Source: Acidovorax sp.
GTDB lineage: Bacteria > Pseudomonadota > Gammaproteobacteria > Burkholderiales > Burkholderiaceae_C
Assembly: GCA_030692685.1 (NCBI GenBank)
Contig: JAUXZO010000061.1
Span: 1 to 64,000 of the forward strand
Length of the DNA: 64,000 bases
Reading direction: 5' to 3'
Shown piece after piece: positions 1 to 64,000 of the stretch. The notes beneath the pieces were generated by a model, which saw only the letters and a list, made by a program, of their open reading frames with translations, ran no database searches and was not told the DNA's origin. Every line of letters starts with the position of its first letter. Positions within the stretch are counted from its first letter, which is position 1. The position numbers and the translations under genes are program-made.

Positions 1-668
1 GGCGACTTGAAGACCGGGCCCTGGGCCGATGGCTTCATGAAGCGGTCCCACTCCAGCCACTTGGCGCCGGGCAGGCGGCCCTTGCGCGGCGCGAAGTCCT
101 TGCCGTAGGGGCTGGAGCTGTCACCAATCCATTCGTCCACATCGCGCACGTCCAGCAGCACGGTGTCGGTGCCCAGGGCCTCGATCACGTCTTCCTTGGT
201 CAGCATCACATCGGTGGTGGCCAGCTGGGTGGGGAAGATGGAGGGCGTGGGCACCACGGCCTCGGTAGACACCGGCAACTCAGCCGCCTTCCAGGCGGAG
301 TAGCCGCCATTGAGCACCTTGACCTTTGGATAGCCCAGCCAGGTCAGCAGGTAATAGCCCCGGCACGACTGGCCGTAGCCGCTGTTGAGCGCGTCTTCAT
401 AGAACACGGCCGTCTCGGCGCCGGACAGGCCGATGGCGCCCAGGTGCGCGGCAAAGGTGTCTTTGAGCTCCTGCAGCCCCTGGGGCGTGGAAGTGGCCAG
501 GAAGGTAAAAGTCTCGCGCAGGTTCGCCGCGCCGGGGATGTGCCCCAGCGCATAGGTGTCAGCGTCGCGGGTGTCGATCAGCACCACAGGCTCTGCAGCT
601 TGCAGGGCCAACAACTGGGTGGGCGAGATGAGGACGGCGTCGGACGCGGAGGCGGTGATGGTGCTCAT
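1..668 (-). CDS. Two-domain rhodanese-type sulfurtransferase (SseA-like), 3' end outside window
   Basis: The 222 visible codons encode the first rhodanese domain and the start of the second. Domain 1 (about residues 13-125) contains VVLIDTRDADTYALGHIPGA and a VLNGGYSAW segment; domain 2 starts with VLLDVRDVDEW and is cut before its catalytic Cys loop. Tandem-domain enzymes of this kind move sulfane sulfur from thiosulfate or 3-mercaptopyruvate to cyanide or thiols, with the active Cys in the second domain. The ATG at 668 follows a GAAAGG ribosome site. A sigma-54 type promoter lies about 50 bp upstream and an enhancer-binding protein gene follows further upstream on the same strand. Substrate preference cannot be decided because the active-site loop lies outside the window. 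Confidence 0.85.
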   Translation of the reverse strand, partial: MSTITASASDAVLISPTQLLALQAAEPVVLIDTRDADTYALGHIPGAANLRETFTFLATSTPQGLQELKDTFAAHLGAIGLSGAETAVFYEDALNSGYGQSCRGYYLLTWLGYPKVKVLNGGYSAWKAAELPVSTEAVVPTPSIFPTQLATTDVMLTKEDVIEALGTDTVLLDVRDVDEWIGDSSSPYGKDFAPRKGRLPGAKWLEWDRFMKPSAQGPVFKS

Positions 669-716
669 GAGAAACCTTTCGCTGCGGTGAAGGGCGGGAT
701 GCCTACCCTCCATATC

Positions 717-731
717 GCAACAGGTGTGCCA
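717..731 (-). promoter_or_regulatory. Sigma-54 (-24/-12) promoter of the rhodanese gene
   Basis: Read leftwards, the sequence is TGGCACACCTGTTGC: a perfect TGGCAC (-24) and TTGC (-12) with exactly five bases between them, as in the RpoN consensus. Transcription would start near 705, leaving a leader of about 37 bases before the ATG at 668. A sigma-54 activator gene lies immediately upstream. Confidence 0.75.
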
Positions 732-760
732 GAGCACTGCGACGCACAGAAATTTGAATC

Positions 761-811
761 AAATTGGCCTCTAGCGCTTATCCATAAAGCGCTGATAGCT
801 ATTGTTTTGAT
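761..811. repeat. Copy of the dispersed CTAGCGCTTA palindromic repeat
   Basis: Contains AAATTGGCCTCTAGCGCTTA, a short loop, AAGCGCTGA and TAGCTAT. It is a member of the family found about ten times in this window, and sits between the sigma-54 promoter and the upstream inverted repeat of the rhodanese gene. Confidence 0.8.
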
Positions 812-864
812 AGTTTTTCTGTGCCATGTCTCGCGGCTGAGCGGACGGTCCAACGAACACCCCA

Positions 865-895
865 ACACTGTGTCTACAAATTGTTAACACAGTGT
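865..895. promoter_or_regulatory. Perfect 9-bp inverted repeat, candidate activator binding site
   Basis: ACACTGTGT (865-873) and its exact reverse complement ACACAGTGT (887-895) are separated by 13 bases. The centre lies about 175 bp upstream of the predicted start site of the sigma-54 promoter, a usual place for an enhancer-binding protein site. It could instead be a hairpin at the end of the regulator gene, but the arms are not GC-rich and no T-run follows. The remaining sequence of 669-1043 is repeat and GC-rich filler with no credible gene. Confidence 0.55.
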
Positions 896-1043
896 CCTGC
901 GCCGCAGCGGCTCGGACCGAGGTCCTTCGCCCTCCAGCGCAGCCGTTGAAACCGGCGCTGCAAACGCGAGGGACGCAAGCCAAGGGCCGCCCCGCAGCGA
1001 GGGCGTCGCCCCCGTTGGGGGAAGGTGCGAAGCGACACAGGGG

Positions 1044-2675
1044 TCACCTGATTCCAGCTTTGCGCAAGCGGTAGCTGAACTGCCGCAACGTCAGCCCCAG
1101 GCTCTGCGCCGCGCGCGACTGGTTGCCGTGGTGTTCGGCCAGCGCGCCCTCTAGCACCTGCACGCTGTGGGACTGCGCCGTGTGGTAGTCGCGCACCAGC
1201 GACGCCGGGCTGGGGGCAGGGTGCGTGGGCGGTGCGGCGGGTGAAGCAACGGGTGAAGCGACGGGCGCAGACGCAGCGGGCAGAAACCGGTCCAGCTCCG
1301 CCCGCCCCACCAGCGTGTCGTTGGCCAGCAGCACCAGCCGCTCGATCACATTGCCCAGCTCGCGGATGTTGCCGGGCCAGGGGTGTTCTTGCAGCCGGGC
1401 CAGCGCGTCGGGCGACAGGTTCACGTTGCGCTGGTGCGCCTGGTTGGCGCGGCTCACAAAGTGCAGCGCCAGCGCGCGGATGTCTTCGCGCCGCTCGGCC
1501 AGCGAGGGCAGGCGGATGGGGATCACGTTCAGGCGGTAATACAGGTCCTGGCGGAAGTTGCCCGCCTCCACCTCGTGCGACAGGTCGCGGTTGGTGGCGG
1601 CCACCAGGCGCACGTTCACCTTCACCTCGCGCTGCCCGCCCAGGCGCACCAGCGTGCCCTCTTGCAGCGTGCGCAGCAGCTTGGACTGCATGGGCAGCGG
1701 CAACTCGCCGATCTCGTCCAGAAAGATGGTGCCGCTGTCGGCCTGCTCAAACCAGCCTGGGCGTGCGGTGCTGGCGCCGGTGAAGGCGCCTTTTTCGTAG
1801 CCAAACAGTTCGGACTCGAACAACGCATCCGGAATGGCCGAGCAGTTGACCTTGATGAAAGGCCGGTCGCGCCGCCCGCTGGCCAGGTGCACCGCGCGCG
1901 CAAACAGCTCTTTGCCCGTGCCCGACTGGCCCAGCAGCAGCACGGTGGCCTGGGTTTGCGACACGCGCTCCAGCTCGCTCAGCGCCTGCAGCAGCGGGGG
2001 CGAGCTGCCAATGAGCCCATAACGCGCGCTTTTGGTGTTGAGCGCGTTGGCCAGCACGGCGTTGCGCGCCTGTAGCTGCCGCGTCTGCTCGGCCACCAGG
2101 GCTTCGAGCTGCAACAGCTGCCCCACCAGCGTGGCCAACACACGCAGCACGGCCAGGTCGTCGTTCAGGTGGCGCTGGCGGCTGCGGATGCGGTGGCAGG
2201 CCAGCACGCCAATCGGCGCGTTGTTGACCTCAATCGGCAGAGCGATGAAGGCGACTGTCTCGGGCGGCAGCTGGCTGCGCTCCACCGCGCGGGCCAGAAA
2301 CAGCGGCTCGGCATCAATGTCCTGCACGATGGCGGGCTGCCCCGTAGACAGCACGCGGCCCGTGATGCCCTCGCCCCAGGCATAGCGGCCCCGCGCCACC
2401 TCGGTCTGGGTGAGGCCGTAGGCGTGCTGGATGGAGGCGGTGCGCGCAGCCACGGCCCCGCTGGGGGTGCCATCCACGAGCACGATGCGCCCCCGGTTCA
2501 GGCCCAGCAGCTCGCTCATCAGGTGCAGCATCTCGCGCAGCACCAGGCCGGGCGCCAAGCTGCGGCCGATGAGGCGCATCACCTCGCGCATCAGCAGCAG
2601 CTCTTGCGCGTGCCAGTCGGTGGTGCTGTGCGGGCGTGCCACGTTGGCGGGGGGAGGCAGTGGGTGTGGGGGCAT
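1044..2675 (-). CDS. Sigma-54-dependent transcriptional activator (GAF-AAA+-Fis)
   Basis: A 543-residue enhancer-binding protein. An N-terminal GAF-like sensor domain covers roughly residues 25-195. The AAA+ domain follows with Walker A GQSGTGKE (249-256), the sigma-54 contact loop GAFTGA (296-301) and Walker B GTIFLDE (315-321). A Fis-type helix-turn-helix ends the protein (about 500-541). The architecture resembles NifA, FhlA and NorR, which bind far upstream and remodel RpoN-polymerase using ATP. The next gene on the same strand, the rhodanese, has a consensus -24/-12 promoter with an inverted repeat in between, so it is the obvious target. The signal sensed by the GAF domain is unknown. 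The ATG at 2675 is the first in frame. Confidence 0.9.
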
Positions 2676-2776
2676 GGGCCGGGTGCCAGCAAGTTCTGCG
2701 CCTGGGGATGCTCTTCAAGAACCAACTCGCCGTGTGCACCAGCGGACTCGGGCAGTCTGCGGCGTTGCCAATGCTC

Positions 2777-2806
2777 GCTACAGCTACAGCTACAGCTACA
2801 GCTATT
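2777..2806. repeat. Tandem hexamer GCTACA, four perfect copies plus GCTATT
   Basis: Four exact copies of GCTACA (2777-2800) followed by GCTATT lie between the divergent regulator gene (start 2675) and purT (start 2949). Tracts like this can change length by slippage. The rest of this 273-bp gap shows nothing else that can be supported. Confidence 0.8.
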
Positions 2807-2948
2807 GCTGTGCTTGGCGCCTTGCAGCCCATCCCGATCCGCAGCGCCCACTTGCCGCTTGATTCTCGAAGAGCGTCCCTGTGCATTAAAGTCGCCATCG
2901 TTCTGCCTCTCTCGCCGTCTTTTTTACCTTTCTCGGAAGCACCCCACC

Positions 2949-4175
2949 ATGACCACCCTCGGAACCCCCCTGTCTCCCCATGCCACCAAAGTCATGCTGC
3001 TGGGCTCGGGCGAGCTGGGCAAGGAGGTGCTGATCGCGCTGCAGCGCCTGGGTGTGGAGACCATCGCGGTGGACCGCTACGACAACGCCCCCGGCCAGCA
3101 GGTGGCCCACCACAGCCGCACCATCACCATGAGCGACCCGGAACAGCTGAAACGCTTGATCGAGGCCGAGCGCCCGCACCTGGTGGTGCCCGAGATCGAG
3201 GCCATCGCCACCTCCATGCTCGAAGAGCTGGAAGCCGCCGGTGTGGTGCGCGTCATCCCGACCGCCCGCGCGGCGCGCCTGACCATGGACCGCGAAGGCA
3301 TCCGCGTGCTGGCGGCCGAAACGCTGGGCCTGCCCACCAGCCCTTACAAGTTCTGCAACTCGCTGGAAGAACTGCAGGCGGCCATCGATGCGGGCATCGG
3401 CTACCCCTGCATCGTCAAACCCGTGATGAGCAGCTCGGGCAAGGGCCAGAGCAAGATCGACGGGCCGGGTGACGTGCAGAAAGCCTGGGCCACCGCCATG
3501 GCCGGTGGCCGCGTGAGCCACGGCCGCGTCATCGTCGAAGGTTTTATCGATTTCGATTACGAAATCACCCAGCTCACCGTCCGCGCCGTCGGTGCTGACG
3601 GCCAGATCGAGACCCACTTCTGCGACCCCATCGGCCACGTGCAGGTGAGCGGCGACTACGTGGAAAGCTGGCAGCCCCACGCGATGCACCCCGCAGCGCT
3701 CGAAAAATCGCGCCAGATCTCCAAGGCCGTCACCGACAACCTGGGCCAGGGTTTTGATGGCAAACCCTCCGGCCTGGGCCTGTTCGGTGTGGAGCTGTTT
3801 GTGAAGGGTGAGGACGTCTGGTTCAGCGAAGTGAGCCCCCGCCCGCACGACACCGGCCTGGTCACCCTGTGCACCCAGCACCAGAGCGAGTTCGAGTTGC
3901 ACGCCCGCGCCATCCTGGGCCTGCCGGTGGACACCAGCCTGCGCAACCCCGGCGCCAGTGCCGTCATCTACGGCGGTGTGGATGCGGTCGGCATCGTGTT
4001 TGACGGCGTGGAAGAAGCCCTGCGCGTGCCCGGCACGGACCTGCGCCTGTTCGGCAAGCCCGAGAGCTTTGTAAAGCGCCGCATGGGCGTGGCGCTGGCG
4101 CGGGCGGCGGATGTGGACACGGCGCGCACCCACGCCAAGCTCGCGGCCAGCAAGGTCAAGACGCGAAAGGATTGA
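2949..4175 (+). CDS. purT: Formate-dependent phosphoribosylglycinamide formyltransferase PurT
   Basis: A 408-residue ATP-grasp enzyme that makes N-formyl-GAR from GAR, formate and ATP in purine synthesis, an alternative to folate-dependent PurN. The N-terminal nucleotide fold begins with [13 protein letters not shown], followed by [10 protein letters not shown], and the ATP-grasp core has [17 protein letters not shown] and later [12 protein letters not shown]. The sequence matches E. coli PurT nearly throughout from the first residues. The ATG at 2949 is chosen because the family begins with a TLGTPLSP-like stretch; the open frame extends far upstream but that part has no homology. The enzyme stands alone, with no purine gene beside it. 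Confidence 0.97.
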
Positions 4176-4191
4176 ACCTAAAAATATGAGT

Positions 4192-4242
4192 AAAATTGGC
4201 CTCTAGCGCTTATCTGGTAAGCGCTAGTAGCTATGTTTTTAG
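4192..4242. repeat. Copy of the dispersed CTAGCGCTTA palindromic repeat
   Basis: Perfect 10-bp stem CTAGCGCTTA / TAAGCGCTAG with loop TCTGG, followed by TAGCTAT and a T-run, just downstream of purT. It could act as a transcription end or 3' mRNA stabiliser. Confidence 0.85.
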
Positions 4243-4249
4243 GAGTGTC

Positions 4250-4347
4250 GTAGGTCGGGTTAGCGCAGCGTAACCCGACATCACCGAGCACCACCGCTCA
4301 ACCCGTGGCGCGTCGGGTTACGCCCGGGCGGGCTAACCCGACCTACG
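4250..4347. repeat. Paired GTCGGGTTA palindromes between convergent genes
   Basis: Two hairpins of the form GTCGGGTTA-loop-TAACCCGAC (4250-4279 and 4312-4347) face each other, with outer GTAGGTCGGG and CCCGACCTAC also complementary. The unit recurs near 13.8 and 13.9 kb. It lies between the convergent purT and ATPase genes and may serve as a two-way terminator. Confidence 0.8.
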
Positions 4348-4358
4348 GGATCGCGCCC

Positions 4359-5294
4359 TTACTCCCGAATCTGCCGCCCCGTCAGCTTCAGGAACAGATC
4401 CTCCAGATTGGCCGGCCGGTGCAGCGTGCGCAGGTGGCCGTGCTGGGCTAGGGCCTGCAGCAGCGGCTGGGCGTTCTGCGTGTAGAAGAACACCGTCTCG
4501 CCGCTGACCTCCACCCGCGCAGCCAGGGCGCGCAGTGTGGCGTCGCCTGCCAAGGCCTTGGCGCCCACGCCAAACACCTCCACTACATCGGGTTCCAGGT
4601 GCTGGGCAATCAGCTCGCGCGGTTTGCCCTCGGCGATCTTCCTGCCGTGGTCCAGCACCAAAAGGCGCGAGCACAGGCGCTCAGCCTCGTCCATGAAGTG
4701 GGTGGTCAACAGGATGGATTTGCCTTGTTGCAGGAGCAATTGCAGCCGCTCCCACATCAGGTGGCGGGCCTGCGGGTCGAGGCCGGTGGTGGGCTCGTCG
4801 AGCAGCAGCAGGCGGGGGTTGTTGACCAGCGCGCGCGCCAGCGACAGGCGCCGCTTCATGCCGCCCGAAAGTTCGCCCGGCTTGGCATCGGCTTTGCTCG
4901 AGAGGGCGGCAAATTCCAGCAACTGGGGCACGCGCTCGTCCATCACCTTGCCGCTCAGGCCAAAGTAGCGGCCAAACACGCGCAGGTTCTCGGCGCAGGT
5001 GAAGTCCGGGTCCAGGGTGTCGAACTGAGTGACCACCCCCAGCTGCGCCTTGATGGCCAGCGCATCGCGCGGCATGTGCAGCGGCGCGGTGCCGGGCTCT
5101 GCGGTGAAGTGCACGGCGCCGCCATCGGGCGCGGCCAGGCCCAGGCACATGCGGATGGTGGTGGTCTTGCCCGCGCCGTTGGGCCCGATGACGCCCAGGC
5201 ATTCGCCGGGTGCGATGGAGAATGAAACGTCGTCCACCACAGTGGTTTCGCCATAACGCTTGCGCAGGTTCAATGCTTCAAAGAGTGCGGTCAT
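4359..5294 (-). CDS. ABC-2 type exporter ATPase, NodI-like
   Basis: A 311-residue ATP-binding subunit with Walker [11 protein letters not shown], signature LSGGMKRR, Walker [14 protein letters not shown] and a switch His in LLTTHFMDE. The overall sequence and the tail [15 protein letters not shown] are NodI-like. Such ATPases energise an ABC-2 permease (NodJ type) to export lipids, oligosaccharides or drugs. The start is placed at the ATG at 5294 ([15 protein letters not shown]), because the 47 residues upstream in the open frame look non-coding. No permease gene is adjacent: purT converges downstream and a regulator diverges upstream, so its partner must be elsewhere. Confidence 0.9.
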
Positions 5295-5433
5295 GGGTGG
5301 ATTGTGTGCGATGCTGGTGACGACGCCGCTCGCACCCCAAGACCTCTGGCACCCCCCCATTTGTGGTGTCTGCACCCGCAGTGATCGTTGGGCTGCCTGC
5401 CGTACTGAGACCACAACGGATGCCGTCAAGTCC

Positions 5434-6252
5434 ATGTTGAACGCAACCCCACCCCCTGTCAGCTATACCGAGTTGCCGCTCGGCCCCCTCGATGCAGAAA
5501 AGATCGAAGCGGTCTGGCGCTACGACCCCGCAGATGCCCACCAGCAACTGGTGCTGCCGGACGGCCGTGTGGATCTTGTCGCCCACTGCGCGGTGCAGCC
5601 GAGCGGTGGGGTAACTTCGGTCTGGCTGGTGATTGCAGGCCCGGCGGACCGGCCTGCCTTGGTGGCGCTGAGGCCCGGAACCATCGTCATGGGGGTGCGG
5701 TTCCATATCGGCTGGGTAGGTGCATGCCTGGGCATCGAGCCGGGGGCGCTGCGCAATCGGACATTGACGGGCGTCGATGCCGAACAGGCCCTGGGGCCGT
5801 GGTTGAGCCACCTGCTCTGCGCCGACACCCTGCTGGCCGTGGAGTTCGCCCTGCGTGCGGCGGCCAGCGCACTGGCGTCAAGGGCTTGCGTCACCGCAGC
5901 GCACCGCCGGGCGCTGGAGGCCATCCACCGAATGAAGTTGCGGCTGGTGGCGCAGCTGCCGTCACCGGGCGGCACAACCACCACCTACGCCGCCGCACCC
6001 GCCAGCCGCACGCTGCGCCGCGACATGGTGACGGTGGCGGGCTTGCCGCTGCGCACTCTGGCGGGAATTTTGCGGTTTCAGCAAGCCATGGTGCTGCTGG
6101 GCGCGCAAGGGGCTTCGCTGGGCGACGTGGCGCTGGTGTCGGGCTACGCCGACCAAGCCCACATGACCCGAGAGTTCCGCCGGTTCGGCGGCTTCACGCC
6201 CGCCGTGCCGCAATCCGCACCCCTGGTGCGTCTCGACGCGCGGTCGCCCTAG
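5434..6252 (+). CDS. AraC-family transcriptional regulator
   Basis: A 272-residue regulator. The N-terminal part has [13 protein letters not shown], typical of AraC proteins with a DUF6597-like sensor domain. The C-terminal double helix-turn-helix includes [13 protein letters not shown] and [25 protein letters not shown]. The ATG at 5434 is chosen; the open frame begins earlier at a TTG but runs over the divergent ATPase start. It diverges from the NodI-like ATPase gene with 139 bp between the starts, so that gene is a possible target. No ligand can be inferred. Confidence 0.88.
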
Positions 6253-6409
6253 TGCAGCGTTTCATGCTTGAGGGCACAAAGACAAAGGATGGATTTTCGC
6301 CACTGGCAAGGCGAAAACCGGAGCGATACCGGGTGTACCCCGAGGATTTGCAACGCCGCTAGTGGCGAAAAGACGACTTTTTGTGCGCCAGATAGCGTGA
6401 AACACTGCA
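6253..6409. repeat. 157-bp imperfect palindromic (MITE-like) element
   Basis: The ends TGCAGCGTTTCATGCT (6253-6268) and AGCGTGAAACACTGCA (6394-6409) are inverted repeats with 14 of 16 matches. Inside, TTTTCGCCACT (6294-6304) pairs exactly with AGTGGCGAAAA (6361-6371). It begins right at the stop codon of the AraC-type gene, has no coding capacity, and resembles a dispersed non-autonomous element. The remaining 80 bp before the next gene show nothing. Confidence 0.65.
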
Positions 6410-6490
6410 TTTGAAGCCATCGATGTGGCCGAAACGTTCAAGACAGGCCGGTAGGGCCCCATCAGACTGCTGTTTTTCTGAAACCCCGTC

Positions 6491-7165
6491 ATGCACAGCC
6501 AACCCCTTTTCTCTGTCGAAGACCCTTGCGAACTGGCGCGCTGGATGCGCGCCTATCCCCTGGCCACCCTGGTTGCGGTGACACCGACCGGGCTGGAGGC
6601 GAATCTGCTGCCGCTGGAGGTGGTGGACGTTGTGGAGACGGGCGAACGCCAAGTGCACGTGCAGCTGAAAGGGCATGTGGCCCGCAACCACGCGCTGTCG
6701 CAGATCGGGTCAGCGGGGGCACAGGTTCTGGTGGTGTTTCAAAGCCCCAATGCCTACATCTCGCCGCGTTGGTACGTGAACGGCCAGCGCAGTGGGCGGT
6801 TGGCGCCCAGCTGGAATTACGTGGCCGTTGAAGCGCGCGGGCGCATGCGTCTGGTGGACGACGGCGAGTGGTTGCGCCGCCACCTCTCCGCACTCACCCT
6901 TGCGCAGGAATCCCATCGCACTGCGCCATGGTCGCTGGCTGATGCAACCCCCGCATTCGTGGACGAAGCGGCTGCGCGCCTCATCGGGCTGGAGATCGAC
7001 GTAGAGCAGCTGGCGGGCAAACGGTTTCTGTCGCAGCAACGCACCGAGGCCGACCGGCGCAGTCTGGTGGCGCATCTGGCCCAGGAGCTCTCAGGTGCTG
7101 CGCGCGATGTATCGGCTCTGATTCCTCCTTCGTCGCCCCCGAAAACTGTCGAAAAAGATGGGTAA
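6491..7165 (+). CDS. PaiB-like FMN-binding protein
   Basis: A 224-residue protein of the PaiB family (FMN-binding split barrel). Diagnostic stretches are GHVARNH near residue 60, FQSPNAYISPRWY, PSWNYVAVEARGR and the C-terminal IGLEIDVEQLAGKRFLSQ. PaiB of Bacillus subtilis represses protease and sporulation genes together with PaiA; in proteobacteria the role is not established and a flavin-dependent or regulatory function is inferred only. It starts at an ATG after a palindromic element and has no operon partner. Confidence 0.88.
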   Translation: MHSQPLFSVEDPCELARWMRAYPLATLVAVTPTGLEANLLPLEVVDVVETGERQVHVQLKGHVARNHALSQIGSAGAQVLVVFQSPNAYISPRWYVNGQRSGRLAPSWNYVAVEARGRMRLVDDGEWLRRHLSALTLAQESHRTAPWSLADATPAFVDEAAARLIGLEIDVEQLAGKRFLSQQRTEADRRSLVAHLAQELSGAARDVSALIPPSSPPKTVEKDG

Positions 7166-7215
7166 AAATTGCCTCTGTCGCTTATCTGCTATCGGTCTGT
7201 TGATATAAAAACAGT
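7166..7215. repeat. Degenerate copy of the dispersed intergenic repeat
   Basis: AAAAATTGCCTCTGTCGCTTA and a later AGTAGCAAT recall the CTAGCGCTTA family, but the stem is broken. The following bases (7243-7262) hold a short AAGGATC direct repeat. Weakly supported as a family member. Confidence 0.4.
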
Positions 7216-7269
7216 AGCAATGGGTCGATGCACAGACCAGCGCAAGGATCAAGGATCAAGGCTTGAGGC

Positions 7270-8418
7270 TTAAGGCGCAGCCATCAACTGGCCGCGGCCA
7301 GCAATTTTGGCCGCATACAGCGCACCGTCCGCGCGTGCCATCAGTGCCGCTAGGTCACTTTCCCCGGGCTGCAGAGTGGCCATGCCCCCGCTGTAGTCCA
7401 GAACAAACCCCAGCTCCGCCGCGCTGGCTTGGTACAGCCGTTGGCGCAAGCGGCGGTCAAACAAGGCGCCCGCGTGGGCGGTGTCGTGCATCAGCAGAGC
7501 GCAAAACTCTTCACCCCCCAGTCGGGCGACGAGGTCGCCACTGCGGCAGGTGTCGGTGAGCGCCTGCGAAAAGAGCCGCAAAGCACGGTCGCCCATCTCG
7601 TGGCCGTGGGTGTCGTTGACTTGTTTGAAATGGTCCAGGTCGAGCATGATCGCGGTGAGCGGCTGTTGATGGCGGTGTGCCAGCGCCAGCATGGCCACCG
7701 CTCGGAGCTCGTAGCCACGCCGATTGGGCAGGTCGGTTAACGGGTCGGTCAACGCCAGTTCGCGCAGCTTGTACTCTGCCTCGTCGCGCCAAGCCACCAG
7801 CATGGCAATCGTATTGAGCACCACGGTCACACACGCACCCATGGCAAATGCAACGTTAACCGGGTGGGGTGTACGAAAGCTGGGGTATTGGTCGGTGAAT
7901 GTGCCCACGATGCCGCGCGCCAGGGTCAGACCCGCCATGGTGAGCATGCTCACCAGGATCAACCTGCGCCAGCCGGACTCAGCTGGCCGCAGCGGTCGGA
8001 GCGTGGCCCACGCGACCAAGAGCGTGATCACCGCCAGCATCGCGTTGGCATAGCCGACGCGAATGGGGTAGCTCCCAAAGCTCAAAAAATAGCCCAGCGG
8101 CGTGGCCACCACCAGCGCCAACAGCGTGCGTGGAAAAGGGCGCGGGCCCAGCCATCCGGCAAGCGCGCGGTAGTTCATCCACTGCGCCCAGCAACCGCAG
8201 CCGATGGACAAGGAGGAAAGAATGCGATCGGCCAGCGTCCCGGCCACGTACGTGGACCCAATGATGGTTGCCCATGCCAGGGCCTGCAGCAAAAGGCTGG
8301 CCTGCATGTAGCGGGCGGCCGCGCTGATGTTGCGCCCCATGATCAGCGGCAGCGATGCCGAAATCAAAAAGAGGCTGATCGCCGTAGTGGCCAGCAGGGT
8401 CAGAAAATCCAGTTGCAT
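7270..8418 (-). CDS. Membrane-bound diguanylate cyclase (GGEEF)
   Basis: A 382-residue protein. The first 210 residues form about six hydrophobic segments (a MASE-like sensor region) and the rest is a GGDEF domain. The active-site loop reads GGEEF (301-305) and is preceded by an RSGD inhibitory site (292-295), so it should make cyclic di-GMP from two GTP and be product-inhibited. The ATG at 8418 (MQLDFLTLLA) is used; the open frame continues upstream only as a shadow of the AMP nucleosidase gene, whose stop lies 14 bp before, suggesting cotranscription. The signal perceived is unknown. Confidence 0.92.
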   Translation of the reverse strand: MQLDFLTLLATTAISLFLISASLPLIMGRNISAAARYMQASLLLQALAWATIIGSTYVAGTLADRILSSLSIGCGCWAQWMNYRALAGWLGPRPFPRTLLALVVATPLGYFLSFGSYPIRVGYANAMLAVITLLVAWATLRPLRPAESGWRRLILVSMLTMAGLTLARGIVGTFTDQYPSFRTPHPVNVAFAMGACVTVVLNTIAMLVAWRDEAEYKLRELALTDPLTDLPNRRGYELRAVAMLALAHRHQQPLTAIMLDLDHFKQVNDTHGHEMGDRALRLFSQALTDTCRSGDLVARLGGEEFCALLMHDTAHAGALFDRRLRQRLYQASAAELGFVLDYSGGMATLQPGESDLAALMARADGALYAAKIAGRGQLMAAP

Positions 8419-8432
8419 GGAGGCATGCAGGC

Positions 8433-9914
8433 TTATTGGAACGCCACCTCGGCAAAGCTGCGCAGCTTGCGGCTGTGCAGGCGATCCACACCACCAGTGC
8501 GCAGGATCTCGATGGCGCGCATGCCGATGCGCAGGTGCTGGTCCACCCGCTCGCGGTAGAAGTGGTTGGCCATGCCGGGCAGCTTGATCTCGCCGTGCAG
8601 GGGCTTGTCGCTCACGCACAGCAGGGTGCCGTAGGGCACCCGAAAGCGGAAACCGTTGGCCGCGATGGTGGCGCTTTCCATGTCCAGGGCCACGGCGCGG
8701 CTTTGGCTGAACCGGCGCTGGGGCATGTTGTCGGGCAGCAGCTCCCAGTTGCGGTTGTCGGTGCTGGCCACGGTACCGGTGCGCATGATGCGCTTGAGGT
8801 CGGCTTCTTCGATCTGGGTCACGTCGGCCACAGCTTGCTGCAGCGCCATCTGGATTTCGGCCAGCGCCGGTATGGGCACCCACAGTGGCAGCTCTTCGTC
8901 CAGCACATGGTCTTCGCGCACGTAGGCGTGTGCCAGCACGTAGTCGCCCAGTTGCTGGCTGTTGCGCAGGCCCGCGCAGTGGCCCAGCATCATCCAGGCG
9001 TGCGGGCGCAACACGGCGATGTGGTCGGTAATCGTCTTGGCGTTGGCCGGGCCGACGCCGATGTTGACCATGGTGGTGCCGGTGCGATCCTTGCGCACCA
9101 GGTGGTAGGCCGGCATTTGCGGCAGCCGCGGCGGCGCCACGCCCAGCTCGTCGCCGGCCTGCGCGCTCAATCCGACGCGGCGAGTGATGACATTGCCCGG
9201 CTCGATGAAGGCCACGTACTCGCTGTCCTCCTTGGCCATCTCGGCGTGGCCCAGGCGCACGAATTCGTCGATATAGAACTGGTAGTTGGTAAACAGCACA
9301 AAGTTCTGAAACCACTCAGGCGCTGTGCCTGTGTAGTGGCGCAGACGGTGCAGCGAATAGTCCACGCGCGGCGCTGTGAACAGCGACAGCGGCTGGGCCT
9401 CCCCCGGGCGGGCCTGCCAGGTGCCGTTGGCAATGCCATCGTCCATGGCGGCCAGGTCAGGCAGGTCAAACACGTCGCGCATCAGCATCCGGCGCTCGGT
9501 GGTCAGCGTGCCTTCGATGTGGTCGTGCTCGGCGAACGAAAAATGGATGGGAATAGGGTGCGCGCTGGTGCCCACCTCCAGTTCCACGTTGTGGCTGGCG
9601 CGCAGCAGGCGAAACTGCTCGGCGTAGTAGTGGGCAAAAAGGTCGGGGCGGGTGAGGGTGGTTTCATACCGCCCCGGGCCCTCCACAAAGCCATAGGCCA
9701 GTTTGGTGTCTGCCCGCGCTACCGTGGTGGTGTGCACGCGCACAAAAGGGTAGAACGCACGCACATGGGCGCTGGGCGTCTCACCGGCCACAAAGCGCTG
9801 CATGGCCTCGCGCAGGTGGCCAATCTGTTGCTGGTAAATGCGCTGCACCTGGGCCAGCGCGTCGGCCGGGTCGGTATGGCGGGTGGGAGCGATGAAGTCG
9901 GGGATGAGGGGCAT
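8433..9914 (-). CDS. amn: AMP nucleosidase
   Basis: A 493-residue enzyme that cleaves AMP to adenine and ribose 5-phosphate, controlling the adenylate pool. The N-terminal domain has FYPFVRVHTTTVAR and GFVEGPGRYETTLTRP, the catalytic nucleoside-phosphorylase-like half has GVGPANAKTITDHIAVLRPH, GHCAGLRNSQQLGDYVLAHA and ALDMESATIAANGFRFRVPY. The length fits the family. The ATG at 9914 is preferred over the in-frame GTG at 9929, which would overlap the upstream gene. It sits between two cyclic di-GMP genes on the same strand; whether this is functional is not known. Confidence 0.95.
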   Translation of the reverse strand: MPLIPDFIAPTRHTDPADALAQVQRIYQQQIGHLREAMQRFVAGETPSAHVRAFYPFVRVHTTTVARADTKLAYGFVEGPGRYETTLTRPDLFAHYYAEQFRLLRASHNVELEVGTSAHPIPIHFSFAEHDHIEGTLTTERRMLMRDVFDLPDLAAMDDGIANGTWQARPGEAQPLSLFTAPRVDYSLHRLRHYTGTAPEWFQNFVLFTNYQFYIDEFVRLGHAEMAKEDSEYVAFIEPGNVITRRVGLSAQAGDELGVAPPRLPQMPAYHLVRKDRTGTTMVNIGVGPANAKTITDHIAVLRPHAWMMLGHCAGLRNSQQLGDYVLAHAYVREDHVLDEELPLWVPIPALAEIQMALQQAVADVTQIEEADLKRIMRTGTVASTDNRNWELLPDNMPQRRFSQSRAVALDMESATIAANGFRFRVPYGTLLCVSDKPLHGEIKLPGMANHFYRERVDQHLRIGMRAIEILRTGGVDRLHSRKLRSFAEVAFQ

Positions 9915-9918
9915 GGGG

Positions 9919-12006
9919 CTATTGTCCACAAGCCGGCAGGGCAGTTCCCAGCCAGTTACTTGTACCTAAGGCATCCATTGGCACCGACACCACAAACCCC
10001 TGCATCAAATCGCAGCCCAGCCCCGTCAATAGGTCCACCTGCGCCTGCGTCTCCACCCCCTCAGCCACCGTCTTCAATTGCAGGCCATGACCCATCTGGA
10101 TGATGGCGGTGACGATGGCGACATCGTCTGCGTTGTCGGGGGTGTCGGCGACGAAAGACCGGTCGATCTTGAGTTTGTCGATGGGGTAGCGCTTGAGGTA
10201 CGCCAGGGATGAGTAGCCGGTCCCAAAGTCGTCGATGGAGATACCTACGCCCAGCGCCTTCAAGGCGTTGAGGGTGTCCAGCGCCTGGCCGGTCTGGTGC
10301 ATCAGCACGGACTCGGTCAGTTCGATCTCCAGGTATTGCGGCGCCAGGCCCGTTTCGCGCAGGACCGTGGCGATTTCTGTGGCTACGTCGCGTTGGCGGA
10401 ACTCGATGGCCGACAGGTTGACGGCCACGGGCACCATGGCAAGGCCCTGGTCTTGCCATTCCTTGAGCTGGCGGCAGGCTTCGCGCAGCACCCATCGGCC
10501 GATGGGGGTGATGAGGCCGCGGGACTCCGAGAACGTGATGAACTCGTCGGGGCCGACCAGTCCGCGCTCGGGGTGGCGCCAGCGCACCAGGGCTTCCAGG
10601 CCTTGCAACTTGCCGTCGGCCAAGCGCACCTGGGGTTGGTAGTGCAGTTCGAACGCGTTGTTGGCGATGGCATCGCGCAGCTGGCGCTCGTGGCGCAGTA
10701 CGTCCAAAGCGCTGGCGTCCATGCTGGAGTCATAAAACTGGCGGTTGCCGCGCCCGCTTTCCTTGGCGTGGTGCATGGCGGCGTCGGCGCAGCGCAGCAG
10801 CAGGTCGGCGCTGTTGCCGTGCTCGGGGTACAGCGCAATGCCGATGGAAGGCGAGATCGTCAGGGGTAGCTGATCAACCGTGAACACGCCGTGCATGGAT
10901 GCCAGCAATTTGTCGGCCACCAACGCTGCGTCTTCAGGGCTATTTACGTCCGTCAGCACGACAACAAATTCGTCGCCGCCCAGTCGCGCCACCACATCGG
11001 CATCGCGTACGCCTAGTCGCAGGCGTTCGGCCACGTTGCACAGCAGTTGGTCTCCCGCGTGATGGCCCAGCGAGTCGTTCACCGTTTTGAAGTGGTCGAG
11101 GTTGATGAACAAAATGGCCGATCTGCCGTGGCGCCTGCGGGCGAGGGACAACACCTGCGCGAGTTGTTCCATCAAAAAATGGCGATTGGGCAACTGCGTG
11201 AGGGTGTCGTGCAAGGCGATGAAAGCCTCTCGCTCTTGCGCCTGCTTGCGCACGGTGATGTCACGCACCACCACGATGCGATAGTCCGCATGGTGCAGGG
11301 GCATCGTCTTGCCGACCACCTCGACCGGGATGGCGTGGCCTTCTTTGTGGCGAATCGTGACCTCGTAGGGGTCTTCGCGTCCGCTGCGGGTGTAGTCGAG
11401 CGCAATGGCTCGCCATTCGGGGCTGATGAAATTGAAGATCGACAGGCCGATCACCTCATGCAGCGAGTAGCCCGTCAGGCGGTACAACGCTTCGTTGCCG
11501 TCGGTGATGATGCCGTCGCGGTGAAACACGATGGCTTCGTCGGTGGCCTCGGTGAACTTGCGCATGCGCTCTTCGCTTTGGCGCACCGTGCGTTCTGCGC
11601 GCCAGCGTTCGGTGATGTCGGTGATCAACACAAACGAGCCAATCTGCTGACCCCCACCCGTCGCAAAGTGCGGGATCAGGTTGACCTCGATCATGCGTGC
11701 CTCGCCGTTGGGCAGCGTTTGTTCACGCGTGTACTTGATATGTTGGCCAAGGACGGTCTGTTCGACATACGACTCGATGCCGGCCCAAGCTTTGTCGCCA
11801 ATAGCCTGTCGCACCGTTAGACCCAAAATGGATTCGGTGGTGTGACCGTTGTAGGCTGCGTACCCTTGGTTGGCAAACTGGCAGCGCAGCGCGGGCACGT
11901 CGTAGTAGGCCATCAAGGCGGGCACCGAATCGGCAATCAGGCGCAACAATGAGTCGCTGGAACCTCCCTGGCCGGGGGCATTGGCTGCGTTGGATGAATC
12001 TGGCAT
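9919..12006 (-). CDS. PAS-PAS-GGDEF-EAL cyclic di-GMP protein
   Basis: A 695-residue protein with two PAS domains (about 20-140 and 145-260), a GGDEF domain (about 265-435) and an EAL domain (about 445-690). The cyclase loop is intact (ARLGGDEF) with an RDAD inhibitory site, and the phosphodiesterase residues are present (GLEALVRWRHPE, ELTESVL, DDFGTGYSS, KIDRSFV). Either activity is possible. No membrane segment is seen, so it is probably cytoplasmic. It ends five bases before the amn start, suggesting one transcription unit with amn and the diguanylate cyclase. Confidence 0.93.
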   Translation of the reverse strand: MPDSSNAANAPGQGGSSDSLLRLIADSVPALMAYYDVPALRCQFANQGYAAYNGHTTESILGLTVRQAIGDKAWAGIESYVEQTVLGQHIKYTREQTLPNGEARMIEVNLIPHFATGGGQQIGSFVLITDITERWRAERTVRQSEERMRKFTEATDEAIVFHRDGIITDGNEALYRLTGYSLHEVIGLSIFNFISPEWRAIALDYTRSGREDPYEVTIRHKEGHAIPVEVVGKTMPLHHADYRIVVVRDITVRKQAQEREAFIALHDTLTQLPNRHFLMEQLAQVLSLARRRHGRSAILFINLDHFKTVNDSLGHHAGDQLLCNVAERLRLGVRDADVVARLGGDEFVVVLTDVNSPEDAALVADKLLASMHGVFTVDQLPLTISPSIGIALYPEHGNSADLLLRCADAAMHHAKESGRGNRQFYDSSMDASALDVLRHERQLRDAIANNAFELHYQPQVRLADGKLQGLEALVRWRHPERGLVGPDEFITFSESRGLITPIGRWVLREACRQLKEWQDQGLAMVPVAVNLSAIEFRQRDVATEIATVLRETGLAPQYLEIELTESVLMHQTGQALDTLNALKALGVGISIDDFGTGYSSLAYLKRYPIDKLKIDRSFVADTPDNADDVAIVTAIIQMGHGLQLKTVAEGVETQAQVDLLTGLGCDLMQGFVVSVPMDALGTSNWLGTALPACGQ

Positions 12007-12060
12007 GGACCACTCGGTGCTTGTGCAATTGTTATAGCCGATACGCCTTACGAATGCACA

Positions 12061-12218
12061 AGAACCTGCTCAATGTCTTTTTGGAGATCGACCCTCCGGG
12101 CAAGTACCTTGCCGGGCGGTCTGCGGCGTTGCGGCGCTTGTGGACACTGCGCACCGCGCCTTGCATCACATCCCGGAAAGGTACTTGTGCGACTCCCAAA
12201 AGACATTGAACAGGTTCT
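12061..12218. repeat. 158-bp nested inverted-repeat element
   Basis: Outer arms of 26 bp (12061-12086 and 12193-12218) match in 24 positions as inverted repeats; inner arms CAAGTACCTTGCCGGG (12101-12116) and CCCGGAAAGGTACTTG (12172-12187) match in 15 of 16. It fills most of the 265-bp gap between the divergent GGDEF-EAL and dbpA genes. No transposase is present. It may be a non-autonomous mobile element or a structured RNA or leader. Confidence 0.6.
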
Positions 12219-12271
12219 ACGGTAGTTGCCCGTATACCGGGCCTTAACAGCCGGGGCCGGATAATCGGGCC

Positions 12272-13690
12272 ATGACCTCCAAAGAAAACCAAGCCAGCAC
12301 TGATTTCAGCACGCTGGCCCTGAACCCCGCCATGCTGGCGAACCTGCAGCAGCTGGGCTACACCCAAATGACGCCCATCCAGGCCGCCAGCCTGCCTCCA
12401 GCGCTGCTGGGCAAAGACCTGATCGCCCAGGCCAGCACCGGCAGCGGCAAGACAGCCGCGTTTGCATTGGCCCTGCTGGCCAACCTCAATCCCCGCCGTT
12501 TTGCCGTGCAGTCCCTGGTGCTGTGCCCCACGCGCGAGCTGGCCGACCAGGTCAGCACCGAAATCCGGCGCCTGGCCCGTGCTGAAGAAAACATCAAGGT
12601 CGTGACCCTGTGCGGCGGCGTGCCGCTGCGCGCGCAGACGCTGAGCCTGGAGCACGGCGCGCACATTGTGGTCGGCACCCCGGGCCGCGTGATGGACCAC
12701 CTGGAACGCCAGCACCTGAGCCTGGAGGCGATGAACACCTTGGTGCTCGATGAGGCCGATCGCATGCTCGACATGGGCTTCTTCGATGACATCGTGACCG
12801 TCGCCAAGCAGTGCCCCAAAGAGCGCCAGACGCTGCTTTTCTCGGCCACCTACCCTGACGGCATTGCCAAGCTCAGTGCGCAGTTCATGAAGACGCCGCT
12901 GCAGATTACGGTGCAGGCCCAGCATGCCGACGGCAAGATCGAGCAGCGCTGGTATGAGGTGAAGAATAGTGAGCGCCTGCACGCCGTGTCGCAGCTGCTC
13001 AACCACTTCCGGCCCGAATCGTCCATCGCGTTTTGCAACACCAAGCAGCAGTGCCGGGACCTGGTGGGCGTGCTGCAGGCGCAGGGTTTCAGCGCGCTGG
13101 CGCTGTTTGGCGAGCTGGAACAGCGCGAGCGCGACCAGGTGCTGGTGCAGTTTGCCAACCGCAGCTGCTCGGTGCTGGTAGCCACCGACGTGGCCGCGCG
13201 GGGCCTGGATATCGCCAACCTCGCCGCCGTCATCAACGTGGATGTGACGCCCGACGCAGAGGTGCACATCCACCGCATCGGCCGCACGGGCCGGGGTGAC
13301 GCCGAGGGCCTGGCGCTGAACCTGGCCAGCCTGTCCGAGATGGGCTTTGTCGGCAAGATCGAGGTGCTGCAGGGCCGCGAGTCGCGCTGGTCGCCGGTGG
13401 CAGAACTCACGCCCACGGGCAGCGGCCCGCTGGTGCCGCCCATGGTCACCATCCAGATCATTGGCGGCCGCAAAGAGAAGATTCGCGCGGGCGACGTGCT
13501 GGGCGCGCTGACCGGCGACATGGGCTACACCCGCGAGCAGATCGGCAAGATCAACGTGAACGATTTTTCCACCTACGTGGCGGTGGACCGCGCCATTGGC
13601 GCCCAGGCCGCGCAGCGCTTGAACCAGGGCCGCGTGAAGGGCAAGACCGTGAAGGCGCGGCTGGTGACGGGCAACCAGGACTTTGAGTGA
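12272..13690 (+). CDS. dbpA: DEAD-box ATP-dependent RNA helicase DbpA
   Basis: A 472-residue helicase. The core shows Q-motif LGYTQMTPIQ, motif I ASTGSGKT, motif II LDEADR, motif III SAT and motif VI HRIGRTGR. The last 75 residues (VTIQIIGGRKEKIRAGDVLG to the end) form the DbpA RNA-binding domain, which in E. coli recognises 23S rRNA hairpin 92 and directs the enzyme to late 50S ribosome assembly. The ATG at 12272 gives the normal family N-terminus. It is a single gene with a palindromic element upstream and repeats downstream. Confidence 0.95.
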   Translation: MTSKENQASTDFSTLALNPAMLANLQQLGYTQMTPIQAASLPPALLGKDLIAQASTGSGKTAAFALALLANLNPRRFAVQSLVLCPTRELADQVSTEIRRLARAEENIKVVTLCGGVPLRAQTLSLEHGAHIVVGTPGRVMDHLERQHLSLEAMNTLVLDEADRMLDMGFFDDIVTVAKQCPKERQTLLFSATYPDGIAKLSAQFMKTPLQITVQAQHADGKIEQRWYEVKNSERLHAVSQLLNHFRPESSIAFCNTKQQCRDLVGVLQAQGFSALALFGELEQRERDQVLVQFANRSCSVLVATDVAARGLDIANLAAVINVDVTPDAEVHIHRIGRTGRGDAEGLALNLASLSEMGFVGKIEVLQGRESRWSPVAELTPTGSGPLVPPMVTIQIIGGRKEKIRAGDVLGALTGDMGYTREQIGKINVNDFSTYVAVDRAIGAQAAQRLNQGRVKGKTVKARLVTGNQDFE

Positions 13691-13735
13691 AATTGGCCGC
13701 TAGCGCTTATCTGGTAAGCGCTGGTAGCTATTAAT
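13690..13735. repeat. Copy of the dispersed CTAGCGCTTA palindromic repeat
   Basis: CTAGCGCTTA, loop TCTGG and TAAGCGCTGG followed by TAGCTAT, starting at the dbpA stop codon. Confidence 0.85.
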
Positions 13736-13805
13736 AGAGTAGCAATTGATGGGTCATGGCGCTGCGCGCCACCGCAGTCGTTGAAATCGGCGCGCCCCAG
13801 GGGGT

Positions 13806-13842
13806 TGTCGGGTTACGCCCTTGCGGGCTAACCCGACCTACC
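13806..13842. repeat. GTCGGGTTA palindrome
   Basis: GTCGGGTTA, a GC-rich loop and TAACCCGACCTAC, the same unit as at 4312-4347. It lies downstream of dbpA in the convergent gap. Confidence 0.8.
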
Positions 13843-13867
13843 AGGGCTGTGAATCAACAATTTGAGT

Positions 13868-13917
13868 CAAATCGGCCTCTAGCGCTTATCTAATAAGCGC
13901 TAGTAGCTATCAAATTT
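13868..13917. repeat. Copy of the dispersed CTAGCGCTTA palindromic repeat
   Basis: Perfect 10-bp stem CTAGCGCTTA / TAAGCGCTAG around TCTAA, followed by TAGCTAT. Second copy in the same 287-bp convergent gap. Confidence 0.85.
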
Positions 13918-13930
13918 GCGCGACATCGAT

Positions 13931-13960
13931 GTAGGTCGGGTTAGCGCAGCGTAACCCGAC
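13931..13960. repeat. GTCGGGTTA palindrome
   Basis: Identical to the 30-bp unit at 4250-4279 (GTAGGTCGGGTTA, loop, TAACCCGAC). The two repeat families alternate in this gap, so it appears to be an accumulation site. Confidence 0.8.
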
Positions 13961-13977
13961 ACCCCCGCCAGCATGAC

Positions 13978-14673
13978 TCAGCGCGCTGCGCCCGGAGCTT
14001 GCAGCATCTGCACCATCTTGGTGTAACCCCGCTGGCGCGCCAGCTGCAGCGGCGTGTTGCCTTGCCGGTCGGTCAGCACATGGCTGGCCCCGGCCTGCAG
14101 CAAGGCCTGCAACGTGGCCTGGTGGCGCGGGCCGCCGTTGCCCAGCACGATGGATTCGATGAGCGCTGTCCAGTGCAGGTTATTCACATGGTCCAGCGGC
14201 GCGCCGGCGGCGATCAGTTGGCGCACCACACCGTCGTGCCCCAGGTGCGCCGCCGCGATGAGGGCTGTGCCGTCGTAGCGGCTGGTCACCTGTTTGGCGC
14301 TGGCACCCAGTTGCAGCAGCAGGCGCAGCGTGACTTCGTCGTCGGCCACGGCGGCAATGGTCACGGCGTCGTAGCGGTCGTTTTCCAGCAGGTCCAGGCC
14401 CGCGCCCGCTTTGGCGAGGGCGCGGATCGCGTCGGCCTGCCGGGCGAACGTGGCCACATGCAGCGGCGTGCGGCCCTGCGCGTCGCGGCCGTTCAGATCG
14501 GCCCGTGCGGCCAGCAGTTTGGTCAGCGCTGGCATGTCGCCACGCGCAGCAGCGGCGTGCAGGCCCTGGTAAGCCGCTGCTTCGGCAGCCGTGGGAGGGA
14601 CCTGGGCGATGGCGGGGAGCGTGCAGGCCAGCAGGGTTGCGGCCAGCGCGAATGCAAGGTTCCGGTGCTTCAT
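13978..14673 (-). CDS. Secreted ankyrin-repeat protein
   Basis: A 231-residue protein with a signal peptide (MKHRNLAFALAATLLACTLP then AIAQ) and about five ankyrin repeats, for example GRTPLHVATFARQADAIRAL, GTALIAAAHLGHDGVVRQL and GNTPLQLARQRGYTKMVQML. Ankyrin stacks bind other proteins; periplasmic ones are often linked to oxidative-stress factors. The start is the ATG at 14673, preceded by GGAGG at good spacing; the longer open frame upstream covers a GT-rich simple repeat. It follows the HbpS-like gene by 65 bp on the same strand and is probably cotranscribed. Confidence 0.85.
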   Translation of the reverse strand: MKHRNLAFALAATLLACTLPAIAQVPPTAAEAAAYQGLHAAAARGDMPALTKLLAARADLNGRDAQGRTPLHVATFARQADAIRALAKAGAGLDLLENDRYDAVTIAAVADDEVTLRLLLQLGASAKQVTSRYDGTALIAAAHLGHDGVVRQLIAAGAPLDHVNNLHWTALIESIVLGNGGPRHQATLQALLQAGASHVLTDRQGNTPLQLARQRGYTKMVQMLQAPGAAR

Positions 14674-14686
14674 GGGTGCCTCCGAT

Positions 14687-14720
14687 AGCGTGCGTGCGTG
14701 CGTGTGTGTGTGCGTACGTG
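14687..14720. repeat. TGCG/TG simple-sequence tract
   Basis: A run of TGCG units turning into (TG)n and ending TGCGTACGTG. It lies between the HbpS-like gene and the ankyrin gene, just upstream of the latter's ribosome site. Confidence 0.8.
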
Positions 14721-14738
14721 TTGAGTGCCGGTGGGACG

Positions 14739-15236
14739 TTACTTCAACAACTCTTGCACCTTTGCGATACCTGCCACGGCACATTGCTCGTCCAGGTGGC
14801 CGCCGGGTGCGCCGCCCACGCCCACGGCGCCGATGACCTCATTGCCCACCTTCACCGGTACACCACCGCCCAGCAGCAGGTAGCCGGGGATGTTGACCAG
14901 GTTGGCTGCCGCGGGGTTCTTTTGCGCGCCTTCCATCATGGCCAGTGTGGTGTTCTTGGCGGAGGCCGAGGTGTAGGCCTTCAGGCGGCTGGCTTCCAGC
15001 GTGTGGGGGCCGGCGTTGTCGGCGCGGTGCACGGCGCGCACGGTGCCTGCACGGTCTACCACGGTGGCGGTCACGGCATAACCGTTGGCGCTGCAGGTGG
15101 CCACGGTTTGCGCGGCGATCTGCGTGGCCAGGTCCAGCGAGATGTTCTTTTCGGTGCGCACGCCTTCGGCACTGGCAGCCGTGGCAATCACGGCCAGGGC
15201 TATGGCTGCGGCGGTTTGGGTGATGGACTTTTGCAT
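14739..15236 (-). CDS. Secreted GlcG/HbpS-like (DUF336) protein
   Basis: A 165-residue protein with signal peptide (ITQTAAAIALAVIATAASA) and a single GlcG/HbpS fold: CSANGYAVTATVVDRAGTV, AYTSASAKNTTL, and the glycine-rich LLLGGGVPV and GAVGVGGAPGGHLDEQCA. HbpS of Streptomyces is an extracellular haem-binding redox sensor; GlcG is encoded with glycolate oxidase. The role of the proteobacterial secreted form is not settled. The ATG at 15236 gives a clear signal peptide. Confidence 0.85.
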   Translation of the reverse strand: MQKSITQTAAAIALAVIATAASAEGVRTEKNISLDLATQIAAQTVATCSANGYAVTATVVDRAGTVRAVHRADNAGPHTLEASRLKAYTSASAKNTTLAMMEGAQKNPAAANLVNIPGYLLLGGGVPVKVGNEVIGAVGVGGAPGGHLDEQCAVAGIAKVQELLK

Positions 15237-15424
15237 GGTGCTCTCCGGTGTTTTGGTGTCGGCACCACCCGTTGTGGTGCCGTGGGAGAACTGTAGAAAA
15301 TGCGCGCGTTTTCAGCCATTCGTGCGGCTACGCGCGGCCCTCCGTAGAACTACGCAGTGCAGGGCGGCGCGTGCGATGCCCGTTCTATGGGCTCGAACGG
15401 CTGGGTGATGTCTTTGCGCAACCC

Positions 15425-15566
15425 TCAGGCCCGAACCGCTCGTGCCGAGCTTGTTGAAGCACTGCGCGGCGCTTCAACAGGCTCAGCGTGAACGGGCTGG
15501 CGTATCGATGCGATGCGATGCGCAAGCGTCGGGGCCTGGCTTCGACAAGCTCAGCCCGAACGGGTG
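15425..15566. repeat. CTTCAACAGGCTCAG repeat cluster
   Basis: Three copies of a roughly 25-bp unit: an inverted one ending at 15460 (GCCGAGCTTGTTGAAGC), one at 15471-15497 (GCTTCAACAGGCTCAGCGTG) and one at 15539-15566 (GCTTCGACAAGCTCAGCCCG). The first two form an inverted pair. It occupies a 446-bp gap between the HbpS-like gene and the response regulator. A loosely repeated CCAAGCGCCAAGTGCC segment follows at 15609-15660. No gene is seen in the gap. Confidence 0.75.
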
Positions 15567-15682
15567 GGGGGTATCTTGGCGTGACCTGCAGGCCGGAGCG
15601 GCTCGGAGCCAAGCGCCAAGTGCCAATCGCCAAGCGTTCAGCGCCAACCGCCAAGTGCCGTGAGCGGTGCGTGCCTCACTCC

Positions 15683-16306
15683 TCACTCCACCAGCGCCGC
15701 ATACCGCCGTATCAGCTGCGCCAGTGATTCGGCCCCCAGCTTGGCAAACAGGTTGGCGCGGTGGGTTTCGACCGTGCGGGGCGATAAGGTCAGCGCCTTG
15801 CCGATCTCCTTGTTGGTCAGCCCTTCGACGATGAGCCCCAGCACCTCGCATTCGCGGGCGGACAGCTGCGCAAAACGCTCGCGGGCCTGCTGGTCGGCCT
15901 GGTGCCGTTCGCGCGACCGAACATGCTGGCGCACGGCGTTCTGCAGGGCTTCAATCAGCACTTCGTCATCCACCGGTTTTTCCAGAAACTCTGCTGCGCC
16001 GGTCTTGAAGGCGCGGCGGCACATCTCCACCGTGCCGTGGCCGGTGAGCAAAATCACAGGCTGGTCCACTCCCTGCGCCAGAAGTTGCTCCAGCACAGTC
16101 AGGCCGCTGATGCCGGGCATGCGCACATCCAGCACGATGGCGCCGATGTTGGCGCGGTCAAACCCCGCCATGAACGCCTGTGGGTCGGCCCAGGCCTGCA
16201 CACGCAGGCCCACGGTGCTGATGAGCAGGGAGAGGCTGTCGCGCACGGCAGCGTCGTCGTCCACCAGGTGGATCAGGGGCGAGAGAGAAGAGGCGTTATC
16301 GGTCAT
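15683..16306 (-). CDS. FixJ-type response regulator
   Basis: A 207-residue regulator with a receiver domain (acidic pair DDD near 16-18, phosphoacceptor D60 in IVLDVRMPG, conserved LTGHG and EKPVDDEVL) and a C-terminal LuxR/FixJ helix-turn-helix (LSARECEVLGLIVEGLTNKEI, TVETHRANLFAKL). Phosphorylation by the partner kinase should switch on DNA binding. Its start overlaps the end of the kinase gene by 11 bp, so the two are translationally coupled. No target gene is evident nearby. Confidence 0.93.
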   Translation of the reverse strand: MTDNASSLSPLIHLVDDDAAVRDSLSLLISTVGLRVQAWADPQAFMAGFDRANIGAIVLDVRMPGISGLTVLEQLLAQGVDQPVILLTGHGTVEMCRRAFKTGAAEFLEKPVDDEVLIEALQNAVRQHVRSRERHQADQQARERFAQLSARECEVLGLIVEGLTNKEIGKALTLSPRTVETHRANLFAKLGAESLAQLIRRYAALVE

Positions 16307-17849
16307 GTCCTGCGGAGGCGACAGCCAGGGTCAGCACAAACTCGGCACCCCGTTCAGCTGCGGAGGGGTGGGGCGTTGCGGGCGACACGGTCAGCTGCGC
16401 ACCCATGGCCTGCGCCAGGCTCTCGCACAGGGTCAGCCCCAGGCCCAGGCCGCCGGTGCGGGTCGTGAAAAATGGTTCAAACAGATGCTGGCGTGCCTCG
16501 GGCGAAATGCCGGGGCCCTGGTCGCGCACCGACAGGGCCACATGCCCCGCAGTCGTGGGCGCCATGGCAAGGTGCAACTGGCGTTCTGCGGGAGGCATTT
16601 GCTCCATCGCCTGCAGGGCGTTCATGAGCAGGTTGTGAATGATCTGTTGCAGGGCCACGGGCTCGGCCAGCACGGCGGGCAGGTCGGGGGCGGTGGTGAC
16701 TTGCGGTGTGATGCCGCGCTGCGCCAGTTCGGGCTCCAGCAGGTGCAGTACGTCGTGCACCGCTGCAGGCAGGGCCAGCGGCTGGGCCTGGCCCGCCAGG
16801 TCGGGGCGCTCTACCAGGCGGCGCAGGCGGCCCACCACGGTGGCGGCACGGCGGGCTTGCTCTACAGCGCGGGCCATGGCGGTCTGGGCGGTGTCCAGGT
16901 CGGGCGGGTCGTCGGCCAGCAGGCGCTGGGCGGCCTGCGTGCTGGACAGCAGAGCGGTCAGTGGCTGGTTCAGCTCGTGCGCCATGCCCGCTGCCAGTTC
17001 GCCCAGGGTGTTCAGTCGCGCCACTTGGCCCAGTCGCAGCAGCTCTTCGGCCCGTTGCCGCGCGATGCGCTGGCGCTGCAGCGCGCGGCCTGCCAGCCAC
17101 AGCGCTGCGGTCAATACGCACCAGCCCAGCATGCCCCACCACGGCAGCTCGCGCAGGCCCACACTGCGCCGCGCCACCACATCCAGTGGCTGGCTGGGGG
17201 CGGCTAGCAGCTTGTGGAAGTCGTAAACGCGACTCCAGGCGGCAGTGTCTGTGCGGCCAGGGTGCACGACAAAATCCTCGCCGCCGTGCTCCAGGGTGAC
17301 GCGCACGGGGCTGGTCGCCATGTCCATGGGCCACTCGTCGGCGGGGATGGTGGTGCGCAGGTCGATGTGCAGTGCGTAGCTGGCGGGCGTGGCGGCAAGC
17401 ACCAGGTAGTAGCGGCCTGCGGGCAGGTTCAGCCCTGCCACGGCGGCATGGCCCGTGCGGCGTGAGATGGCCTCGGCGATCGCCAGTTCGGCCTGCAGGG
17501 CGGGAGGCCAGTCGCCCTGCGCCGAGCGTTGCAGCACCGCCAGGATCTGGGGGTACACCGAGGTCAGGCGGGGCAGGGGGGATGGGGCGGCACTGGTGGC
17601 GTTGTCGCCCACTGCGGCGGCAGGCTGTAGCAGCGCCAGCGTGGCCATGATGGCGTCGTGCTGCACCACGCGCTGGCTCAACAGCCGGTGCACGATGCGC
17701 GCGTCGGTTTCAAACGCAGCGTTCAGTTGCTGCAGGCGCGACACCGCAATCCAGCTGGCGCCTGCGCATGCGACCACGGCCCACAGCAGCAGGCTGGGGA
17801 GATGCAGGGGGCGGTGCGAGGAGAGGCGGCGGGGCCATGCCGGGGTCAT
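16296..17849 (-). CDS. Membrane sensor histidine kinase
   Basis: A 517-residue kinase with a transmembrane segment at about 17-37, a periplasmic sensor region of about 200 residues, a second segment at 237-256, the H-box AAGMAHELNQPLTAL (H291) and an ATPase domain ending GLGLGLTLCESLAQAMGAQL. It is of the FixL/DctB-like group that partners FixJ-type regulators, which is what follows it. The ATG at 17849 is used: the longer open frame runs through the divergent CDF gene. The periplasmic ligand is unknown; the sensor region matches no family I can name. Confidence 0.92.
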   Translation of the reverse strand: MTPAWPRRLSSHRPLHLPSLLLWAVVACAGASWIAVSRLQQLNAAFETDARIVHRLLSQRVVQHDAIMATLALLQPAAAVGDNATSAAPSPLPRLTSVYPQILAVLQRSAQGDWPPALQAELAIAEAISRRTGHAAVAGLNLPAGRYYLVLAATPASYALHIDLRTTIPADEWPMDMATSPVRVTLEHGGEDFVVHPGRTDTAAWSRVYDFHKLLAAPSQPLDVVARRSVGLRELPWWGMLGWCVLTAALWLAGRALQRQRIARQRAEELLRLGQVARLNTLGELAAGMAHELNQPLTALLSSTQAAQRLLADDPPDLDTAQTAMARAVEQARRAATVVGRLRRLVERPDLAGQAQPLALPAAVHDVLHLLEPELAQRGITPQVTTAPDLPAVLAEPVALQQIIHNLLMNALQAMEQMPPAERQLHLAMAPTTAGHVALSVRDQGPGISPEARQHLFEPFFTTRTGGLGLGLTLCESLAQAMGAQLTVSPATPHPSAAERGAEFVLTLAVASAGHDR

Positions 17850-17990
17850 GCGCGGATTCTGGCATGGGGCTTGTGGGGAGCGCCCTAGCAACGATGGGGT
17901 GTTACGGTGCCAGCGGTGCAAAGCGGGTCTTAAGGTGGCTCTGGTGTAATTCCCGGCTCGGTTCTTTTGCGCCGCTCCCATACCTCGCCC

Positions 17991-18953
17991 ATGTCCAATC
18001 CTTCCCCTAAGCCGCACCACTGGCTTACGCCGCGCAATCTGCTGTGGGCGTCTATTGCGGTGGCGGTGGTCACCATCGCACTCAAGACGCTGGCCTGGGT
18101 GGTCACCGACTCGGTGGGCCTGCTGTCCGACGCGATGGAGTCTTTTGTGAACCTGGCCAGCGCCATGTTTGCGCTGGCCATGGTGACCGTGGCGGCGCGG
18201 CCTGCGGATGACGACCACCCCTACGGGCACCACAAGGCCGAGTATTTTTCATCGGGGTTCGAGGGTATCCTCATCGTGGGGGTGTCGGCGGGCATCTTGT
18301 GGGCGGCGGGGCACCGCTTGTTCGACCCGCAACCCATCGAGCAAGTGGGCTGGGGCCTGGGGCTGTCAGTGCTCAGCTCGGCGCTCAACGGATTTTTGGC
18401 GTGGCTCATGTTCCGCTCGGCCCGCGAGTACCGTTCGATTGCGCTGGAGGCCGACGCTCGCCACCTGGTCACCGATGTGTGGACCTCCGCTGGCGTGCTG
18501 GTGGGCATCGTGGGCGCGGTGCTCACCGGCTGGCTGTGGCTGGATGCGGTGGCTGCGATTGCGGTGGCGCTGAACATCTTGAAGGAGGGCGTTTCACTCG
18601 TCTGGCGCTCGTCCCAGGGCCTTATGGACTCGGCCGTGGAGCCCGCGGTGCAAGCCACCATTGACGCCACGCTGCAGAAGTTCGTCTTGGCCCAGCCACC
18701 TGGCGCTGTGCGGTTTGACCATGTCTCCACCCGTCGCGCAGGCCAGCGCCAGTTTGTGGACATGCACCTGCACATGCCCGGTGGCTGGACCCTGCACCAG
18801 GCCGCCGAGCTGCGCGGCCAGGTCGAGCGCGCGCTGATGACTGCCGTGCCCGGCCTGCGTGCCACGATCGAGCTACTGCCTACCGACGTGGAAGCGCATT
18901 TTGACGACCCCCGTGACGACCCCCGTAAAGACCCCAAGGAGGGTTTGAAGTGA
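17991..18953 (+). CDS. Cation diffusion facilitator (CDF) metal exporter
   Basis: A 320-residue protein with about six membrane segments. The first half carries [16 protein letters not shown] and [20 protein letters not shown], the metal-site region is [16 protein letters not shown], and the C-terminal cytoplasmic domain includes [23 protein letters not shown] proteins export Zn, Fe, Co or related ions against protons. Metal specificity cannot be read from sequence. The ATG at 17991 is preferred to an in-frame TTG at 17967. The acidic, repetitive tail ([12 protein letters not shown]) is unusual. Its stop overlaps the GTG start of dtd by four bases. Confidence 0.92.
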
Positions 18954-19402
18954 TCAGTGTTTTGCAACGCGTGCGTGAAGCACGTGTCGATGTTGAAGGG
19001 CAGACCATTGGCGCCATTGGCGCAGGTCTGCTGGTGCTGGTGTGCGCCGAGCGCGGCGACACCGAGGTCGAGGCCGACAAGCTGCTGGCCAAAATCCTCA
19101 AGCTGCGCATCTTCAGCGACGACGCCGGAAAGATGAACAAAAGCGTGCAGGACATCGCGGGCGGCTTGTTGTTGGTCAGCCAATTCACCCTGGCCGCTGA
19201 CACCACGGGCGGCAACCGCCCCAGCTTTACCCAAGCTGCCGCGCCTGACGAAGGGCGCAGGCTCTACGACTATGTGGTCGCCCAGGCCCGCAAGGCCCAC
19301 CCTGATGTGGCCACGGGCCAGTTTGCTGCCGACATGCAGGTGCATTTGGTCAACGACGGGCCGGTGACGATACCGCTGCGCATGGCGCCATTGGCGGGTT
19401 GA
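18950..19402 (+). CDS. dtd: D-aminoacyl-tRNA deacylase Dtd
   Basis: A 150-residue enzyme that hydrolyses D-amino acids (and glycine) from mischarged tRNAs. Family landmarks are [12 protein letters not shown] at the start, the catalytic SQFTLAAD segment and the cross-subunit GPVTIPL motif near the C-terminus; length is standard. Translation starts at GTG within GTGA, which overlaps the stop of the CDF gene, implying translational coupling. The initial valine-coded residue is the normal family start position. Confidence 0.96.
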
Positions 19403-19407
19403 CCAAT

Positions 19408-19462
19408 CAAAAATCATAGCTGCTAGCGCTTGCTGGACAAGCGCTAGAGCCGTTTTTTGCCA
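19408..19462. repeat. Copy of the dispersed repeat, opposite orientation
   Basis: ATAGCTGCTAGCGCTTG, loop CTGGA and CAAGCGCTAG followed by a T-run (CGTTTTTTGCC). The perfect 10-bp stem and Ts make it a credible terminator for the CDF-dtd operon. Confidence 0.8.
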
Positions 19463-19590
19463 AAAAAAGGCATTCCAGTCACGTTTGTCTGTAGCTACGC
19501 ATGTGCCAGCGAGCGAAGCCCCGCGTAGTCGAGCAGTTCCGCCAGGGAGCACCTTTGGCGGGCCATTGACAGACCATGTTTCTGCCAGCA

Positions 19591-19624
19591 GCACACCCCA
19601 CACAGCACACCCCACACAGCACAC
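19591..19624. repeat. 14-bp tandem repeat GCACACCCCACACA
   Basis: Two exact copies (19591-19604, 19605-19618) and a partial third lie in the 357-bp gap between dtd and the end of the large GGDEF-EAL gene. Apart from this and the palindromic repeat, the gap shows nothing. Confidence 0.8.
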
Positions 19625-19759
19625 TAGCCCTTCGACCGGTGTTGCAGTGTGTGGAAACCGTTCAGGGGCACGCTTTACTAAATGTGCGGGGTGTCGTTTT
19701 CCGCCAATCTTCATCCTCACGTGGACCGCTGGCTGGCGGCGGTCCACCGATGGCAGACC

Positions 19760-22700
19760 TTACAAGGCAGGCGCTCCCGCCCTGGCTGCAATCTCTGTCA
19801 GGCGGTCGATGGGTTCGGGGGTGTGCTTGAGGTATCCCTGCGCATAGTCCACTCCCATCTCCTTGAGGCGCTCCAACACCTCAGGGCTTTCGACAAACTC
19901 AGCCACCGTTTCCAGTCCCATCAGTCTGGCGACATCCGCAAAGCAGCGAACGGCCGCTTCGTCCAGGGGATTGCGGATAAGGTTTCGAATGAACTGTCCG
20001 TCGATCTTGAGGTAGTCAACAGTCAGGGCTTTGAGGTACCCGAACGACGACGCGCCAGCACCGAAGTCGTCAAGCGCGACTTTCACGCCGGCAGCGCGAA
20101 CCTGGCCGATAAAGATCGCTGCGTCAGCAAGGTTCGTGACGGCGGCTGTTTCGGTGATTTCCAGGCAGAGCCTGGAACAGCATGTTGCACCTGCTGTGTT
20201 GAACAAGGCAAGAGCCCATGCGTGAAAGGCCCTGTCGCCCACGGATTGCCCCGAAAGATTGACGCTAAGGCTCTCGATAAGGCCAGGCTCGTCCAGGCTT
20301 TGAAGCCAGTGGACGGAGTTTTGTAGGACCCAGCGGTCAATTCGCGATGCGAGATGAAAGCGCTCAGCGGCGGGCAGGAACACTCCGGGTTGCACCAAAG
20401 AGCCATCGTCGTTTTTCAAGCGCAGCAGAACCTCGGCGTGAATGCCCAGCGCTTGATCCTTCAGACCATGGATGCGCTGCGCGAACAGCACAAAGCCATC
20501 GTGGTCCAGCGCGTGCTGGATCCGGGTCGTCCACTGCATCTCATGGTTTCTTTCGCGCATGGTTGCGTCGGTTTCAAACCATGCGTGGACGCGATTTCTG
20601 CCAGCCTCCTTGGCCGCGTAGCACGACGCATCGGCAGCCTGCTGAATGGCTGCGGTATTGGCCCACCGTTTGTCCAGCGGAACGAGGCCAATGCTTGTGC
20701 CGATCCGAAAGCGGCGCTCTCCATGGATGAATCGAAAATCGTTCATGCGGTCACAGATCTTCTGGGCAACCCGGCTCGCCTGTTCCATGGTGCAGTGTTC
20801 AAGGATGATCGCGAACTCGTCACCCCCCAGGCGCGCGAGGGTATCGCTCGCGCGGATCGAGTCCCCCAGCAGCTTGCTGACCTGCTGCAACAATTGGTCC
20901 CCGATGGCGTGACCACACGCATCATTGACCAGCTTGAACTGGTCCAGATCGATGTAGAGCAGCGCATGGTTGCTGTCGTTTTCCTGTGCGTGGCGCAGAG
21001 TTCTGAGCAATCGCGAATCAAATTCCGCGCGGTTTACAAGACCGGTCAGCGAGTCGTGCGTGGCCCGATAGGTCATTTCTCCACTGAGTCTGCGCTGCTC
21101 GCTGACATCATGGAAGACGAGGATAACGCCGAGCATTTCGCCCTGCGGACTGCGAATGGGGGCTGCTGAGTCCTGGATTCCGTATTCAGTGCCGTCTCGC
21201 GCGACGAGCAGCGTTTTGGGGGCCAAGCCGACTGTTCTGCCTTCGGCCAGGCACGCTGCTACCGGGTCAGGTGCTGGCGCGCGCGTTTCTTCGTTGATGA
21301 TGTTAAAAATCTGCAGCAAGGGTCGCCCAATCGACTCCGAAGATAGCCACCCTGTCATTCGCTCGGCCACCGGGTTGAGCCAGCTGATCAATCCATCGGC
21401 ATTCGTGGTGATGACAGCGTCCCCAATCGACTGAAGGGTGACCCTCATCAGTTCGTGCTGCTGCGCCAGTTCGGCACCGAGTCGCAGCATGGCATCGTCG
21501 CGGATTTTTCTTTCTGAAATGTCGATGTGGATACCAAACACCCATTCGGGCTTGCCGTCGGGAGTGCGTGTGATGAGCCGCCCTCGGTCTTCGACCCAAA
21601 TCCAGGAGCCGTCCCGATGGCGCAGGCGCAACTCGGAGACGTAGGAGTCGCTGCGGCCCGCGAAGTGCTCACGCAGCAGCTGCTGAGTGTGGGGTAGTTC
21701 GTCCGGGTGGGCGATGTCCGCGCGGTACTGATTTGTGACCACGCCAAGTTCTTCGATGGTCCAGCCGATGACCTCCGCCCAGCGAGGGTTGACGATCACC
21801 TCGCCTGTTTGGACGTTCCATTCCCAGGTGCCTGCGTTGGTGCCTTCTATCAGATTGCGCAAACGCTCATGCTCCTTTTGAAGCTCACGTTCTGCACGCC
21901 TGCGAAGGGTCACATCCTCGATGACAGCTAGACTGCGCATCGGATGGCCTTGGGTGTCTCGCTCCAGAATCGCCGATAGCAGCACGTCAATGATCTCTGC
22001 CTGGCTCGTGATCATCTGGTAGGGCACTGCGTCACACCGACCGGTCGCGAAGAAGGTCGGAAGAACTTCCTCTTTGGCGCGTCTACGGGATTCTTCGGTG
22101 AGGAAGTCTGACGACAGTCTGCCGATGACGTCGTCCCGACGGTATCCCAGACAAGTGAGCCAGGCATCGCTCACATGCAGAAGTCGGCCTTGGGCATCGA
22201 TCGAGTGCAGCATGGCTGGCGTGGTCTCATACATTGCCTGCAGTCGACCTTGCGCCACCACCAACGCCAGCTCTTGCTCCCGCCTTTGCGTGATTTCCTG
22301 AATCGTGCCGCGCAGGCCGCTGATGTGTCCAGACGCACCGCGCACAGCCTCACCGCGCGCCTCCACCCAGCCTGGGTGGCCGTCGGGTCGCTGGTAGCGC
22401 ATGTCCAGGGTGTAGTCCTCGCCGGTGCGCAACGCGTTGGTGACGCGCTCCGCGAGCCTGGCATAGTCGTCTGGCTTGTAAATGCGCGATTGCGCTTCAA
22501 AACCGGGTGCGGGGGCCCGGGGGTCGCCGCCGAGCATCGAGTACATCTGGGGAGACCAAGTAACCACATCTCCCTCGACTTGCCAGCTCCAGCTGCCGGT
22601 TTGGCCGAGCCTCTGGGCTTCTTCCAGTGCCAAGTGTGCTGTCTTGAGTGCCGTCACGTCACTGACATTGACGAAAAAACCAAGGACCTCGCTGCCTGCT

Positions 22701-23392
22701 ATATCGGGCACGTAGTGCGCCAGGATGTGGCGATGACTTCCATCGAAATTAGTGACAGCGCGTTCGAAGTTTTGCTCGTGTCCCGCCAATGCAGCATGGA
22801 CGAATTCTTCATTCCATTCAACGATGTGTTCGCCCAGCAACTCTTCGCGCGACATGTCGATCAGTTCGTGCGGCTGCCTGCCGAACCATTGCGCGTAGGC
22901 ATGATTGGCAAAGCGGCAGCGCAGACCCTTATCCCAATATGCCACCATGCCTGGGATCGCGTCAGTGATGGCGCGAATAAAGCGCTGGCTTTCGCCGAGC
23001 GCCAGGCCCGCCGACTCTGCCAAATTGCGCTGCTCAATAAGTTCAGCCTCGAAGCGGTGGCGTTCGTGGGTGGAGACAAGACTCCAAAAATATGCGGGAG
23101 CGCCCTGGTATTCCCCCCGTCGACTACTGAGCAGCACCGGTACACGGGCTCTGTCGCAACCGTTGACCTGTAAATGGATCTCGCTGATCTGCCCGTCCCG
23201 TAGCAAGGTCGGCCAAATATGGGTCTGCAGGAAAATACGGCTGGCTGGCGGCAGCAGTCCCTCAAACATTCCCCCGACGCGGTCCTCTCGCGTCCCACCC
23301 GTAAGCGCGAGAAGCGCTGCGTTGACGTCCAGCAGGCGGCCTGCGTCATTCGTGACGACCACCGCGCAGGGCAGTTGGTCCAGCAGATTCAT
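19760..23392 (-). CDS. Multi-PAS GGDEF-EAL protein, partner of an RsbQ-like hydrolase
   Basis: A 1210-residue cytoplasmic protein with about six PAS/PAC units followed by GGDEF (ARLGGDEF with RASD inhibitory site) and EAL domains (AEVLLRL, an EVL variant keeping the Glu; EITETAAV; DDFGAGASSFGYLK; KIDGQFI). The first PAS (residues 1-110) has PPASRIFLQTHIWPTLLRDG and EIHLQVNG, a form I associate with PAS domains that partner RsbQ-type hydrolases. The hydrolase gene ends 21 bp upstream on the same strand. Inference: the hydrolase processes or binds a small ligand and signals to this PAS, changing cyclic di-GMP turnover. Confidence 0.92.
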   Translation of the reverse strand: MNLLDQLPCAVVVTNDAGRLLDVNAALLALTGGTREDRVGGMFEGLLPPASRIFLQTHIWPTLLRDGQISEIHLQVNGCDRARVPVLLSSRRGEYQGAPAYFWSLVSTHERHRFEAELIEQRNLAESAGLALGESQRFIRAITDAIPGMVAYWDKGLRCRFANHAYAQWFGRQPHELIDMSREELLGEHIVEWNEEFVHAALAGHEQNFERAVTNFDGSHRHILAHYVPDIAGSEVLGFFVNVSDVTALKTAHLALEEAQRLGQTGSWSWQVEGDVVTWSPQMYSMLGGDPRAPAPGFEAQSRIYKPDDYARLAERVTNALRTGEDYTLDMRYQRPDGHPGWVEARGEAVRGASGHISGLRGTIQEITQRREQELALVVAQGRLQAMYETTPAMLHSIDAQGRLLHVSDAWLTCLGYRRDDVIGRLSSDFLTEESRRRAKEEVLPTFFATGRCDAVPYQMITSQAEIIDVLLSAILERDTQGHPMRSLAVIEDVTLRRRAERELQKEHERLRNLIEGTNAGTWEWNVQTGEVIVNPRWAEVIGWTIEELGVVTNQYRADIAHPDELPHTQQLLREHFAGRSDSYVSELRLRHRDGSWIWVEDRGRLITRTPDGKPEWVFGIHIDISERKIRDDAMLRLGAELAQQHELMRVTLQSIGDAVITTNADGLISWLNPVAERMTGWLSSESIGRPLLQIFNIINEETRAPAPDPVAACLAEGRTVGLAPKTLLVARDGTEYGIQDSAAPIRSPQGEMLGVILVFHDVSEQRRLSGEMTYRATHDSLTGLVNRAEFDSRLLRTLRHAQENDSNHALLYIDLDQFKLVNDACGHAIGDQLLQQVSKLLGDSIRASDTLARLGGDEFAIILEHCTMEQASRVAQKICDRMNDFRFIHGERRFRIGTSIGLVPLDKRWANTAAIQQAADASCYAAKEAGRNRVHAWFETDATMRERNHEMQWTTRIQHALDHDGFVLFAQRIHGLKDQALGIHAEVLLRLKNDDGSLVQPGVFLPAAERFHLASRIDRWVLQNSVHWLQSLDEPGLIESLSVNLSGQSVGDRAFHAWALALFNTAGATCCSRLCLEITETAAVTNLADAAIFIGQVRAAGVKVALDDFGAGASSFGYLKALTVDYLKIDGQFIRNLIRNPLDEAAVRCFADVARLMGLETVAEFVESPEVLERLKEMGVDYAQGYLKHTPEPIDRLTEIAARAGAPAL

Positions 23393-23413
23393 GGACGTGG
23401 CCTTGCCCTTGGG

Positions 23414-24232
23414 TCAGGCGGCGTCGGCAGCATGATCAAGGTAGTCGCGCATGGCTTTGATTACAAGGGATGGGTTGCTCATGTGTGCGCAGTGGCCAGC
23501 AACGTCGAGCACTTGCAGTGTGCTGTTCTGCAGGTGTGCGTGAAGATACTCCCCAACGGAAAGGGGCGCCAGAGTGTCGCTGCGGTGTTGCAAAAGCAGC
23601 GAGGGCCGCGAGACCTTGGCCAGGTCTGCCCGGTTGTCAGCGAAGAATGTGGCCCGAGCGAATACCTTTGCAACCGCCGGGTCCGTCGAGCAAAAGCTGT
23701 CTGTCAGCGTGCTGGTCACATCTCCTGCTCCCGCCGCACCTGCAACCACTGGCGCCAGGTAGTTGGCCCACCCCATGTAGTTCTGGTCCATCAGTGCCAA
23801 GAGACCTTCCAGGTCGTCACGCTCGAATCCCCCCATGTAGCCCGGCGGGTCATTCAGAAAGCACGGCGATGGGCCTAGTAGAACCAGTCGGTCAAACAGC
23901 GAAGGCCGCTCGATCGATGCGAGCATGCCGATGCTGCAGCTGACCGAATGGCCCACAAAAGTCACCCCCTCGTCCAAGCCAAGGGCATCGCACACTTCGA
24001 GCATATCCAGCGCGTAACCCCGAAGCTCGGCATACCGTAGCCGATCAAATGCAGTGCGGTCCGAGCCTCCGCTGCCCACATAGTCGAATAGTACTTGTCG
24101 GTGGGTTGCCTTGAATGCCGGAGTAATCAAGCTCCACATGTCTTGATTGCAGCCAAAGCCATGCGCATACACAAGCACAGGGCCTTCGTCGCCCAGAACC
24201 TTGACATTGTTTCGTTTTAAAACGCTGCTCAT
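23414..24232 (-). CDS. RsbQ-like alpha/beta hydrolase
   Basis: A 272-residue hydrolase with the oxyanion HGFGCNQDMW stretch, nucleophile in GHSVSCS (S96), D219 in HRSDTLAP and H247 in AGHCAHMS. These are the same residue numbers as the Ser96-Asp219-His247 triad of Bacillus subtilis RsbQ. RsbQ activates the PAS domain of RsbP; the family also includes plant KAI2/D14 hormone receptors. The ATG at 24232 is chosen over an upstream TTG because AAGGAG lies seven bases before it. It is followed at 21 bp by the PAS-GGDEF-EAL gene, so the two form an operon. The natural ligand is unknown. Confidence 0.9.
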   Translation of the reverse strand: MSSVLKRNNVKVLGDEGPVLVYAHGFGCNQDMWSLITPAFKATHRQVLFDYVGSGGSDRTAFDRLRYAELRGYALDMLEVCDALGLDEGVTFVGHSVSCSIGMLASIERPSLFDRLVLLGPSPCFLNDPPGYMGGFERDDLEGLLALMDQNYMGWANYLAPVVAGAAGAGDVTSTLTDSFCSTDPAVAKVFARATFFADNRADLAKVSRPSLLLQHRSDTLAPLSVGEYLHAHLQNSTLQVLDVAGHCAHMSNPSLVIKAMRDYLDHAADAA

Positions 24233-24503
24233 GGCGCACTCCTTGGGTTGCAAGATATCGCGGAAGACGCTTCCAGCGAAGATGTAAGACGCTATCGACT
24301 ATAGCGGCGCAGGCGCTGATCTTTGGCTTGGTGAAATGGGCCGCGGGTAAACCCGGCTATTCACGGCTAATTGCTGTCACCGATTGGCCGCGTGTTTTTT
24401 ACAGCCTTTGCTGACGTCGCTGGCCGGGAGAGGCAGTGCGCGGGTTGTCGATGCAACCTCCACGCGGCATTGGTCGAAGGTACGAGCCCCACGTGTGCCC
24501 TCG

Positions 24504-25244
24504 CTACTGCCGCAAGAAAAACACCCCCGCCATTACCAACCCCGTCACCACAATGCCGCCGCGCAGCCATTGGGCCGGTATGCGCCGCGCCACGCGCGCG
24601 CCGCCGTAGCCGCCTGCGGTGGCGGCCACCATCATCATCAGCGCCTGGGGCCACAGCACCACGCCGCCTGCGGCGTATATGGCAACGGCAATGGCAGTAA
24701 GCAAAGCCGACACCCAGTTCTTGAGACCGTTCATGGCGTTGAGATTGGTTTGCCCCAGCAGGCCAAACAACGCCAGCAGCAAGATGCCCAGCCCGCCGTT
24801 GAAGTAGCCGCCGTACGCAGCCACCGCCAAGACACTCAGGGTGGCTTTGGCGGTGGATGGTTTGCCGCCCGCCAGCCGCGCGCGCAGCCAGGGGCCAAAG
24901 GCGAACAGCGCCGTGGCCACCAGCAGCAGCCAGGGCACCACCAGGCGGAACGTGGCGTCGGGTGTGACCAGCAGCAGCGCCGCACCCGCAGCGCCGCCGA
25001 TGAGCGACAGCATCACCAGCAAGCGCATCGACAGGCCCGGGGGCGGGGCCGTGTCGTCCTTGAAGCCCCACGCTCCTGCCATATACCCCGGCAGCAGGGC
25101 GACGGTGCCGGTGGCGTTGGCCACCACGGGCGGTACGCCGGTGAAGACCAGCGCTGGCAGGGTCAAAAAGCTGCCGCCCCCCGCAACGGCATTCAGGGCG
25201 CCCGCCACAAAAGCGGCGGTCAGCAACAGGGCAATCTCGAACAT
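24504..25244 (-). CDS. TauE/SafE-family (DUF81) membrane permease
   Basis: A 246-residue integral membrane protein of about seven or eight helices with the family motifs AGALNAVAGGGSFLTLPAL near the N-terminus and AYGGYFNGGLGILLLAL in the middle. Members are proposed to export sulfite, sulfoacetate or other organosulfur anions; the substrate here is not known. The ATG at 25244 follows GGAGGAG. No sulfur gene is adjacent. The 271 bp between it and the hydrolase gene show no recognisable feature. Confidence 0.88.
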   Translation of the reverse strand: MFEIALLLTAAFVAGALNAVAGGGSFLTLPALVFTGVPPVVANATGTVALLPGYMAGAWGFKDDTAPPPGLSMRLLVMLSLIGGAAGAALLLVTPDATFRLVVPWLLLVATALFAFGPWLRARLAGGKPSTAKATLSVLAVAAYGGYFNGGLGILLLALFGLLGQTNLNAMNGLKNWVSALLTAIAVAIYAAGGVVLWPQALMMMVAATAGGYGGARVARRIPAQWLRGGIVVTGLVMAGVFFLRQ

Positions 25245-25533
25245 GTCTCCTCCGGGGCGCGAGAACCCGTCGGCGGGCACGGAAACATGCGCGGACAGGT
25301 TCTGAATATTTCCACTTGAGCGGTCTTTGTCCGAATCTTAGAGGCAGTGTTGCACTGCAGCTCGGCAGTGCCTTGGAGGGACTGGCTTTGGCCTGCAGGT
25401 ACACAAATCACCGCCAAGGCCTGCCAGCGCTGGCTTTGGACGGAAAATCAGTCAGCTGCCAGCAGTGCAGGCGTTAAGGTGTTTTGCTTAAAAGTCGCCG
25501 ATGTGCGGCGGGGGGGGGCGCTGGGGTATTCGG

Positions 25534-26070
25534 TCAGACCAGCTGTTTGCCCAGCTTTCGGCTGAGCGTGCGCCGGTGCATGCCCAGCCTGCGCGCAGCT
25601 TCGGAGATGTTGAAGTCGGTCTCAGCAAGCACCTGGTGGATGCGCTCCCACTCCAGCGTCTTGATGGAACTGGAGCGGTTGGTCAACTCAACCTCTGTAT
25701 TGCCTTCCATGAGGCCAAAGGCAGCCTCAATGTCGTCGGTGTTGGACGGCTTGGCAAGGTAGTGCACGGCGCCTAGTTTGACGGCTTCTACTGCGGTGGC
25801 AATGCTGGCAAAACCGGTCAGCACCACGATGAGCATCTTGGCGCTGCGCGCGTGCAGCTGGCGAACGCAGGCCAGCCCCGACGCTTCGCCTTTGAGTTTG
25901 AGGTCCACCACCGCGTACGCAGGGGTGTGCTCGGTCAGCAGCGCCTCCATCTGCGCCATGCTGTCGGCGTGCAGCACCCGGTAACCGCGCCGCTCGAACG
26001 AGCGCGCGAGGGTGCGGGCAAAAGCCTCGTCATCCTCCACGATCAGCAGCAAGCGTTGTTCAGTGTCCAT
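25534..26070 (-). CDS. regA: Redox response regulator RegA/PrrA/ActR
   Basis: A 178-residue regulator: receiver domain with EDD (12-14) and D56 in AVVDLKLKG, a proline-free linker, and a Fis-like C-terminal helix-turn-helix FNISEAARRLGMHRRTLSRKL, which is the family hallmark. RegA controls respiratory oxidases, photosynthesis and nitrogen or carbon fixation genes in proteobacteria in response to quinone-pool redox state. The ATG at 26070 overlaps the end of regB by 11 bp. It is the last gene of the cyo-SURF1-regBA run. The 289 bp downstream contain nothing recognisable. Confidence 0.93.
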   Translation of the reverse strand: MDTEQRLLLIVEDDEAFARTLARSFERRGYRVLHADSMAQMEALLTEHTPAYAVVDLKLKGEASGLACVRQLHARSAKMLIVVLTGFASIATAVEAVKLGAVHYLAKPSNTDDIEAAFGLMEGNTEVELTNRSSSIKTLEWERIHQVLAETDFNISEAARRLGMHRRTLSRKLGKQLV

Positions 26071-27406
26071 GGTCGTTGGGGAGCGTGTCCGGCAAAGCAA
26101 TGGCGGCCAGCGGCAGTGTGATGGTGACTTCTGCCCCCCCTTGTGCCAGGTTGCGTGCGGCGACCGTGCCCCCCAGGGTGCGGGCCACGTTCATCGACAA
26201 AAACAGTCCCAGGCCGCCGCCCGGGCGCCCCTTGGTGGACTTGTAAGGGGTGCCAATCTGTTTCAGCACGGCGGGTGAGAAACCGGGGCCTTGGTCGCTC
26301 ACCACGATGTGCAGCACCTCGGCGTCGCTGGTTGCCTGCAGGCCCACCCAGTGGGGCGATGCATCGCGTGCATTGTCCAGCACATTGAAAACCATTTGCT
26401 CCAGCGTGGCATCGGCCACCATGGACCGGTCGTCCGCGATGTGGTTGTCAAACACGAACTGGTCGACCGACCGCGTGCCACGCCAGTCCTGCACCAGGGT
26501 GTCCAGAAACTGGCACACCGTGGTCTGGCTGGAATCTTCGCCGCGGGTCTCGCCTGCCGACAGCAGAATGCCGCTCACGATGGTTTTGCAGCGCTGCACC
26601 TGTGCTTCCATCTCGGCGATTTCTTCCTGCAGCACACGGTCGGTGGCCAGCGCGGGGATACGCCGCCAGTCACCCAGGATGACCGCCATGGTGGCCAGTG
26701 GTGTGCCCAGTTCGTGCGCGGCGCCGGAGGCCAGCAGGCCCATGCGCACGATGTGTTCTTCTTCCACCGCCCGCTGCCGCACTGCGGCCAGACGTGCATC
26801 GCGCTGGCGCAGGTTGTGACTGATGCGTGTGATGAAGATGACGACCAGGATGGCGTTGAGCACGAAGCACACCAAGAGGCCCAGCACGTAGGGGCTGGTC
26901 CAACCTTCATGCATGTTGGGCGCCAGCGGCAGGGGCTGGCTGTGCTGGGCCAGCAGCACCACACACGCGGATGTCAGAACGACGATGAACCAGATATAGC
27001 TGCCGCGCAGCAGCATGGCGCCCACCGCAATCTGCAGCAGGTACAGAAAAACGAACGGGTTGCTGATGCCGCCGCTCAGGTACAACTGCGCCGTCAAGGC
27101 GGCCACGTCGATCAGCAGGCCGATGAAGATCTCAACGTCGTGCACGCTGCGCCGCGTGCGCCAGCGCACCAGGCTGACGATGTTGAAGATCGCCATGCAG
27201 CCCACAATGGTGAGCATCTCCTGCATGGGCAGCGGCATGCCCAGGCCATAGTGGGTGGCCTCAATGGTGAGCAACTGCCCCACCACCGCAATCCAGCGTA
27301 GCTGGATTAATTGGTGCAGGTTTTTAAGGCCCGCGGTCGCAGTGGCAGAGCGGGCCTTGCTGAAGGGTCGCAGAGGGCGGGACACACGGTGACTGCTGCT
27401 GGTCAT
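26060..27406 (-). CDS. regB: Redox sensor histidine kinase RegB/PrrB/ActS
   Basis: A 448-residue kinase with six membrane helices (about residues 35-195), the ubiquinone-linked heptad GGISNPF (112-118), H-box GAAHELGTPLAT (H231) and a Cys at 273 in QRCKTIV, 42 residues after the His, matching the position of the redox-active Cys265 of Rhodobacter capsulatus RegB. So both known redox-sensing elements are present. The ATG at 27406 overlaps the SURF1 stop (ATGA) and is followed by regA. The 53 residues upstream in the open frame are discarded because they lie inside the SURF1 gene. Confidence 0.94.
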   Translation of the reverse strand: MTSSSHRVSRPLRPFSKARSATATAGLKNLHQLIQLRWIAVVGQLLTIEATHYGLGMPLPMQEMLTIVGCMAIFNIVSLVRWRTRRSVHDVEIFIGLLIDVAALTAQLYLSGGISNPFVFLYLLQIAVGAMLLRGSYIWFIVVLTSACVVLLAQHSQPLPLAPNMHEGWTSPYVLGLLVCFVLNAILVVIFITRISHNLRQRDARLAAVRQRAVEEEHIVRMGLLASGAAHELGTPLATMAVILGDWRRIPALATDRVLQEEIAEMEAQVQRCKTIVSGILLSAGETRGEDSSQTTVCQFLDTLVQDWRGTRSVDQFVFDNHIADDRSMVADATLEQMVFNVLDNARDASPHWVGLQATSDAEVLHIVVSDQGPGFSPAVLKQIGTPYKSTKGRPGGGLGLFLSMNVARTLGGTVAARNLAQGGAEVTITLPLAAIALPDTLPNDHGH

Positions 27407-28221
27407 GGGCGAGTGGGGTGGCGACTGCGGGCGCGCAGCCTGAGTTCGTAGCGTGCCACAACCACGCCGGCCCCTACAACCATGAGTGCCAAACCAAACC
27501 AGGTGAGGGCATAGACCAGGTGGCTGTTGGCAAAGCGCACTACGGTCAACCCCGTGCGTGGCCAAGGGCCAGCGGCTGCGGGGCGCTGCTCGGTGTTGGT
27601 GGCGCCTTGCGGGTTCGGAAAGCCCGCATCCACAAAATACGGTGCTGCGTTGGGCAGCTTCAGCGCCTGCGCCATGGCCGCCACATCGCGGGAATGCCAG
27701 CGTTGCTGGTCTGGGGCGTTGCGGCGCAAGAAGCCGCCGCCGGGTTCGCTGATGCGCACCAACCCCTCGATGGTGATGCGCTCACCGGTGCCGGTTTGTG
27801 GCGCGGGTGTCTGCCACTGCGTGCGCTGGTCCGCAGGCACGAAACCGCGGTTCACCCACACTTGCGTGTGGTCATCTTGCTGCAAAGGGGTCATCACCCA
27901 GAACCCGGCGCCGAGTTCTGTCGTGGCCTGGGTGAGCAGGGTTTTGGCGGGCAGCCAGTGCCCCGCCAGGCGCACCGCCCGGTATTCGTGGTCTGCCGCG
28001 TTGATCTGCGGCCATTGTGCGGGGGGCGGAGGCGCGCCAGGGGCGGCGTGGATGCGTTCGGTGGTTCGCTCAATGAGGTCGAGCTTCCAGGCCAGACGCT
28101 GCACCTGCCAAAGGCCCAAGGCAATGAACGCAGCGAACAGTGACACGCCCACCGCCCCGAGAACGGCCAGCATCCAGGTGGAGTTGGGGCGTTGGCGCCC
28201 CGTGTGTGCGGCGGAGTCCAC
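27403..28221 (-). CDS. SURF1-family oxidase assembly protein
   Basis: A 272-residue protein with membrane helices at both ends (VLGAVGVSLFAAFIALGLWQ; VYALTWFGLALMVVGAGVVV) and SURF1 motifs: LGLWQVQRL, HEYRAVRLAGHW and WVNRGFVPADQR. SURF1 helps insert haem into the catalytic subunit of haem-copper oxidases. Paracoccus has a separate version serving a quinol oxidase, and the position here, directly after cyoD, suggests the same. Translation probably starts at a GTG (28221); an ATG at 28173 (MLAVLGAV) is possible. It overlaps regB by four bases. Confidence 0.9.
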   Translation of the reverse strand: MDSAAHTGRQRPNSTWMLAVLGAVGVSLFAAFIALGLWQVQRLAWKLDLIERTTERIHAAPGAPPPPAQWPQINAADHEYRAVRLAGHWLPAKTLLTQATTELGAGFWVMTPLQQDDHTQVWVNRGFVPADQRTQWQTPAPQTGTGERITIEGLVRISEPGGGFLRRNAPDQQRWHSRDVAAMAQALKLPNAAPYFVDAGFPNPQGATNTEQRPAAAGPWPRTGLTVVRFANSHLVYALTWFGLALMVVGAGVVVARYELRLRARSRHPTRP

Positions 28222-28239
28222 CAGAAACGGAATGGTTGC

Positions 28240-28692
28240 TTACGGCGAAGAGCGCAGATCTGCGCCCGCCGGGGGCATGCCCGGCATGGCGGGATGGTCC
28301 GGCATCATGTTGGCGTTCATGTGGAACATCACCCACAGCGTGCCTGCAATGGTGATGGCCACAAACACCACGGTAAAGATGGTGGCCAGCAGGGTCCAGC
28401 CGCCCTCGACCTTGCCGTTCATGTGCAGGAAAAACACCATGTGCACCAGGATCTGGATGACGGCAAAGCCGCCCAGCACCAGCACGGCGGTGTTGCGGTC
28501 GGCAATCACCTTGGCCATGACCAGCCAGAACGGAATGGCCGTGAGGATGATGGACAGCACAAAGCCCGTCATGTAGCCCGAGAACGTGCTGTGCGGCTCG
28601 TTGGCATCGTGATGGTGGCTATCACCCCCATGCCCGTGCCCGCCGTGCTCACTGTGATGGCCGTGTGCGTGTGTTGTGTTTTGCGCGCTCAT
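28240..28692 (-). CDS. cyoD: Cytochrome bo3 quinol oxidase subunit IV
   Basis: A 150-residue protein with three membrane helices (FSGYMTGFVLSIILTAIPFW; TAVLVLGGFAVIQILVHMVF; LLATIFTVVFVAITIAGTLW), the normal CyoD core. The N-terminal 33 residues are very His-rich (HAHGHHSEHGGHGHGG), longer than in E. coli CyoD, and could bind metal; this is an inference. The gene begins immediately after the cyoC stop (TAAATG). Confidence 0.93.
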   Translation of the reverse strand: MSAQNTTHAHGHHSEHGGHGHGGDSHHHDANEPHSTFSGYMTGFVLSIILTAIPFWLVMAKVIADRNTAVLVLGGFAVIQILVHMVFFLHMNGKVEGGWTLLATIFTVVFVAITIAGTLWVMFHMNANMMPDHPAMPGMPPAGADLRSSP

Positions 28693-29325
28693 TTACAGCA
28701 CTCCCATCAGGTACACAAAGGTAAAGACGCCAATCCAGACCACGTCCAAAAAGTGCCAAAACATCGACAGGCACATCAGACGGCGGGTGTTCTCGGGGAT
28801 GAGGCCGTGTTTTTTGATTTGCATCATCAGAACCACCAACCAGATCAGACCGAACGTAACGTGCAGGCCGTGGGTGCCCACCAGCGTGAAAAAGGCCGAC
28901 AGAAAGGCACTGCGCTGGGGCGTGGCGCCCTGGTGGATCAGGTGATAGAACTCATAGAGTTCCAGGGCCAGAAAGCACAGACCGAAGAAACCCGTGACCG
29001 CCAGCCATAGCAGCGTGCCGTTCACGTCCTTTTTCTGCTTGCGCAGCATGGCAAAGCCGAAGGTGATGGACGACAGCAGCAAAAACGCCGTGTTGATGGC
29101 CACCAGCGTCAGGTCGAACAGCTGCGCGCCCGTGGGGCCCGCCGCGTAGTTGCGGCCCAGCACGCCGTAGGTGGCAAACAAGGCCGCAAAGATGAGGCAG
29201 TCGCTCATCAGGTACAGCCAAAAGCCCAGGGCCGTGCCGTTTTCAGGATGGGGCTCGTGCGCGAGGTGATAGTCGCGCGGTGCCAGGGCGCCAGCGGCGC
29301 CTGCTTGGATGCGAATTTCAGACAT
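28693..29325 (-). CDS. cyoC: Cytochrome bo3 quinol oxidase subunit III
   Basis: A 210-residue subunit with five membrane helices. Recognisable stretches are [40 protein letters not shown] and [20 protein letters not shown], typical of CyoC. The first eight bases overlap the end of cyoB. It stabilises the haem-copper core in the inner membrane. Confidence 0.96.
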
Positions 29326-31333
29326 GGCGGGCCAGTTGCAGAGTGCGGGCTTCTTCGGTGGAAATCACTTCGGACGCTGGAATGTAGAAGTCACGCTTGT
29401 AGTTGAACGTGTGGATGATGGCCGCGAGCAGCAGGACCGCAAACGACACACCGGCCAGCAGCCACATGTGCCAGATCAGCGCAAAGCCGAACACCAGCGA
29501 CAGGGCCGAGATCACCGCGCCCGAACCCGTATTGGCAGGCATGTGGATGGGCGCAAAGCCTACCAGCGGGCGCTGGTAGCCGTGCTTCTTCATGTCCCAC
29601 CAGGCATCGATTTCGTGCACCACGGGTGTGAATGCAAAGTTGTAGCTGGGTGGTGGAGACGAAGTGGCCCATTCCAGCGTGCGCGCGTCCCAGGGGTCGC
29701 CGGTCCAGTCGCGCAACTGGTCGCGCTTGAGGTAACTCACCACGATCTGGATCAGGAAGCAGGCGATGCCCAGCGCAATCATGAAGGCGCCGAACGCAGC
29801 GATCTGGAACCAGATCTGCAGGGACTGGTCTTCAAAGTGGTTGGCGCGGCGCGTAACACCCATCAGGCCCAGCACATACAGCGGTCCAAACGCCACCCAG
29901 AAGCCCACCACCCACAGCCAGAATGAGCGCACGCCCCAGGTGCGATCAAGCTTGTAGCCAAAGGCCTTGGGGTACCAGTAGTTGATGCCGGCAAACAGGC
30001 CAAACAGCACGCCGCCAATGATCACGTTGTGGAAGTGGGCAATCAGGAACAGGCTGTTGTGCAGCACGAAGTCGGCCGGGGGTACGGCCAGCAGCACACC
30101 TGTCATGCCGCCAATGGCAAAGGTGATCATGAAGGCCACGGTCCACATCATGGGCAGCTCAAAACGGATGCGGCCCTTGTACATGGTGAACAGCCAGTTG
30201 AAGATCTTCGCACCCGTCGGGATCGAAATGATCATCGTCGTGATGCCAAAGAACGTATTCACGCTGGCGCCCGAACCCATGGTGAAGAAATGGTGCAGCC
30301 ACACCAGGTACGACAAGATGGTGATCACCACTGTGGCGTAGACCATGGAGGTGTAGCCAAACAGGCGCTTCTTGCAGAACGTGGCCACCACTTCAGAGAA
30401 GATGCCAAAGCAGGGCAGGATCAGGATGTAGACCTCGGGGTGGCCCCAGATCCAGATCAGGTTCACGTACAGCATGGGGTTGCCGCCCAGCTCGTTGGTG
30501 AAGAAGTTGGTGCCGATGTAGCGGTCCAGCGACATCAGGACCAGTGCGGCCGTCAGCACGGGGAAGGACGCCACGATGAGTGCGTTGGTGCACAGGGCCG
30601 TCCACACGAAGACGGGCATCTTCATCAAGCTCATTCCGGGCGCGCGCATCTTGATGATGGTCACGATCAGGTTGATGCCAGAGAGTGTGGTGCCCACCCC
30701 CGCAATCTGCAGTGCCCAGATGTAGTAGTCGAGCCCGGTACTGGCGCTCTGCGCCCCCAGGTTCGAGAGTGCCAGCCAGCCCGAGGTAGAGAACTCACCC
30801 AGGAACAGCGAAACCATCACCAGCACCGCACCCGCCGTGGTCATCCAGAAGCTGAAGTTGTTCAGGAAAGGGAACGACACATCGCGTGCGCCGATCTGCA
30901 GCGGGATGAGGTAGTTCATCAGACCCGTGACCAGCGGCATGGCGACGAAGAAGATCATGATCACGCCGTGCGCCGTGAAGATCTGGTCGTAGTGATGGGG
31001 CGGCAGATAACCCATGTTGTCGCCAAAGGCCATGGCCTGCTGCAGTCGCATCATCACCGCGTCGGCGAAACCACGCATCAGCATGACGATGCCCAGAATC
31101 ATGTACATGATCCCGATCTTTTTGTGGTCGATGCTGCAGATCCAGTCGCGCCACAGCGGGCCCCATAGTCGGAACTTGGTGATGCCCGCCATGACTGCGA
31201 TGCCGCCCAGTACGACGGAGATGAAGGTCCACAGCACGATGGGCTCATGTGCCATCGGGACGACGTCCCAATTGAGGCGGCCCAGCGCCCAGTGGGCGGG
31301 GGAGGCGGTTTCGGAGGACATAGTGAGGCTCAT
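29318..31333 (-). CDS. cyoB: Cytochrome bo3 quinol oxidase subunit I
   Basis: A 671-residue catalytic subunit. The haem b and o ligands and the CuB site are visible: [10 protein letters not shown] (low-spin haem His), GHPEVYIL (CuB His with cross-linked Tyr), WLHHFFTMG (two CuB His) and [12 protein letters not shown] (both haem His). It reduces oxygen to water with ubiquinol electrons and pumps protons. The length and the extra terminal helices match CyoB rather than cytochrome c oxidase. The start overlaps the cyoA stop (ATGA). Confidence 0.98.
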
Positions 31334-32400
31334 TGGCGGGTGCTCGTGCTTTGGGCAGGTGCGGGTGCAATGCGGGTTTCGAGGGTGGCGACCACCTCAG
31401 CGGCGTTCTGGGCGGTGCACACGTCTTGCGGAAGGTTCAGGCCCGCGGCCCGCACGTAGGCATCGCCGCCCAGTGCGTCAATGGCCATCATGTGGTGCAT
31501 GCACATCTTTCCGTCTTCGACGCAGCGGTTAAGCACCTTGTCGTACAGGCCTTCTTCCACCGATGAGAAGTGCTGCACGGGGTCGCGCTCGCTTGGTTTC
31601 ACCAAGTTCAGATAGGTGCTCTTGTCCAGAGGTTTGCCGTCGGTCTTGGCTTTTTGCACCCACTGGGCAAAGTCGCCGTCGCTCAAGCCGTGGAACTTGA
31701 AGGTCATGCCCGAGAAGCCTGCGCCGCTGTAGTGGGACGACATGCCCTTGAACACGCCTGGCTTGTTGATCACCGCGTTCAGCTCGGTCTGCATGCCGGG
31801 CATGGCGTAGATCATTCCAGCCAAGTCGGGCACGTAAAACGCGTTCATGGTGGACGTCGCGGTCAGTTTGAACAAAATGGGGCGATCCACCGGCGCAGCC
31901 ACTTCGTTGACGGTGGCAATGCCTAGTTCTGGGTAGAAGAACAACCATTTCCAGTCCATGGCAACCACTTGAACCTCCAGCGGCTTGACGTGAGGCGCCA
32001 GCGGGCGTTGGGCGTCGATACGGTCCAGCGGCCGGTAGGGGTCGAGCTTGTGCGTGGCGATCCAGGTGATGGCACCAAGCGCGATGATGATGAGCAGCGG
32101 CACCGTCCAGATCACCAACTCCAGAGTGGTGGAGTGGTGCCACTCGGGGTCGTAGTCGGCCTCGGTATTGGCAGCGTTGTTCTGGCGGTACTTCCAGGCA
32201 AACCACAGAGTGAGGGCGATCACCGGCACGATGATCAGCAGCATCAGCAAGGTGGCGGTGATGACCAACTGGCCTTGCTGGGCAGCGATATCTCCGGCCG
32301 GGTTGAGAACGACGGCCTTGCTGCAACCGGTGAGAAGTCCGGTAGCCAGGGCGGTCGCGGCAAGCCAGGCGAGCCTGCGGGGTTCCTTGGTATGGTGCAT
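31330..32400 (-). CDS. cyoA: Cytochrome bo3 quinol oxidase subunit II (lipoprotein)
   Basis: A 356-residue lipoprotein: signal sequence with lipobox LLTGC, two membrane helices, and a periplasmic cupredoxin domain ([36 protein letters not shown]) without the Cys/His ligands of CuA, which marks a quinol rather than cytochrome c oxidase. The long C-terminal part ends with extra Cys residues ([14 protein letters not shown]), as in other CyoA proteins. The ATG at 32400 gives the right signal peptide; the longer open frame covers the promoter region. First gene of the cyoABCD-SURF1-regBA run. Confidence 0.96.
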
Positions 32401-32465
32401 GCGGGGGGCGCGACGAAAGGAGTTAGGTGTAAACACGAATGACTGGACCACTGCACTGTAGTAGC

Positions 32466-32516
32466 CCCACCAAATTTGTCGATTGGACATTTTGTCCAAG
32501 ATCAAAGTTTGGTGGG
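32466..32516. promoter_or_regulatory. Concentric double palindrome between cyoA and the transporter
   Basis: An inner palindrome TTGGACATTTTGTCCAA (32483-32499) and outer arms CCCACCAAA (32466-32474) and TTTGGTGGG (32508-32516) share the same centre, 32491. It lies about 90 bp before the cyoA start in the 303-bp divergent gap, so it may be an operator for either gene. A 14-bp partial FNR-like half-site (TTGAT) overlaps it on the minus strand, too weak to call. Confidence 0.55.
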
Positions 32517-32703
32517 TTTGGCGCAGGGTCGGGTCACCCAGATGCCTCTCTCGTCTTGCCACACAGGGTTTTGCTGGTGCTTTTGGGGCTGGAAGTGCTG
32601 GTCTATCAGGGTTTTCCTACGCTTTCTGGTGGCAAATCGCACTTGTGACGAGCGGCGGTGCAGGGTAGAACTGAGGCAAGGTTTTCAATTGAGGAATGTC
32701 GAT

Positions 32704-34038
32704 ATGGCTGGTCAAGGTTCTGTGGCGCTGGATGCGCCAGGGTTTGAGGGTGAGGGTTCGCTGGCGAGGGCCCATACGGACGAGGATGTCACCCCCGGCG
32801 AGATCGCGGTGGGCGTCATCATTGGCCGGTCGTCCGAATATTTCGACTTCTTTGTGTTCGGTATTGCCAGCGTGCTGGTGTTTCCGTCGCTGTTGTTCCC
32901 GTTTTTGTCGCGCTTGGACGGCACGTTGGCTGCTTTTGCCATCTTTTCCGTCGCTTTTGTGGCGCGCCCGTTTGGCACCGCCATTTCGATGGCCGTTCAG
33001 CGGCGCTGGGGGCGAGGTACCAAGCTGACCATGGCGCTGTTTTTGCTGGGGGCCAGTACCGCGGGTATGGCATTTTTGCCAAGTTACGCTTCAGCGGGCA
33101 CGATTGCCATCGTGGCACTGGTGGTGTTGCGCATCGGCCAGGGGCTGGCGATGGGCGGGTCTTGGGACGGTTTGCCGTCGCTGCTGGCCTTGAGCGCCCC
33201 CAAGGAGCGCCGGGGCTGGTTTGCCATGATTGGCCAGCTGGGGGCTCCCATCGGGTTTGTGCTGGCCGCCAGCCTGTTTGCCTATCTGTACAGCAGCCTG
33301 AGCGTGGCTGAGTTTCTGGATTGGGGCTGGCGTTATCCGTTTTTTGTAGCCTTCGCTATCAACGTGGTGGCCCTGTTTGCCCGCCTGCGCTTAGTGGTGG
33401 GCCAGTCGTATGCCGAACTGCTGCAACAACTGGAGCTGCAACCCGTGGGCGTGACCCGCGTGATGCGCGATGAAGGGCGCAATGTGCTGCTGGGGGCCTT
33501 TGCAGCGCTGGCCAGTTTCGCCTTGTTCCATCTGGCCACGGTGTTTCCGCTGTCGTGGATCGCCATGTACTCCGAGCAATCCATCACCGAGGTGCTGAGC
33601 GTGCAGATCGTCGGCGCATTTTTGGCCGCTGGCGCCATCATGGTGTCAGGCTGGCTGGCCGACCGCGTGGGCCGCCGCAATCTGCTGGGCACCATGGCGC
33701 TATTTATTGGGGCGTTCAGCTTGGTGACGCCGTGGCTGCTGGGGGCCGGCCAAGTGGGTAACAACGTGTTTCTGTTGGTGAGCTTTGTGCTGCTGGGCCT
33801 TTCGTACGGGCAGGCATCGGGCACCGTTACCGCCAATTTCTCACCGCAGTACCGCTATACCGGCGCTGCGCTGTCGGCTGACCTGGCTTGGTTGGTGGGT
33901 GCCGGTTTTGCACCGCTGGTGGCGCTGGCGCTTTCGGCCAAGTTTGGGCTGGGGGCCGTGTCGTTGTACCTGCTGTCGGGTGTGGTGTGCACCCTGGTCG
34001 CCTTGCGCATCAATCGGCGGATTGAGCGCAAGGAATAA
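32704..34038 (+). CDS. MFS transporter, metabolite:H+ symporter type
   Basis: A 444-residue membrane protein with twelve predicted helices. SSEYFDFFVFGIASVLVFPS in the first helix and GRSS before it resemble the MHS subfamily (ProP, KgtP, ShiA), which bring in organic acids or osmolytes with protons; a conserved WLADRVGRRNLLG loop lies between helices 8 and 9. Substrate is unknown. The ATG at 32704 is chosen since upstream codons lie in the regulatory gap. Divergent from cyoA. Confidence 0.85.
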   Translation: MAGQGSVALDAPGFEGEGSLARAHTDEDVTPGEIAVGVIIGRSSEYFDFFVFGIASVLVFPSLLFPFLSRLDGTLAAFAIFSVAFVARPFGTAISMAVQRRWGRGTKLTMALFLLGASTAGMAFLPSYASAGTIAIVALVVLRIGQGLAMGGSWDGLPSLLALSAPKERRGWFAMIGQLGAPIGFVLAASLFAYLYSSLSVAEFLDWGWRYPFFVAFAINVVALFARLRLVVGQSYAELLQQLELQPVGVTRVMRDEGRNVLLGAFAALASFALFHLATVFPLSWIAMYSEQSITEVLSVQIVGAFLAAGAIMVSGWLADRVGRRNLLGTMALFIGAFSLVTPWLLGAGQVGNNVFLLVSFVLLGLSYGQASGTVTANFSPQYRYTGAALSADLAWLVGAGFAPLVALALSAKFGLGAVSLYLLSGVVCTLVALRINRRIERKE

Positions 34039-34112
34039 ATGCGAGGAGGCGGTCGCACGGGGCCGTCCGTCCGCACCCAGGCGTTGCGGCACAAAGCCAA
34101 GTAAGCGGGCGC

Positions 34113-34571
34113 TTACTTGGCGTAAGGGTCTGCAAACCCCAGTTCCTTCATGATGTCCGTCTCATAGGCTTCCATCTCGTCGGCATCCGCCGCGCTGGTT
34201 TCATGGTCCCAGCCCTGGGCATGCAGCGCGCCGTGCACCAGCAGGTGCGCGTAGTGTTCTTCCAGACTTTTATTTTGTTCGCGCGCCTCACGCTCGACCA
34301 CGGGCGCACACAACACCAGGTCGGCGGTCACCACCGGCTCTTGCGTGTAGTCAAACGTGAGTACGTTGGTGGCGTAGTCTTTCTTGCGAAAGTCGCGGTT
34401 CAGTTGCTGGCCTTCCTCAGCGCCGACGATGCGTACGGTGATCTCCGCGTCGGTGGCCAGCGCGTGGCGAATCCAGCGCGTGACCTTGTGGCGCGGCAAC
34501 ACGGCGCGGTGAGCCGACACGTCTGCAAAACGGCCAAACTGCAGCGATAGGGCGAGTTGTTGGAGAGGCAT
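34113..34571 (-). CDS. ybeY: Endoribonuclease YbeY (rRNA maturation)
   Basis: A 152-residue zinc-dependent RNase with the signature HGALHAQGWDH (H113, H117, H123) and the preceding NRDFRKKDYATNVLTFDY. YbeY matures 16S rRNA 3' ends and takes part in ribosome quality control. It follows phoH on the same strand, the usual order, but the two are separated by 69 bp holding a palindromic repeat. Confidence 0.96.
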   Translation of the reverse strand: MPLQQLALSLQFGRFADVSAHRAVLPRHKVTRWIRHALATDAEITVRIVGAEEGQQLNRDFRKKDYATNVLTFDYTQEPVVTADLVLCAPVVEREAREQNKSLEEHYAHLLVHGALHAQGWDHETSAADADEMEAYETDIMKELGFADPYAK

Positions 34572-34576
34572 TTATG

Positions 34577-34630
34577 GTCTTTTTGGCCTCTAGCGCTTTA
34601 CCCACAAGCGCTAGTAGCTATGAAAATATG
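34577..34630. repeat. Copy of the dispersed palindromic repeat inside the phoH-ybeY operon
   Basis: CTAGCGCTT, loop TACCCAC and AAGCGCTAG, followed by TAGCTATGAAAATATGAG. It fills the gap between the two genes, so any hairpin would be in the intercistronic mRNA. Confidence 0.85.
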
Positions 34631-34640
34631 AGCGAAAGTG

Positions 34641-35591
34641 TTATCTGCGTGCAGGTGTGGAGCGGCGGGGTGCGTCGTAGGCGTCCACAATGCGCGCGAC
34701 CAGCGGGTGGCGCACCACGTCGGCACTGGTGAACCGCGTCATGGCAATGCCCTTGACGCGTTTCAACACATGTTCGGCGTCGATCAGCCCGCTCATGGCG
34801 CCTTTGGGCAGGTCGATTTGGGTCACGTCGCCCGTGACCACGGCGCGCGCGCCAAAGCCGATGCGGGTCAAAAACATCTTCATCTGCTCGGGCGTGGTGT
34901 TCTGCGCTTCGTCCAGGATCACAAACGCGTTGTTCAGCGTGCGCCCGCGCATGAAGGCCAGCGGCGCAATCTCGATCGCGTTGCGCTCAAACGCCTTCTG
35001 CACCTTGTCATGGCCCATCAGCTCATACAGCGCGTCGTACAAGGGGCGCAGGTACGGATCCACCTTTTGCGCCAGATCGCCGGGAAGAAAGCCAAGGCGC
35101 TCACCTGCCTCTACCGCAGGGCGGGTCAACACGATGCGCTGCACGGTGCTGCGCTCCAGGGCATCCACGGCGCAGGCCACAGCCAAATACGTTTTGCCCG
35201 TGCCCGCCGGGCCGATGCCAAACGTGATGTCGTGGGAGGCAATGTTCTGCAGGTACAGGTTCTGTGTGGGCGTGCGCCCGCGCAGATCGGCGCGGCGGGT
35301 GTTCAGGATGATCGCGTCGTCAGGTGTCTGCAACAGTTCGCTGTCGCCCGCCAGCATCAGCTGGATGGTGTCCTCGGTGATGGGGCGCTCGGCCATTTCG
35401 TACAGCGCTTGCAGCAGCTCCATGGCCTGCGTGGCCTTGGCCTTGGGGCCGTCCACCTTGAACTGCTCGTGCCGGTGCGCAATGCTCACCGACAGCGCCA
35501 CTTCGATGGTCCGCAGATGCGCGTCGGCCGGACCACACAGGTTGGTGAGCCGGGGGTTGTTGTGGGGGGTGAAGGTGTGGCGCAGGATCAC
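34641..35591 (-). CDS. PhoH-like ATPase (YbeZ)
   Basis: A 316-residue P-loop protein: Walker [14 protein letters not shown], Walker [14 protein letters not shown] and [12 protein letters not shown]. PhoH/YbeZ proteins are RNA-associated ATPases acting with YbeY. The start is set at a GTG (35591, [12 protein letters not shown]), matching the usual family N-terminus; the open frame reaches a TTG at 35642. It diverges from ruvA. Confidence 0.94.
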
Positions 35592-35670
35592 GCGGATAAT
35601 TCCAGTCAGGCAATCGAGAACACGGCAAAAACGGAGCTGCAAATGTTGCAGCTACCGACAAAGGACACCC

Positions 35671-36246
35671 ATGATAGGCAAATTGACCGGCACCCTGCTG
35701 GAGAAGAACCCCCCGGAGGTGCTGGTGGACTGCCAGGGCGTCGGCTACGAGGTATATGTGCCCATGAGCACGTTTTACAACCTGCCACCCTTGGGCGATC
35801 GGGTAAGCCTGCTGACCCAGTTCATCGTGCGGGAGGACGCGCAGCTGCTGTATGGCTTTGCCACGGCGCCAGAGCGCCAGGCGTTTCGTGAACTTATCAA
35901 GATCTCTGGCGTGGGGCCGCGCACGGCTCTGTCGGTGTTGAGTGGCATGGGCGTCGCCGACCTGGCCCAGGCGATTTCGCTGCAGGAAGCCGGGCGCCTG
36001 GTCAAAGTGCCGGGCATCGGCAAGAAGACGGCCGAGCGACTGCTGCTGGAGCTCAAAGGCAAGCTGGGCGCGGACATCGGTGTCACCCACGGCGCTGCGC
36101 ACAGCGATGCACAGGCAGACATTCTGCAGGCCCTGCTGGCGCTGGGTTACAACGACAAGGAGGCGGCGGCTGCGCTCAAGGCCTTGCCGCCAGACGTGGG
36201 TGTTAGCGACGGTATTAAGCTGGCGCTCAAGGCGCTGGCGCGCTGA
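35671..36246 (+). CDS. ruvA: Holliday junction DNA helicase subunit RuvA
   Basis: A 191-residue protein beginning [20 protein letters not shown], with the two helix-hairpin-helix motifs [16 protein letters not shown] and [17 protein letters not shown], and the C-terminal RuvB-contact domain ([20 protein letters not shown]). RuvA tetramers bind four-way junctions and load RuvB. The ATG at 35671 is the standard start; the open frame upstream is the phoH gene's other strand. Confidence 0.97.
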
Positions 36247-36343
36247 TAATCCAAAAGACGCCCTACGAATTCGCCGCGGTTGCTGCGGCCCTTGGTTGCG
36301 GTATCGACATGTGGCCGTGCACTAGTTGAGCAAAGGACTTGAA

Positions 36344-38287
36344 ATGAAGAAAATCTTCGCTGGCCGCTGGGCCGCCGGTTTTACCGTGGCCGCCGCCGCA
36401 CTTTTGTCTGCCTGTGGTGGTGGAGCTTCCGGCGGGGATACCGGGGTGCCCGTACTTAGTGCGCCGCTGACCTCGATGTCTTCGCGGGTGCAGCCTGCCA
36501 GTGCAGTCCAGGACGTGGCCAGCATCAAGTCCCGCAGTCCTGATGCTGCTCCACGTGCTGCCGTGGTCGCCTTGGGGGAACTGGCCAAGTCCAAGACAGT
36601 GGATATGGGCCCCGCAACCGGCCCGCGCCTGGTGGGTGTAGGACGTGACATCGCAACCACCAAGACGACCTCCACAACAAGCGCCCAGTGGCAATGGGTC
36701 GACACTGCCGCAGGCGGCAAGGTCGCTGCCATCCGTTTCACGGCCGAGGGAGCCTACGGTGTGCGGCTGGGTGTGCTGGTTGATCAGCTGCCCGGCGGCG
36801 CCCTGTTGCGGGTGTATGCGCAGTCTGCTGCAGGCAAGCCCTATCAGGTCGCCGGGCAGGAAGTGCTGCAGATCATCGAGCGTAACCAGGCTGCTGGCGA
36901 CCGCAGCAACGACGCGCGCACCTGGTGGACGCCCGACACTGGCGAAGGCGAGGCCACGCTGGAGGTCGAGCTGCCTCCGGGCGTGCCGGAAAGCGCCTTG
37001 CGCATCTCGGTGCCTCAGCTGTCGCACATTTTTGAAAACCTGTCACTGCCCACCGAAGCCGACCTCGCGGATGCCGCTCGACAGGGCACCAAGGACATCG
37101 GCGACGCCGACCTGTGCAACCTCGACTCCACCTGCTACAACGACGGCGCCAGCGAGCGCAACGCCGTGGCCCGGATGGTCTATGTCAAGAGTGGCGGCGC
37201 ATACCTGTGTACCGGCACGCTGCTCAATGACGGCAATTCGTCCGGCATCCCGTATTTCCTGAGTGCCAACCATTGCATCTCCGAGCAGACGGTCGCCTCC
37301 ACGCTGCAGACCAACTGGTTCTTCCGCTCATCGAGCTGCAACAGCGGCGCCCTGCAAAACGCGTCCACCCGCAAGGTCGGCGGTGCGCGCCTGCTCTATG
37401 CCAGTGCAGATACCGATATCTCCTTCATGCAGCTCAATGACACGCCGCCCGCGGGTGCCGTATTTGCGGGGTGGGACGCCACCAGCGTCGCTGTCGGCTC
37501 CTCCATCATCGGCCTTCACCATCCGCGTGGCGATTTGCTCAAGCTCAGCATGGGTAACGTTGCCGGACAGTCGAGCTGCTCCAGTACCTCCGCCACCCAG
37601 TTCCAGTGCGTAGGCAGCTCCGGCAGCTTCTACCGCGTGACCTGGAGCCAGGGTACCACCGAGGGCGGCAGCAGCGGCTCGGCCATCTTCCTGGGGGGCA
37701 AGGTCATCGGCACGCTGTATGGCGGCAGCGCCATCTGCAGCAACCGCGCGTCATTAGACTACTACGGGCGCCTGGACGTTGCCTACAACGCTGCGCTGAA
37801 GACCTGGTTGGCAAGCTCAGGCACTTCGCCTCAGCCATCGGCGCGCACTGCCATCTACCGCTTCTTCAACGTACAGACCGGCGCGCACTTTTTCACGGCC
37901 AGCGCCGCCGAACGGGACTTCGTCATCCAGACCTATCCGCAGTTCCAGTACGAAAACATCGCCTTCTATGCGTACGGGCAACCCACGGCGGGCCAGAGCA
38001 CTGTGTTCCGTTTCTTCAACAAGAGCAACGGCGCCCACTTCTACACCATCAATCAGGTTGAGAGCGATTTCGTCCGTGCCAACTACCCCGTCTTCAACTA
38101 TGAAGGCCCTATCTGGTATGCGCAGGCATCGGCCGCAGCGGGCACTACGCCCATCTACCGCTTCTACAAGCCATCGACCGGCACCCACTTCTACACCGTG
38201 AGTGCCGCGGAGCGCGACTTCGTCATCGCCAACTACCGGGACTTTCAGTACGAAAACATTGCGTACTACGCCTGGACCAGCCAGTAA
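36344..38287 (+). CDS. Secreted lysyl-endopeptidase-like serine protease lipoprotein with three C-terminal repeats
   Basis: A 647-residue protein. A lipoprotein signal (lipobox LLSAC, Cys24) is followed by a propeptide-like region, then a trypsin-fold domain (about 250-490) with triad H310 (SANHCIS), D358 (ADTDIS) and S444 (GGSSGSA); the arrangement resembles Achromobacter protease I. Three repeats of about 47 residues end the protein (502-647), each with IYRFFN..TGAHFYT, AERDFV and FQYENIAFYA, like DUF5648. Such repeats are found on secreted proteins and may bind a surface. It sits between ruvA and ruvB, on the same strand. Confidence 0.88.
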   Translation: MKKIFAGRWAAGFTVAAAALLSACGGGASGGDTGVPVLSAPLTSMSSRVQPASAVQDVASIKSRSPDAAPRAAVVALGELAKSKTVDMGPATGPRLVGVGRDIATTKTTSTTSAQWQWVDTAAGGKVAAIRFTAEGAYGVRLGVLVDQLPGGALLRVYAQSAAGKPYQVAGQEVLQIIERNQAAGDRSNDARTWWTPDTGEGEATLEVELPPGVPESALRISVPQLSHIFENLSLPTEADLADAARQGTKDIGDADLCNLDSTCYNDGASERNAVARMVYVKSGGAYLCTGTLLNDGNSSGIPYFLSANHCISEQTVASTLQTNWFFRSSSCNSGALQNASTRKVGGARLLYASADTDISFMQLNDTPPAGAVFAGWDATSVAVGSSIIGLHHPRGDLLKLSMGNVAGQSSCSSTSATQFQCVGSSGSFYRVTWSQGTTEGGSSGSAIFLGGKVIGTLYGGSAICSNRASLDYYGRLDVAYNAALKTWLASSGTSPQPSARTAIYRFFNVQTGAHFFTASAAERDFVIQTYPQFQYENIAFYAYGQPTAGQSTVFRFFNKSNGAHFYTINQVESDFVRANYPVFNYEGPIWYAQASAAAGTTPIYRFYKPSTGTHFYTVSAAERDFVIANYRDFQYENIAYYAWTSQ

Positions 38288-38308
38288 GGCTGGGTACGCG
38301 CCGACCTT

Positions 38309-39367
38309 ATGACCATCCAAACCGACGACTTCGCCCCCGCCCCCTCCAAACGCGTCATCTCAGCAGCCCCCGCATCGCCCCAGGAAGAGGCGATCGAACG
38401 CGCTCTGCGTCCCAAGCTCCTGCAGGAGTACGTAGGCCAAGCCAAGGCGCGTGAGCAACTGGAGATCTTCATTGGCGCGGCGAAGAAGCGCGGCGAGGCG
38501 TTGGACCATGTGCTGTTGTTTGGACCCCCCGGTCTTGGCAAGACCACGCTCAGCCACATCATTGCGGCCGAACTCGGCGTGAACCTGCGCCAGACCAGCG
38601 GGCCCGTGCTCGAAAAGCCCAAGGACCTGGCGGCGCTGCTGACCAACCTTGAAAAGAATGATGTTCTTTTCATCGACGAGATCCACCGTCTCTCGCCCGT
38701 GGTCGAGGAAATCCTCTACCCCGCGTTGGAGGACTATCAGATCGACATCATGATCGGCGAAGGTCCTGCGGCGCGCAGCATCAAGCTCGACCTGCAGCCC
38801 TTCACGCTGGTGGGCGCCACCACACGTGCGGGCATGTTGACCAACCCCCTGCGCGACCGTTTTGGCATCGTGGCGCGGCTGGAGTTTTATACGGCCGAGG
38901 AGCTGGCGCGCATCGTCACGCGCAGCGCCGGTTTGCTGGGCACGCCGATGGATGAGGCGGGCGGTTTCGAGCTGGCACGGCGCTCGCGCGGTACGCCGCG
39001 CATTGCCAACCGACTGCTGCGGCGCGTGCGCGATTACGCCGAGGTCAAGGGCGATGGCCGCATCACCAAAGCCATTGCCGACAAGGCGCTGGCCATGCTG
39101 GATGTGGACCCACAGGGCTTTGACGTGATGGACCGCAAGCTGCTGGAGGCGTTGATCCACCGCTTTGACGGCGGCCCCGTGGGCCTGGACAATATTGCCG
39201 CCAGCATTGGCGAAGAGGCCGGCACCATCGAGGACGTGATCGAGCCTTATCTCATCCAGCAAGGCTATCTGCAGCGCACGACACGCGGGCGCATTGCCAC
39301 GCTGGCGGCCTACCGGCACCTGGGTGTCACCCCCCCGCAGGCTGCGGGGGGGCTTTTTTCAGAATAA
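38309..39367 (+). CDS. ruvB: Holliday junction branch migration ATPase RuvB
   Basis: A 352-residue AAA+ motor with Walker [10 protein letters not shown], Walker B LFIDEIHR, sensor ATTRAG and the C-terminal winged helix ([19 protein letters not shown]). It drives branch migration with RuvA. The normal family end is near RHLGV; the last residues here ([12 protein letters not shown]) are encoded by an intrinsic terminator hairpin. Confidence 0.97.
39330..39359 (+). terminator. Intrinsic terminator overlapping the 3' end of ruvB
   Basis: A nine-base GC stem CCCCCCCGC (39330-39338) / GCGGGGGGG (39344-39352) with loop AGGCT is followed by CTTTTTT. It lies wholly inside the coding sequence, whose stop codon is at 39365-39367. 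Confidence 0.9.
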
Positions 39368-39398
39368 AAGGGGTCGTTATGGCGCTGAGGAGTTCCCT

Positions 39399-40694
39399 GT
39401 GAAGCGCCGCTGGATGGCCCTGGCGCTGGGTGTCATGTTGCTGGCAGCGGTTGGTGCCAGCATGTTTGCACTGCGCGGCCCGCAAGTGGATGGCGTGGCG
39501 GTGCAGTTTGCACCGCTGGTGCGCACCCTGCAGTTCTCGGCCCGCGTGGCCACGCTGTCGCGCGTGGATGTGGGCAGCACTGTCACCGGTCGTGTGGCCA
39601 ACGTGCGGGTGGCAGAAGGCGCGCAAGTGCGCCAGGGTGATGTGCTGGTGCAGCTGGAGTCCGATGAGTTGAAGGCGGCCTTGTCGCAGTCCGTAGCGGC
39701 CGAGGGCCAGGCGCAGTCGCGCCTGTTGGGTCTGCGCAGCAGCGGGCGAAGCGCTGCACAGGCGGCGCGAGCCCAGTCCGATGCCACCTTGCAAGCGGCC
39801 AGTGCCAGCCTGGCGCGGGTGCAGCAGCTGGTGGCCCAGGGGTTCTACAGCGCCGCGCAGCTCGATGAGGCGCGGCGTGCCGTTGATGTGGCCCGGGCAC
39901 AGCAGTTGGGCGCGCAGGCACAGGTCCAGGCTAACGCCGATGCGGGCACCGATGTGGCCCAGGCGCAGGCGCAGCTGGCGCTGGCCCGAGCGGCCACGGT
40001 GGCGGCCCAGGCCCGCCTGGCGCAGGCCACGTTGGTGGCCCCGGCCGATGCTCGCGTGCTGGTGCGCGAGGTCGAGCCTGGTCAAATCGTCCAGCCTGGC
40101 AAGGCGTTGCTCAGTTTGGCGCTGGCCGGGCCCACCCAGCTGGTGGCCCAGGTGGATGAGCGTTTTCTGGACCAGCTGCAGCCGGGCCAGAAGGCCTCGG
40201 TGGTGGCCGATGCCTTCCCTGATCAGCGCTTTGCCGCGCGTGTGCTCACCATTGCGCCATCGGTGGACGCCCAGCGCGGCGCCATCGAGGTGAAGTTTGC
40301 GCTGGAGCAGCAGGCCCCTGCCTATCTGCGTGAGGACATGACCTTGTCGGTCGAGGTGGAAACCGCGCGGCGCGAGCGTGCCCTGGTACTGCCACAGGCG
40401 GCCTTGCGCGGCCCGATGGAGGGCGATCGGGCGACGGTGCTGGTGCTGCAGGAGGGGCGCGCCCAGGCCCGCCCCGTGCGACTCGGGCTGCGCACACTGG
40501 ACGCGGTGGAGGTACTGGACGGTTTGGCCGAAGGCGACACTGTGCTGCGCGGCGGCGCTGTGCAGGTGGGCGACCGGGTACGAGCCCGCATGATGCCCTG
40601 GACCGCGGGCTCGGCGTCGTCCGGTTCCGCCGCACAAGGCAAAGGGCAGGGGGGCGATGCGGGCTCCGCATTGACCAACGCCATGGGCCGCTGA
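39399..40694 (+). CDS. Periplasmic adaptor (HlyD/MacA-like) of a tripartite exporter
   Basis: A 431-residue membrane-fusion protein: N-terminal anchor (WMALALGVMLLAAVGASMFA), a lipoyl half motif (GRVANVRVAEGAQVRQGDVLVQLES), a long Ala/Gln-rich coiled-coil hairpin (about 90-220), the second lipoyl half (ARVLVREVEPGQIVQPGKAL) and beta-barrel domains. It would link the ABC permease and ATPase that follow to an outer-membrane channel. Translation starts at GTG (39399) with GAGGAG seven bases before. First gene of a three-gene operon. Confidence 0.9.
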   Translation: MKRRWMALALGVMLLAAVGASMFALRGPQVDGVAVQFAPLVRTLQFSARVATLSRVDVGSTVTGRVANVRVAEGAQVRQGDVLVQLESDELKAALSQSVAAEGQAQSRLLGLRSSGRSAAQAARAQSDATLQAASASLARVQQLVAQGFYSAAQLDEARRAVDVARAQQLGAQAQVQANADAGTDVAQAQAQLALARAATVAAQARLAQATLVAPADARVLVREVEPGQIVQPGKALLSLALAGPTQLVAQVDERFLDQLQPGQKASVVADAFPDQRFAARVLTIAPSVDAQRGAIEVKFALEQQAPAYLREDMTLSVEVETARRERALVLPQAALRGPMEGDRATVLVLQEGRAQARPVRLGLRTLDAVEVLDGLAEGDTVLRGGAVQVGDRVRARMMPWTAGSASSGSAAQGKGQGGDAGSALTNAMGR

Positions 40695-40702
40695 GCGTTG
40701 TC

Positions 40703-41941
40703 ATGCTGATCTGGCCCGGCTTCGAGTTGCGTGTAGCACTGCGATTCTTGCGCGAGGGGCGAATGCAGACCGTGCTCATCATCGTTGGCGTGGCGGCGGG
40801 AGTGGCTGTCATTGCCTACATCTCGGCGCTGATCAGCGGTCTGCAGTCAAACACCCTGGCCAAAACACTGGGCGCCCAGGCGCACATCACCCTGCGTGCG
40901 CCGGACGACCTGGTCACACCCGCCGCCCCTGCCTTGCCAGGGACTGCCGTGCTGACCCAAACCCAGCCGCGTGCCCAGCGCCTGCGGTCCGTAGCCAACT
41001 GGCAGGCGCTGGTGCCGCTGCTGGAGCGCTTCCCCGAAGTGGCCGGGGTGTCACCCATGGTGTCAGGCTCGGGCCTGGCGTTGCGCGGCGAGGCATCGCA
41101 AGCCATTGCCCTGATGGGCGTGGACCTGGACCGCTATGACCGCGTGGTGGGCCTGCGCTCCAAGGTGGTCAGTGGAACGGCTCGGCTGGCACCGGGCGAG
41201 GCCATCGTGGGGCGCGAGCTGGCCTCCGACCTGGGCGTGCGCGTAGGTGACCGCCTCACCGTGCAGACGAGTGGTGCGGGCGGCGCGGTAAGTGATTCGG
41301 TGCGCGTCACCGCGCTGGTGGACCTGGGGGTGAAAGACCTGAACCGGCGCACCGTGATCGTGCCGCTGCGCGCGGCGCAAAGCCTGCTGGCGCTGCCGGG
41401 GGGCGCCAGCCAGCTCGACCTGACCCTGAAGGACGTGTGGGTGGCACAGACCCTCGCGCGCGACCTGCAGACCCAGTTCCCTTACAAGATCGAGAGCTGG
41501 CAGGAGAGCAATGCCCAGCTGGTGTCGGCGCTCAATGCGCAGTCCATCAGCACGTCCATCATTCGGGGCGTGGTGCTGGCGGTGGTGGTGCTGGGCATTG
41601 CAAGTGTGCTGGTGGTGTCGGTGGTGCAAAAGGGCCGCGAGATCGGCATCCTGCGCGCCATGGGCGCCACGCGTGGCCAGGTGCTGCGCGTTTTTCTGGT
41701 GCAGGGCGCTGTGGTGGGGGCGCTGGGCTCGGTTCTGGGTCTGCTGCTGGCGGTGGCGCTGATCTGGGTGTTCACCCACTTCGTGAGGGGCGCGGATGGC
41801 ATGCCCCTGTTTTCGATAGCGCTGCCGCCTGCCATGGCGTTGCAAATTGCGCTGATTGCCTCGGTGTGCGGTGTGCTGGCGGCCGTAGCCCCAGCGCGGC
41901 GCGCAGCGGCGCTTGATCCTGCGCAGGCTATCAGGATGTGA
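40703..41941 (+). CDS. ABC transporter permease, MacB/LolE (FtsX) type
   Basis: A 412-residue protein with one N-terminal helix (TVLIIVGVAAGVAVIAYISA), a large periplasmic domain and three C-terminal helices, the FtsX/MacB layout. The typical cytoplasmic loop VQKGREIGILRAMGATRGQVLRVF follows the second helix. Members expel lipoproteins, peptides or macrolides mechanically. The stop overlaps the ATG of the ATPase gene by one base. Confidence 0.92.
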   Translation: MLIWPGFELRVALRFLREGRMQTVLIIVGVAAGVAVIAYISALISGLQSNTLAKTLGAQAHITLRAPDDLVTPAAPALPGTAVLTQTQPRAQRLRSVANWQALVPLLERFPEVAGVSPMVSGSGLALRGEASQAIALMGVDLDRYDRVVGLRSKVVSGTARLAPGEAIVGRELASDLGVRVGDRLTVQTSGAGGAVSDSVRVTALVDLGVKDLNRRTVIVPLRAAQSLLALPGGASQLDLTLKDVWVAQTLARDLQTQFPYKIESWQESNAQLVSALNAQSISTSIIRGVVLAVVVLGIASVLVVSVVQKGREIGILRAMGATRGQVLRVFLVQGAVVGALGSVLGLLLAVALIWVFTHFVRGADGMPLFSIALPPAMALQIALIASVCGVLAAVAPARRAAALDPAQAIRM

Positions 41942-42678
41942 TGAACTCCGCGCCCGCCCCCGAACTGATCGCGCTCGATGCCGTGCGCAAAAGCTACAAC
42001 CTGGGCCGCCCCAGCGAGGCCGAGGTGCTGCATGGCATCAACCTGCAAGTCCGCCGGGGTGAGTTCATCGCGCTGATGGGGCCTTCGGGCTCGGGCAAGA
42101 GCACGCTGCTCAACATTCTGGGCCTGCTCGAGCACATGACGTCCGGCAGCTTCCGGCTGGACGGTGAAGCGGTGCAGGGGCTTAACGATGCGGCCTTGAC
42201 GCTGCGCCGGCGCAGCACGCTGGGGTTTGTCTTCCAGTTTCACCACTTGCTGCCCGCGTTTTCGGCGCTGGAAAACGTGACGCTGCCCGCCCTCATGGCC
42301 GAAGGCCGCGTCAGCGCTGCCCATCGTGACCACGCGCGCAGCCTGCTGGACGCTGTGGGCCTGGCCAAGGCCATGGACAAGCGCCCCGCAGAGCTCTCAG
42401 GCGGTATGCAGCAGCGCGTGGCCATTGCACGCGCGCTGGTCATGAACCCGCCGCTGGTGCTGGCTGACGAGCCCACGGGCAACCTCGACACAGCCTCCTC
42501 CGCAGAAGTTTTTGCCCTGTTGCGCCGCATCCATGCCGAGCGGGGCACGAGTTTTGTGGTGGTCACGCACGACCCCCGGCTGGCCGCGCGCTGCGACCGG
42601 CTGGTGGAGCTGATCGACGGCCGCATTGCGCGCGATGAAGCCATCATCGCAGGCGTGGAACCTGCGCCCGCCGGGTGA
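41941..42678 (+). CDS. ABC transporter ATPase, MacB/LolD type
   Basis: A 245-residue ATPase with Walker A GPSGSGKST, Q-loop FQFHHLLPAF, signature LSGGMQQRVA, Walker B LVLADEPTGNLD and switch His VVTHDPRL. FQFHHLLPAF is LolD-like. With the adaptor and FtsX-type permease it forms an export system; the substrate is unknown. The start is the ATG at 41941 (GTG at 41938 also in frame). Confidence 0.94.
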   Translation: MNSAPAPELIALDAVRKSYNLGRPSEAEVLHGINLQVRRGEFIALMGPSGSGKSTLLNILGLLEHMTSGSFRLDGEAVQGLNDAALTLRRRSTLGFVFQFHHLLPAFSALENVTLPALMAEGRVSAAHRDHARSLLDAVGLAKAMDKRPAELSGGMQQRVAIARALVMNPPLVLADEPTGNLDTASSAEVFALLRRIHAERGTSFVVVTHDPRLAARCDRLVELIDGRIARDEAIIAGVEPAPAG

Positions 42679-42693
42679 GTGCAAGACAGGATA

Positions 42694-42750
42694 TGCGCTA
42701 TTGAATCAATAGCGACTGGCGCAAGCTTTAAAAGCGCTGGCCCCCTTTTC
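42694..42750. repeat. Variant copy of the dispersed repeat
   Basis: CTATTGAATCAATAG, then CTGGCGCAAGCTTTAAAAGCGCTGG and a short T-run, in the convergent gap after the export operon. More diverged than other copies; may act as terminator. Confidence 0.6.
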
Positions 42751-42784
42751 CTAAGAAGCCGTGGATGGCTGAACGCACCGGTTA

Positions 42785-44620
42785 TCAGGACAATCGTGCT
42801 GCGGATTTCGGGGCGACGTTCGGGGTCATGTGCGTGGGGATCTCGTCTTCGGCTGTGCCCGTACGCTGCGCTGCGGCAGCCGGCCCCGGGGTTTTGCTGG
42901 CCAGCCAGCCGCTGACGATCAGCGCCTGCGCTGCGTAGTACGTGGCCAGCACGCCCACCTGCGCCATCGGCAGAGGCATCACGAACCGATTGGTGGCCAG
43001 CAGCGAATCGCTGAGCATGAAGAACCCGGCGCCGATAGCGACCCGCAATGAAGGCCCGTCGCGCAGCACCTGCGCGCGCCCGATGGCCTGCGCAGCCATC
43101 AGCGCAATCACCAGCACATAGACCCCCACCGGGGCACGCAGCGGCGGGGGCAGCCCACCTGCCCAGAGGAACGCATACATCGCCAAGCCGATGCCCAGGG
43201 TGGCGACCAACGCCCCACGGTGCGCAAACCACCGTTGGCCCTGCTTGAACAGGGCCACATAAAACAGATGCGCCACCAGAAAACTGACCAGACCGGGAAT
43301 GAAGTAGCCCGGAAACATCAGGAACACGTCGCCCGCCAGCGACCCGCCCAGCGCCGCGGCCAGCAAGCACATGGTTTTCAAGCCAAATTGGCCCCTGGTG
43401 CCTGATGGATAAGCGCTGGTAGCTATCAAAATAAGAGCGATTACCATCGTCAGTGGCTTGAACAACCAGTGCCACTCCGTGAAGCCGAGTGCGCTGGTCG
43501 CCGTGGCCAGCGCCGCGCTTTGCAGCATCAGCGCCATCCACATGCCAATGCGCCCCTGCATCACCGCGCCCAGCGCCCACTGGCATGCCAGCAGCACCGC
43601 AAACCAGATCGCGTTGCTGGCAAGGGGTGCGCTGTCGGCCTGCCACAAAAATGCCGCCACGCCCGCCAGCAACACCCCAAACTGCACCAGTGCAAACCAC
43701 TGCACCGCGCGCGACATGGGTGGGTGGTACGGCTGCTGCATCTGCGCCATGCTGAAGGCAGGCTTCGGAAATCGCTCGGCCACATCCGCCGGGCGCCAAC
43801 CGGGGGGCTTGATCCACACCTTGAGCTTGTCGAGCCCGTTGCGCGCATGCCAGCTGTCGTGCGCCAGCCCTGCATAAACCTGGGCGTTGGCCCACATCGG
43901 GTCCCAGCTGTTGAGCAGGCCGCGTGTGCCGTACACGCACCGCTCTTTGTCATCTTCGTCCTTGAAGGTGCCGAACAAGCGGTCCCACACAATCAGGATG
44001 CCGCCATAGTTCTTGTCCAGATACGCGTCGTTCACGGCGTGGTGCACACGGTGGTTGCTGGGGCTGCAGAACCAGCGGTCAAACCACCCAAGGCGCCCCA
44101 CCTGTTCGGTGTGTACCCAGAACTGGTAGAGCAGATCGATGAGCGCCACCACCGCAAATACCAGTGGCGGCACGCCCGCCAAAGCCATGGGCACATAAAA
44201 GACCCAGCCCAGCAGCGCGCCCGAGCTGGTCTGGCGCAGAGCGGTACTCAGGTTGTAGTCCTGGCTCTGGTGGTGCACCGCGTGCGCGGCCCACAACACG
44301 GCCGACTCGTGCCCCATGCGGTGCAGCCAGTAATAGCAAAAATCGTAGAACACCAGAGCCAGCAGCCAGCCGGGCAGGCTGGTCCAGAACGCGTCGCTGC
44401 GCCACAGCGCCACATGCTCGAACAGGGCGGTGTAGATGCCGATGCGCAAGAGCCGCGTGAACACCGCGCTGGTCTGGCTCAGCATGCCCAGACTGATGCT
44501 GCTGACCGCATCGGCCAGCCGGTAGGTGTTGCGCTGGCGCCGGTAGCCAATCACCAGTTCAATGGCGATCAGCAAAAAGAAAACGGGGGTGGCAAGGACG
44601 ATGATCTGGCTGGGGCTCAT
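42785..44620 (-). CDS. Fusion of fatty acid hydroxylase/sterol desaturase and YhhN (lysoplasmalogenase-like) domains
   Basis: A 611-residue membrane protein. Residues 1-290 are a di-iron hydroxylase of the sterol desaturase superfamily with His boxes HRMGH (100-104), HAVHH (113-117), H170 and NHRVHH (189-194), most like alkylglycerol monooxygenase. Residues about 350-590 are a YhhN/TMEM86 domain (KPLTMVIAL; GDVFLMFPGYFIPGLVSFLV; GAGFFMLSDSLLATNRF), the family of lysoplasmalogenases. Alkylglycerol monooxygenase opens saturated ether lipids and lysoplasmalogenase opens vinyl ethers, so an ether-lipid role is inferred. The ATG at 44620 is chosen over a TTG at 44656. Residues 394-412 are encoded by a dispersed repeat. 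Confidence 0.85.
   Translation of the reverse strand: MSPSQIIVLATPVFFLLIAIELVIGYRRQRNTYRLADAVSSISLGMLSQTSAVFTRLLRIGIYTALFEHVALWRSDAFWTSLPGWLLALVFYDFCYYWLHRMGHESAVLWAAHAVHHQSQDYNLSTALRQTSSGALLGWVFYVPMALAGVPPLVFAVVALIDLLYQFWVHTEQVGRLGWFDRWFCSPSNHRVHHAVNDAYLDKNYGGILIVWDRLFGTFKDEDDKERCVYGTRGLLNSWDPMWANAQVYAGLAHDSWHARNGLDKLKVWIKPPGWRPADVAERFPKPAFSMAQMQQPYHPPMSRAVQWFALVQFGVLLAGVAAFLWQADSAPLASNAIWFAVLLACQWALGAVMQGRIGMWMALMLQSAALATATSALGFTEWHWLFKPLTMVIALILIATSAYPSGTRGQFGLKTMCLLAAALGGSLAGDVFLMFPGYFIPGLVSFLVAHLFYVALFKQGQRWFAHRGALVATLGIGLAMYAFLWAGGLPPPLRAPVGVYVLVIALMAAQAIGRAQVLRDGPSLRVAIGAGFFMLSDSLLATNRFVMPLPMAQVGVLATYYAAQALIVSGWLASKTPGPAAAAQRTGTAEDEIPTHMTPNVAPKSAARLS
43384..43440. repeat. Dispersed palindromic repeat within a coding sequence
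   Basis: AAATTGGCCCCTGGTGCCTG, then ATAAGCGCTGGTAGCTATCA matches the intergenic repeat family (compare 4192-4242) but lies inside the fusion gene, in frame. It encodes IALILIATSAYPSGTRGQFG on the minus strand. Confidence 0.75.
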
Positions 44621-44656
44621 GGGGGACACCAAAATGTCCACCGATTCTTGCCCCAA

Positions 44657-45826
44657 TCAGGTCAATGCGCCTCTGGCATCAACCCTGATGATGCGTTCCA
44701 CCACGCCCATCGTCAGCCCGCCGCGCACGCCGATCAAAAAGTCGTGCAGATTTACGGTGGGGTCGCAATGGCCAGGGATGAGCCACAGCATGCGCCCCAG
44801 CGCGGGCAGGCGGGCTTTGGGGCCGTTGGCGTAGAGCAGGCCGTGTTCGTCGCCGCCGTTGGCAAAGCGCAGCGCACGGTCGGCAGGCAGCAGGGCGACG
44901 GTGGGCAGGCCGGAGTCGATGGCGTGGCTTTTGTGCCCGGCGTCGCACACGGCGTGGCCTTCGCGCACCGACACCACCTGGGTCTTGACGAACAGGGCGT
45001 GCTCGAACGCGGGTTGGGCCGGTTCGCGTTCGTTGCGTGCGTAGTCGGCGTCCATGAACAAAAACGAACCTGCCTGCAGCTCGCCAAAAATGCCGCTGGC
45101 GGCTTCGTGTACCAGGGTGCCAGTGCCCGATCCCGTGATCAACGGCACGGTAACGCCCGCAGCCTCGATGAGTTGCCTGGTGTGGCTGGCGGCGCGCACC
45201 ACCTGGGCAATGGCCTCTTTGCGGCCCACGGTGCTGGCCATGTGCTGGGCACGGCCATGGTAGGCCTGCAGTCCCGCAAAACGCAGGCGGGGGCTGCGCG
45301 CCACGGCCAGCGCGAGCGGCACGGCCGCTTCGCCAGGCGGCACGCCGCAGCGGCCCTGGCCCACGTCAATCTCCACCAGCACATCTATGCCCATGTCGCT
45401 GCCATGTTGTGCCATGGCGTCGGCCAGGCGCTCGATGCCTTCGGGGTGGTCTACCGCCACGCCCAGGCGTCCGCCACGCGCGGCCAGTTGGGCGGCCAGC
45501 CGCGCCACACGGTGCAGCTTGGGCATGGCGATGACCTGGTTGGTGATGGTGATGTTATCCACGCCCCCGGCGGCCAAAGCTTCGGCCTCAGCCACCTTTT
45601 GCACGCACACGCCCTGGGCGCCCGCGCGTTGCTGCAGCAGCGCGAGTTCGGCGCTTTTGTGCAGCTTGGCGTGGGGCCGCCAGCGCACCTGGTGTTTGCG
45701 GGCAAATTCGGCCATGCGCTGAATGTTGCGGTCCATGGCGTCCAGGTCCACCACCAGGGCAGGTGTGTCAATCAGGTCCACCCGCTGGCCGATGGTCGCT
45801 TGCAGGGCTTCAGGAATGGGTTTCAT
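44657..45826 (-). CDS. DSD1-family PLP enzyme (D-threonine aldolase-like)
   Basis: A 389-residue PLP enzyme with an alanine-racemase-like barrel: LIDTPALVVDLDAMDRNI, PLP lysine in RPHAKLHKS (K54), ITNQVIAMPKL, GSGTGTLVH and the metal-binding PGHCDPTVN near the C-terminus. Relatives are low-specificity D-threonine aldolase, D-3-hydroxyaspartate aldolase and D-serine dehydratase, which use a divalent metal. The exact substrate is not decidable. It begins inside the last 17 bases of the upstream phosphatase gene, so the two are coupled. Confidence 0.85.
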   Translation of the reverse strand: MKPIPEALQATIGQRVDLIDTPALVVDLDAMDRNIQRMAEFARKHQVRWRPHAKLHKSAELALLQQRAGAQGVCVQKVAEAEALAAGGVDNITITNQVIAMPKLHRVARLAAQLAARGGRLGVAVDHPEGIERLADAMAQHGSDMGIDVLVEIDVGQGRCGVPPGEAAVPLALAVARSPRLRFAGLQAYHGRAQHMASTVGRKEAIAQVVRAASHTRQLIEAAGVTVPLITGSGTGTLVHEAASGIFGELQAGSFLFMDADYARNEREPAQPAFEHALFVKTQVVSVREGHAVCDAGHKSHAIDSGLPTVALLPADRALRFANGGDEHGLLYANGPKARLPALGRMLWLIPGHCDPTVNLHDFLIGVRGGLTMGVVERIIRVDARGALT

Positions 45827-46451
45827 CGCGCGCTGCGTTGTTGTCCAGGTGTTGCGTGTCTGCCCAGCCCACCAGCGTCATGCCGTCTGGGGTCCACAGA
45901 AGGCGGTTGATGGCGGCATTGGACATCTTCCAGGTGCGCGGCGCCTGGATGTCCTGGCCTGTGGCCAGGCGATACAGCACATCCAGCACGCCGCCGTGCG
46001 CCACCATCACCACCTGCTCGCCCACATGCTGCTGCGCCAGGGTCGTCACGGTGCGTTCGATGCGCTCGCGCAGCGTGACCAGCGACTCGCCGCCCTCGGG
46101 CGTGTAGTGCGGGTCACGCTTGCGCCAGCGAAGCGCGTCTTCGGGCAACTCGGCCTCGATCTCGGCAAAGGTGCGGCCCTGAAAGTGGCCGAAGCTGCGC
46201 TCGCGCAGCCCCAGTTCAGTGGTCAGTGGCGCGCCCGTGGTGCGGGCCACGGCCTGCGCCGTGGCGTGCGCACGCTTCAGGTCGCTGGTGTAGATGGCGG
46301 CAATGGGCTCGCCCGCCAGAGCTTTTGCGACCTGCTCGGCCTGCCACAGGCCGGTGTCGTTCAGGGGAATGTCCAGGTGGCCCTGGATGCGGGTGTCTAC
46401 GTTCCAGGCGGTTTCGCCGTGGCGGATGGCAACGATGCGGGTAGCGTGCAT
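45810..46451 (-). CDS. Histidine phosphatase family protein
   Basis: A 213-residue phosphoglycerate-mutase-like phosphatase with the RHGETAWN motif (His phosphorylated during catalysis), YTSDLKRAHATAQ, LRERSFGHFQG and the second catalytic His in VAHGGVLDVL. Members include GpmB-like and alpha-ribazole phosphatases; substrate unknown. Overlaps the following aldolase-like gene. Confidence 0.92.
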   Translation of the reverse strand: MHATRIVAIRHGETAWNVDTRIQGHLDIPLNDTGLWQAEQVAKALAGEPIAAIYTSDLKRAHATAQAVARTTGAPLTTELGLRERSFGHFQGRTFAEIEAELPEDALRWRKRDPHYTPEGGESLVTLRERIERTVTTLAQQHVGEQVVMVAHGGVLDVLYRLATGQDIQAPRTWKMSNAAINRLLWTPDGMTLVGWADTQHLDNNAARDETHS

Positions 46452-46480
46452 GCAGGTGGGTGAAATATTCGACAGCTAAA

Positions 46481-47215
46481 TCAGCGGGCAGGCGCTGCTG
46501 GCACCACCACGCCTGGCTGTGCCGGGGCGGGTGCTGGTGTTCCTGCAGCCTGGGGTGGAAAGGGCAGGCGCACCTGCCGTGGGCCCTGGGGCGGCATGGG
46601 GAAACCTTGCAGCGCAGCGTCCAGCAGCACGCCGTACACGGCGGGGTCGCTCACCCACACGTCTTCGTGCACGGCCGAGGTTTCGTACACCACGGCCTGG
46701 GTCTGGGCGTCGCGCATGACCAGGCTGACAGAGCGGCGGTGCAGCGGCGTGGGGCCACCCATGCGCCAGATGCCCCCCACACCCCAGCCACGGCCGTGCC
46801 AACCGCCACCAAAACCGCCATAACCACCGCCATAACCACCGCTAAAGGCCCAAGGCGACGGGCCATAAAACCCATAAGGCCCCTGCGAATAGCCCCACGG
46901 GTCCGCGCGCGGCACGTTGTCAGCCTGCACTCCTATTTGCACCAGCAAGCGCGGTGCCGCAGCGTCGTTGCGCTCCAGGCCCACGCGGGCCAGGGCCTGT
47001 TCGGCTAATTGGGCAATGGGGTCGAACGATGGGGTTTGCTGCGACGGCAGGCGCTCCAGCCGGTAGGTGGCGGGGCTGGACAGGGCGTTCAGGGTCGAAA
47101 AGCTCTGCACCTGCCCTTCAACGATGCGGGTGGTGCTGCAGCCTGCCAGCGCGGCGGTGGCAAGGCCCAGCAGCAGGGCGGTCGTCCAGCGGCGCGGTGT
47201 GATGATCCATTTCAT
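46481..47215 (-). CDS. DUF4136 lipoprotein
   Basis: A 244-residue lipoprotein with lipobox ALAGC and the DUF4136 pattern (FSTLNALSSPATYRLERLPS; AAPRLLVQIGVQ; SVSLVMRDAQTQAVVYE). The middle is rich in Gly, Tyr and Trp (GGYGGGYGGFGGGWHGRGWG), a flexible, possibly surface-interacting segment. The C-terminus is Pro/Ala rich. Function unknown; probably anchored in the outer membrane. The ATG at 47215 gives the signal peptide. Confidence 0.85.
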   Translation of the reverse strand: MKWIITPRRWTTALLLGLATAALAGCSTTRIVEGQVQSFSTLNALSSPATYRLERLPSQQTPSFDPIAQLAEQALARVGLERNDAAAPRLLVQIGVQADNVPRADPWGYSQGPYGFYGPSPWAFSGGYGGGYGGFGGGWHGRGWGVGGIWRMGGPTPLHRRSVSLVMRDAQTQAVVYETSAVHEDVWVSDPAVYGVLLDAALQGFPMPPQGPRQVRLPFPPQAAGTPAPAPAQPGVVVPAAPAR

Positions 47216-47303
47216 GGCGGTGGCTCCTCGTTCCGTAGTAGGCGTCAGACCACGCTGCGCGCAGGTGGCAAAGGCTGTGGGACTACCCGCGGCCCTGCGA
47301 GGT

Positions 47304-48284
47304 TCACGACAACTGCACCACCTGAACACCTGGTAACGAAAGCGTGGGCGCTGCAAACTCTTCCTTGTCAAACGCCTTGTCGCCGTCTTCGCTGGCAACG
47401 CCTGTGGCCTTGGCGTTCTTGAAGTCAAACAGGTTGCCGTCCAGCAGGTGCGAGGGCACCACGTTCTGCAGTGCTGTGAACATGCTTTCCACGCGGCCTG
47501 GAAATTTCTTTTCCCAGTCGCGCAGCATCTCGCCGACCTGTTTGCGCTGCAGATTCTCCTGGCTGCCGCACAGGTTGCAGGGAATGATGGGGAAATCGCG
47601 GTGTGCAGCCCAGCGCGCGGTGTCCTTCTCGGTCACATAGGCCAGCGGGCGGATCACCACGTGTTTGCCGTCGTCGCTCACCAGCTTCGGGGGCATGCTC
47701 TTCAGCTTGCCGCCAAAAAACATATTCAGCAGCCAGGTCTGCAGGATGTCGTCGCGGTGGTGGCCCAGCGCAATCTTGGTGCAGCCCAGCTCGTCGGCCA
47801 CGCGGTACAAAATGCCCCGGCGCAGGCGGCTGCACAGGCTGCAGGTGGTCTTGCCCTCGGGGATCAGCTTCTTGACGATGCTGTAGGTGTCTTCGTTCTC
47901 GATGTGGAACGGCACGCCGGTGGTGGCCAGGTATTCGGGGAGGATGTGCTCTGGGAAGCCGGGCTGCTTTTGGTCCAGGTTGACGGCCACCAGGTCAAAG
48001 TGGATGGGCGCGCGGGCCTTGAGCTTGAGGAGGATGTCGAGCAGCGCATAGCTGTCCTTACCGCCCGACATGCACACCATCACCTTGTCGCCTTCTTCAA
48101 TCATGTTGAAGTCCACGATGGCCTTGCCCACTTCGCGGCACAGGCGCTTTTCGAGCTTGTGGGTTTCGCGTTCGATCTTCAGGCGTGCGCCTTGAGGCGT
48201 GTCAGGCGCCTCATGGCTGGAGCCTTGCGGGGCAGGGGCCTCGGCGGTCCAGTGGGGCGGGGTGGATAGAGGCAGGGCGTTCAT
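47304..48284 (-). CDS. ttcA: tRNA 2-thiocytidine biosynthesis protein TtcA
   Basis: A 326-residue PP-loop ATPase with SGGKDS (73-78) and two CxxC pairs (CSLC and CNLC) that hold a 4Fe-4S cluster. It thiolates cytidine 32 of certain tRNAs. Family stretches include [20 protein letters not shown]. The ATG at 48284 is chosen; the open frame above runs into the racemase gene in another frame. Probably single gene. Confidence 0.96.
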
Positions 48285-48358
48285 GGGCAGCAAAGCGGGG
48301 GAGGGCGGGCGAAGGGAGCAGGCGGCGATCCGCAGCAGCACCGCGAAAGCCCATGATT

Positions 48359-49048
48359 TTACGGGACCAGCCCGTGAAGCAGGCCCTGCATGGGCAGCTG
48401 GGGCGCTTTGCTTTCGCAATTCTGGGCGGCTCTGACGCCTGCGCTGATTCCGTCGAGCAGCACGCCTGCGTACTGCAGTTGGCTGGACAAGCGTGCAAAT
48501 CCAGCCCCTCCCAAAATGCAGGTGGGTGCGCCGGACTGCTGCAATGCATGCAGCGTGCCCTGCAGGTGCGCAATGTAAGACGTTGGGTCCTGCGCCATGG
48601 CCAGGCCTGTGCCTTCCAGCACGGTGATGCCATGCAGCAGGGGGGCCGCTGCGGGGTGCTGGGCAATGGTTTCGCGCAGCATTGCGTCCCACGCCCGTCC
48701 GGCCGTGATGATGTGAAAAGGCCGCCCCAGTTGCGCCGCTTCGGTGAGTGCGGCTTCGGCCATGCCAATGACTGGCACGCGGCTGTCGCGGCGCAGCTCT
48801 GCCAGGCCGGGGTCGCCAAAGCAGGCCAGCAGCACCACATCGGCCCAGCCGTCGTCCTGCGCAGGCCACAGCGCCCGCGCGGCACACGCACCGGCGGCAA
48901 AGCTCTCGCGCGACGCGATCACGGGGGGACCTTGCGCGGCTGTGGTGCCGCGCAGCACTGCGTTGGTGGGCGCCCAGCACCGGGCCGCTTCCAGCACCTG
49001 CGCGGTCATGGCTTCGCTGTTGTTGGGGTTGAGGATCAGCAGGTTCAT
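48359..49048 (-). CDS. Asp/Glu/hydantoin racemase family protein, probable allantoin racemase
   Basis: A 229-residue racemase: [20 protein letters not shown] at the start (ligand loop), catalytic Cys candidates in [11 protein letters not shown] and [11 protein letters not shown], and IGMAEAAL between. Members racemise hydantoins, allantoin (HpxA) or acidic amino acids. Its place after a PuuE-type allantoinase and a GntR regulator matches the Klebsiella hpxSAB set, which favours allantoin; this is inferred from context. Start overlaps the GntR gene stop (ATGA). Confidence 0.8.
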
Positions 49049-49794
49049 GGTCTGCGCCGCGTCGCCTTGGCTGCCGCGCTGGCCTGTACCTTTTGGTCCA
49101 ATGCCCAGGCGCGCTCGATTTCGGAGTCGACCTGTACGCTCGTCGGTGCCGCAGCACGCGGCTTCAGGCGGGTTTCGATCAACGAAAGGTGTACGTGCAT
49201 GGCCTTGAACGCGCGGCCTGCGTCGCCGCTGCGCAAGGCCTGCGTGATTTCCTCGTGCTCTTCGAAAGCGCACTCGGACGATGCGGCGGGCTCGAAAAAG
49301 GCCACCAGCATCGATGTGCGGCTGACCAGTTCCTGCAGCTCGCGCATCACGAAAGGGCTGTCGGTAAAGCTGGCCAGCAGGATGTGAAACTCGCCCGACA
49401 GTCGGATCGACAGTGCGCGGTCGCCTGCATGCACTGCATCGTGCTCGGCGCGGCCATGGGCAGCCAGCGCTGCCAACTGTGACTCCGTCAGGCGGCCCGA
49501 CAGGCTGGCGGCGATGCCTCCTTCGATCACGCGGCGCGCTTCATAGATTTCGCGGGCCTGCGCCAAAGTGGGGTTGGAGACAAAGCAGCCCCGGTTTGGC
49601 ACCACGTCCAGCAGGCGCTCATGGCCCAGGCGGTGCAGCACCTTGCGCACACGTTCGCGCGACACGCCGAAGATGTCCGCCAGCCGCATCTCCACCAGTT
49701 GGGAGCCGGGCGGTAGGCGTCCGGCAAGCAGGGTCTGGGATAGGGTGCGGTGTACGGCTTCTTCCTGCGGGTGCATGGGCCGACTGTACCCCAT
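49045..49794 (-). CDS. GntR-family (FCD) transcriptional regulator
   Basis: A 249-residue regulator: winged helix ([32 protein letters not shown]) and a C-terminal FCD ligand domain with metal-type residues ([30 protein letters not shown]). FCD regulators usually repress adjacent catabolic genes until a carboxylate binds. A tandem ATTGTGCAC operator upstream of the receptor gene is its likely site. ATG at 49794 or 49776. Confidence 0.92.
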
Positions 49795-49799
49795 GGTTT

Positions 49800-50732
49800 T
49801 CAGCCCTTTGCTCGTTCGGTAACAGGGCTGTCGGTGCTTTCTGCGGCAGCCGTGTGTGCGATCCAGTGCCGTGCGATTTGCTCGCGCGTGGCGATCCAGG
49901 CGCCGGTTTGCGAGCGCATGTGCGCCAGGATCTGCTCCAGCGCCTTCATGCGGGCGGGGCGCCCGATCATGCGCAGGTGCAGGCCAACCGACATCATGCG
50001 TGGCTTGCCTGCCGCACCCTCACTGGCCAGCCAATCGAAGGCGTCGCACACATATTCTGCAAAGCTCGCCGCCGTGGAAAAGCGTTGCGTATGTTGAAAC
50101 TGCATGTCGTTGGTGTCGAACGCATAGGGCAGCACCAAGTGGTCCTTGCCATTGACAGGCACGTAAAAGGGCAGGTCGTCGTTGTAGGCGTCGCTGTCGT
50201 AGAGAAAGCCGCGCTCGGCCAACAGACTGCGGGTGTACGGCGTGCTGGCAGAGCGGGTGTGCCAACCCACCGGCCTGCGGCCACACACGGCCTCGATGTC
50301 ACGGATGCAGGCGTCGATGTCCTCGATCTCCTGCTCGCGCGTCATGCCCGCGTGGCTTTGCCAGCGCCAGCCGTGCGCAGACACCTCATGCCCACGCGCG
50401 ATGGCATCCTGGGCAAGCCAGGGCAGGCGGGCCACGGCGCGGCCGCAGGCGCTCAGGGTCATGGGCGCCTGCCAGCGGTCAAAGGTGTCGGCGATGCGCC
50501 ACCAGGCAGCGCGGGTGCCGTACTCGAAATGGCTGTCGATGCACGGGTCCCAGCCAGCCCGTGGGTCGATCACTTCGTAAACCGCCTCGTTGCCTGCATC
50601 GCCATCGGCCACCGAAAACTCGGCGCCCTCCTCGAAGTTCAAGACAAAAGACACGGCCACTTGGGCTCCGCCCGGCCAGTCCACGGCGGGCGGCCGGTTG
50701 CGGTAGCCAGAAAAATCGCGCGGTGCAGTCAT
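49800..50732 (-). CDS. PuuE-type allantoinase (polysaccharide deacetylase fold)
   Basis: A 310-residue protein beginning DFSGYRNRPPAVDWPGGAQV with VSFVLNFEEGAEFSVADGDA, EVSAHGWRWQSHAGM and GWHTRSASTPYTRSLLAERG. This is the metal-independent PuuE allantoinase family, which opens allantoin to allantoate. The adjacent racemase and GntR regulator support that role. It lies five bases downstream of nothing else: the regulator follows it after a short gap, the Bug receptor precedes it. Confidence 0.85.
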   Translation of the reverse strand: MTAPRDFSGYRNRPPAVDWPGGAQVAVSFVLNFEEGAEFSVADGDAGNEAVYEVIDPRAGWDPCIDSHFEYGTRAAWWRIADTFDRWQAPMTLSACGRAVARLPWLAQDAIARGHEVSAHGWRWQSHAGMTREQEIEDIDACIRDIEAVCGRRPVGWHTRSASTPYTRSLLAERGFLYDSDAYNDDLPFYVPVNGKDHLVLPYAFDTNDMQFQHTQRFSTAASFAEYVCDAFDWLASEGAAGKPRMMSVGLHLRMIGRPARMKALEQILAHMRSQTGAWIATREQIARHWIAHTAAAESTDSPVTERAKG

Positions 50733-50757
50733 TTTTTGAAAATACCCTTTGCGGTGC

Positions 50758-51783
50758 TCATTCGGCTTTGAGGTTGCGGTCCTTGACTACCTTGGCCCAG
50801 CGCACGAATTCGGCGTTGAGATAGTCGTTCGATTCCTTCAAGGTCATGCTCGCCACCTCGCCGCCTGTGTCTTCGATGCGCTGACGGAAATCAGGCGCCG
50901 TGGCCATGCGCCGCAATTCGGCGTTGAGCTTCTCCAGCACGGCGCTGGGCGTTTTTGCAGGGGCCAGCAGCATGTACCAGGACATGAATTCAAAGCCAGG
51001 AATGCCGGCTTCAGCGATGGTGGGTACATCGGGCAACTTGGGTGAGCGCTTGGCACTGGTGATGGCCACGCCATTGAGCTTGCCGCTTTTGATCAAGGGC
51101 ATGGACGATGTGATGATGTCCACCGACAGTGCTACGCGGTCACCCATCACATCCTGCAGTGCAGGCGCTGCACCTTTGTAGGGCACATGCAGCATGTGCG
51201 CGCCCGCCATGGATTCGATCAACGCAGCGCCTACATGGCTGGTGGTACCCACACCCGACGAGGCGTACTGCAGCGTCTCGGGCTTGTCCTTGGCTGCGGC
51301 CAGCAAGTCCTTGAGCGTTTTGCCCTTGAGTGCGGGGCCTGTGACCACCACACTGGGCACCTGTGCCACCACCCCCACAGGCACCAGATCAGAGCGCGTG
51401 TCGTAGGGCAGTTTTGCATACATGAACGGGTTGACTGCATGGCCGATGGTCACCATCAGCAAGGTGCTGCCATCAGCGGGCGACTTGGCTGCGACATCGG
51501 TGCCGATCACTCCACCCGCGCCCGGCTTGTTGTCAATGATGACCGCCTTGCCGCCCCATGCGTCCGAGAGTTTCAGCGCCACCAGGCGCGCGAACATGTC
51601 GGCTGCGCCGCCGGGCGGAAAAGGCACCACGATCTTGACCGGCTTGTCGGGGTAGCTGGCGGCATCTTGTGCGAGTGTGGAAGTTGCAGTGAAGGCCAGG
51701 GCCACCCCCAAAGTGGCAGACAGCGCGGCATGAATGGCGGCACGGCGGTGGGTGTGGCGAATGCAGGAGGCTGGAAGTGGCAT
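50758..51783 (-). CDS. Bug-family periplasmic solute receptor (tripartite tricarboxylate type)
   Basis: A 341-residue receptor with a signal peptide and the Bug core: YPDKPVKIVVPFPPGGAADM, NKPGAGGVIGTDVAAKSPAD, YASSGVGTTSHVGAALIE and PTIAEAGIPGFEFMSWY. Bug proteins bind carboxylates and related metabolites and serve TctAB permeases; no TctAB gene is here, as is common in Burkholderiales. As first gene of the cluster it may bind allantoin or a related purine product. Its ATG at 51783 follows CGGAG. Confidence 0.92.
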   Translation of the reverse strand: MPLPASCIRHTHRRAAIHAALSATLGVALAFTATSTLAQDAASYPDKPVKIVVPFPPGGAADMFARLVALKLSDAWGGKAVIIDNKPGAGGVIGTDVAAKSPADGSTLLMVTIGHAVNPFMYAKLPYDTRSDLVPVGVVAQVPSVVVTGPALKGKTLKDLLAAAKDKPETLQYASSGVGTTSHVGAALIESMAGAHMLHVPYKGAAPALQDVMGDRVALSVDIITSSMPLIKSGKLNGVAITSAKRSPKLPDVPTIAEAGIPGFEFMSWYMLLAPAKTPSAVLEKLNAELRRMATAPDFRQRIEDTGGEVASMTLKESNDYLNAEFVRWAKVVKDRNLKAE

Positions 51784-51852
51784 GGCTAACTCCGAAAGGA
51801 TCGTTAAAAGATCGGTGCATCACCAGAAGGCCCATGCCTCACTGCGCACCCA

Positions 51853-51887
51853 TATTGTGCACATATCATTTGATATTGTGCACAATG
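51853..51887. promoter_or_regulatory. Tandem GntR-type operator
   Basis: TATTGTGCACATAT and ATATTGTGCACAATG each hold a GTGCAC core; the second is a perfect 12-bp palindrome (ATTGTGCACAAT, 51875-51886). The cores are 21 bp apart, two helical turns, and 70-105 bp upstream of the receptor gene. The form fits FadR-type regulators. The remaining bases to 52150 contain no credible gene. Confidence 0.65.
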
Positions 51888-52157
51888 TTGGTTGTAAGCA
51901 TATTTTGTGCCTGATGTTTTCGGCGAACCAGTGGATCCGATGGAGTGGGCAAGCCATCCATCGTGGGCGCAGGCCCGTGTATCGCGTCGAGCTCCGGCGG
52001 ACCACCGTCATTTCGGTGGAGGCGATTTGTGCAACGGATGCGGCCGGAGTCGACGCGGAAGAGCGGAAGAGCGGAAGACCGAACTGTCCTGCGGATCCGC
52101 AAGGTGAATGCGCCCTTCGGAGCCAGGTCGTGGCGATGGACTCCCGAGGCGGCGCCA

Positions 52158-52186
52158 ACAAAAAGGCCGCAGTGTTTGCGGCCTTT
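52158..52186 (-). terminator. Intrinsic terminator after folB
   Basis: Ten-base stem AAAGGCCGCA / TGCGGCCTTT around a five-base loop, followed on the minus strand by TTTTTG. Located about 30 bp downstream of the folB stop. Confidence 0.88.
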
Positions 52187-52214
52187 GGTGTGACTCTTCA
52201 GGGGGGCGTGATGG

Positions 52215-52598
52215 CTACCAATCCCCACATTCCATGCGAATTGCCACCTCGCAGTCGTCGAAGATCGCAAGCTTGGCAATTTTCACGCGCACGCCACTCA
52301 CGCCGGGCAGTTGCATCAGTCGCCGCGTCAGTTTGCCGTTCAGGCTTTCCAGCAGGTTGACATGCTCGGCCGTGCACTCGTCGATGATGATCTGGCGCAC
52401 CTTGCGGTAGTCCAGCACGTGGCTGATATCGTCGTCGTGGGGCAGCAGCGGTTGGGGGCCCTGGTTCAGCTCCACATCCACCTGAATGGGCTGAGGGGCG
52501 GTTTTCTCGTGTTCAAGGATGCCCAGGTTGGCATCAAAGCGCAAACCGGTGAGCGTCAGGATCTGCTTGCCAGTCGTCTGGGAAGGTGCTTGTGTCAT
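52215..52598 (-). CDS. folB: Dihydroneopterin aldolase FolB
   Basis: A 127-residue enzyme of folate synthesis converting dihydroneopterin to 6-hydroxymethyl-dihydropterin. Features are GLRFDANLGILEHEK, DVELNQ, HVLDYRKVRQII, HVNLLESL and the final IRMEC. Standard length. It is followed by a clear terminator and preceded by the FolM-like reductase gene on the same strand, a common pterin pairing. Confidence 0.94.
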   Translation of the reverse strand: MTQAPSQTTGKQILTLTGLRFDANLGILEHEKTAPQPIQVDVELNQGPQPLLPHDDDISHVLDYRKVRQIIIDECTAEHVNLLESLNGKLTRRLMQLPGVSGVRVKIAKLAIFDDCEVAIRMECGDW

Positions 52599-52630
52599 GG
52601 GTGGGGTTCGTTATGTACGAAAGCTGGGGT

Positions 52631-53425
52631 TCACATCAGCGAGAAATCGCGGTCAAATTTCATCAAGTGCTGGCCACCATCCACTAGCAGCGTGGTGCCG
52701 GTCATTGATCGGTTTTCGAGCGCAAACTTCACTGTGGCGGCCACGTCTTCGGCCGTCGAGGAGCGGCCCAGCGGGGAGAGCGCGTGCAGCTGGGCAAACT
52801 TGTCGTCGCTCAGCATGTGGCTGGTCAGCGTGAGGCCGGGGGCCACGCCCACCACGCGCACCCGTGGCGCCAACGCCTGGGCCAGCATGGTGCCAGCGGC
52901 TTCGAGCGCTGCTTTGGACAGCGTGTAGCTGAAAAAATCGGGGTTCTGGTTCCAGAGCTTCTGGTCCAGCAGGTTTACCACGGCGCCCTGCGCGCCGGTT
53001 TCGCCAGCGGCGGCGCGTTCGGCCACATGCTGGTGCAGCGCCTGGGCCAACAGCACCGGCGCGGCGGTGTTGCTGCGCAGGTGTTTCTCTAGCGCGGCAA
53101 AGCCGAAGGTCTCTGCGTTGTCATGCTCAAAAAGCGACGCACTGTTGACCACCGCATCCACAGAGCCAAAGTGCGCCACCACACGGGGCAACAGGCCACG
53201 CACAGCGGCCTCGTCTTCAAAATCGGCATGAAAATGGGCGCTAGCGCTTGATAGGCTTGCGCATGCCGCTACGGTATCAATAGCATCTTGCTCGGATGAG
53301 CGATAGTGCACCGCCACTTGCCAGCCGCCCGCCGCCAGGGCCAGCGCAATGCTGCGGCCCAGGCGTTTGGCTGCGCCGGTGACCAGCACGGTACGGGGGG
53401 GAGTCGGCAAGGAGGGGTTGGCCAT
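52631..53425 (-). CDS. Short-chain reductase, FolM/pteridine reductase-like
   Basis: A 264-residue Rossmann enzyme: VLVTGAAKRLGRSIALALAA, NSASLFEHD, catalytic YTLSK and the C-terminal TGTTLLVDGGQHL. TGAAKRLGR and the neighbouring folB point to dihydromonapterin or pteridine reductase; an unspecific reductase remains possible. Residues 46-65 (IDTVAACASLSSASAHFH region) are encoded by a copy of the dispersed repeat. The ATG at 53425 is used. Confidence 0.85.
   Translation of the reverse strand: MANPSLPTPPRTVLVTGAAKRLGRSIALALAAGGWQVAVHYRSSEQDAIDTVAACASLSSASAHFHADFEDEAAVRGLLPRVVAHFGSVDAVVNSASLFEHDNAETFGFAALEKHLRSNTAAPVLLAQALHQHVAERAAAGETGAQGAVVNLLDQKLWNQNPDFFSYTLSKAALEAAGTMLAQALAPRVRVVGVAPGLTLTSHMLSDDKFAQLHALSPLGRSSTAEDVAATVKFALENRSMTGTTLLVDGGQHLMKFDRDFSLM
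53230..53290. repeat. Dispersed repeat within the FolM-like coding sequence
   Basis: On the minus strand TGCGCAAGCCTATCAAGCGC, then TAGCGCCCATTTTC matches the intergenic copy at 54585-54640 (TGCGCAAGATGGATAAGCGC, TAGAGCC). It is in frame in the reductase gene. Confidence 0.6.
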
Positions 53426-53435
53426 GTGGGAGACA

Positions 53436-54566
53436 ATGCGGGCCGTGACCCAAAGACCTGACAGTTTAACGACCGCCCTGCACCAGCACATCACCCAGGC
53501 CATTGCCGCAAGCGGTGGCTGGCTGGGTTTTGACCGCTTCATGGCCCTGGCCCTGTACACGCCCGGCCTGGGCTACTACGCCAACGATTCCACCAAATTC
53601 GGCGCCATGCCCGAGTCCGGCAGCGACTTTGTCACCGCGCCCGAGCTGACGCCACTATTCGGTCAGACGCTCGCTGTGCAGGTCGGCGAGGCCCTGGCGC
53701 AGACTGGCACCGACGAGGTCTGGGAGTTTGGCGCAGGCTCCGGCGCGCTGGCGCTGCAACTGCTGGATGCGCTGGGTGATCAGGTGCAGCGCTACACCAT
53801 CGTCGATCTGTCGGGCAGCCTGCGCGCCCGCCAGCAGGCCAAGCTGGTGGCGCACGCGCACAAGCTGCGCTGGGTAGACGCATTGCCAGAAAAGTTCAGC
53901 GGTGTCGTGGTGGGCAACGAAGTGCTCGACGCGATGCCCGTTCAGCTGCTCGCCCGCCACGGCGGCCAGCAGGGTGGCGAAGACGGTGATGGTTGGCACG
54001 AACGCGGCGTGGTGGTGGGCGAGGGCGGCCAGTTTGACTGGGCCGACCGCCCCACCGACCTGCGCCCGCCCATCGACATCGAAGGCCCGCAGGACTACCT
54101 GACCGAGATCCACGCCCAGGGCGAAGGTTTTATCCGCACCCTGGCCGACCGCCTCACGCGCGGCGCTGCCTTCTTGCTCGACTACGGTTTTGGCGAAAGT
54201 GAGTACTACCACCCCCAACGCCACATGGGCACCGTGATGTGCCACCAAGGCCACCTGGCCGATGGCGACCCGCTGGTGGCCGTGGGCCTGAAGGACATTA
54301 CCGCTCACGTCAACTTCACCGCCATGGCGCTGGCCGCACAGGATGCGGGCATGCACGTGCTGGGCTACACCACGCAGGCGCACTTTCTCATCAACTGCGG
54401 TTTGCTCCCAAAGATGGAGCAGCTACCGCAAGCAGGGCGTGCGACAGCGGCAAAATTGATCATGGAACATGAAATGGGCGAGCTGTTCAAGGTGCTGGCC
54501 CTGGGGGCGGAGGAAGCATGGGAGCCGGTGGGGTTCGTGAACGGGGACCGGTCGCACCGGTTGTGA
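53436..54566 (+). CDS. SAM-dependent methyltransferase, MidA/NDUFAF7-like
   Basis: A 376-residue methyltransferase (COG1565): FMALALYTPGLGYYANDSTK at the start, SAM motif EFGAGSGALALQLLDAL, VVGNEVLDAMPVQ and LLDYGFGESEYYHPQR. The eukaryotic counterpart methylates an arginine of complex I subunit NDUFS2; bacterial targets are unknown. An ATG at 53424 would overlap the divergent reductase start base for base; the ATG at 53436 is preferred, leaving 10 bp between the genes. Confidence 0.9.
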   Translation: MRAVTQRPDSLTTALHQHITQAIAASGGWLGFDRFMALALYTPGLGYYANDSTKFGAMPESGSDFVTAPELTPLFGQTLAVQVGEALAQTGTDEVWEFGAGSGALALQLLDALGDQVQRYTIVDLSGSLRARQQAKLVAHAHKLRWVDALPEKFSGVVVGNEVLDAMPVQLLARHGGQQGGEDGDGWHERGVVVGEGGQFDWADRPTDLRPPIDIEGPQDYLTEIHAQGEGFIRTLADRLTRGAAFLLDYGFGESEYYHPQRHMGTVMCHQGHLADGDPLVAVGLKDITAHVNFTAMALAAQDAGMHVLGYTTQAHFLINCGLLPKMEQLPQAGRATAAKLIMEHEMGELFKVLALGAEEAWEPVGFVNGDRSHRL

Positions 54567-54584
54567 GTAAATCCCGACAACATC

Positions 54585-54640
54585 TAAAAAGATAGCTGCT
54601 TGCGCAAGATGGATAAGCGCTAGAGCCTGTTTTTACTAGC
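54585..54640. repeat. Copy of the dispersed repeat
   Basis: GATAGCTGCTTGCGCAAGAT, then GGATAAGCGCTAGAGCC and TTTTT, in the convergent gap after the methyltransferase gene. The rest of the gap to 54783 is GC-rich with no gene. Confidence 0.75.
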
Positions 54641-54783
54641 AATTTGGGTTGGCGCCGGTTTTGCTCCCTTTTCCTTTGTGGGACGGGGGGCTTCAGCCAG
54701 GGCACTGCTGCTCATTTCCCCTCTCCCCAGCCCTCCACCGCAAGGGGGGAGGGGGCAGCGCGCGGGCTGAGGCCGCTGGGAAA

Positions 54784-55641
54784 TCACGCGGAGCAGCCGG
54801 GAAGAGGGCTGGCTTTGCTTTCAATGCGGGGCTTCACTGCGGTCGAGTCCCCAGCCTGAGCCGCCAGCGTCACTGCATCGCTGCGGTCCTTCAGCCCCAC
54901 ACCCGTCAGCCCCAGCTGCCGCGCCTCCTGGCACAACCACCACAGACGCGCAGCGGCGGCGGCCGGGGGCAGGCCGTCGGGCCGCACGTTGGAGATGCAG
55001 TTGCGCTGCGCATCGTTGCGCCCTACCTGCGGGTGCCAGGTCAAGTAGATGCCAAGGCTGTCGGGCGAGCTGAGCCCCGGGCGCTCGCCGATCAGCACCG
55101 CCACCAGGCGCGCGCTCAGCAGCGCGCCCACCTCGTCGCCCAGCGCTACGCGGGCTTGCTGGGCAATCACGACCGGGCCGATTTGCCAGCCTGCGGGTGC
55201 CTGCTGGCGAATGGCGTCGATCAGCGGCGGTGCCTGCCGCGCCACGGCCAGAGATGAGAGCCCATCGGCCACCACAAGCAGCAGGTCCACAGCGCTCTCC
55301 TCGCACGGCTGCTGGCCTGCGGCGCGCAGGACTTGGGCATCCGCATCGCTCAGCCGCCGGCCCAGGTCGGGCCGAAGCAGATAGGTGGCACGGTCGGGCG
55401 CAGCACTGTGCACCTGCCGCGTGGTGCAGCCCATTGCCTGCAGTTGGGCGGCGAGCGCAGGGGCGTCCAGCGGGATGTGCACGGCGTCGCGAGCCTGCGC
55501 ATGCGCCAGGCCAAAACGCAGCAGCTCGGCCGTGGGCAGCGCCGCACCCGCGCGCCCCAAGGCCAGGCGCGCCTGGGTGTGGGCGCGCAAGTCGTCCCAG
55601 GGGTCGGGAGGGATGCCATGCACCGCTGGGTCGGAGGTCAT
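54784..55641 (-). CDS. eutC: Ethanolamine ammonia-lyase small subunit
   Basis: A 285-residue subunit with LLLVVADGLSSLAV, IGERPGLSSPDSLGIYLTWH, GRNDAQRNCISNVRPDGL and LWWLCQEARQLGLTGVGLKD, all diagnostic for EutC. With EutB and adenosylcobalamin it turns ethanolamine into acetaldehyde and ammonia. The ATG overlaps the eutB stop. Confidence 0.96.
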   Translation of the reverse strand: MTSDPAVHGIPPDPWDDLRAHTQARLALGRAGAALPTAELLRFGLAHAQARDAVHIPLDAPALAAQLQAMGCTTRQVHSAAPDRATYLLRPDLGRRLSDADAQVLRAAGQQPCEESAVDLLLVVADGLSSLAVARQAPPLIDAIRQQAPAGWQIGPVVIAQQARVALGDEVGALLSARLVAVLIGERPGLSSPDSLGIYLTWHPQVGRNDAQRNCISNVRPDGLPPAAAAARLWWLCQEARQLGLTGVGLKDRSDAVTLAAQAGDSTAVKPRIESKASPLPGCSA

Positions 55642-57053
55642 GCGCCCAGCCTCAGTTGGCGCATCTGTGCCAGCGCCGGGTGCTGGGCGCTAGCGGGCAA
55701 CAGCCGCCCGGCGGCGTCGGTGATGTGCATGCGCTGCAGCCACTCGCCAAACTCGGGCGCGCACTGCAGGCCCAGCACCTCGCGCAGGTAGAGCGCATCG
55801 TGGAAAGAGGTGCTCTGGTAGTTGAGCATGATGTCGTCGGCCCCCGGCACACCCATGATGAAGGTCAGGCCCGCCGTGCCCAGCAAGGTCATCAGCGTGT
55901 CCATGTCGTCCGAATCGGCCTCGGCGTGGTTGGTGTAGCAGACATCGCAGCCCAGCGGCACGCCCAGCAGCTTGCCGCAGAAGTGGTCTTCCAGGCCCGC
56001 GCGGATGATCTGCTTGCCGTCGTACAAATACTCAGGGCCAATGAAGCCGACCACCGTGTTCGTGAGCAGTGGCGAGAACGCGCGGGCCACGCCATAGGCT
56101 CGCGCCTCGCAGGTCTGCTGGTCCACGCCGTGGTGTGCGTTGGCCGAAAGGGCGCTGCCTTGGCCGGTTTCAAAGTACATGACGTTGTCGCCAAAATCCT
56201 CGCCGAATTCTTTGCCGCGGCGAAGCGACAGCGCTGCATCGCGGGCTTCTTTCAGCAGCGCGAGTGAAATACCAAAACTCGCATTGGCCGCCTCGGTGCC
56301 CGCGATGGACTGGAACACCAGGTCCACGGGTGCGCCGTGCTCGATCATCTGAAGCGTGTTTGTCACGTGGGTGAGCACGCATGACTGCGTGGGGATCTGC
56401 AGCCGGTCGATCACATCGTCCAGCATGTGCACCAGCCCCGTCAGTGCCGCGATGCTGTCGGTGGCCGGGTTCACGCCGATGACGGCATCGCCCGCGCCGT
56501 ACAGCAGGCCGTCGATCATCGAGGCTGCGATGCCGCGCAGGTCGTCGGTGGGGTGGTTGGGCTGCAGCCGCACGGCCAGGTGGCCGGGCAGGCCGATGGT
56601 GTTGCGAAAGCGCGTGACCACGCGGCATTTGCGCGCCACGGCGATCAAGTCCTGGTTGCGCATGAGCTTGCTCACGGCCGCCGCCATCTCGGGCGTGATG
56701 CCGGGGGCCACGGCGGCGAGCGCAGCGCTGTCGGTTTCGTGCGCCAGCAGCCAGTTGCGAAAGTCGCCCACGGTGAGGTGTGCAATAGGCGCGTACGCGG
56801 CAGCATCGTGGGTGTCGAGGATGAGCCGGGTGACCTCGTCGCTTTCGTAAGGGATGACCGCGTCGTTCAAAAAGCGCCGCAGGTGTACATCCGCCAGGCA
56901 CAGGCGCGCGGCCATGCGCTCTACGGCTGAGGCAGCCGCCACACCCGCCAGCGCGTCGCCCGAGCGCAGGGGCGATGCTTTGGCGAGCAGGTCCCGCAGG
57001 CCATCAAAGTGCCAGCGCTCGCCGCCCAGGGTGATGTGATCGCTGCCTGCCAT
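55638..57053 (-). CDS. eutB: Ethanolamine ammonia-lyase large subunit
   Basis: A 471-residue barrel subunit carrying the active site. Landmarks are ANASFGISLALLKEA, FETGQGSALSANAHHGVDQQ (part of the substrate site), GFIGPEYLYDGKQIIRAGLE, CYTNHAEADSDDMD and GVPGADDIMLNYQS. The ATG at 57053 (MAGSDHITLG) is chosen. No eut microcompartment, reactivase or transporter gene lies nearby, so this is the short cytosolic pathway. Confidence 0.97.
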   Translation of the reverse strand: MAGSDHITLGGERWHFDGLRDLLAKASPLRSGDALAGVAAASAVERMAARLCLADVHLRRFLNDAVIPYESDEVTRLILDTHDAAAYAPIAHLTVGDFRNWLLAHETDSAALAAVAPGITPEMAAAVSKLMRNQDLIAVARKCRVVTRFRNTIGLPGHLAVRLQPNHPTDDLRGIAASMIDGLLYGAGDAVIGVNPATDSIAALTGLVHMLDDVIDRLQIPTQSCVLTHVTNTLQMIEHGAPVDLVFQSIAGTEAANASFGISLALLKEARDAALSLRRGKEFGEDFGDNVMYFETGQGSALSANAHHGVDQQTCEARAYGVARAFSPLLTNTVVGFIGPEYLYDGKQIIRAGLEDHFCGKLLGVPLGCDVCYTNHAEADSDDMDTLMTLLGTAGLTFIMGVPGADDIMLNYQSTSFHDALYLREVLGLQCAPEFGEWLQRMHITDAAGRLLPASAQHPALAQMRQLRLGA

Positions 57054-57170
57054 GGTGTGTTGCCGCCCTTGTGATTCTTCGTCGATGTGAAGCAAGCGCT
57101 GTGCCGGTTGTGACTGCCGGGGACCCGCAACCGGTGGTTCGGCAGATTGTGCGCCTACACTCGCCGCACC

Positions 57171-57365
57171 ATGATCCGCTGGTTCCTCGTCATTTTTCTA
57201 GCGCTGATGTTCATCAGCTGGCTGTCGCCCATGCTGCGGCGCATAGGCTTTGGGCGGCTGCCGGGGGACTTTCGGTTTCGCTGGCTGGGGCGCGATTGGG
57301 ATGTGCCGTTGGCCTCCACGCTGCTGCTGAGTTTTGTGGTCGGCCTGTTGGTGAAGTGGCTGTGA
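57171..57365 (+). CDS. Small DUF2905 membrane protein
   Basis: A 64-residue protein with two membrane helices (WFLVIFLALMFISWL and STLLLSFVVGLLVKWL) around a RRIGFGRLPGDFRFRW loop, typical of DUF2905. Function unknown. Divergent from eutB. Confidence 0.85.
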   Translation: MIRWFLVIFLALMFISWLSPMLRRIGFGRLPGDFRFRWLGRDWDVPLASTLLLSFVVGLLVKWL

Positions 57366-57406
57366 GTGTTGCCGCAGCGCGGCACCTGCTCACCCCGTCT
57401 TGTCTG

Positions 57407-58786
57407 TCACTCGCCAGCGGTTTGCAACGCGCTCAAAAACGACTTGCGCCACCAGTGCACGTCGTGTTCTCGAATGCGGATCATCAGTTTTTGGTGGCGC
57501 GCTTGCCGCTCCGCCAAAGGCATCTGCAGTGCTTGTTGAATGCTGTCCGCCATGCCCTGGGTGTCGTAAGGGTTGACCAGCAGCGCTTCTTTCAGCTGCT
57601 CGGCGGCACCGGCAAACCGTGACAACACCAGCACACCGGGGTCTTCCGGGTCTTGCGCCACCACGTATTCCTTGGCCACCAGGTTCATGCCGTCGCGCAG
57701 CGGTGTGACCAACCCCACCGCCGCCGCGCGGCACAGGCCTGGCACACGTTTGCGGGCCACCATGCGGTGGATGTAGCGCACGGGCATCCAGTCGAGTTCG
57801 CCATAGTCGCCGTTGACGGAGCCACACAGCCCTTCCAGCTCCTGGCGCAGGTCGCCGTAGGCGTTGACGTCGTCGCGCGTGGGCGAGGCGATCATGATCA
57901 GCGTGGCGCTGTCGCGGTTTTCAGGGTAGCGGTCGAGCAGCTCGCGAAACGCGCGCACGCGTTGCGGAATGCCCTTGGAATAGTCGAGCCGGTCAATGCC
58001 CATCAGCAACCTGCGGCGCGAGTATTCAGCGCGCATGCTTTCGAAGGTTTCCATCGCATCGCTGGCATGGGTGAGCCGGGTGAACTCGTCCACGTCAATA
58101 CCAATGGGGAAGGACTTTACGACCACCGTGGCGCCAAACGCGCGCACGCGGGTGTCGTCCAGCTCTTCGGCACTGCCCTCGTTGCGCACGTAGCGCTTGA
58201 AGTGCGACACATCGGCCTCGCTTTGCAGGCCCACCAGGTCGTAAGCAAACAGTGAGCGCATCAACCATTCGTGCTGCGGGATCGCGGCCATGATGAGGGG
58301 CGGCGGCACAGGGATGTGCAGGAAGAACCCGATGCGCTGCTTGCAGCCCATCGCCCGCAGTTCTGCGGCCAGCGGGATCAAGTGGTAGTCGTGCACCCAG
58401 ATGATGTCGTCGTCGCGCAGCAGGGGAAGCAACTTGCGCGCAAACATCTGGTTCACACGCCGATAGCCCGCGATGTAACTGGAATCGAAGTCTGCCAAGT
58501 CAAGCCGGTAATGGAATACCGGCCACAACACGCTGTTGCTGTAGCCCTGGTAGTAGCTGCGGTGGTCCTCGCTGCAAAGGTCCACGGTGGCCAGCGTTAC
58601 AGGGCCTGCCTGGCGCGTGTGCAGCTCGCTTTCGCCGGGCGTGCCGTCTTCCAGCACATTTCCGCTCCAGCCGAACCACAGGCCGCCAGTCTGGTTGAGG
58701 GCCTCGCCGAGTGCAACAGCAAGGCCGCCTGCTGCGGGCTTGCGCGGGTCTGCTACGCGATTGGAGATAACAACGAGTCTGCTCAT
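57407..58786 (-). CDS. otsA: Trehalose-6-phosphate synthase OtsA
   Basis: A 459-residue GT20 enzyme joining UDP-glucose and glucose 6-phosphate. Visible are [59 protein letters not shown] and the donor site [15 protein letters not shown]. Last gene of otsB-GH15-otsA; 48 bp separate it from the GH15 gene. Confidence 0.97.
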
Positions 58787-58834
58787 CCTTTGATCATCCT
58801 TGCAAAGTTGAGCTTCGGTCTGTGGGACGCAACC

Positions 58835-60640
58835 TCAAATCACGGTGTCCCACGGCGCTGAAAGGCGCACGGCGGCGTTGATCACGCCGACCATCGAATA
58901 GGTCTGCGGGAAGTTGCCCCACATCTCGCGGGTTTCGGGGTGGGTGTCTTCCGACAGCAGGCCCAGCGGGTTGCGGGCGGCCAGCATGGTCTCGAAGATG
59001 GCGCGCGCCTCGGCCTTGCGGCCAATGCGGGCCAGCGCATCAATGCGCCAGAAGGTGCAGATGTTGAACGCTGTTTCGGGCTTGCCAAAATCGTCGGCGG
59101 CCTCGTAGCGGCGCATGTAGGGGCCATCGCACAGGCTTTTTTCCATGGCCTCTACCGTGCTGACGAAGCGCGGGTCGCGCGGGTCGATCAGGCCTACTTC
59201 GGCCATCAGCAGCACGCTGGCATCCAGCTCATTGCCGCCAAAACTTTCGGCAAACGCCTGGCGCGACTCGCACCACGATTTTTCAAGAATCTCGGCGCGC
59301 ATGCGGTCGGCATGATCGCTCCAGTACTGGGCACGGTTGGGCAGTTGCAGCGCACTCGCAATTTTGGCCAGGCGGTCGCAGGCGGCCCAGCTCATCAGTG
59401 CCGACGAGGTGTGTACCCGGGCGCGGGTGCGCAGCTCCCACATGCCGGCGTCGGGCTGGCCATACACCCGCACGGCCTGTTCGCCCACTTGCTCCAGCCG
59501 GGTGAACTCGGCCAGACCCGCGCGGTGCAGCAGCCGGTGGTCTTGGAACGCCTGGGCGGCTCCCAGCACGATGTTGCCGTACACGTCGTGCTGAAAATGC
59601 TCGGCCGCCTGGTTGCCCACACGCACCGGGCCCATGCCGCGGTAGCCTGCCAGCTGCGGCATCATGATCTCGGGCAGCTCACGCTCCAGGCCAATGCCAT
59701 ACAGCGGCTGGATATGGCCGTCGCCCGCGTCCACCACCACGTTGCTCAGCCAACGCAGGTAGTCCTCCATGGTGCCCACTTCAGAAATGCTGTTGAGCGC
59801 GCGCACCACGAAAAACGCATCACGCAGCCAGCAATAGCGGTAGTCCCAGTTGCGCCCACTGTTGGCGGACTCCGGGATGCTGGTGGTCATGGCGGCCACG
59901 ATGGCGCCGGTGTCTTCGTACAGCGACAGCTTGAGCGTGATGGCCGCGCGGATGACGGCCTCCTGCCACTCCAGCGGCACGGCCAGCGCACGGCTCCAGC
60001 CGCGCCAGTAGGTGGTGGTCTCTTGTTCAAACAGCCGTGCGGTGTCGGCAATGCCGTCCGTGAGGGTCTCGTCGGCCCCCAGCAGAAAGTTGTGTTCGCC
60101 GGTCAGCACAAAGGCCTGGCCCGACAGCACATGCGACACGGGCGCATCGGTAGACAAGCGCAGCGTCATGTGCTCGCCCACAAACCGGATGTGGTTGCTG
60201 CCCCGGGTGATGCGCGGCTCGCTCTGGCCCCAGTCGTAACGCACCTTGAGCGCCACCCGGATGCGCGGGGCGCCCTCTATGGGCCGCACCCGGCGCACCA
60301 GTGTCATGGGTCGAAAAAAGCGGGACCGGCTGTAAAAACGCGGCGCAAAGTCGGTGATTTCCACCCCATGCCCGTCCTTGTCGAACAGCTGCGTGCGCAG
60401 GATGGCCGTGTTGGGCTCGTACCACTGGTGCGCCGACGCCAGGTCTTCGATCTCGATGGCAAAGTGGCTGCCCTCGTCACCCGGTTGCAGCAGGGCGTTG
60501 AACACCGGGTCGCCATCAAAACGCGGCAGGCAGCACCACACCATGCGGGCATGGTTGTCGATGAGCGCGCTGATGGCGCAATTGCCGATCATGCCCAGGT
60601 TCAGGGACCCCGTTTGGGGTTCGGAGGCTGCTGTGTTCAT
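58835..60640 (-). CDS. Glycoside hydrolase family 15 protein (trehalase/glucoamylase-like)
   Basis: A 601-residue protein: N-terminal beta-sandwich (SLNLGMIGNCAISALIDNHA, MVWCCLPRFDG) and an (alpha/alpha)6 barrel with NWDYRYCWLRDA and the second acid in LGLLSEDTHP. GH15 includes bacterial trehalases and glucan 1,4-alpha-glucosidases. In this operon, trehalose or its phosphate is the likely substrate. No signal peptide, so cytoplasmic. Overlaps otsB by four bases. Confidence 0.92.
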   Translation of the reverse strand: MNTAASEPQTGSLNLGMIGNCAISALIDNHARMVWCCLPRFDGDPVFNALLQPGDEGSHFAIEIEDLASAHQWYEPNTAILRTQLFDKDGHGVEITDFAPRFYSRSRFFRPMTLVRRVRPIEGAPRIRVALKVRYDWGQSEPRITRGSNHIRFVGEHMTLRLSTDAPVSHVLSGQAFVLTGEHNFLLGADETLTDGIADTARLFEQETTTYWRGWSRALAVPLEWQEAVIRAAITLKLSLYEDTGAIVAAMTTSIPESANSGRNWDYRYCWLRDAFFVVRALNSISEVGTMEDYLRWLSNVVVDAGDGHIQPLYGIGLERELPEIMMPQLAGYRGMGPVRVGNQAAEHFQHDVYGNIVLGAAQAFQDHRLLHRAGLAEFTRLEQVGEQAVRVYGQPDAGMWELRTRARVHTSSALMSWAACDRLAKIASALQLPNRAQYWSDHADRMRAEILEKSWCESRQAFAESFGGNELDASVLLMAEVGLIDPRDPRFVSTVEAMEKSLCDGPYMRRYEAADDFGKPETAFNICTFWRIDALARIGRKAEARAIFETMLAARNPLGLLSEDTHPETREMWGNFPQTYSMVGVINAAVRLSAPWDTVI

Positions 60641-61389
60641 GGTTGGCGTTCTTGGTGGGGGTGGTTGCAGTGGGTGCGTGCGGCCGACAACCAGCCGCGC
60701 AGTGCGGCCGGGGTCATGCAGCGGTGTTGCGCCATGGTCGGGCCTTCGCCCACCTTGATGCCCCAGCCGCCCAGCGCCTGCACCGCAGCAAAGCCCGCTT
60801 CGTCGGTCACATCGTCCCCCACAAAAACGGGGATGCGGCCCGCAAACGGTGCCTGGGTCATGAAGTCGGTAATGGCCTGGCCTTTGTTGCTGCCCCGTGG
60901 CTTGACTTCAAACACGCACTTGCCGCGCATCAGCTCCACGCTGTCCATGCCTTGCATGGCGAGGACCAGCGTGCGGTGGCACAGGTCTTCCAGATGGGGC
61001 GCCATGCGGTAGTGCACCGCCACGCTGGCGCGCTTGGGCTCTACCAGCAAGCCGGGGTGCAGCGCCACCAGCTCGTAGGCGGCACTCAAAATCGGATCAA
61101 GGTCGGGCTGGGCGATAGAGGGGTACGAGGTGTCCGTAAGGCGATATTGGGCGCCGTGTTCGCTGGCCAGCGGCAACCTGAGGGGCGCCAGAAAAATATC
61201 AATGTCCGCCTCGCGCCGGCCCGTCACGATGGCGAGTGCACCCCCCAGTTGGGTGTGTAGCGCACTCAGCGTGGGCACCAGCCCAGACGCGACACGCACT
61301 GCCTCGGGACGCGGCGCCATCTCGGTGAGCGTGCCGTCGAAATCGAGGAAAAGCGCGTGGGCAGTTGTCAGTAATGGGAGCAGCTGCAT
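60637..61389 (-). CDS. otsB: Trehalose-6-phosphate phosphatase OtsB
   Basis: A 250-residue HAD phosphatase with DFDGTLTE (nucleophile Asp), IVTGR, EVKPRGSNKGQAI and GDDVTDEAGF, all standard OtsB motifs. It releases trehalose from its 6-phosphate. Starts at ATG 61389 or 61401. First gene of the operon; the 244 bp upstream, shared with trxC, include no recognisable site. Confidence 0.95.
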   Translation of the reverse strand: MQLLPLLTTAHALFLDFDGTLTEMAPRPEAVRVASGLVPTLSALHTQLGGALAIVTGRREADIDIFLAPLRLPLASEHGAQYRLTDTSYPSIAQPDLDPILSAAYELVALHPGLLVEPKRASVAVHYRMAPHLEDLCHRTLVLAMQGMDSVELMRGKCVFEVKPRGSNKGQAITDFMTQAPFAGRIPVFVGDDVTDEAGFAAVQALGGWGIKVGEGPTMAQHRCMTPAALRGWLSAARTHCNHPHQERQP

Positions 61390-61633
61390 AGATAAAACCA
61401 TAGCAGATTGCGCAAGGCGGGATTCGTTGGAAGGGTGTTTCAAGTCTGGTATTCGCGCGCGTTTTTGTATTTTTTTGTTCGGAGAAAAGGCGTTGGAGGA
61501 CCCAGGGAGCGTTGACGTCGGGCGGTCTGGGGTCACGGTGTGCGCCTTGAAACTCGTGCTTGTGGCCGCATAGTGATGGAGCACACCTTGAGCGTCCCGA
61601 GCGCTCCGTCATCCACCACATTTGCCGCCACCC

Positions 61634-62071
61634 ATGACCGAAGCTCCCCACATCGTCTGCCCACATTGCCACACCACCAATCGCGTGCAGCTTGCCGACC
61701 TGGGCAATGCGCCCGACTGCGGCAAGTGCCACCAGCCCCTTTTCTCAGGCGCGCCGCTGGAGCTGGATGGCAACTCCTTTGACCGCCATGTGGGGCGCAG
61801 CCAGATTCCCGTGCTGGTAGATTTTTGGGCGCCTTGGTGCGGGCCTTGCCTGCAGATGGCGCCTGCATTTGCTCAAGCGGCCCGCGAGCTGGAGCCGCAG
61901 GTGCGCGTGGCCAAGCTCAATACCGAAGCCCATCAGGCCATTGCGGCGCGTTATGCCATCCGCAGCATCCCCACCATGATTCTTTTTAGGCAGGGCAGCG
62001 AAGTGGCCCGCATCTCGGGCGCCCTGGGCGCGGCAGACATCGTGCGTTGGGTGCGTACCGCTGCGGGCTAA
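61634..62071 (+). CDS. trxC: Thioredoxin 2 (TrxC)
   Basis: A 145-residue thioredoxin with N-terminal zinc motifs CPHC (9-12) and CGKC (29-32) and active site WCGPC (C69, C72), which distinguishes TrxC from TrxA. TrxC reduces protein disulfides and is induced by oxidative stress in E. coli. ATG at 61634 after a gap to otsB. It converges with the DoxX gene. Confidence 0.95.
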   Translation: MTEAPHIVCPHCHTTNRVQLADLGNAPDCGKCHQPLFSGAPLELDGNSFDRHVGRSQIPVLVDFWAPWCGPCLQMAPAFAQAARELEPQVRVAKLNTEAHQAIAARYAIRSIPTMILFRQGSEVARISGALGAADIVRWVRTAAG

Positions 62072-62098
62072 TGCATGCGCAGAGCCGCGCCGCTAACC

Positions 62099-62145
62099 GC
62101 AGTTCATCGCAGTTCATCGCCGTTCACCGCTGTTCATCTCTGTTA
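62099..62145. repeat. 10-bp tandem repeat AGTTCATCGC
   Basis: Four to five units (AGTTCATCGC twice, then CGTTCACCGC, TGTTCATCTC) lie between the convergent trxC and DoxX genes and reach the DoxX stop codon. Confidence 0.7.
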
Positions 62146-62616
62146 GCGGATGCCCAGTACCCGGTCCAGCGACACGTTGCCCGCACCGCGCCCGGCCAGG
62201 TACAGCATCAGCCCCGCCCAAGACAGGTGCGTGGGCCAGGCATCGGGGTAGACAAAGACCTGGATCACCAGCGTCATGCCCAGCAGCGCCAGAGCCGACA
62301 GTCGTGTGAACAGGCCCAGCACCAGCAGGATGGGAAACACATGCTCTGCCACGGTAGCCATCTGCGCGGCCAGCTCGGGCGGCAGCAGGGGCAGTTTGTA
62401 TTCCTCGCGGAACAAGAAATAGGCGCTGTCGGATACCGTGAACCAGCCGTCCACCTTGGTGCGCGCCGACAGCCAGAAAATGCCCGCGATGGCAATGCGG
62501 TTGACCAGCGCCAGCAGGCTGTGCGGCGTGCCCAACGTGACGATGTCCGCCGCGCGGGCCAGCATTGCGCGTGGGCCCTTGGCGGGTGCTGTGGGGTAGT
62601 GGGTGGTGTGGTTCAT
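62143..62616 (-). CDS. DoxX-family membrane protein of a bufferin-type operon
   Basis: A 157-residue protein with four helices and a DoxX pattern: [40 protein letters not shown] and [20 protein letters not shown]. In metal-induced gig/buf operons a DoxX gene (GigD-like) follows the MNIO and DUF2063 genes. The start overlaps the DUF2063 stop (ATGA). Confidence 0.88.
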
Positions 62617-63401
62617 GCGGCCTCCTCAGCCTGGGGTGATGGTGTTAAGGGCGCCAGGGCGCCAGCGTTTAGCAACAGGCCTATCAAGGCGGAAAAATCG
62701 GTTTGTGGGTCTGCCCTCAGTGCCTCGGTAGCGGCCGTCTCCAGCGACGCACCGGTGGCGCAGGCGTTCAAAAACACCACGCCCGCCCAGGGCAGTGGAT
62801 GCCACACCACAGCGGCGTGGGGGCGGGTCAGCAGGCCACCATCGCCGATCCATGGCAAGTGTGCTTTGGTGGTTTGGCCATCGCGCTGCAGGGCCCAAAG
62901 CGTGAAGGCCGGGTGTTCATCGCACCAGGTCCAGCGCGCTGCCGGGTGGGGCTGCAGGTGCTGGTGGCCCAGGGTTTCGGGGGCTTGGTGCGCCAGCCAG
63001 TGGGCGGTCAGTGCTGGGGCATAGGCGGCCAGGTGGCATTCCGTCCAGCACCGGTCCCACCGGGCGACGGCAGGCAGGTAGGGCAGTTCTGCGGCGGGTT
63101 CGAAGCTCTGCAGAAAGTTCGCAAACCCTGCGCCGTAGCCCATCAGTCGCCCGTCACTGGGCGGCCGCATGCGGGCATAGACGGCTGCAGCCGCGCGAAA
63201 CCAGTCTTCGCCCACCAGTTTGCACACTGCGGGGTAGTTGGCCTGCAGGGCGTCGATGCAAGCCTTGAGCACCGTGTTGCGGTAAACCGAAAAACCGGGC
63301 TGGGCCTGCAACGCCGCCAGCCAGGGCAGGCACGCCTCGTCTTGGGGCGCATCGGCCAGCAAGGCAGCCGAGAAACCATCCTGAAACGCGGTCAGCTGCA
63401 T
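62613..63401 (-). CDS. DUF2063 (BufC/HvfC-like) protein
   Basis: A 262-residue protein with an N-terminal DUF2063 domain ([53 protein letters not shown]) and a less conserved C-terminal half. In bufferin systems this protein helps the DUF692 oxidase process a Cys-rich precursor, probably as a recognition partner. It overlaps the DUF692 gene by 10 bp. Confidence 0.88.
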
Positions 63402-64000
63402 GCGGCCTCCGCAGGCTGTTTGGCGCTCAACATGCGGTGCGCGTGGTTTCGCTCGTCTAGCAGCTCGTCAAAGCCGGGCAGATTGTCATCGCGCTCGATC
63501 AGGGTGGGGATGGGCCCGGTGCGCTCGATCACGCGCTCATACAGGGCCCACACGGCGGGTGCGATGGCGGTGTCGTGGCTGTCGATGAGCAAGGCGTTGC
63601 CATGCAGCGGGTCCGCATGGTGGCCGGCAAGATGGATCTCGGCCACGGCGTGCAGCGGAAAGGCATCCAGGTACGCCTGCGCACAGGTGCCCAGGTTGTT
63701 GGCGCTGATGTAAACGTTGTTCACGTCCAGCAGCAGGGCGCAACCGGTGCGGCGCACCAGCTCCGCCAAAAAATCTGTTTCGGCCCACTCATGGCCTTCG
63801 AGGTGCAGGTAATGCGTGGGGTTTTCGATGGCAATGGTCCGCTGCAACGCATCCTGGGTGCGGGCAATATTGTTGGCAATGCGGGTGAGCGACGCATGGG
63901 TGCGGGGAAAAGGCAGCAGGTCGGGCAGATACTGCCCGCGCCAGGTGGACCACGCCAGGTGTTCAGACACCAGCACAGGCTCAATGCGCCGTGCCAGGGT
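63392..64000 (-). CDS. DUF692 multinuclear non-haem iron oxidase (BufB-like), 5' end outside window
   Basis: The C-terminal 203 residues of a DUF692/MNIO barrel are visible: EPVLVSEHLAWS, TIAIENPTHYL, ALLLDVNNVYISANNLG, EIHLAGHH, LLIDSHDTAIAPAVW and TLIERDDNLPGFDELLDE. The His, Glu, Asp and Asn residues in these stretches are those that hold two or three iron ions in the family. MNIOs modify Cys residues of precursor peptides. The start and any precursor gene (DUF2282, BufA) lie beyond the right edge. Confidence 0.92.
   Translation of the reverse strand, partial: TLARRIEPVLVSEHLAWSTWRGQYLPDLLPFPRTHASLTRIANNIARTQDALQRTIAIENPTHYLHLEGHEWAETDFLAELVRRTGCALLLDVNNVYISANNLGTCAQAYLDAFPLHAVAEIHLAGHHADPLHGNALLIDSHDTAIAPAVWALYERVIERTGPIPTLIERDDNLPGFDELLDERNHAHRMLSAKQPAEAACS

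Follow-up and report, generated by a model that had tools for sequence, protein, structure and literature searches.

Sigma-F-type boxes at a bufferin-1 operon, a bufferin-2 operon and msrP of an Acidovorax genome, and their association with NrsF

One of the closest described counterparts of the locus analyzed here comes from Caulobacter crescentus, where the genes CC3254-CC3257 encode DUF2282, DUF692, DUF2063 and DoxX proteins next to sigF (CC3253) and nrsF (CC3252), with GTAACC-N16-CGAA as the sigma-F promoter (PMC3511200). The Caulobacter sigma-F regulon further includes the CC2905-2907 operon and yedY (CC2748), and NrsF contains two conserved cysteines (131 and 181), replacement of which raises the expression of the regulon (PMC3511200). 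In the survey of Antoine et al. (2025), for which thousands of bufferin-family members were collected, the Buf1 (DUF2282) family combines a precursor with a Sec signal and four cysteines, an MNIO enzyme, a PME type 1 partner, DoxX and, at times, a sigma factor with NrsF (PMC12452194). In these relatives, the MNIO and its partner turn the central cysteines into thiooxazoles, the outer cysteines form a disulphide, and the peptide is exported via Sec and sequesters copper in the periplasm (PMC12452194); a 5-thiooxazole product is reported in PMC12668002 as well. The gigPABT operon of Cupriavidus metallidurans encodes a small four-cysteine periplasmic protein and the DoxX-like GigT and is flanked by a divergent ECF pair, rpoQ-rsqA (PMC10304878). 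In perchlorate reducers, SigF-NrsF is combined with a methionine sulfoxide reductase in the sigF/nrsF-yedYZ-mrpX hypochlorite system, and no bufferin is mentioned in the available part of that report (PMC4623255).

The window, that is, the whole stretch of 64,000 nucleotides under analysis, comprises bases 1-64000 of contig C222 (76,146 bases) of genome G000; the contig continues for 12 kb to the right, and the stretch 60000-76146 was read for the genes outside the window. The last 1.9 kb of the window are filled by three minus-strand genes that encode a DoxX protein, a DUF2063 protein and an MNIO (DUF692) enzyme, the latter cut by the window edge. The initial annotation had described these genes as a single overlapping operon, and the reading frames, the Pfam matches and the overlaps of 4 bases (DoxX/DUF2063) and 10 bases (DUF2063/MNIO) bear this out. 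The final gene of the operon encodes a DoxX-family membrane protein (62143-62616, minus strand; 157 amino acids; PF07681, 1.7e-18), and the middle one encodes a BufC-like DUF2063 partner of PME type 1 (62613-63401, minus strand; 262 amino acids; PF09836, 2e-20). The latter protein had no match in a search of the NCBIfam profiles and no real match among solved structures in a sequence comparison (best E-value 0.6).

The in-window part of the MNIO gene (63392-64000, minus strand) covers the C-terminal 202 of the 287 codons of the bufferin maturase BufB, and the complete gene spans 63392-64255 on the contig. The possibility that the N-terminal part beyond the edge was something other than DUF692 had been kept in view from the outset; the full-length enzyme matches PF05114 (MbnB_TglH_ChrH, the former DUF692) with an E-value of 2.7e-96 along positions 2-262 of this 263-position profile, so that the off-window part is MNIO sequence as well. 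The solved relatives detectable by sequence are 3bww (1.2e-35), 8hci and MbnB entries, and in the alignment with 3bww, the enzyme has its DVNN and D-S-H stretches opposite DVNN and D-T-H. On our reading, these would be the positions of N175, D242 and H244 that are required for the activity of HvfB (PMC13419390).

Immediately to the right of the window, 27 bases upstream of the MNIO start codon, lies the gene for the precursor peptide BufA1 (64283-64570, minus strand; 95 amino acids), in an open frame that matches PF10048 (DUF2282; 1e-25). A cysteine-containing precursor with a signal peptide, encoded by a DUF2282 gene next to the DUF692 gene, had been predicted for this very place. BufA1 contains four cysteines with the spacing CX10CX7CX20C, and its N-terminus, judged by eye, has the makings of a Sec-type signal, with a charged start, a hydrophobic stretch and a cleavage-like site AIA-Q. 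A search of the whole genome located this gene as the sole DUF2282 match and thus ruled out an MNIO gene devoid of a precursor.

When the MNIO protein served as the query in a scan of 84,980 species genomes, 175 relatives were found, and the 80 best were retained. A tblastn search over these best 80 of the 175 loci found the MNIO and the DUF2063 protein in all 80, the precursor and DoxX in 78 each, and SigF and NrsF in 69 each. The contigs of L057 and L063 begin at the MNIO gene, and these loci were left out of the precursor counts (n = 78); L054 and L061 lack DoxX, their contigs stopping at the DUF2063 gene. Thirty of the best 80 relatives are titled Acidovorax (MNIO 75-84% identical), and the remaining 50 comprise other records from Burkholderiales or betaproteobacteria, some from Pseudomonas and a small number of different origin. 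The nearest relative, L006 (JAHJWB010000015.1), is filed as a gammaproteobacterial MAG; each of the 20 matches that follow it carries Acidovorax in its title, and the filing might be an error in the naming of the record.

The suggestion of the initial annotation that the peptide might be a distinct member of the family did not hold up: BufA1 is 97% identical to the precursor of L006, and it is a standard family member because the CX10CX7CX20C core is common to all 78 precursors found in the relatives. Given that the substrates of the MNIO family are diverse (PMC12452194), one could envisage that the enzyme modifies a peptide of another kind (methanobactin-like, EGKCG-type or of a new class) and that the DUF2282 gene is a bystander. 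This is very improbable: the enzyme scores 361.1 bits against NF050167 (MNIO_BufB, an equivalog; cut-off 310), the only one of the matched NCBIfam equivalogs whose cut-off it passes, and a DUF2282 gene lies upstream of the MNIO gene in 78 of the 80 loci, the contigs of the other two being cut there. That the operon is a decayed remnant has a negligible probability and is refuted at the level of the reading frames because these are open and conserved; the genes overlap or are closely spaced, and compared with L006, the MNIO, DUF2063, DoxX and SigF proteins are 91%, 87%, 93% and 99% identical, respectively.

Next to the operon, and convergent with it, lies a gene for thioredoxin 2 with an N-terminal zinc ribbon (61622-62071). 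As a part of the system it was rejected: apart from its convergent orientation, a relative is found in 40 of the 80 loci, and in two of these it is several kilobases away. Further to the left (57407-61584, minus strand), three adjacent long frames, named by eye from their translations, resemble a trehalose-synthesis set (trehalose-6-phosphate synthase, a GH15-type glycosidase and trehalose phosphatase).

Divergently from bufA1, the contig encodes the ECF sigma factor SigF (64803-65390, plus strand; sigma-70 r2 and r4_2) and NrsF (65431-66072, plus strand; PF06532, 3.7e-71), whose only cysteines are those at positions 130 and 180. Two exact copies of GTAACC-N16-CGAA are present, one facing bufA1 (64688-64713, minus strand) and the other facing sigF (64758-64783, plus strand). 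The gene set is identical to that of Caulobacter, and the adjacent sigF and nrsF and the promoter are as described there; Caulobacter belongs to another bacterial class. The likeness extends to gigPABT with its divergent ECF pair, and no substantive difference from the Buf1 family was found. Almost certainly, then, this is a classical bufferin-1 (gig) operon, bufA1-bufB-bufC-doxX, with divergent sigF-nrsF. As such, the operon is ordinary and adds one further member to a well-populated family.

The box in front of bufA1 is widely conserved. In 74 of the 78 relatives, the 500 bases preceding the precursor gene contain an exact copy, with spacing 16, compared with 8 matches in 15,600 single-base shuffles, and at each of the spacings 10-15 and 17-22 the box is found in none of the 78. 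Among the four relatives without an exact box, two have a box with one mismatch, and the other two (L055 and L061) have neither box nor sigF. Of the 69 loci that contain sigF, 63 have a box that faces it. In seven loci, the box is present and sigF is absent from the fetched flank; all seven genomes encode NrsF elsewhere. A search of the literature combining the motif with NrsF, DUF1109 and ECF found the GTAACC string only in the Caulobacter paper and in an unrelated cancer paper.

Together with their association with NrsF described below, these boxes are computed evidence for sigma-F control of bufA1. The results from C. metallidurans speak against simple sigma-F control in that organism: initiation of gig transcription by the neighboring RpoQ is unsupported by evidence, deletion of rpoQ increases gig expression in metal-treated cells, which the authors attribute to compensation, and rpoQ-rsqA depends on the housekeeping sigma factor (PMC10304878). 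In the available text of that paper, control by RpoQ is only assumed and no gig promoter is named or identified (PMC10304878), whereas a candidate box is seen here, including at one Cupriavidus locus (L082).

At the scale of the genome, the pattern alone is weak evidence because GTAACC and CGAA with spacings of 15-17 have 13 matches, compared with 41 for the reversed control, that is, no enrichment. Seven of the matches have spacing 16, and four of these seven precede bufA1, sigF, a second bufferin operon (Buf2) and msrP. The three others (L093, L094 and L096) are inside other long frames; the L096 match also lies 63 bases before a frame of 443 amino acids, and frames start 152 and 262 bases downstream of the L093 match. 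The msrP and Buf2 boxes likewise overlie open frames on the opposite strand (497 and 207 amino acids, respectively), which are taken to be unused there. The Buf2 operon (contig C150, 109896-112116; L004, 6897-9117) has its exact box 105 bases before the start of a 96-amino-acid precursor with six cysteines (BufA2 of NCBIfam, 98 bits, cut-off 60). The enzyme encoded directly after this precursor is a single chain of 562 amino acids in which the MNIO and DUF2063 domains are fused, a feature of this genome compared with Caulobacter. With the fused protein as the query, 30 loci were retrieved, and 8 of them encode such a single chain; the fusion is not described in the passages on fusions of PMC12452194 and may still have been published. 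In msrP (contig C98, 27942-29031; L089, 1501-2590), which encodes a periplasmic methionine sulfoxide reductase, the exact box is located 88 bases upstream, and the 333-amino-acid protein is MsrP by NCBIfam (488.6 bits, cut-off 207). The Caulobacter counterparts are the CC2905-2907 operon and yedY of the sigma-F regulon. With a completeness of 89.3% and a contamination of 7.09% of the assembly, C150 and C98 might belong to another organism than the window.

The link between the box and NrsF can be gleaned from a sample of 150 genomes of the family, among which 26 encode NrsF, 88 encode DUF2282 and 20 encode both; four of the contigs are equal in length to contigs among the 80 loci above and may thus be common to the two sets. 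For 60 bufA1 genes, regions extending some 900 bases upstream from the match to DUF2282 were compared (one region is cut at a contig end). Twenty of these come from 19 NrsF-bearing genomes, with the genome of the window excluded, G027 represented twice and a weak second match in G105 omitted; the other 40 represent the 40 highest-ranking genomes among the 68 that have DUF2282 and lack an NrsF match. Fourteen of the 20 regions from NrsF-bearing genomes have the exact box, and none of the 40 from NrsF-free genomes does; with up to one mismatch allowed, the counts are 16 of 20 and 0 of 40. For msrP, the 30 best of the 139 genomes with a match were compared, the genome of the window included: the exact box is found in 8 of these 30, namely in 8 of the 10 with NrsF and none of the 20 without it, and shuffled sequences gave 1 match in 6,000. 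One NrsF-free genome (G010) has an msrP box with one mismatch. For Buf2, the precursor was found in 27 of 30 loci, again including the genome of the window (the three precursor-less loci include that of the NrsF-bearing G035), and the exact box is present in all 4 with NrsF and in none of the 23 without it. The significance values (Fisher 2e-9 for the exact bufA1 box, p = 8e-6 for the exact msrP box and p = 6e-5 for the exact Buf2 box) overstate the independence of the data because the sampled genomes share ancestry.

The six of the 20 bufA1 regions from NrsF-bearing genomes that lack an exact box include diverse cases. In G027, the sigF-nrsF pair and a Buf2 operon that encodes a fused enzyme are arranged divergently (L227; contig C186, 18500-25500), with boxes on either side (C186, 22387 on the minus strand and 22749 on the plus strand), and the two DUF2282 genes of this genome have no box; the published survey did not come across such an arrangement (PMC12452194). 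In G071, a box faces sigF and none faces bufA1, and in G140 no box was found. The sole genome of the same genus in the sample, G085, has both the msrP and the bufA1 boxes; its only match to the fused Buf2 chain is the MNIO next to its DUF2282 gene.

Gene content and order, protein families, the cysteine pattern, the promoter boxes and the association between box and NrsF are all direct observations. A further reading, which we consider likely, is that SigF-NrsF in this family is a dedicated guard of periplasmic thiols and methionines, with one box-defined regulon that joins bufferins of types 1 and 2 (the latter with a one-chain MNIO-DUF2063 enzyme in this genome) and MsrP, with a box that comes and goes with NrsF, and with sigF-nrsF that can adjoin Buf2 instead of Buf1.

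By analogy with the published systems, metal or oxidant stress in the periplasm would hit the conserved pair of cysteines in NrsF, the membrane anti-sigma factor, and free SigF, which would then transcribe itself and bufA1BC-doxX from the two divergent promoters. BufB and its DUF2063 partner would convert the two central cysteines of BufA1 into thiooxazoles in the cytoplasm, with the Sec signal as the leader, and after export via Sec, the outer two cysteines would form a disulphide and the peptide would sequester periplasmic copper. The chemistry, the export, the bound metal and the sensed signal of this scheme are taken from published relatives, and so is the protection against copper or gold that the operon may confer. 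A different chief task of the operon, set by what NrsF senses, would be protection against gold, chromate/cadmium or hypochlorite. The response of the Caulobacter SigF-NrsF to chromium and cadmium (PMC3511200), the part of SigF-NrsF in hypochlorite detoxification in perchlorate reducers (PMC4623255) and the identical box at msrP of the same genome are all compatible with such a task, but the characterized bufferins sequester copper (PMC12452194), and both copper and gold induce the Cupriavidus gig operon (PMC10304878), so that this alternative appears unlikely.

The shared box ties a putative copper-sequestering peptide to the repair of methionine sulfoxide. The Caulobacter sigma-F promoter recurs, letter for letter, in front of bufferin operons of Burkholderiales and Pseudomonas, and this conserved box gives the assumed sigma factor control of gig a specific, testable sequence. 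Because the box is conserved in this way and was not seen at bufA1 in 40 sampled NrsF-free members of the family, the driver of gig and bufferin operons outside Caulobacter is directly testable.
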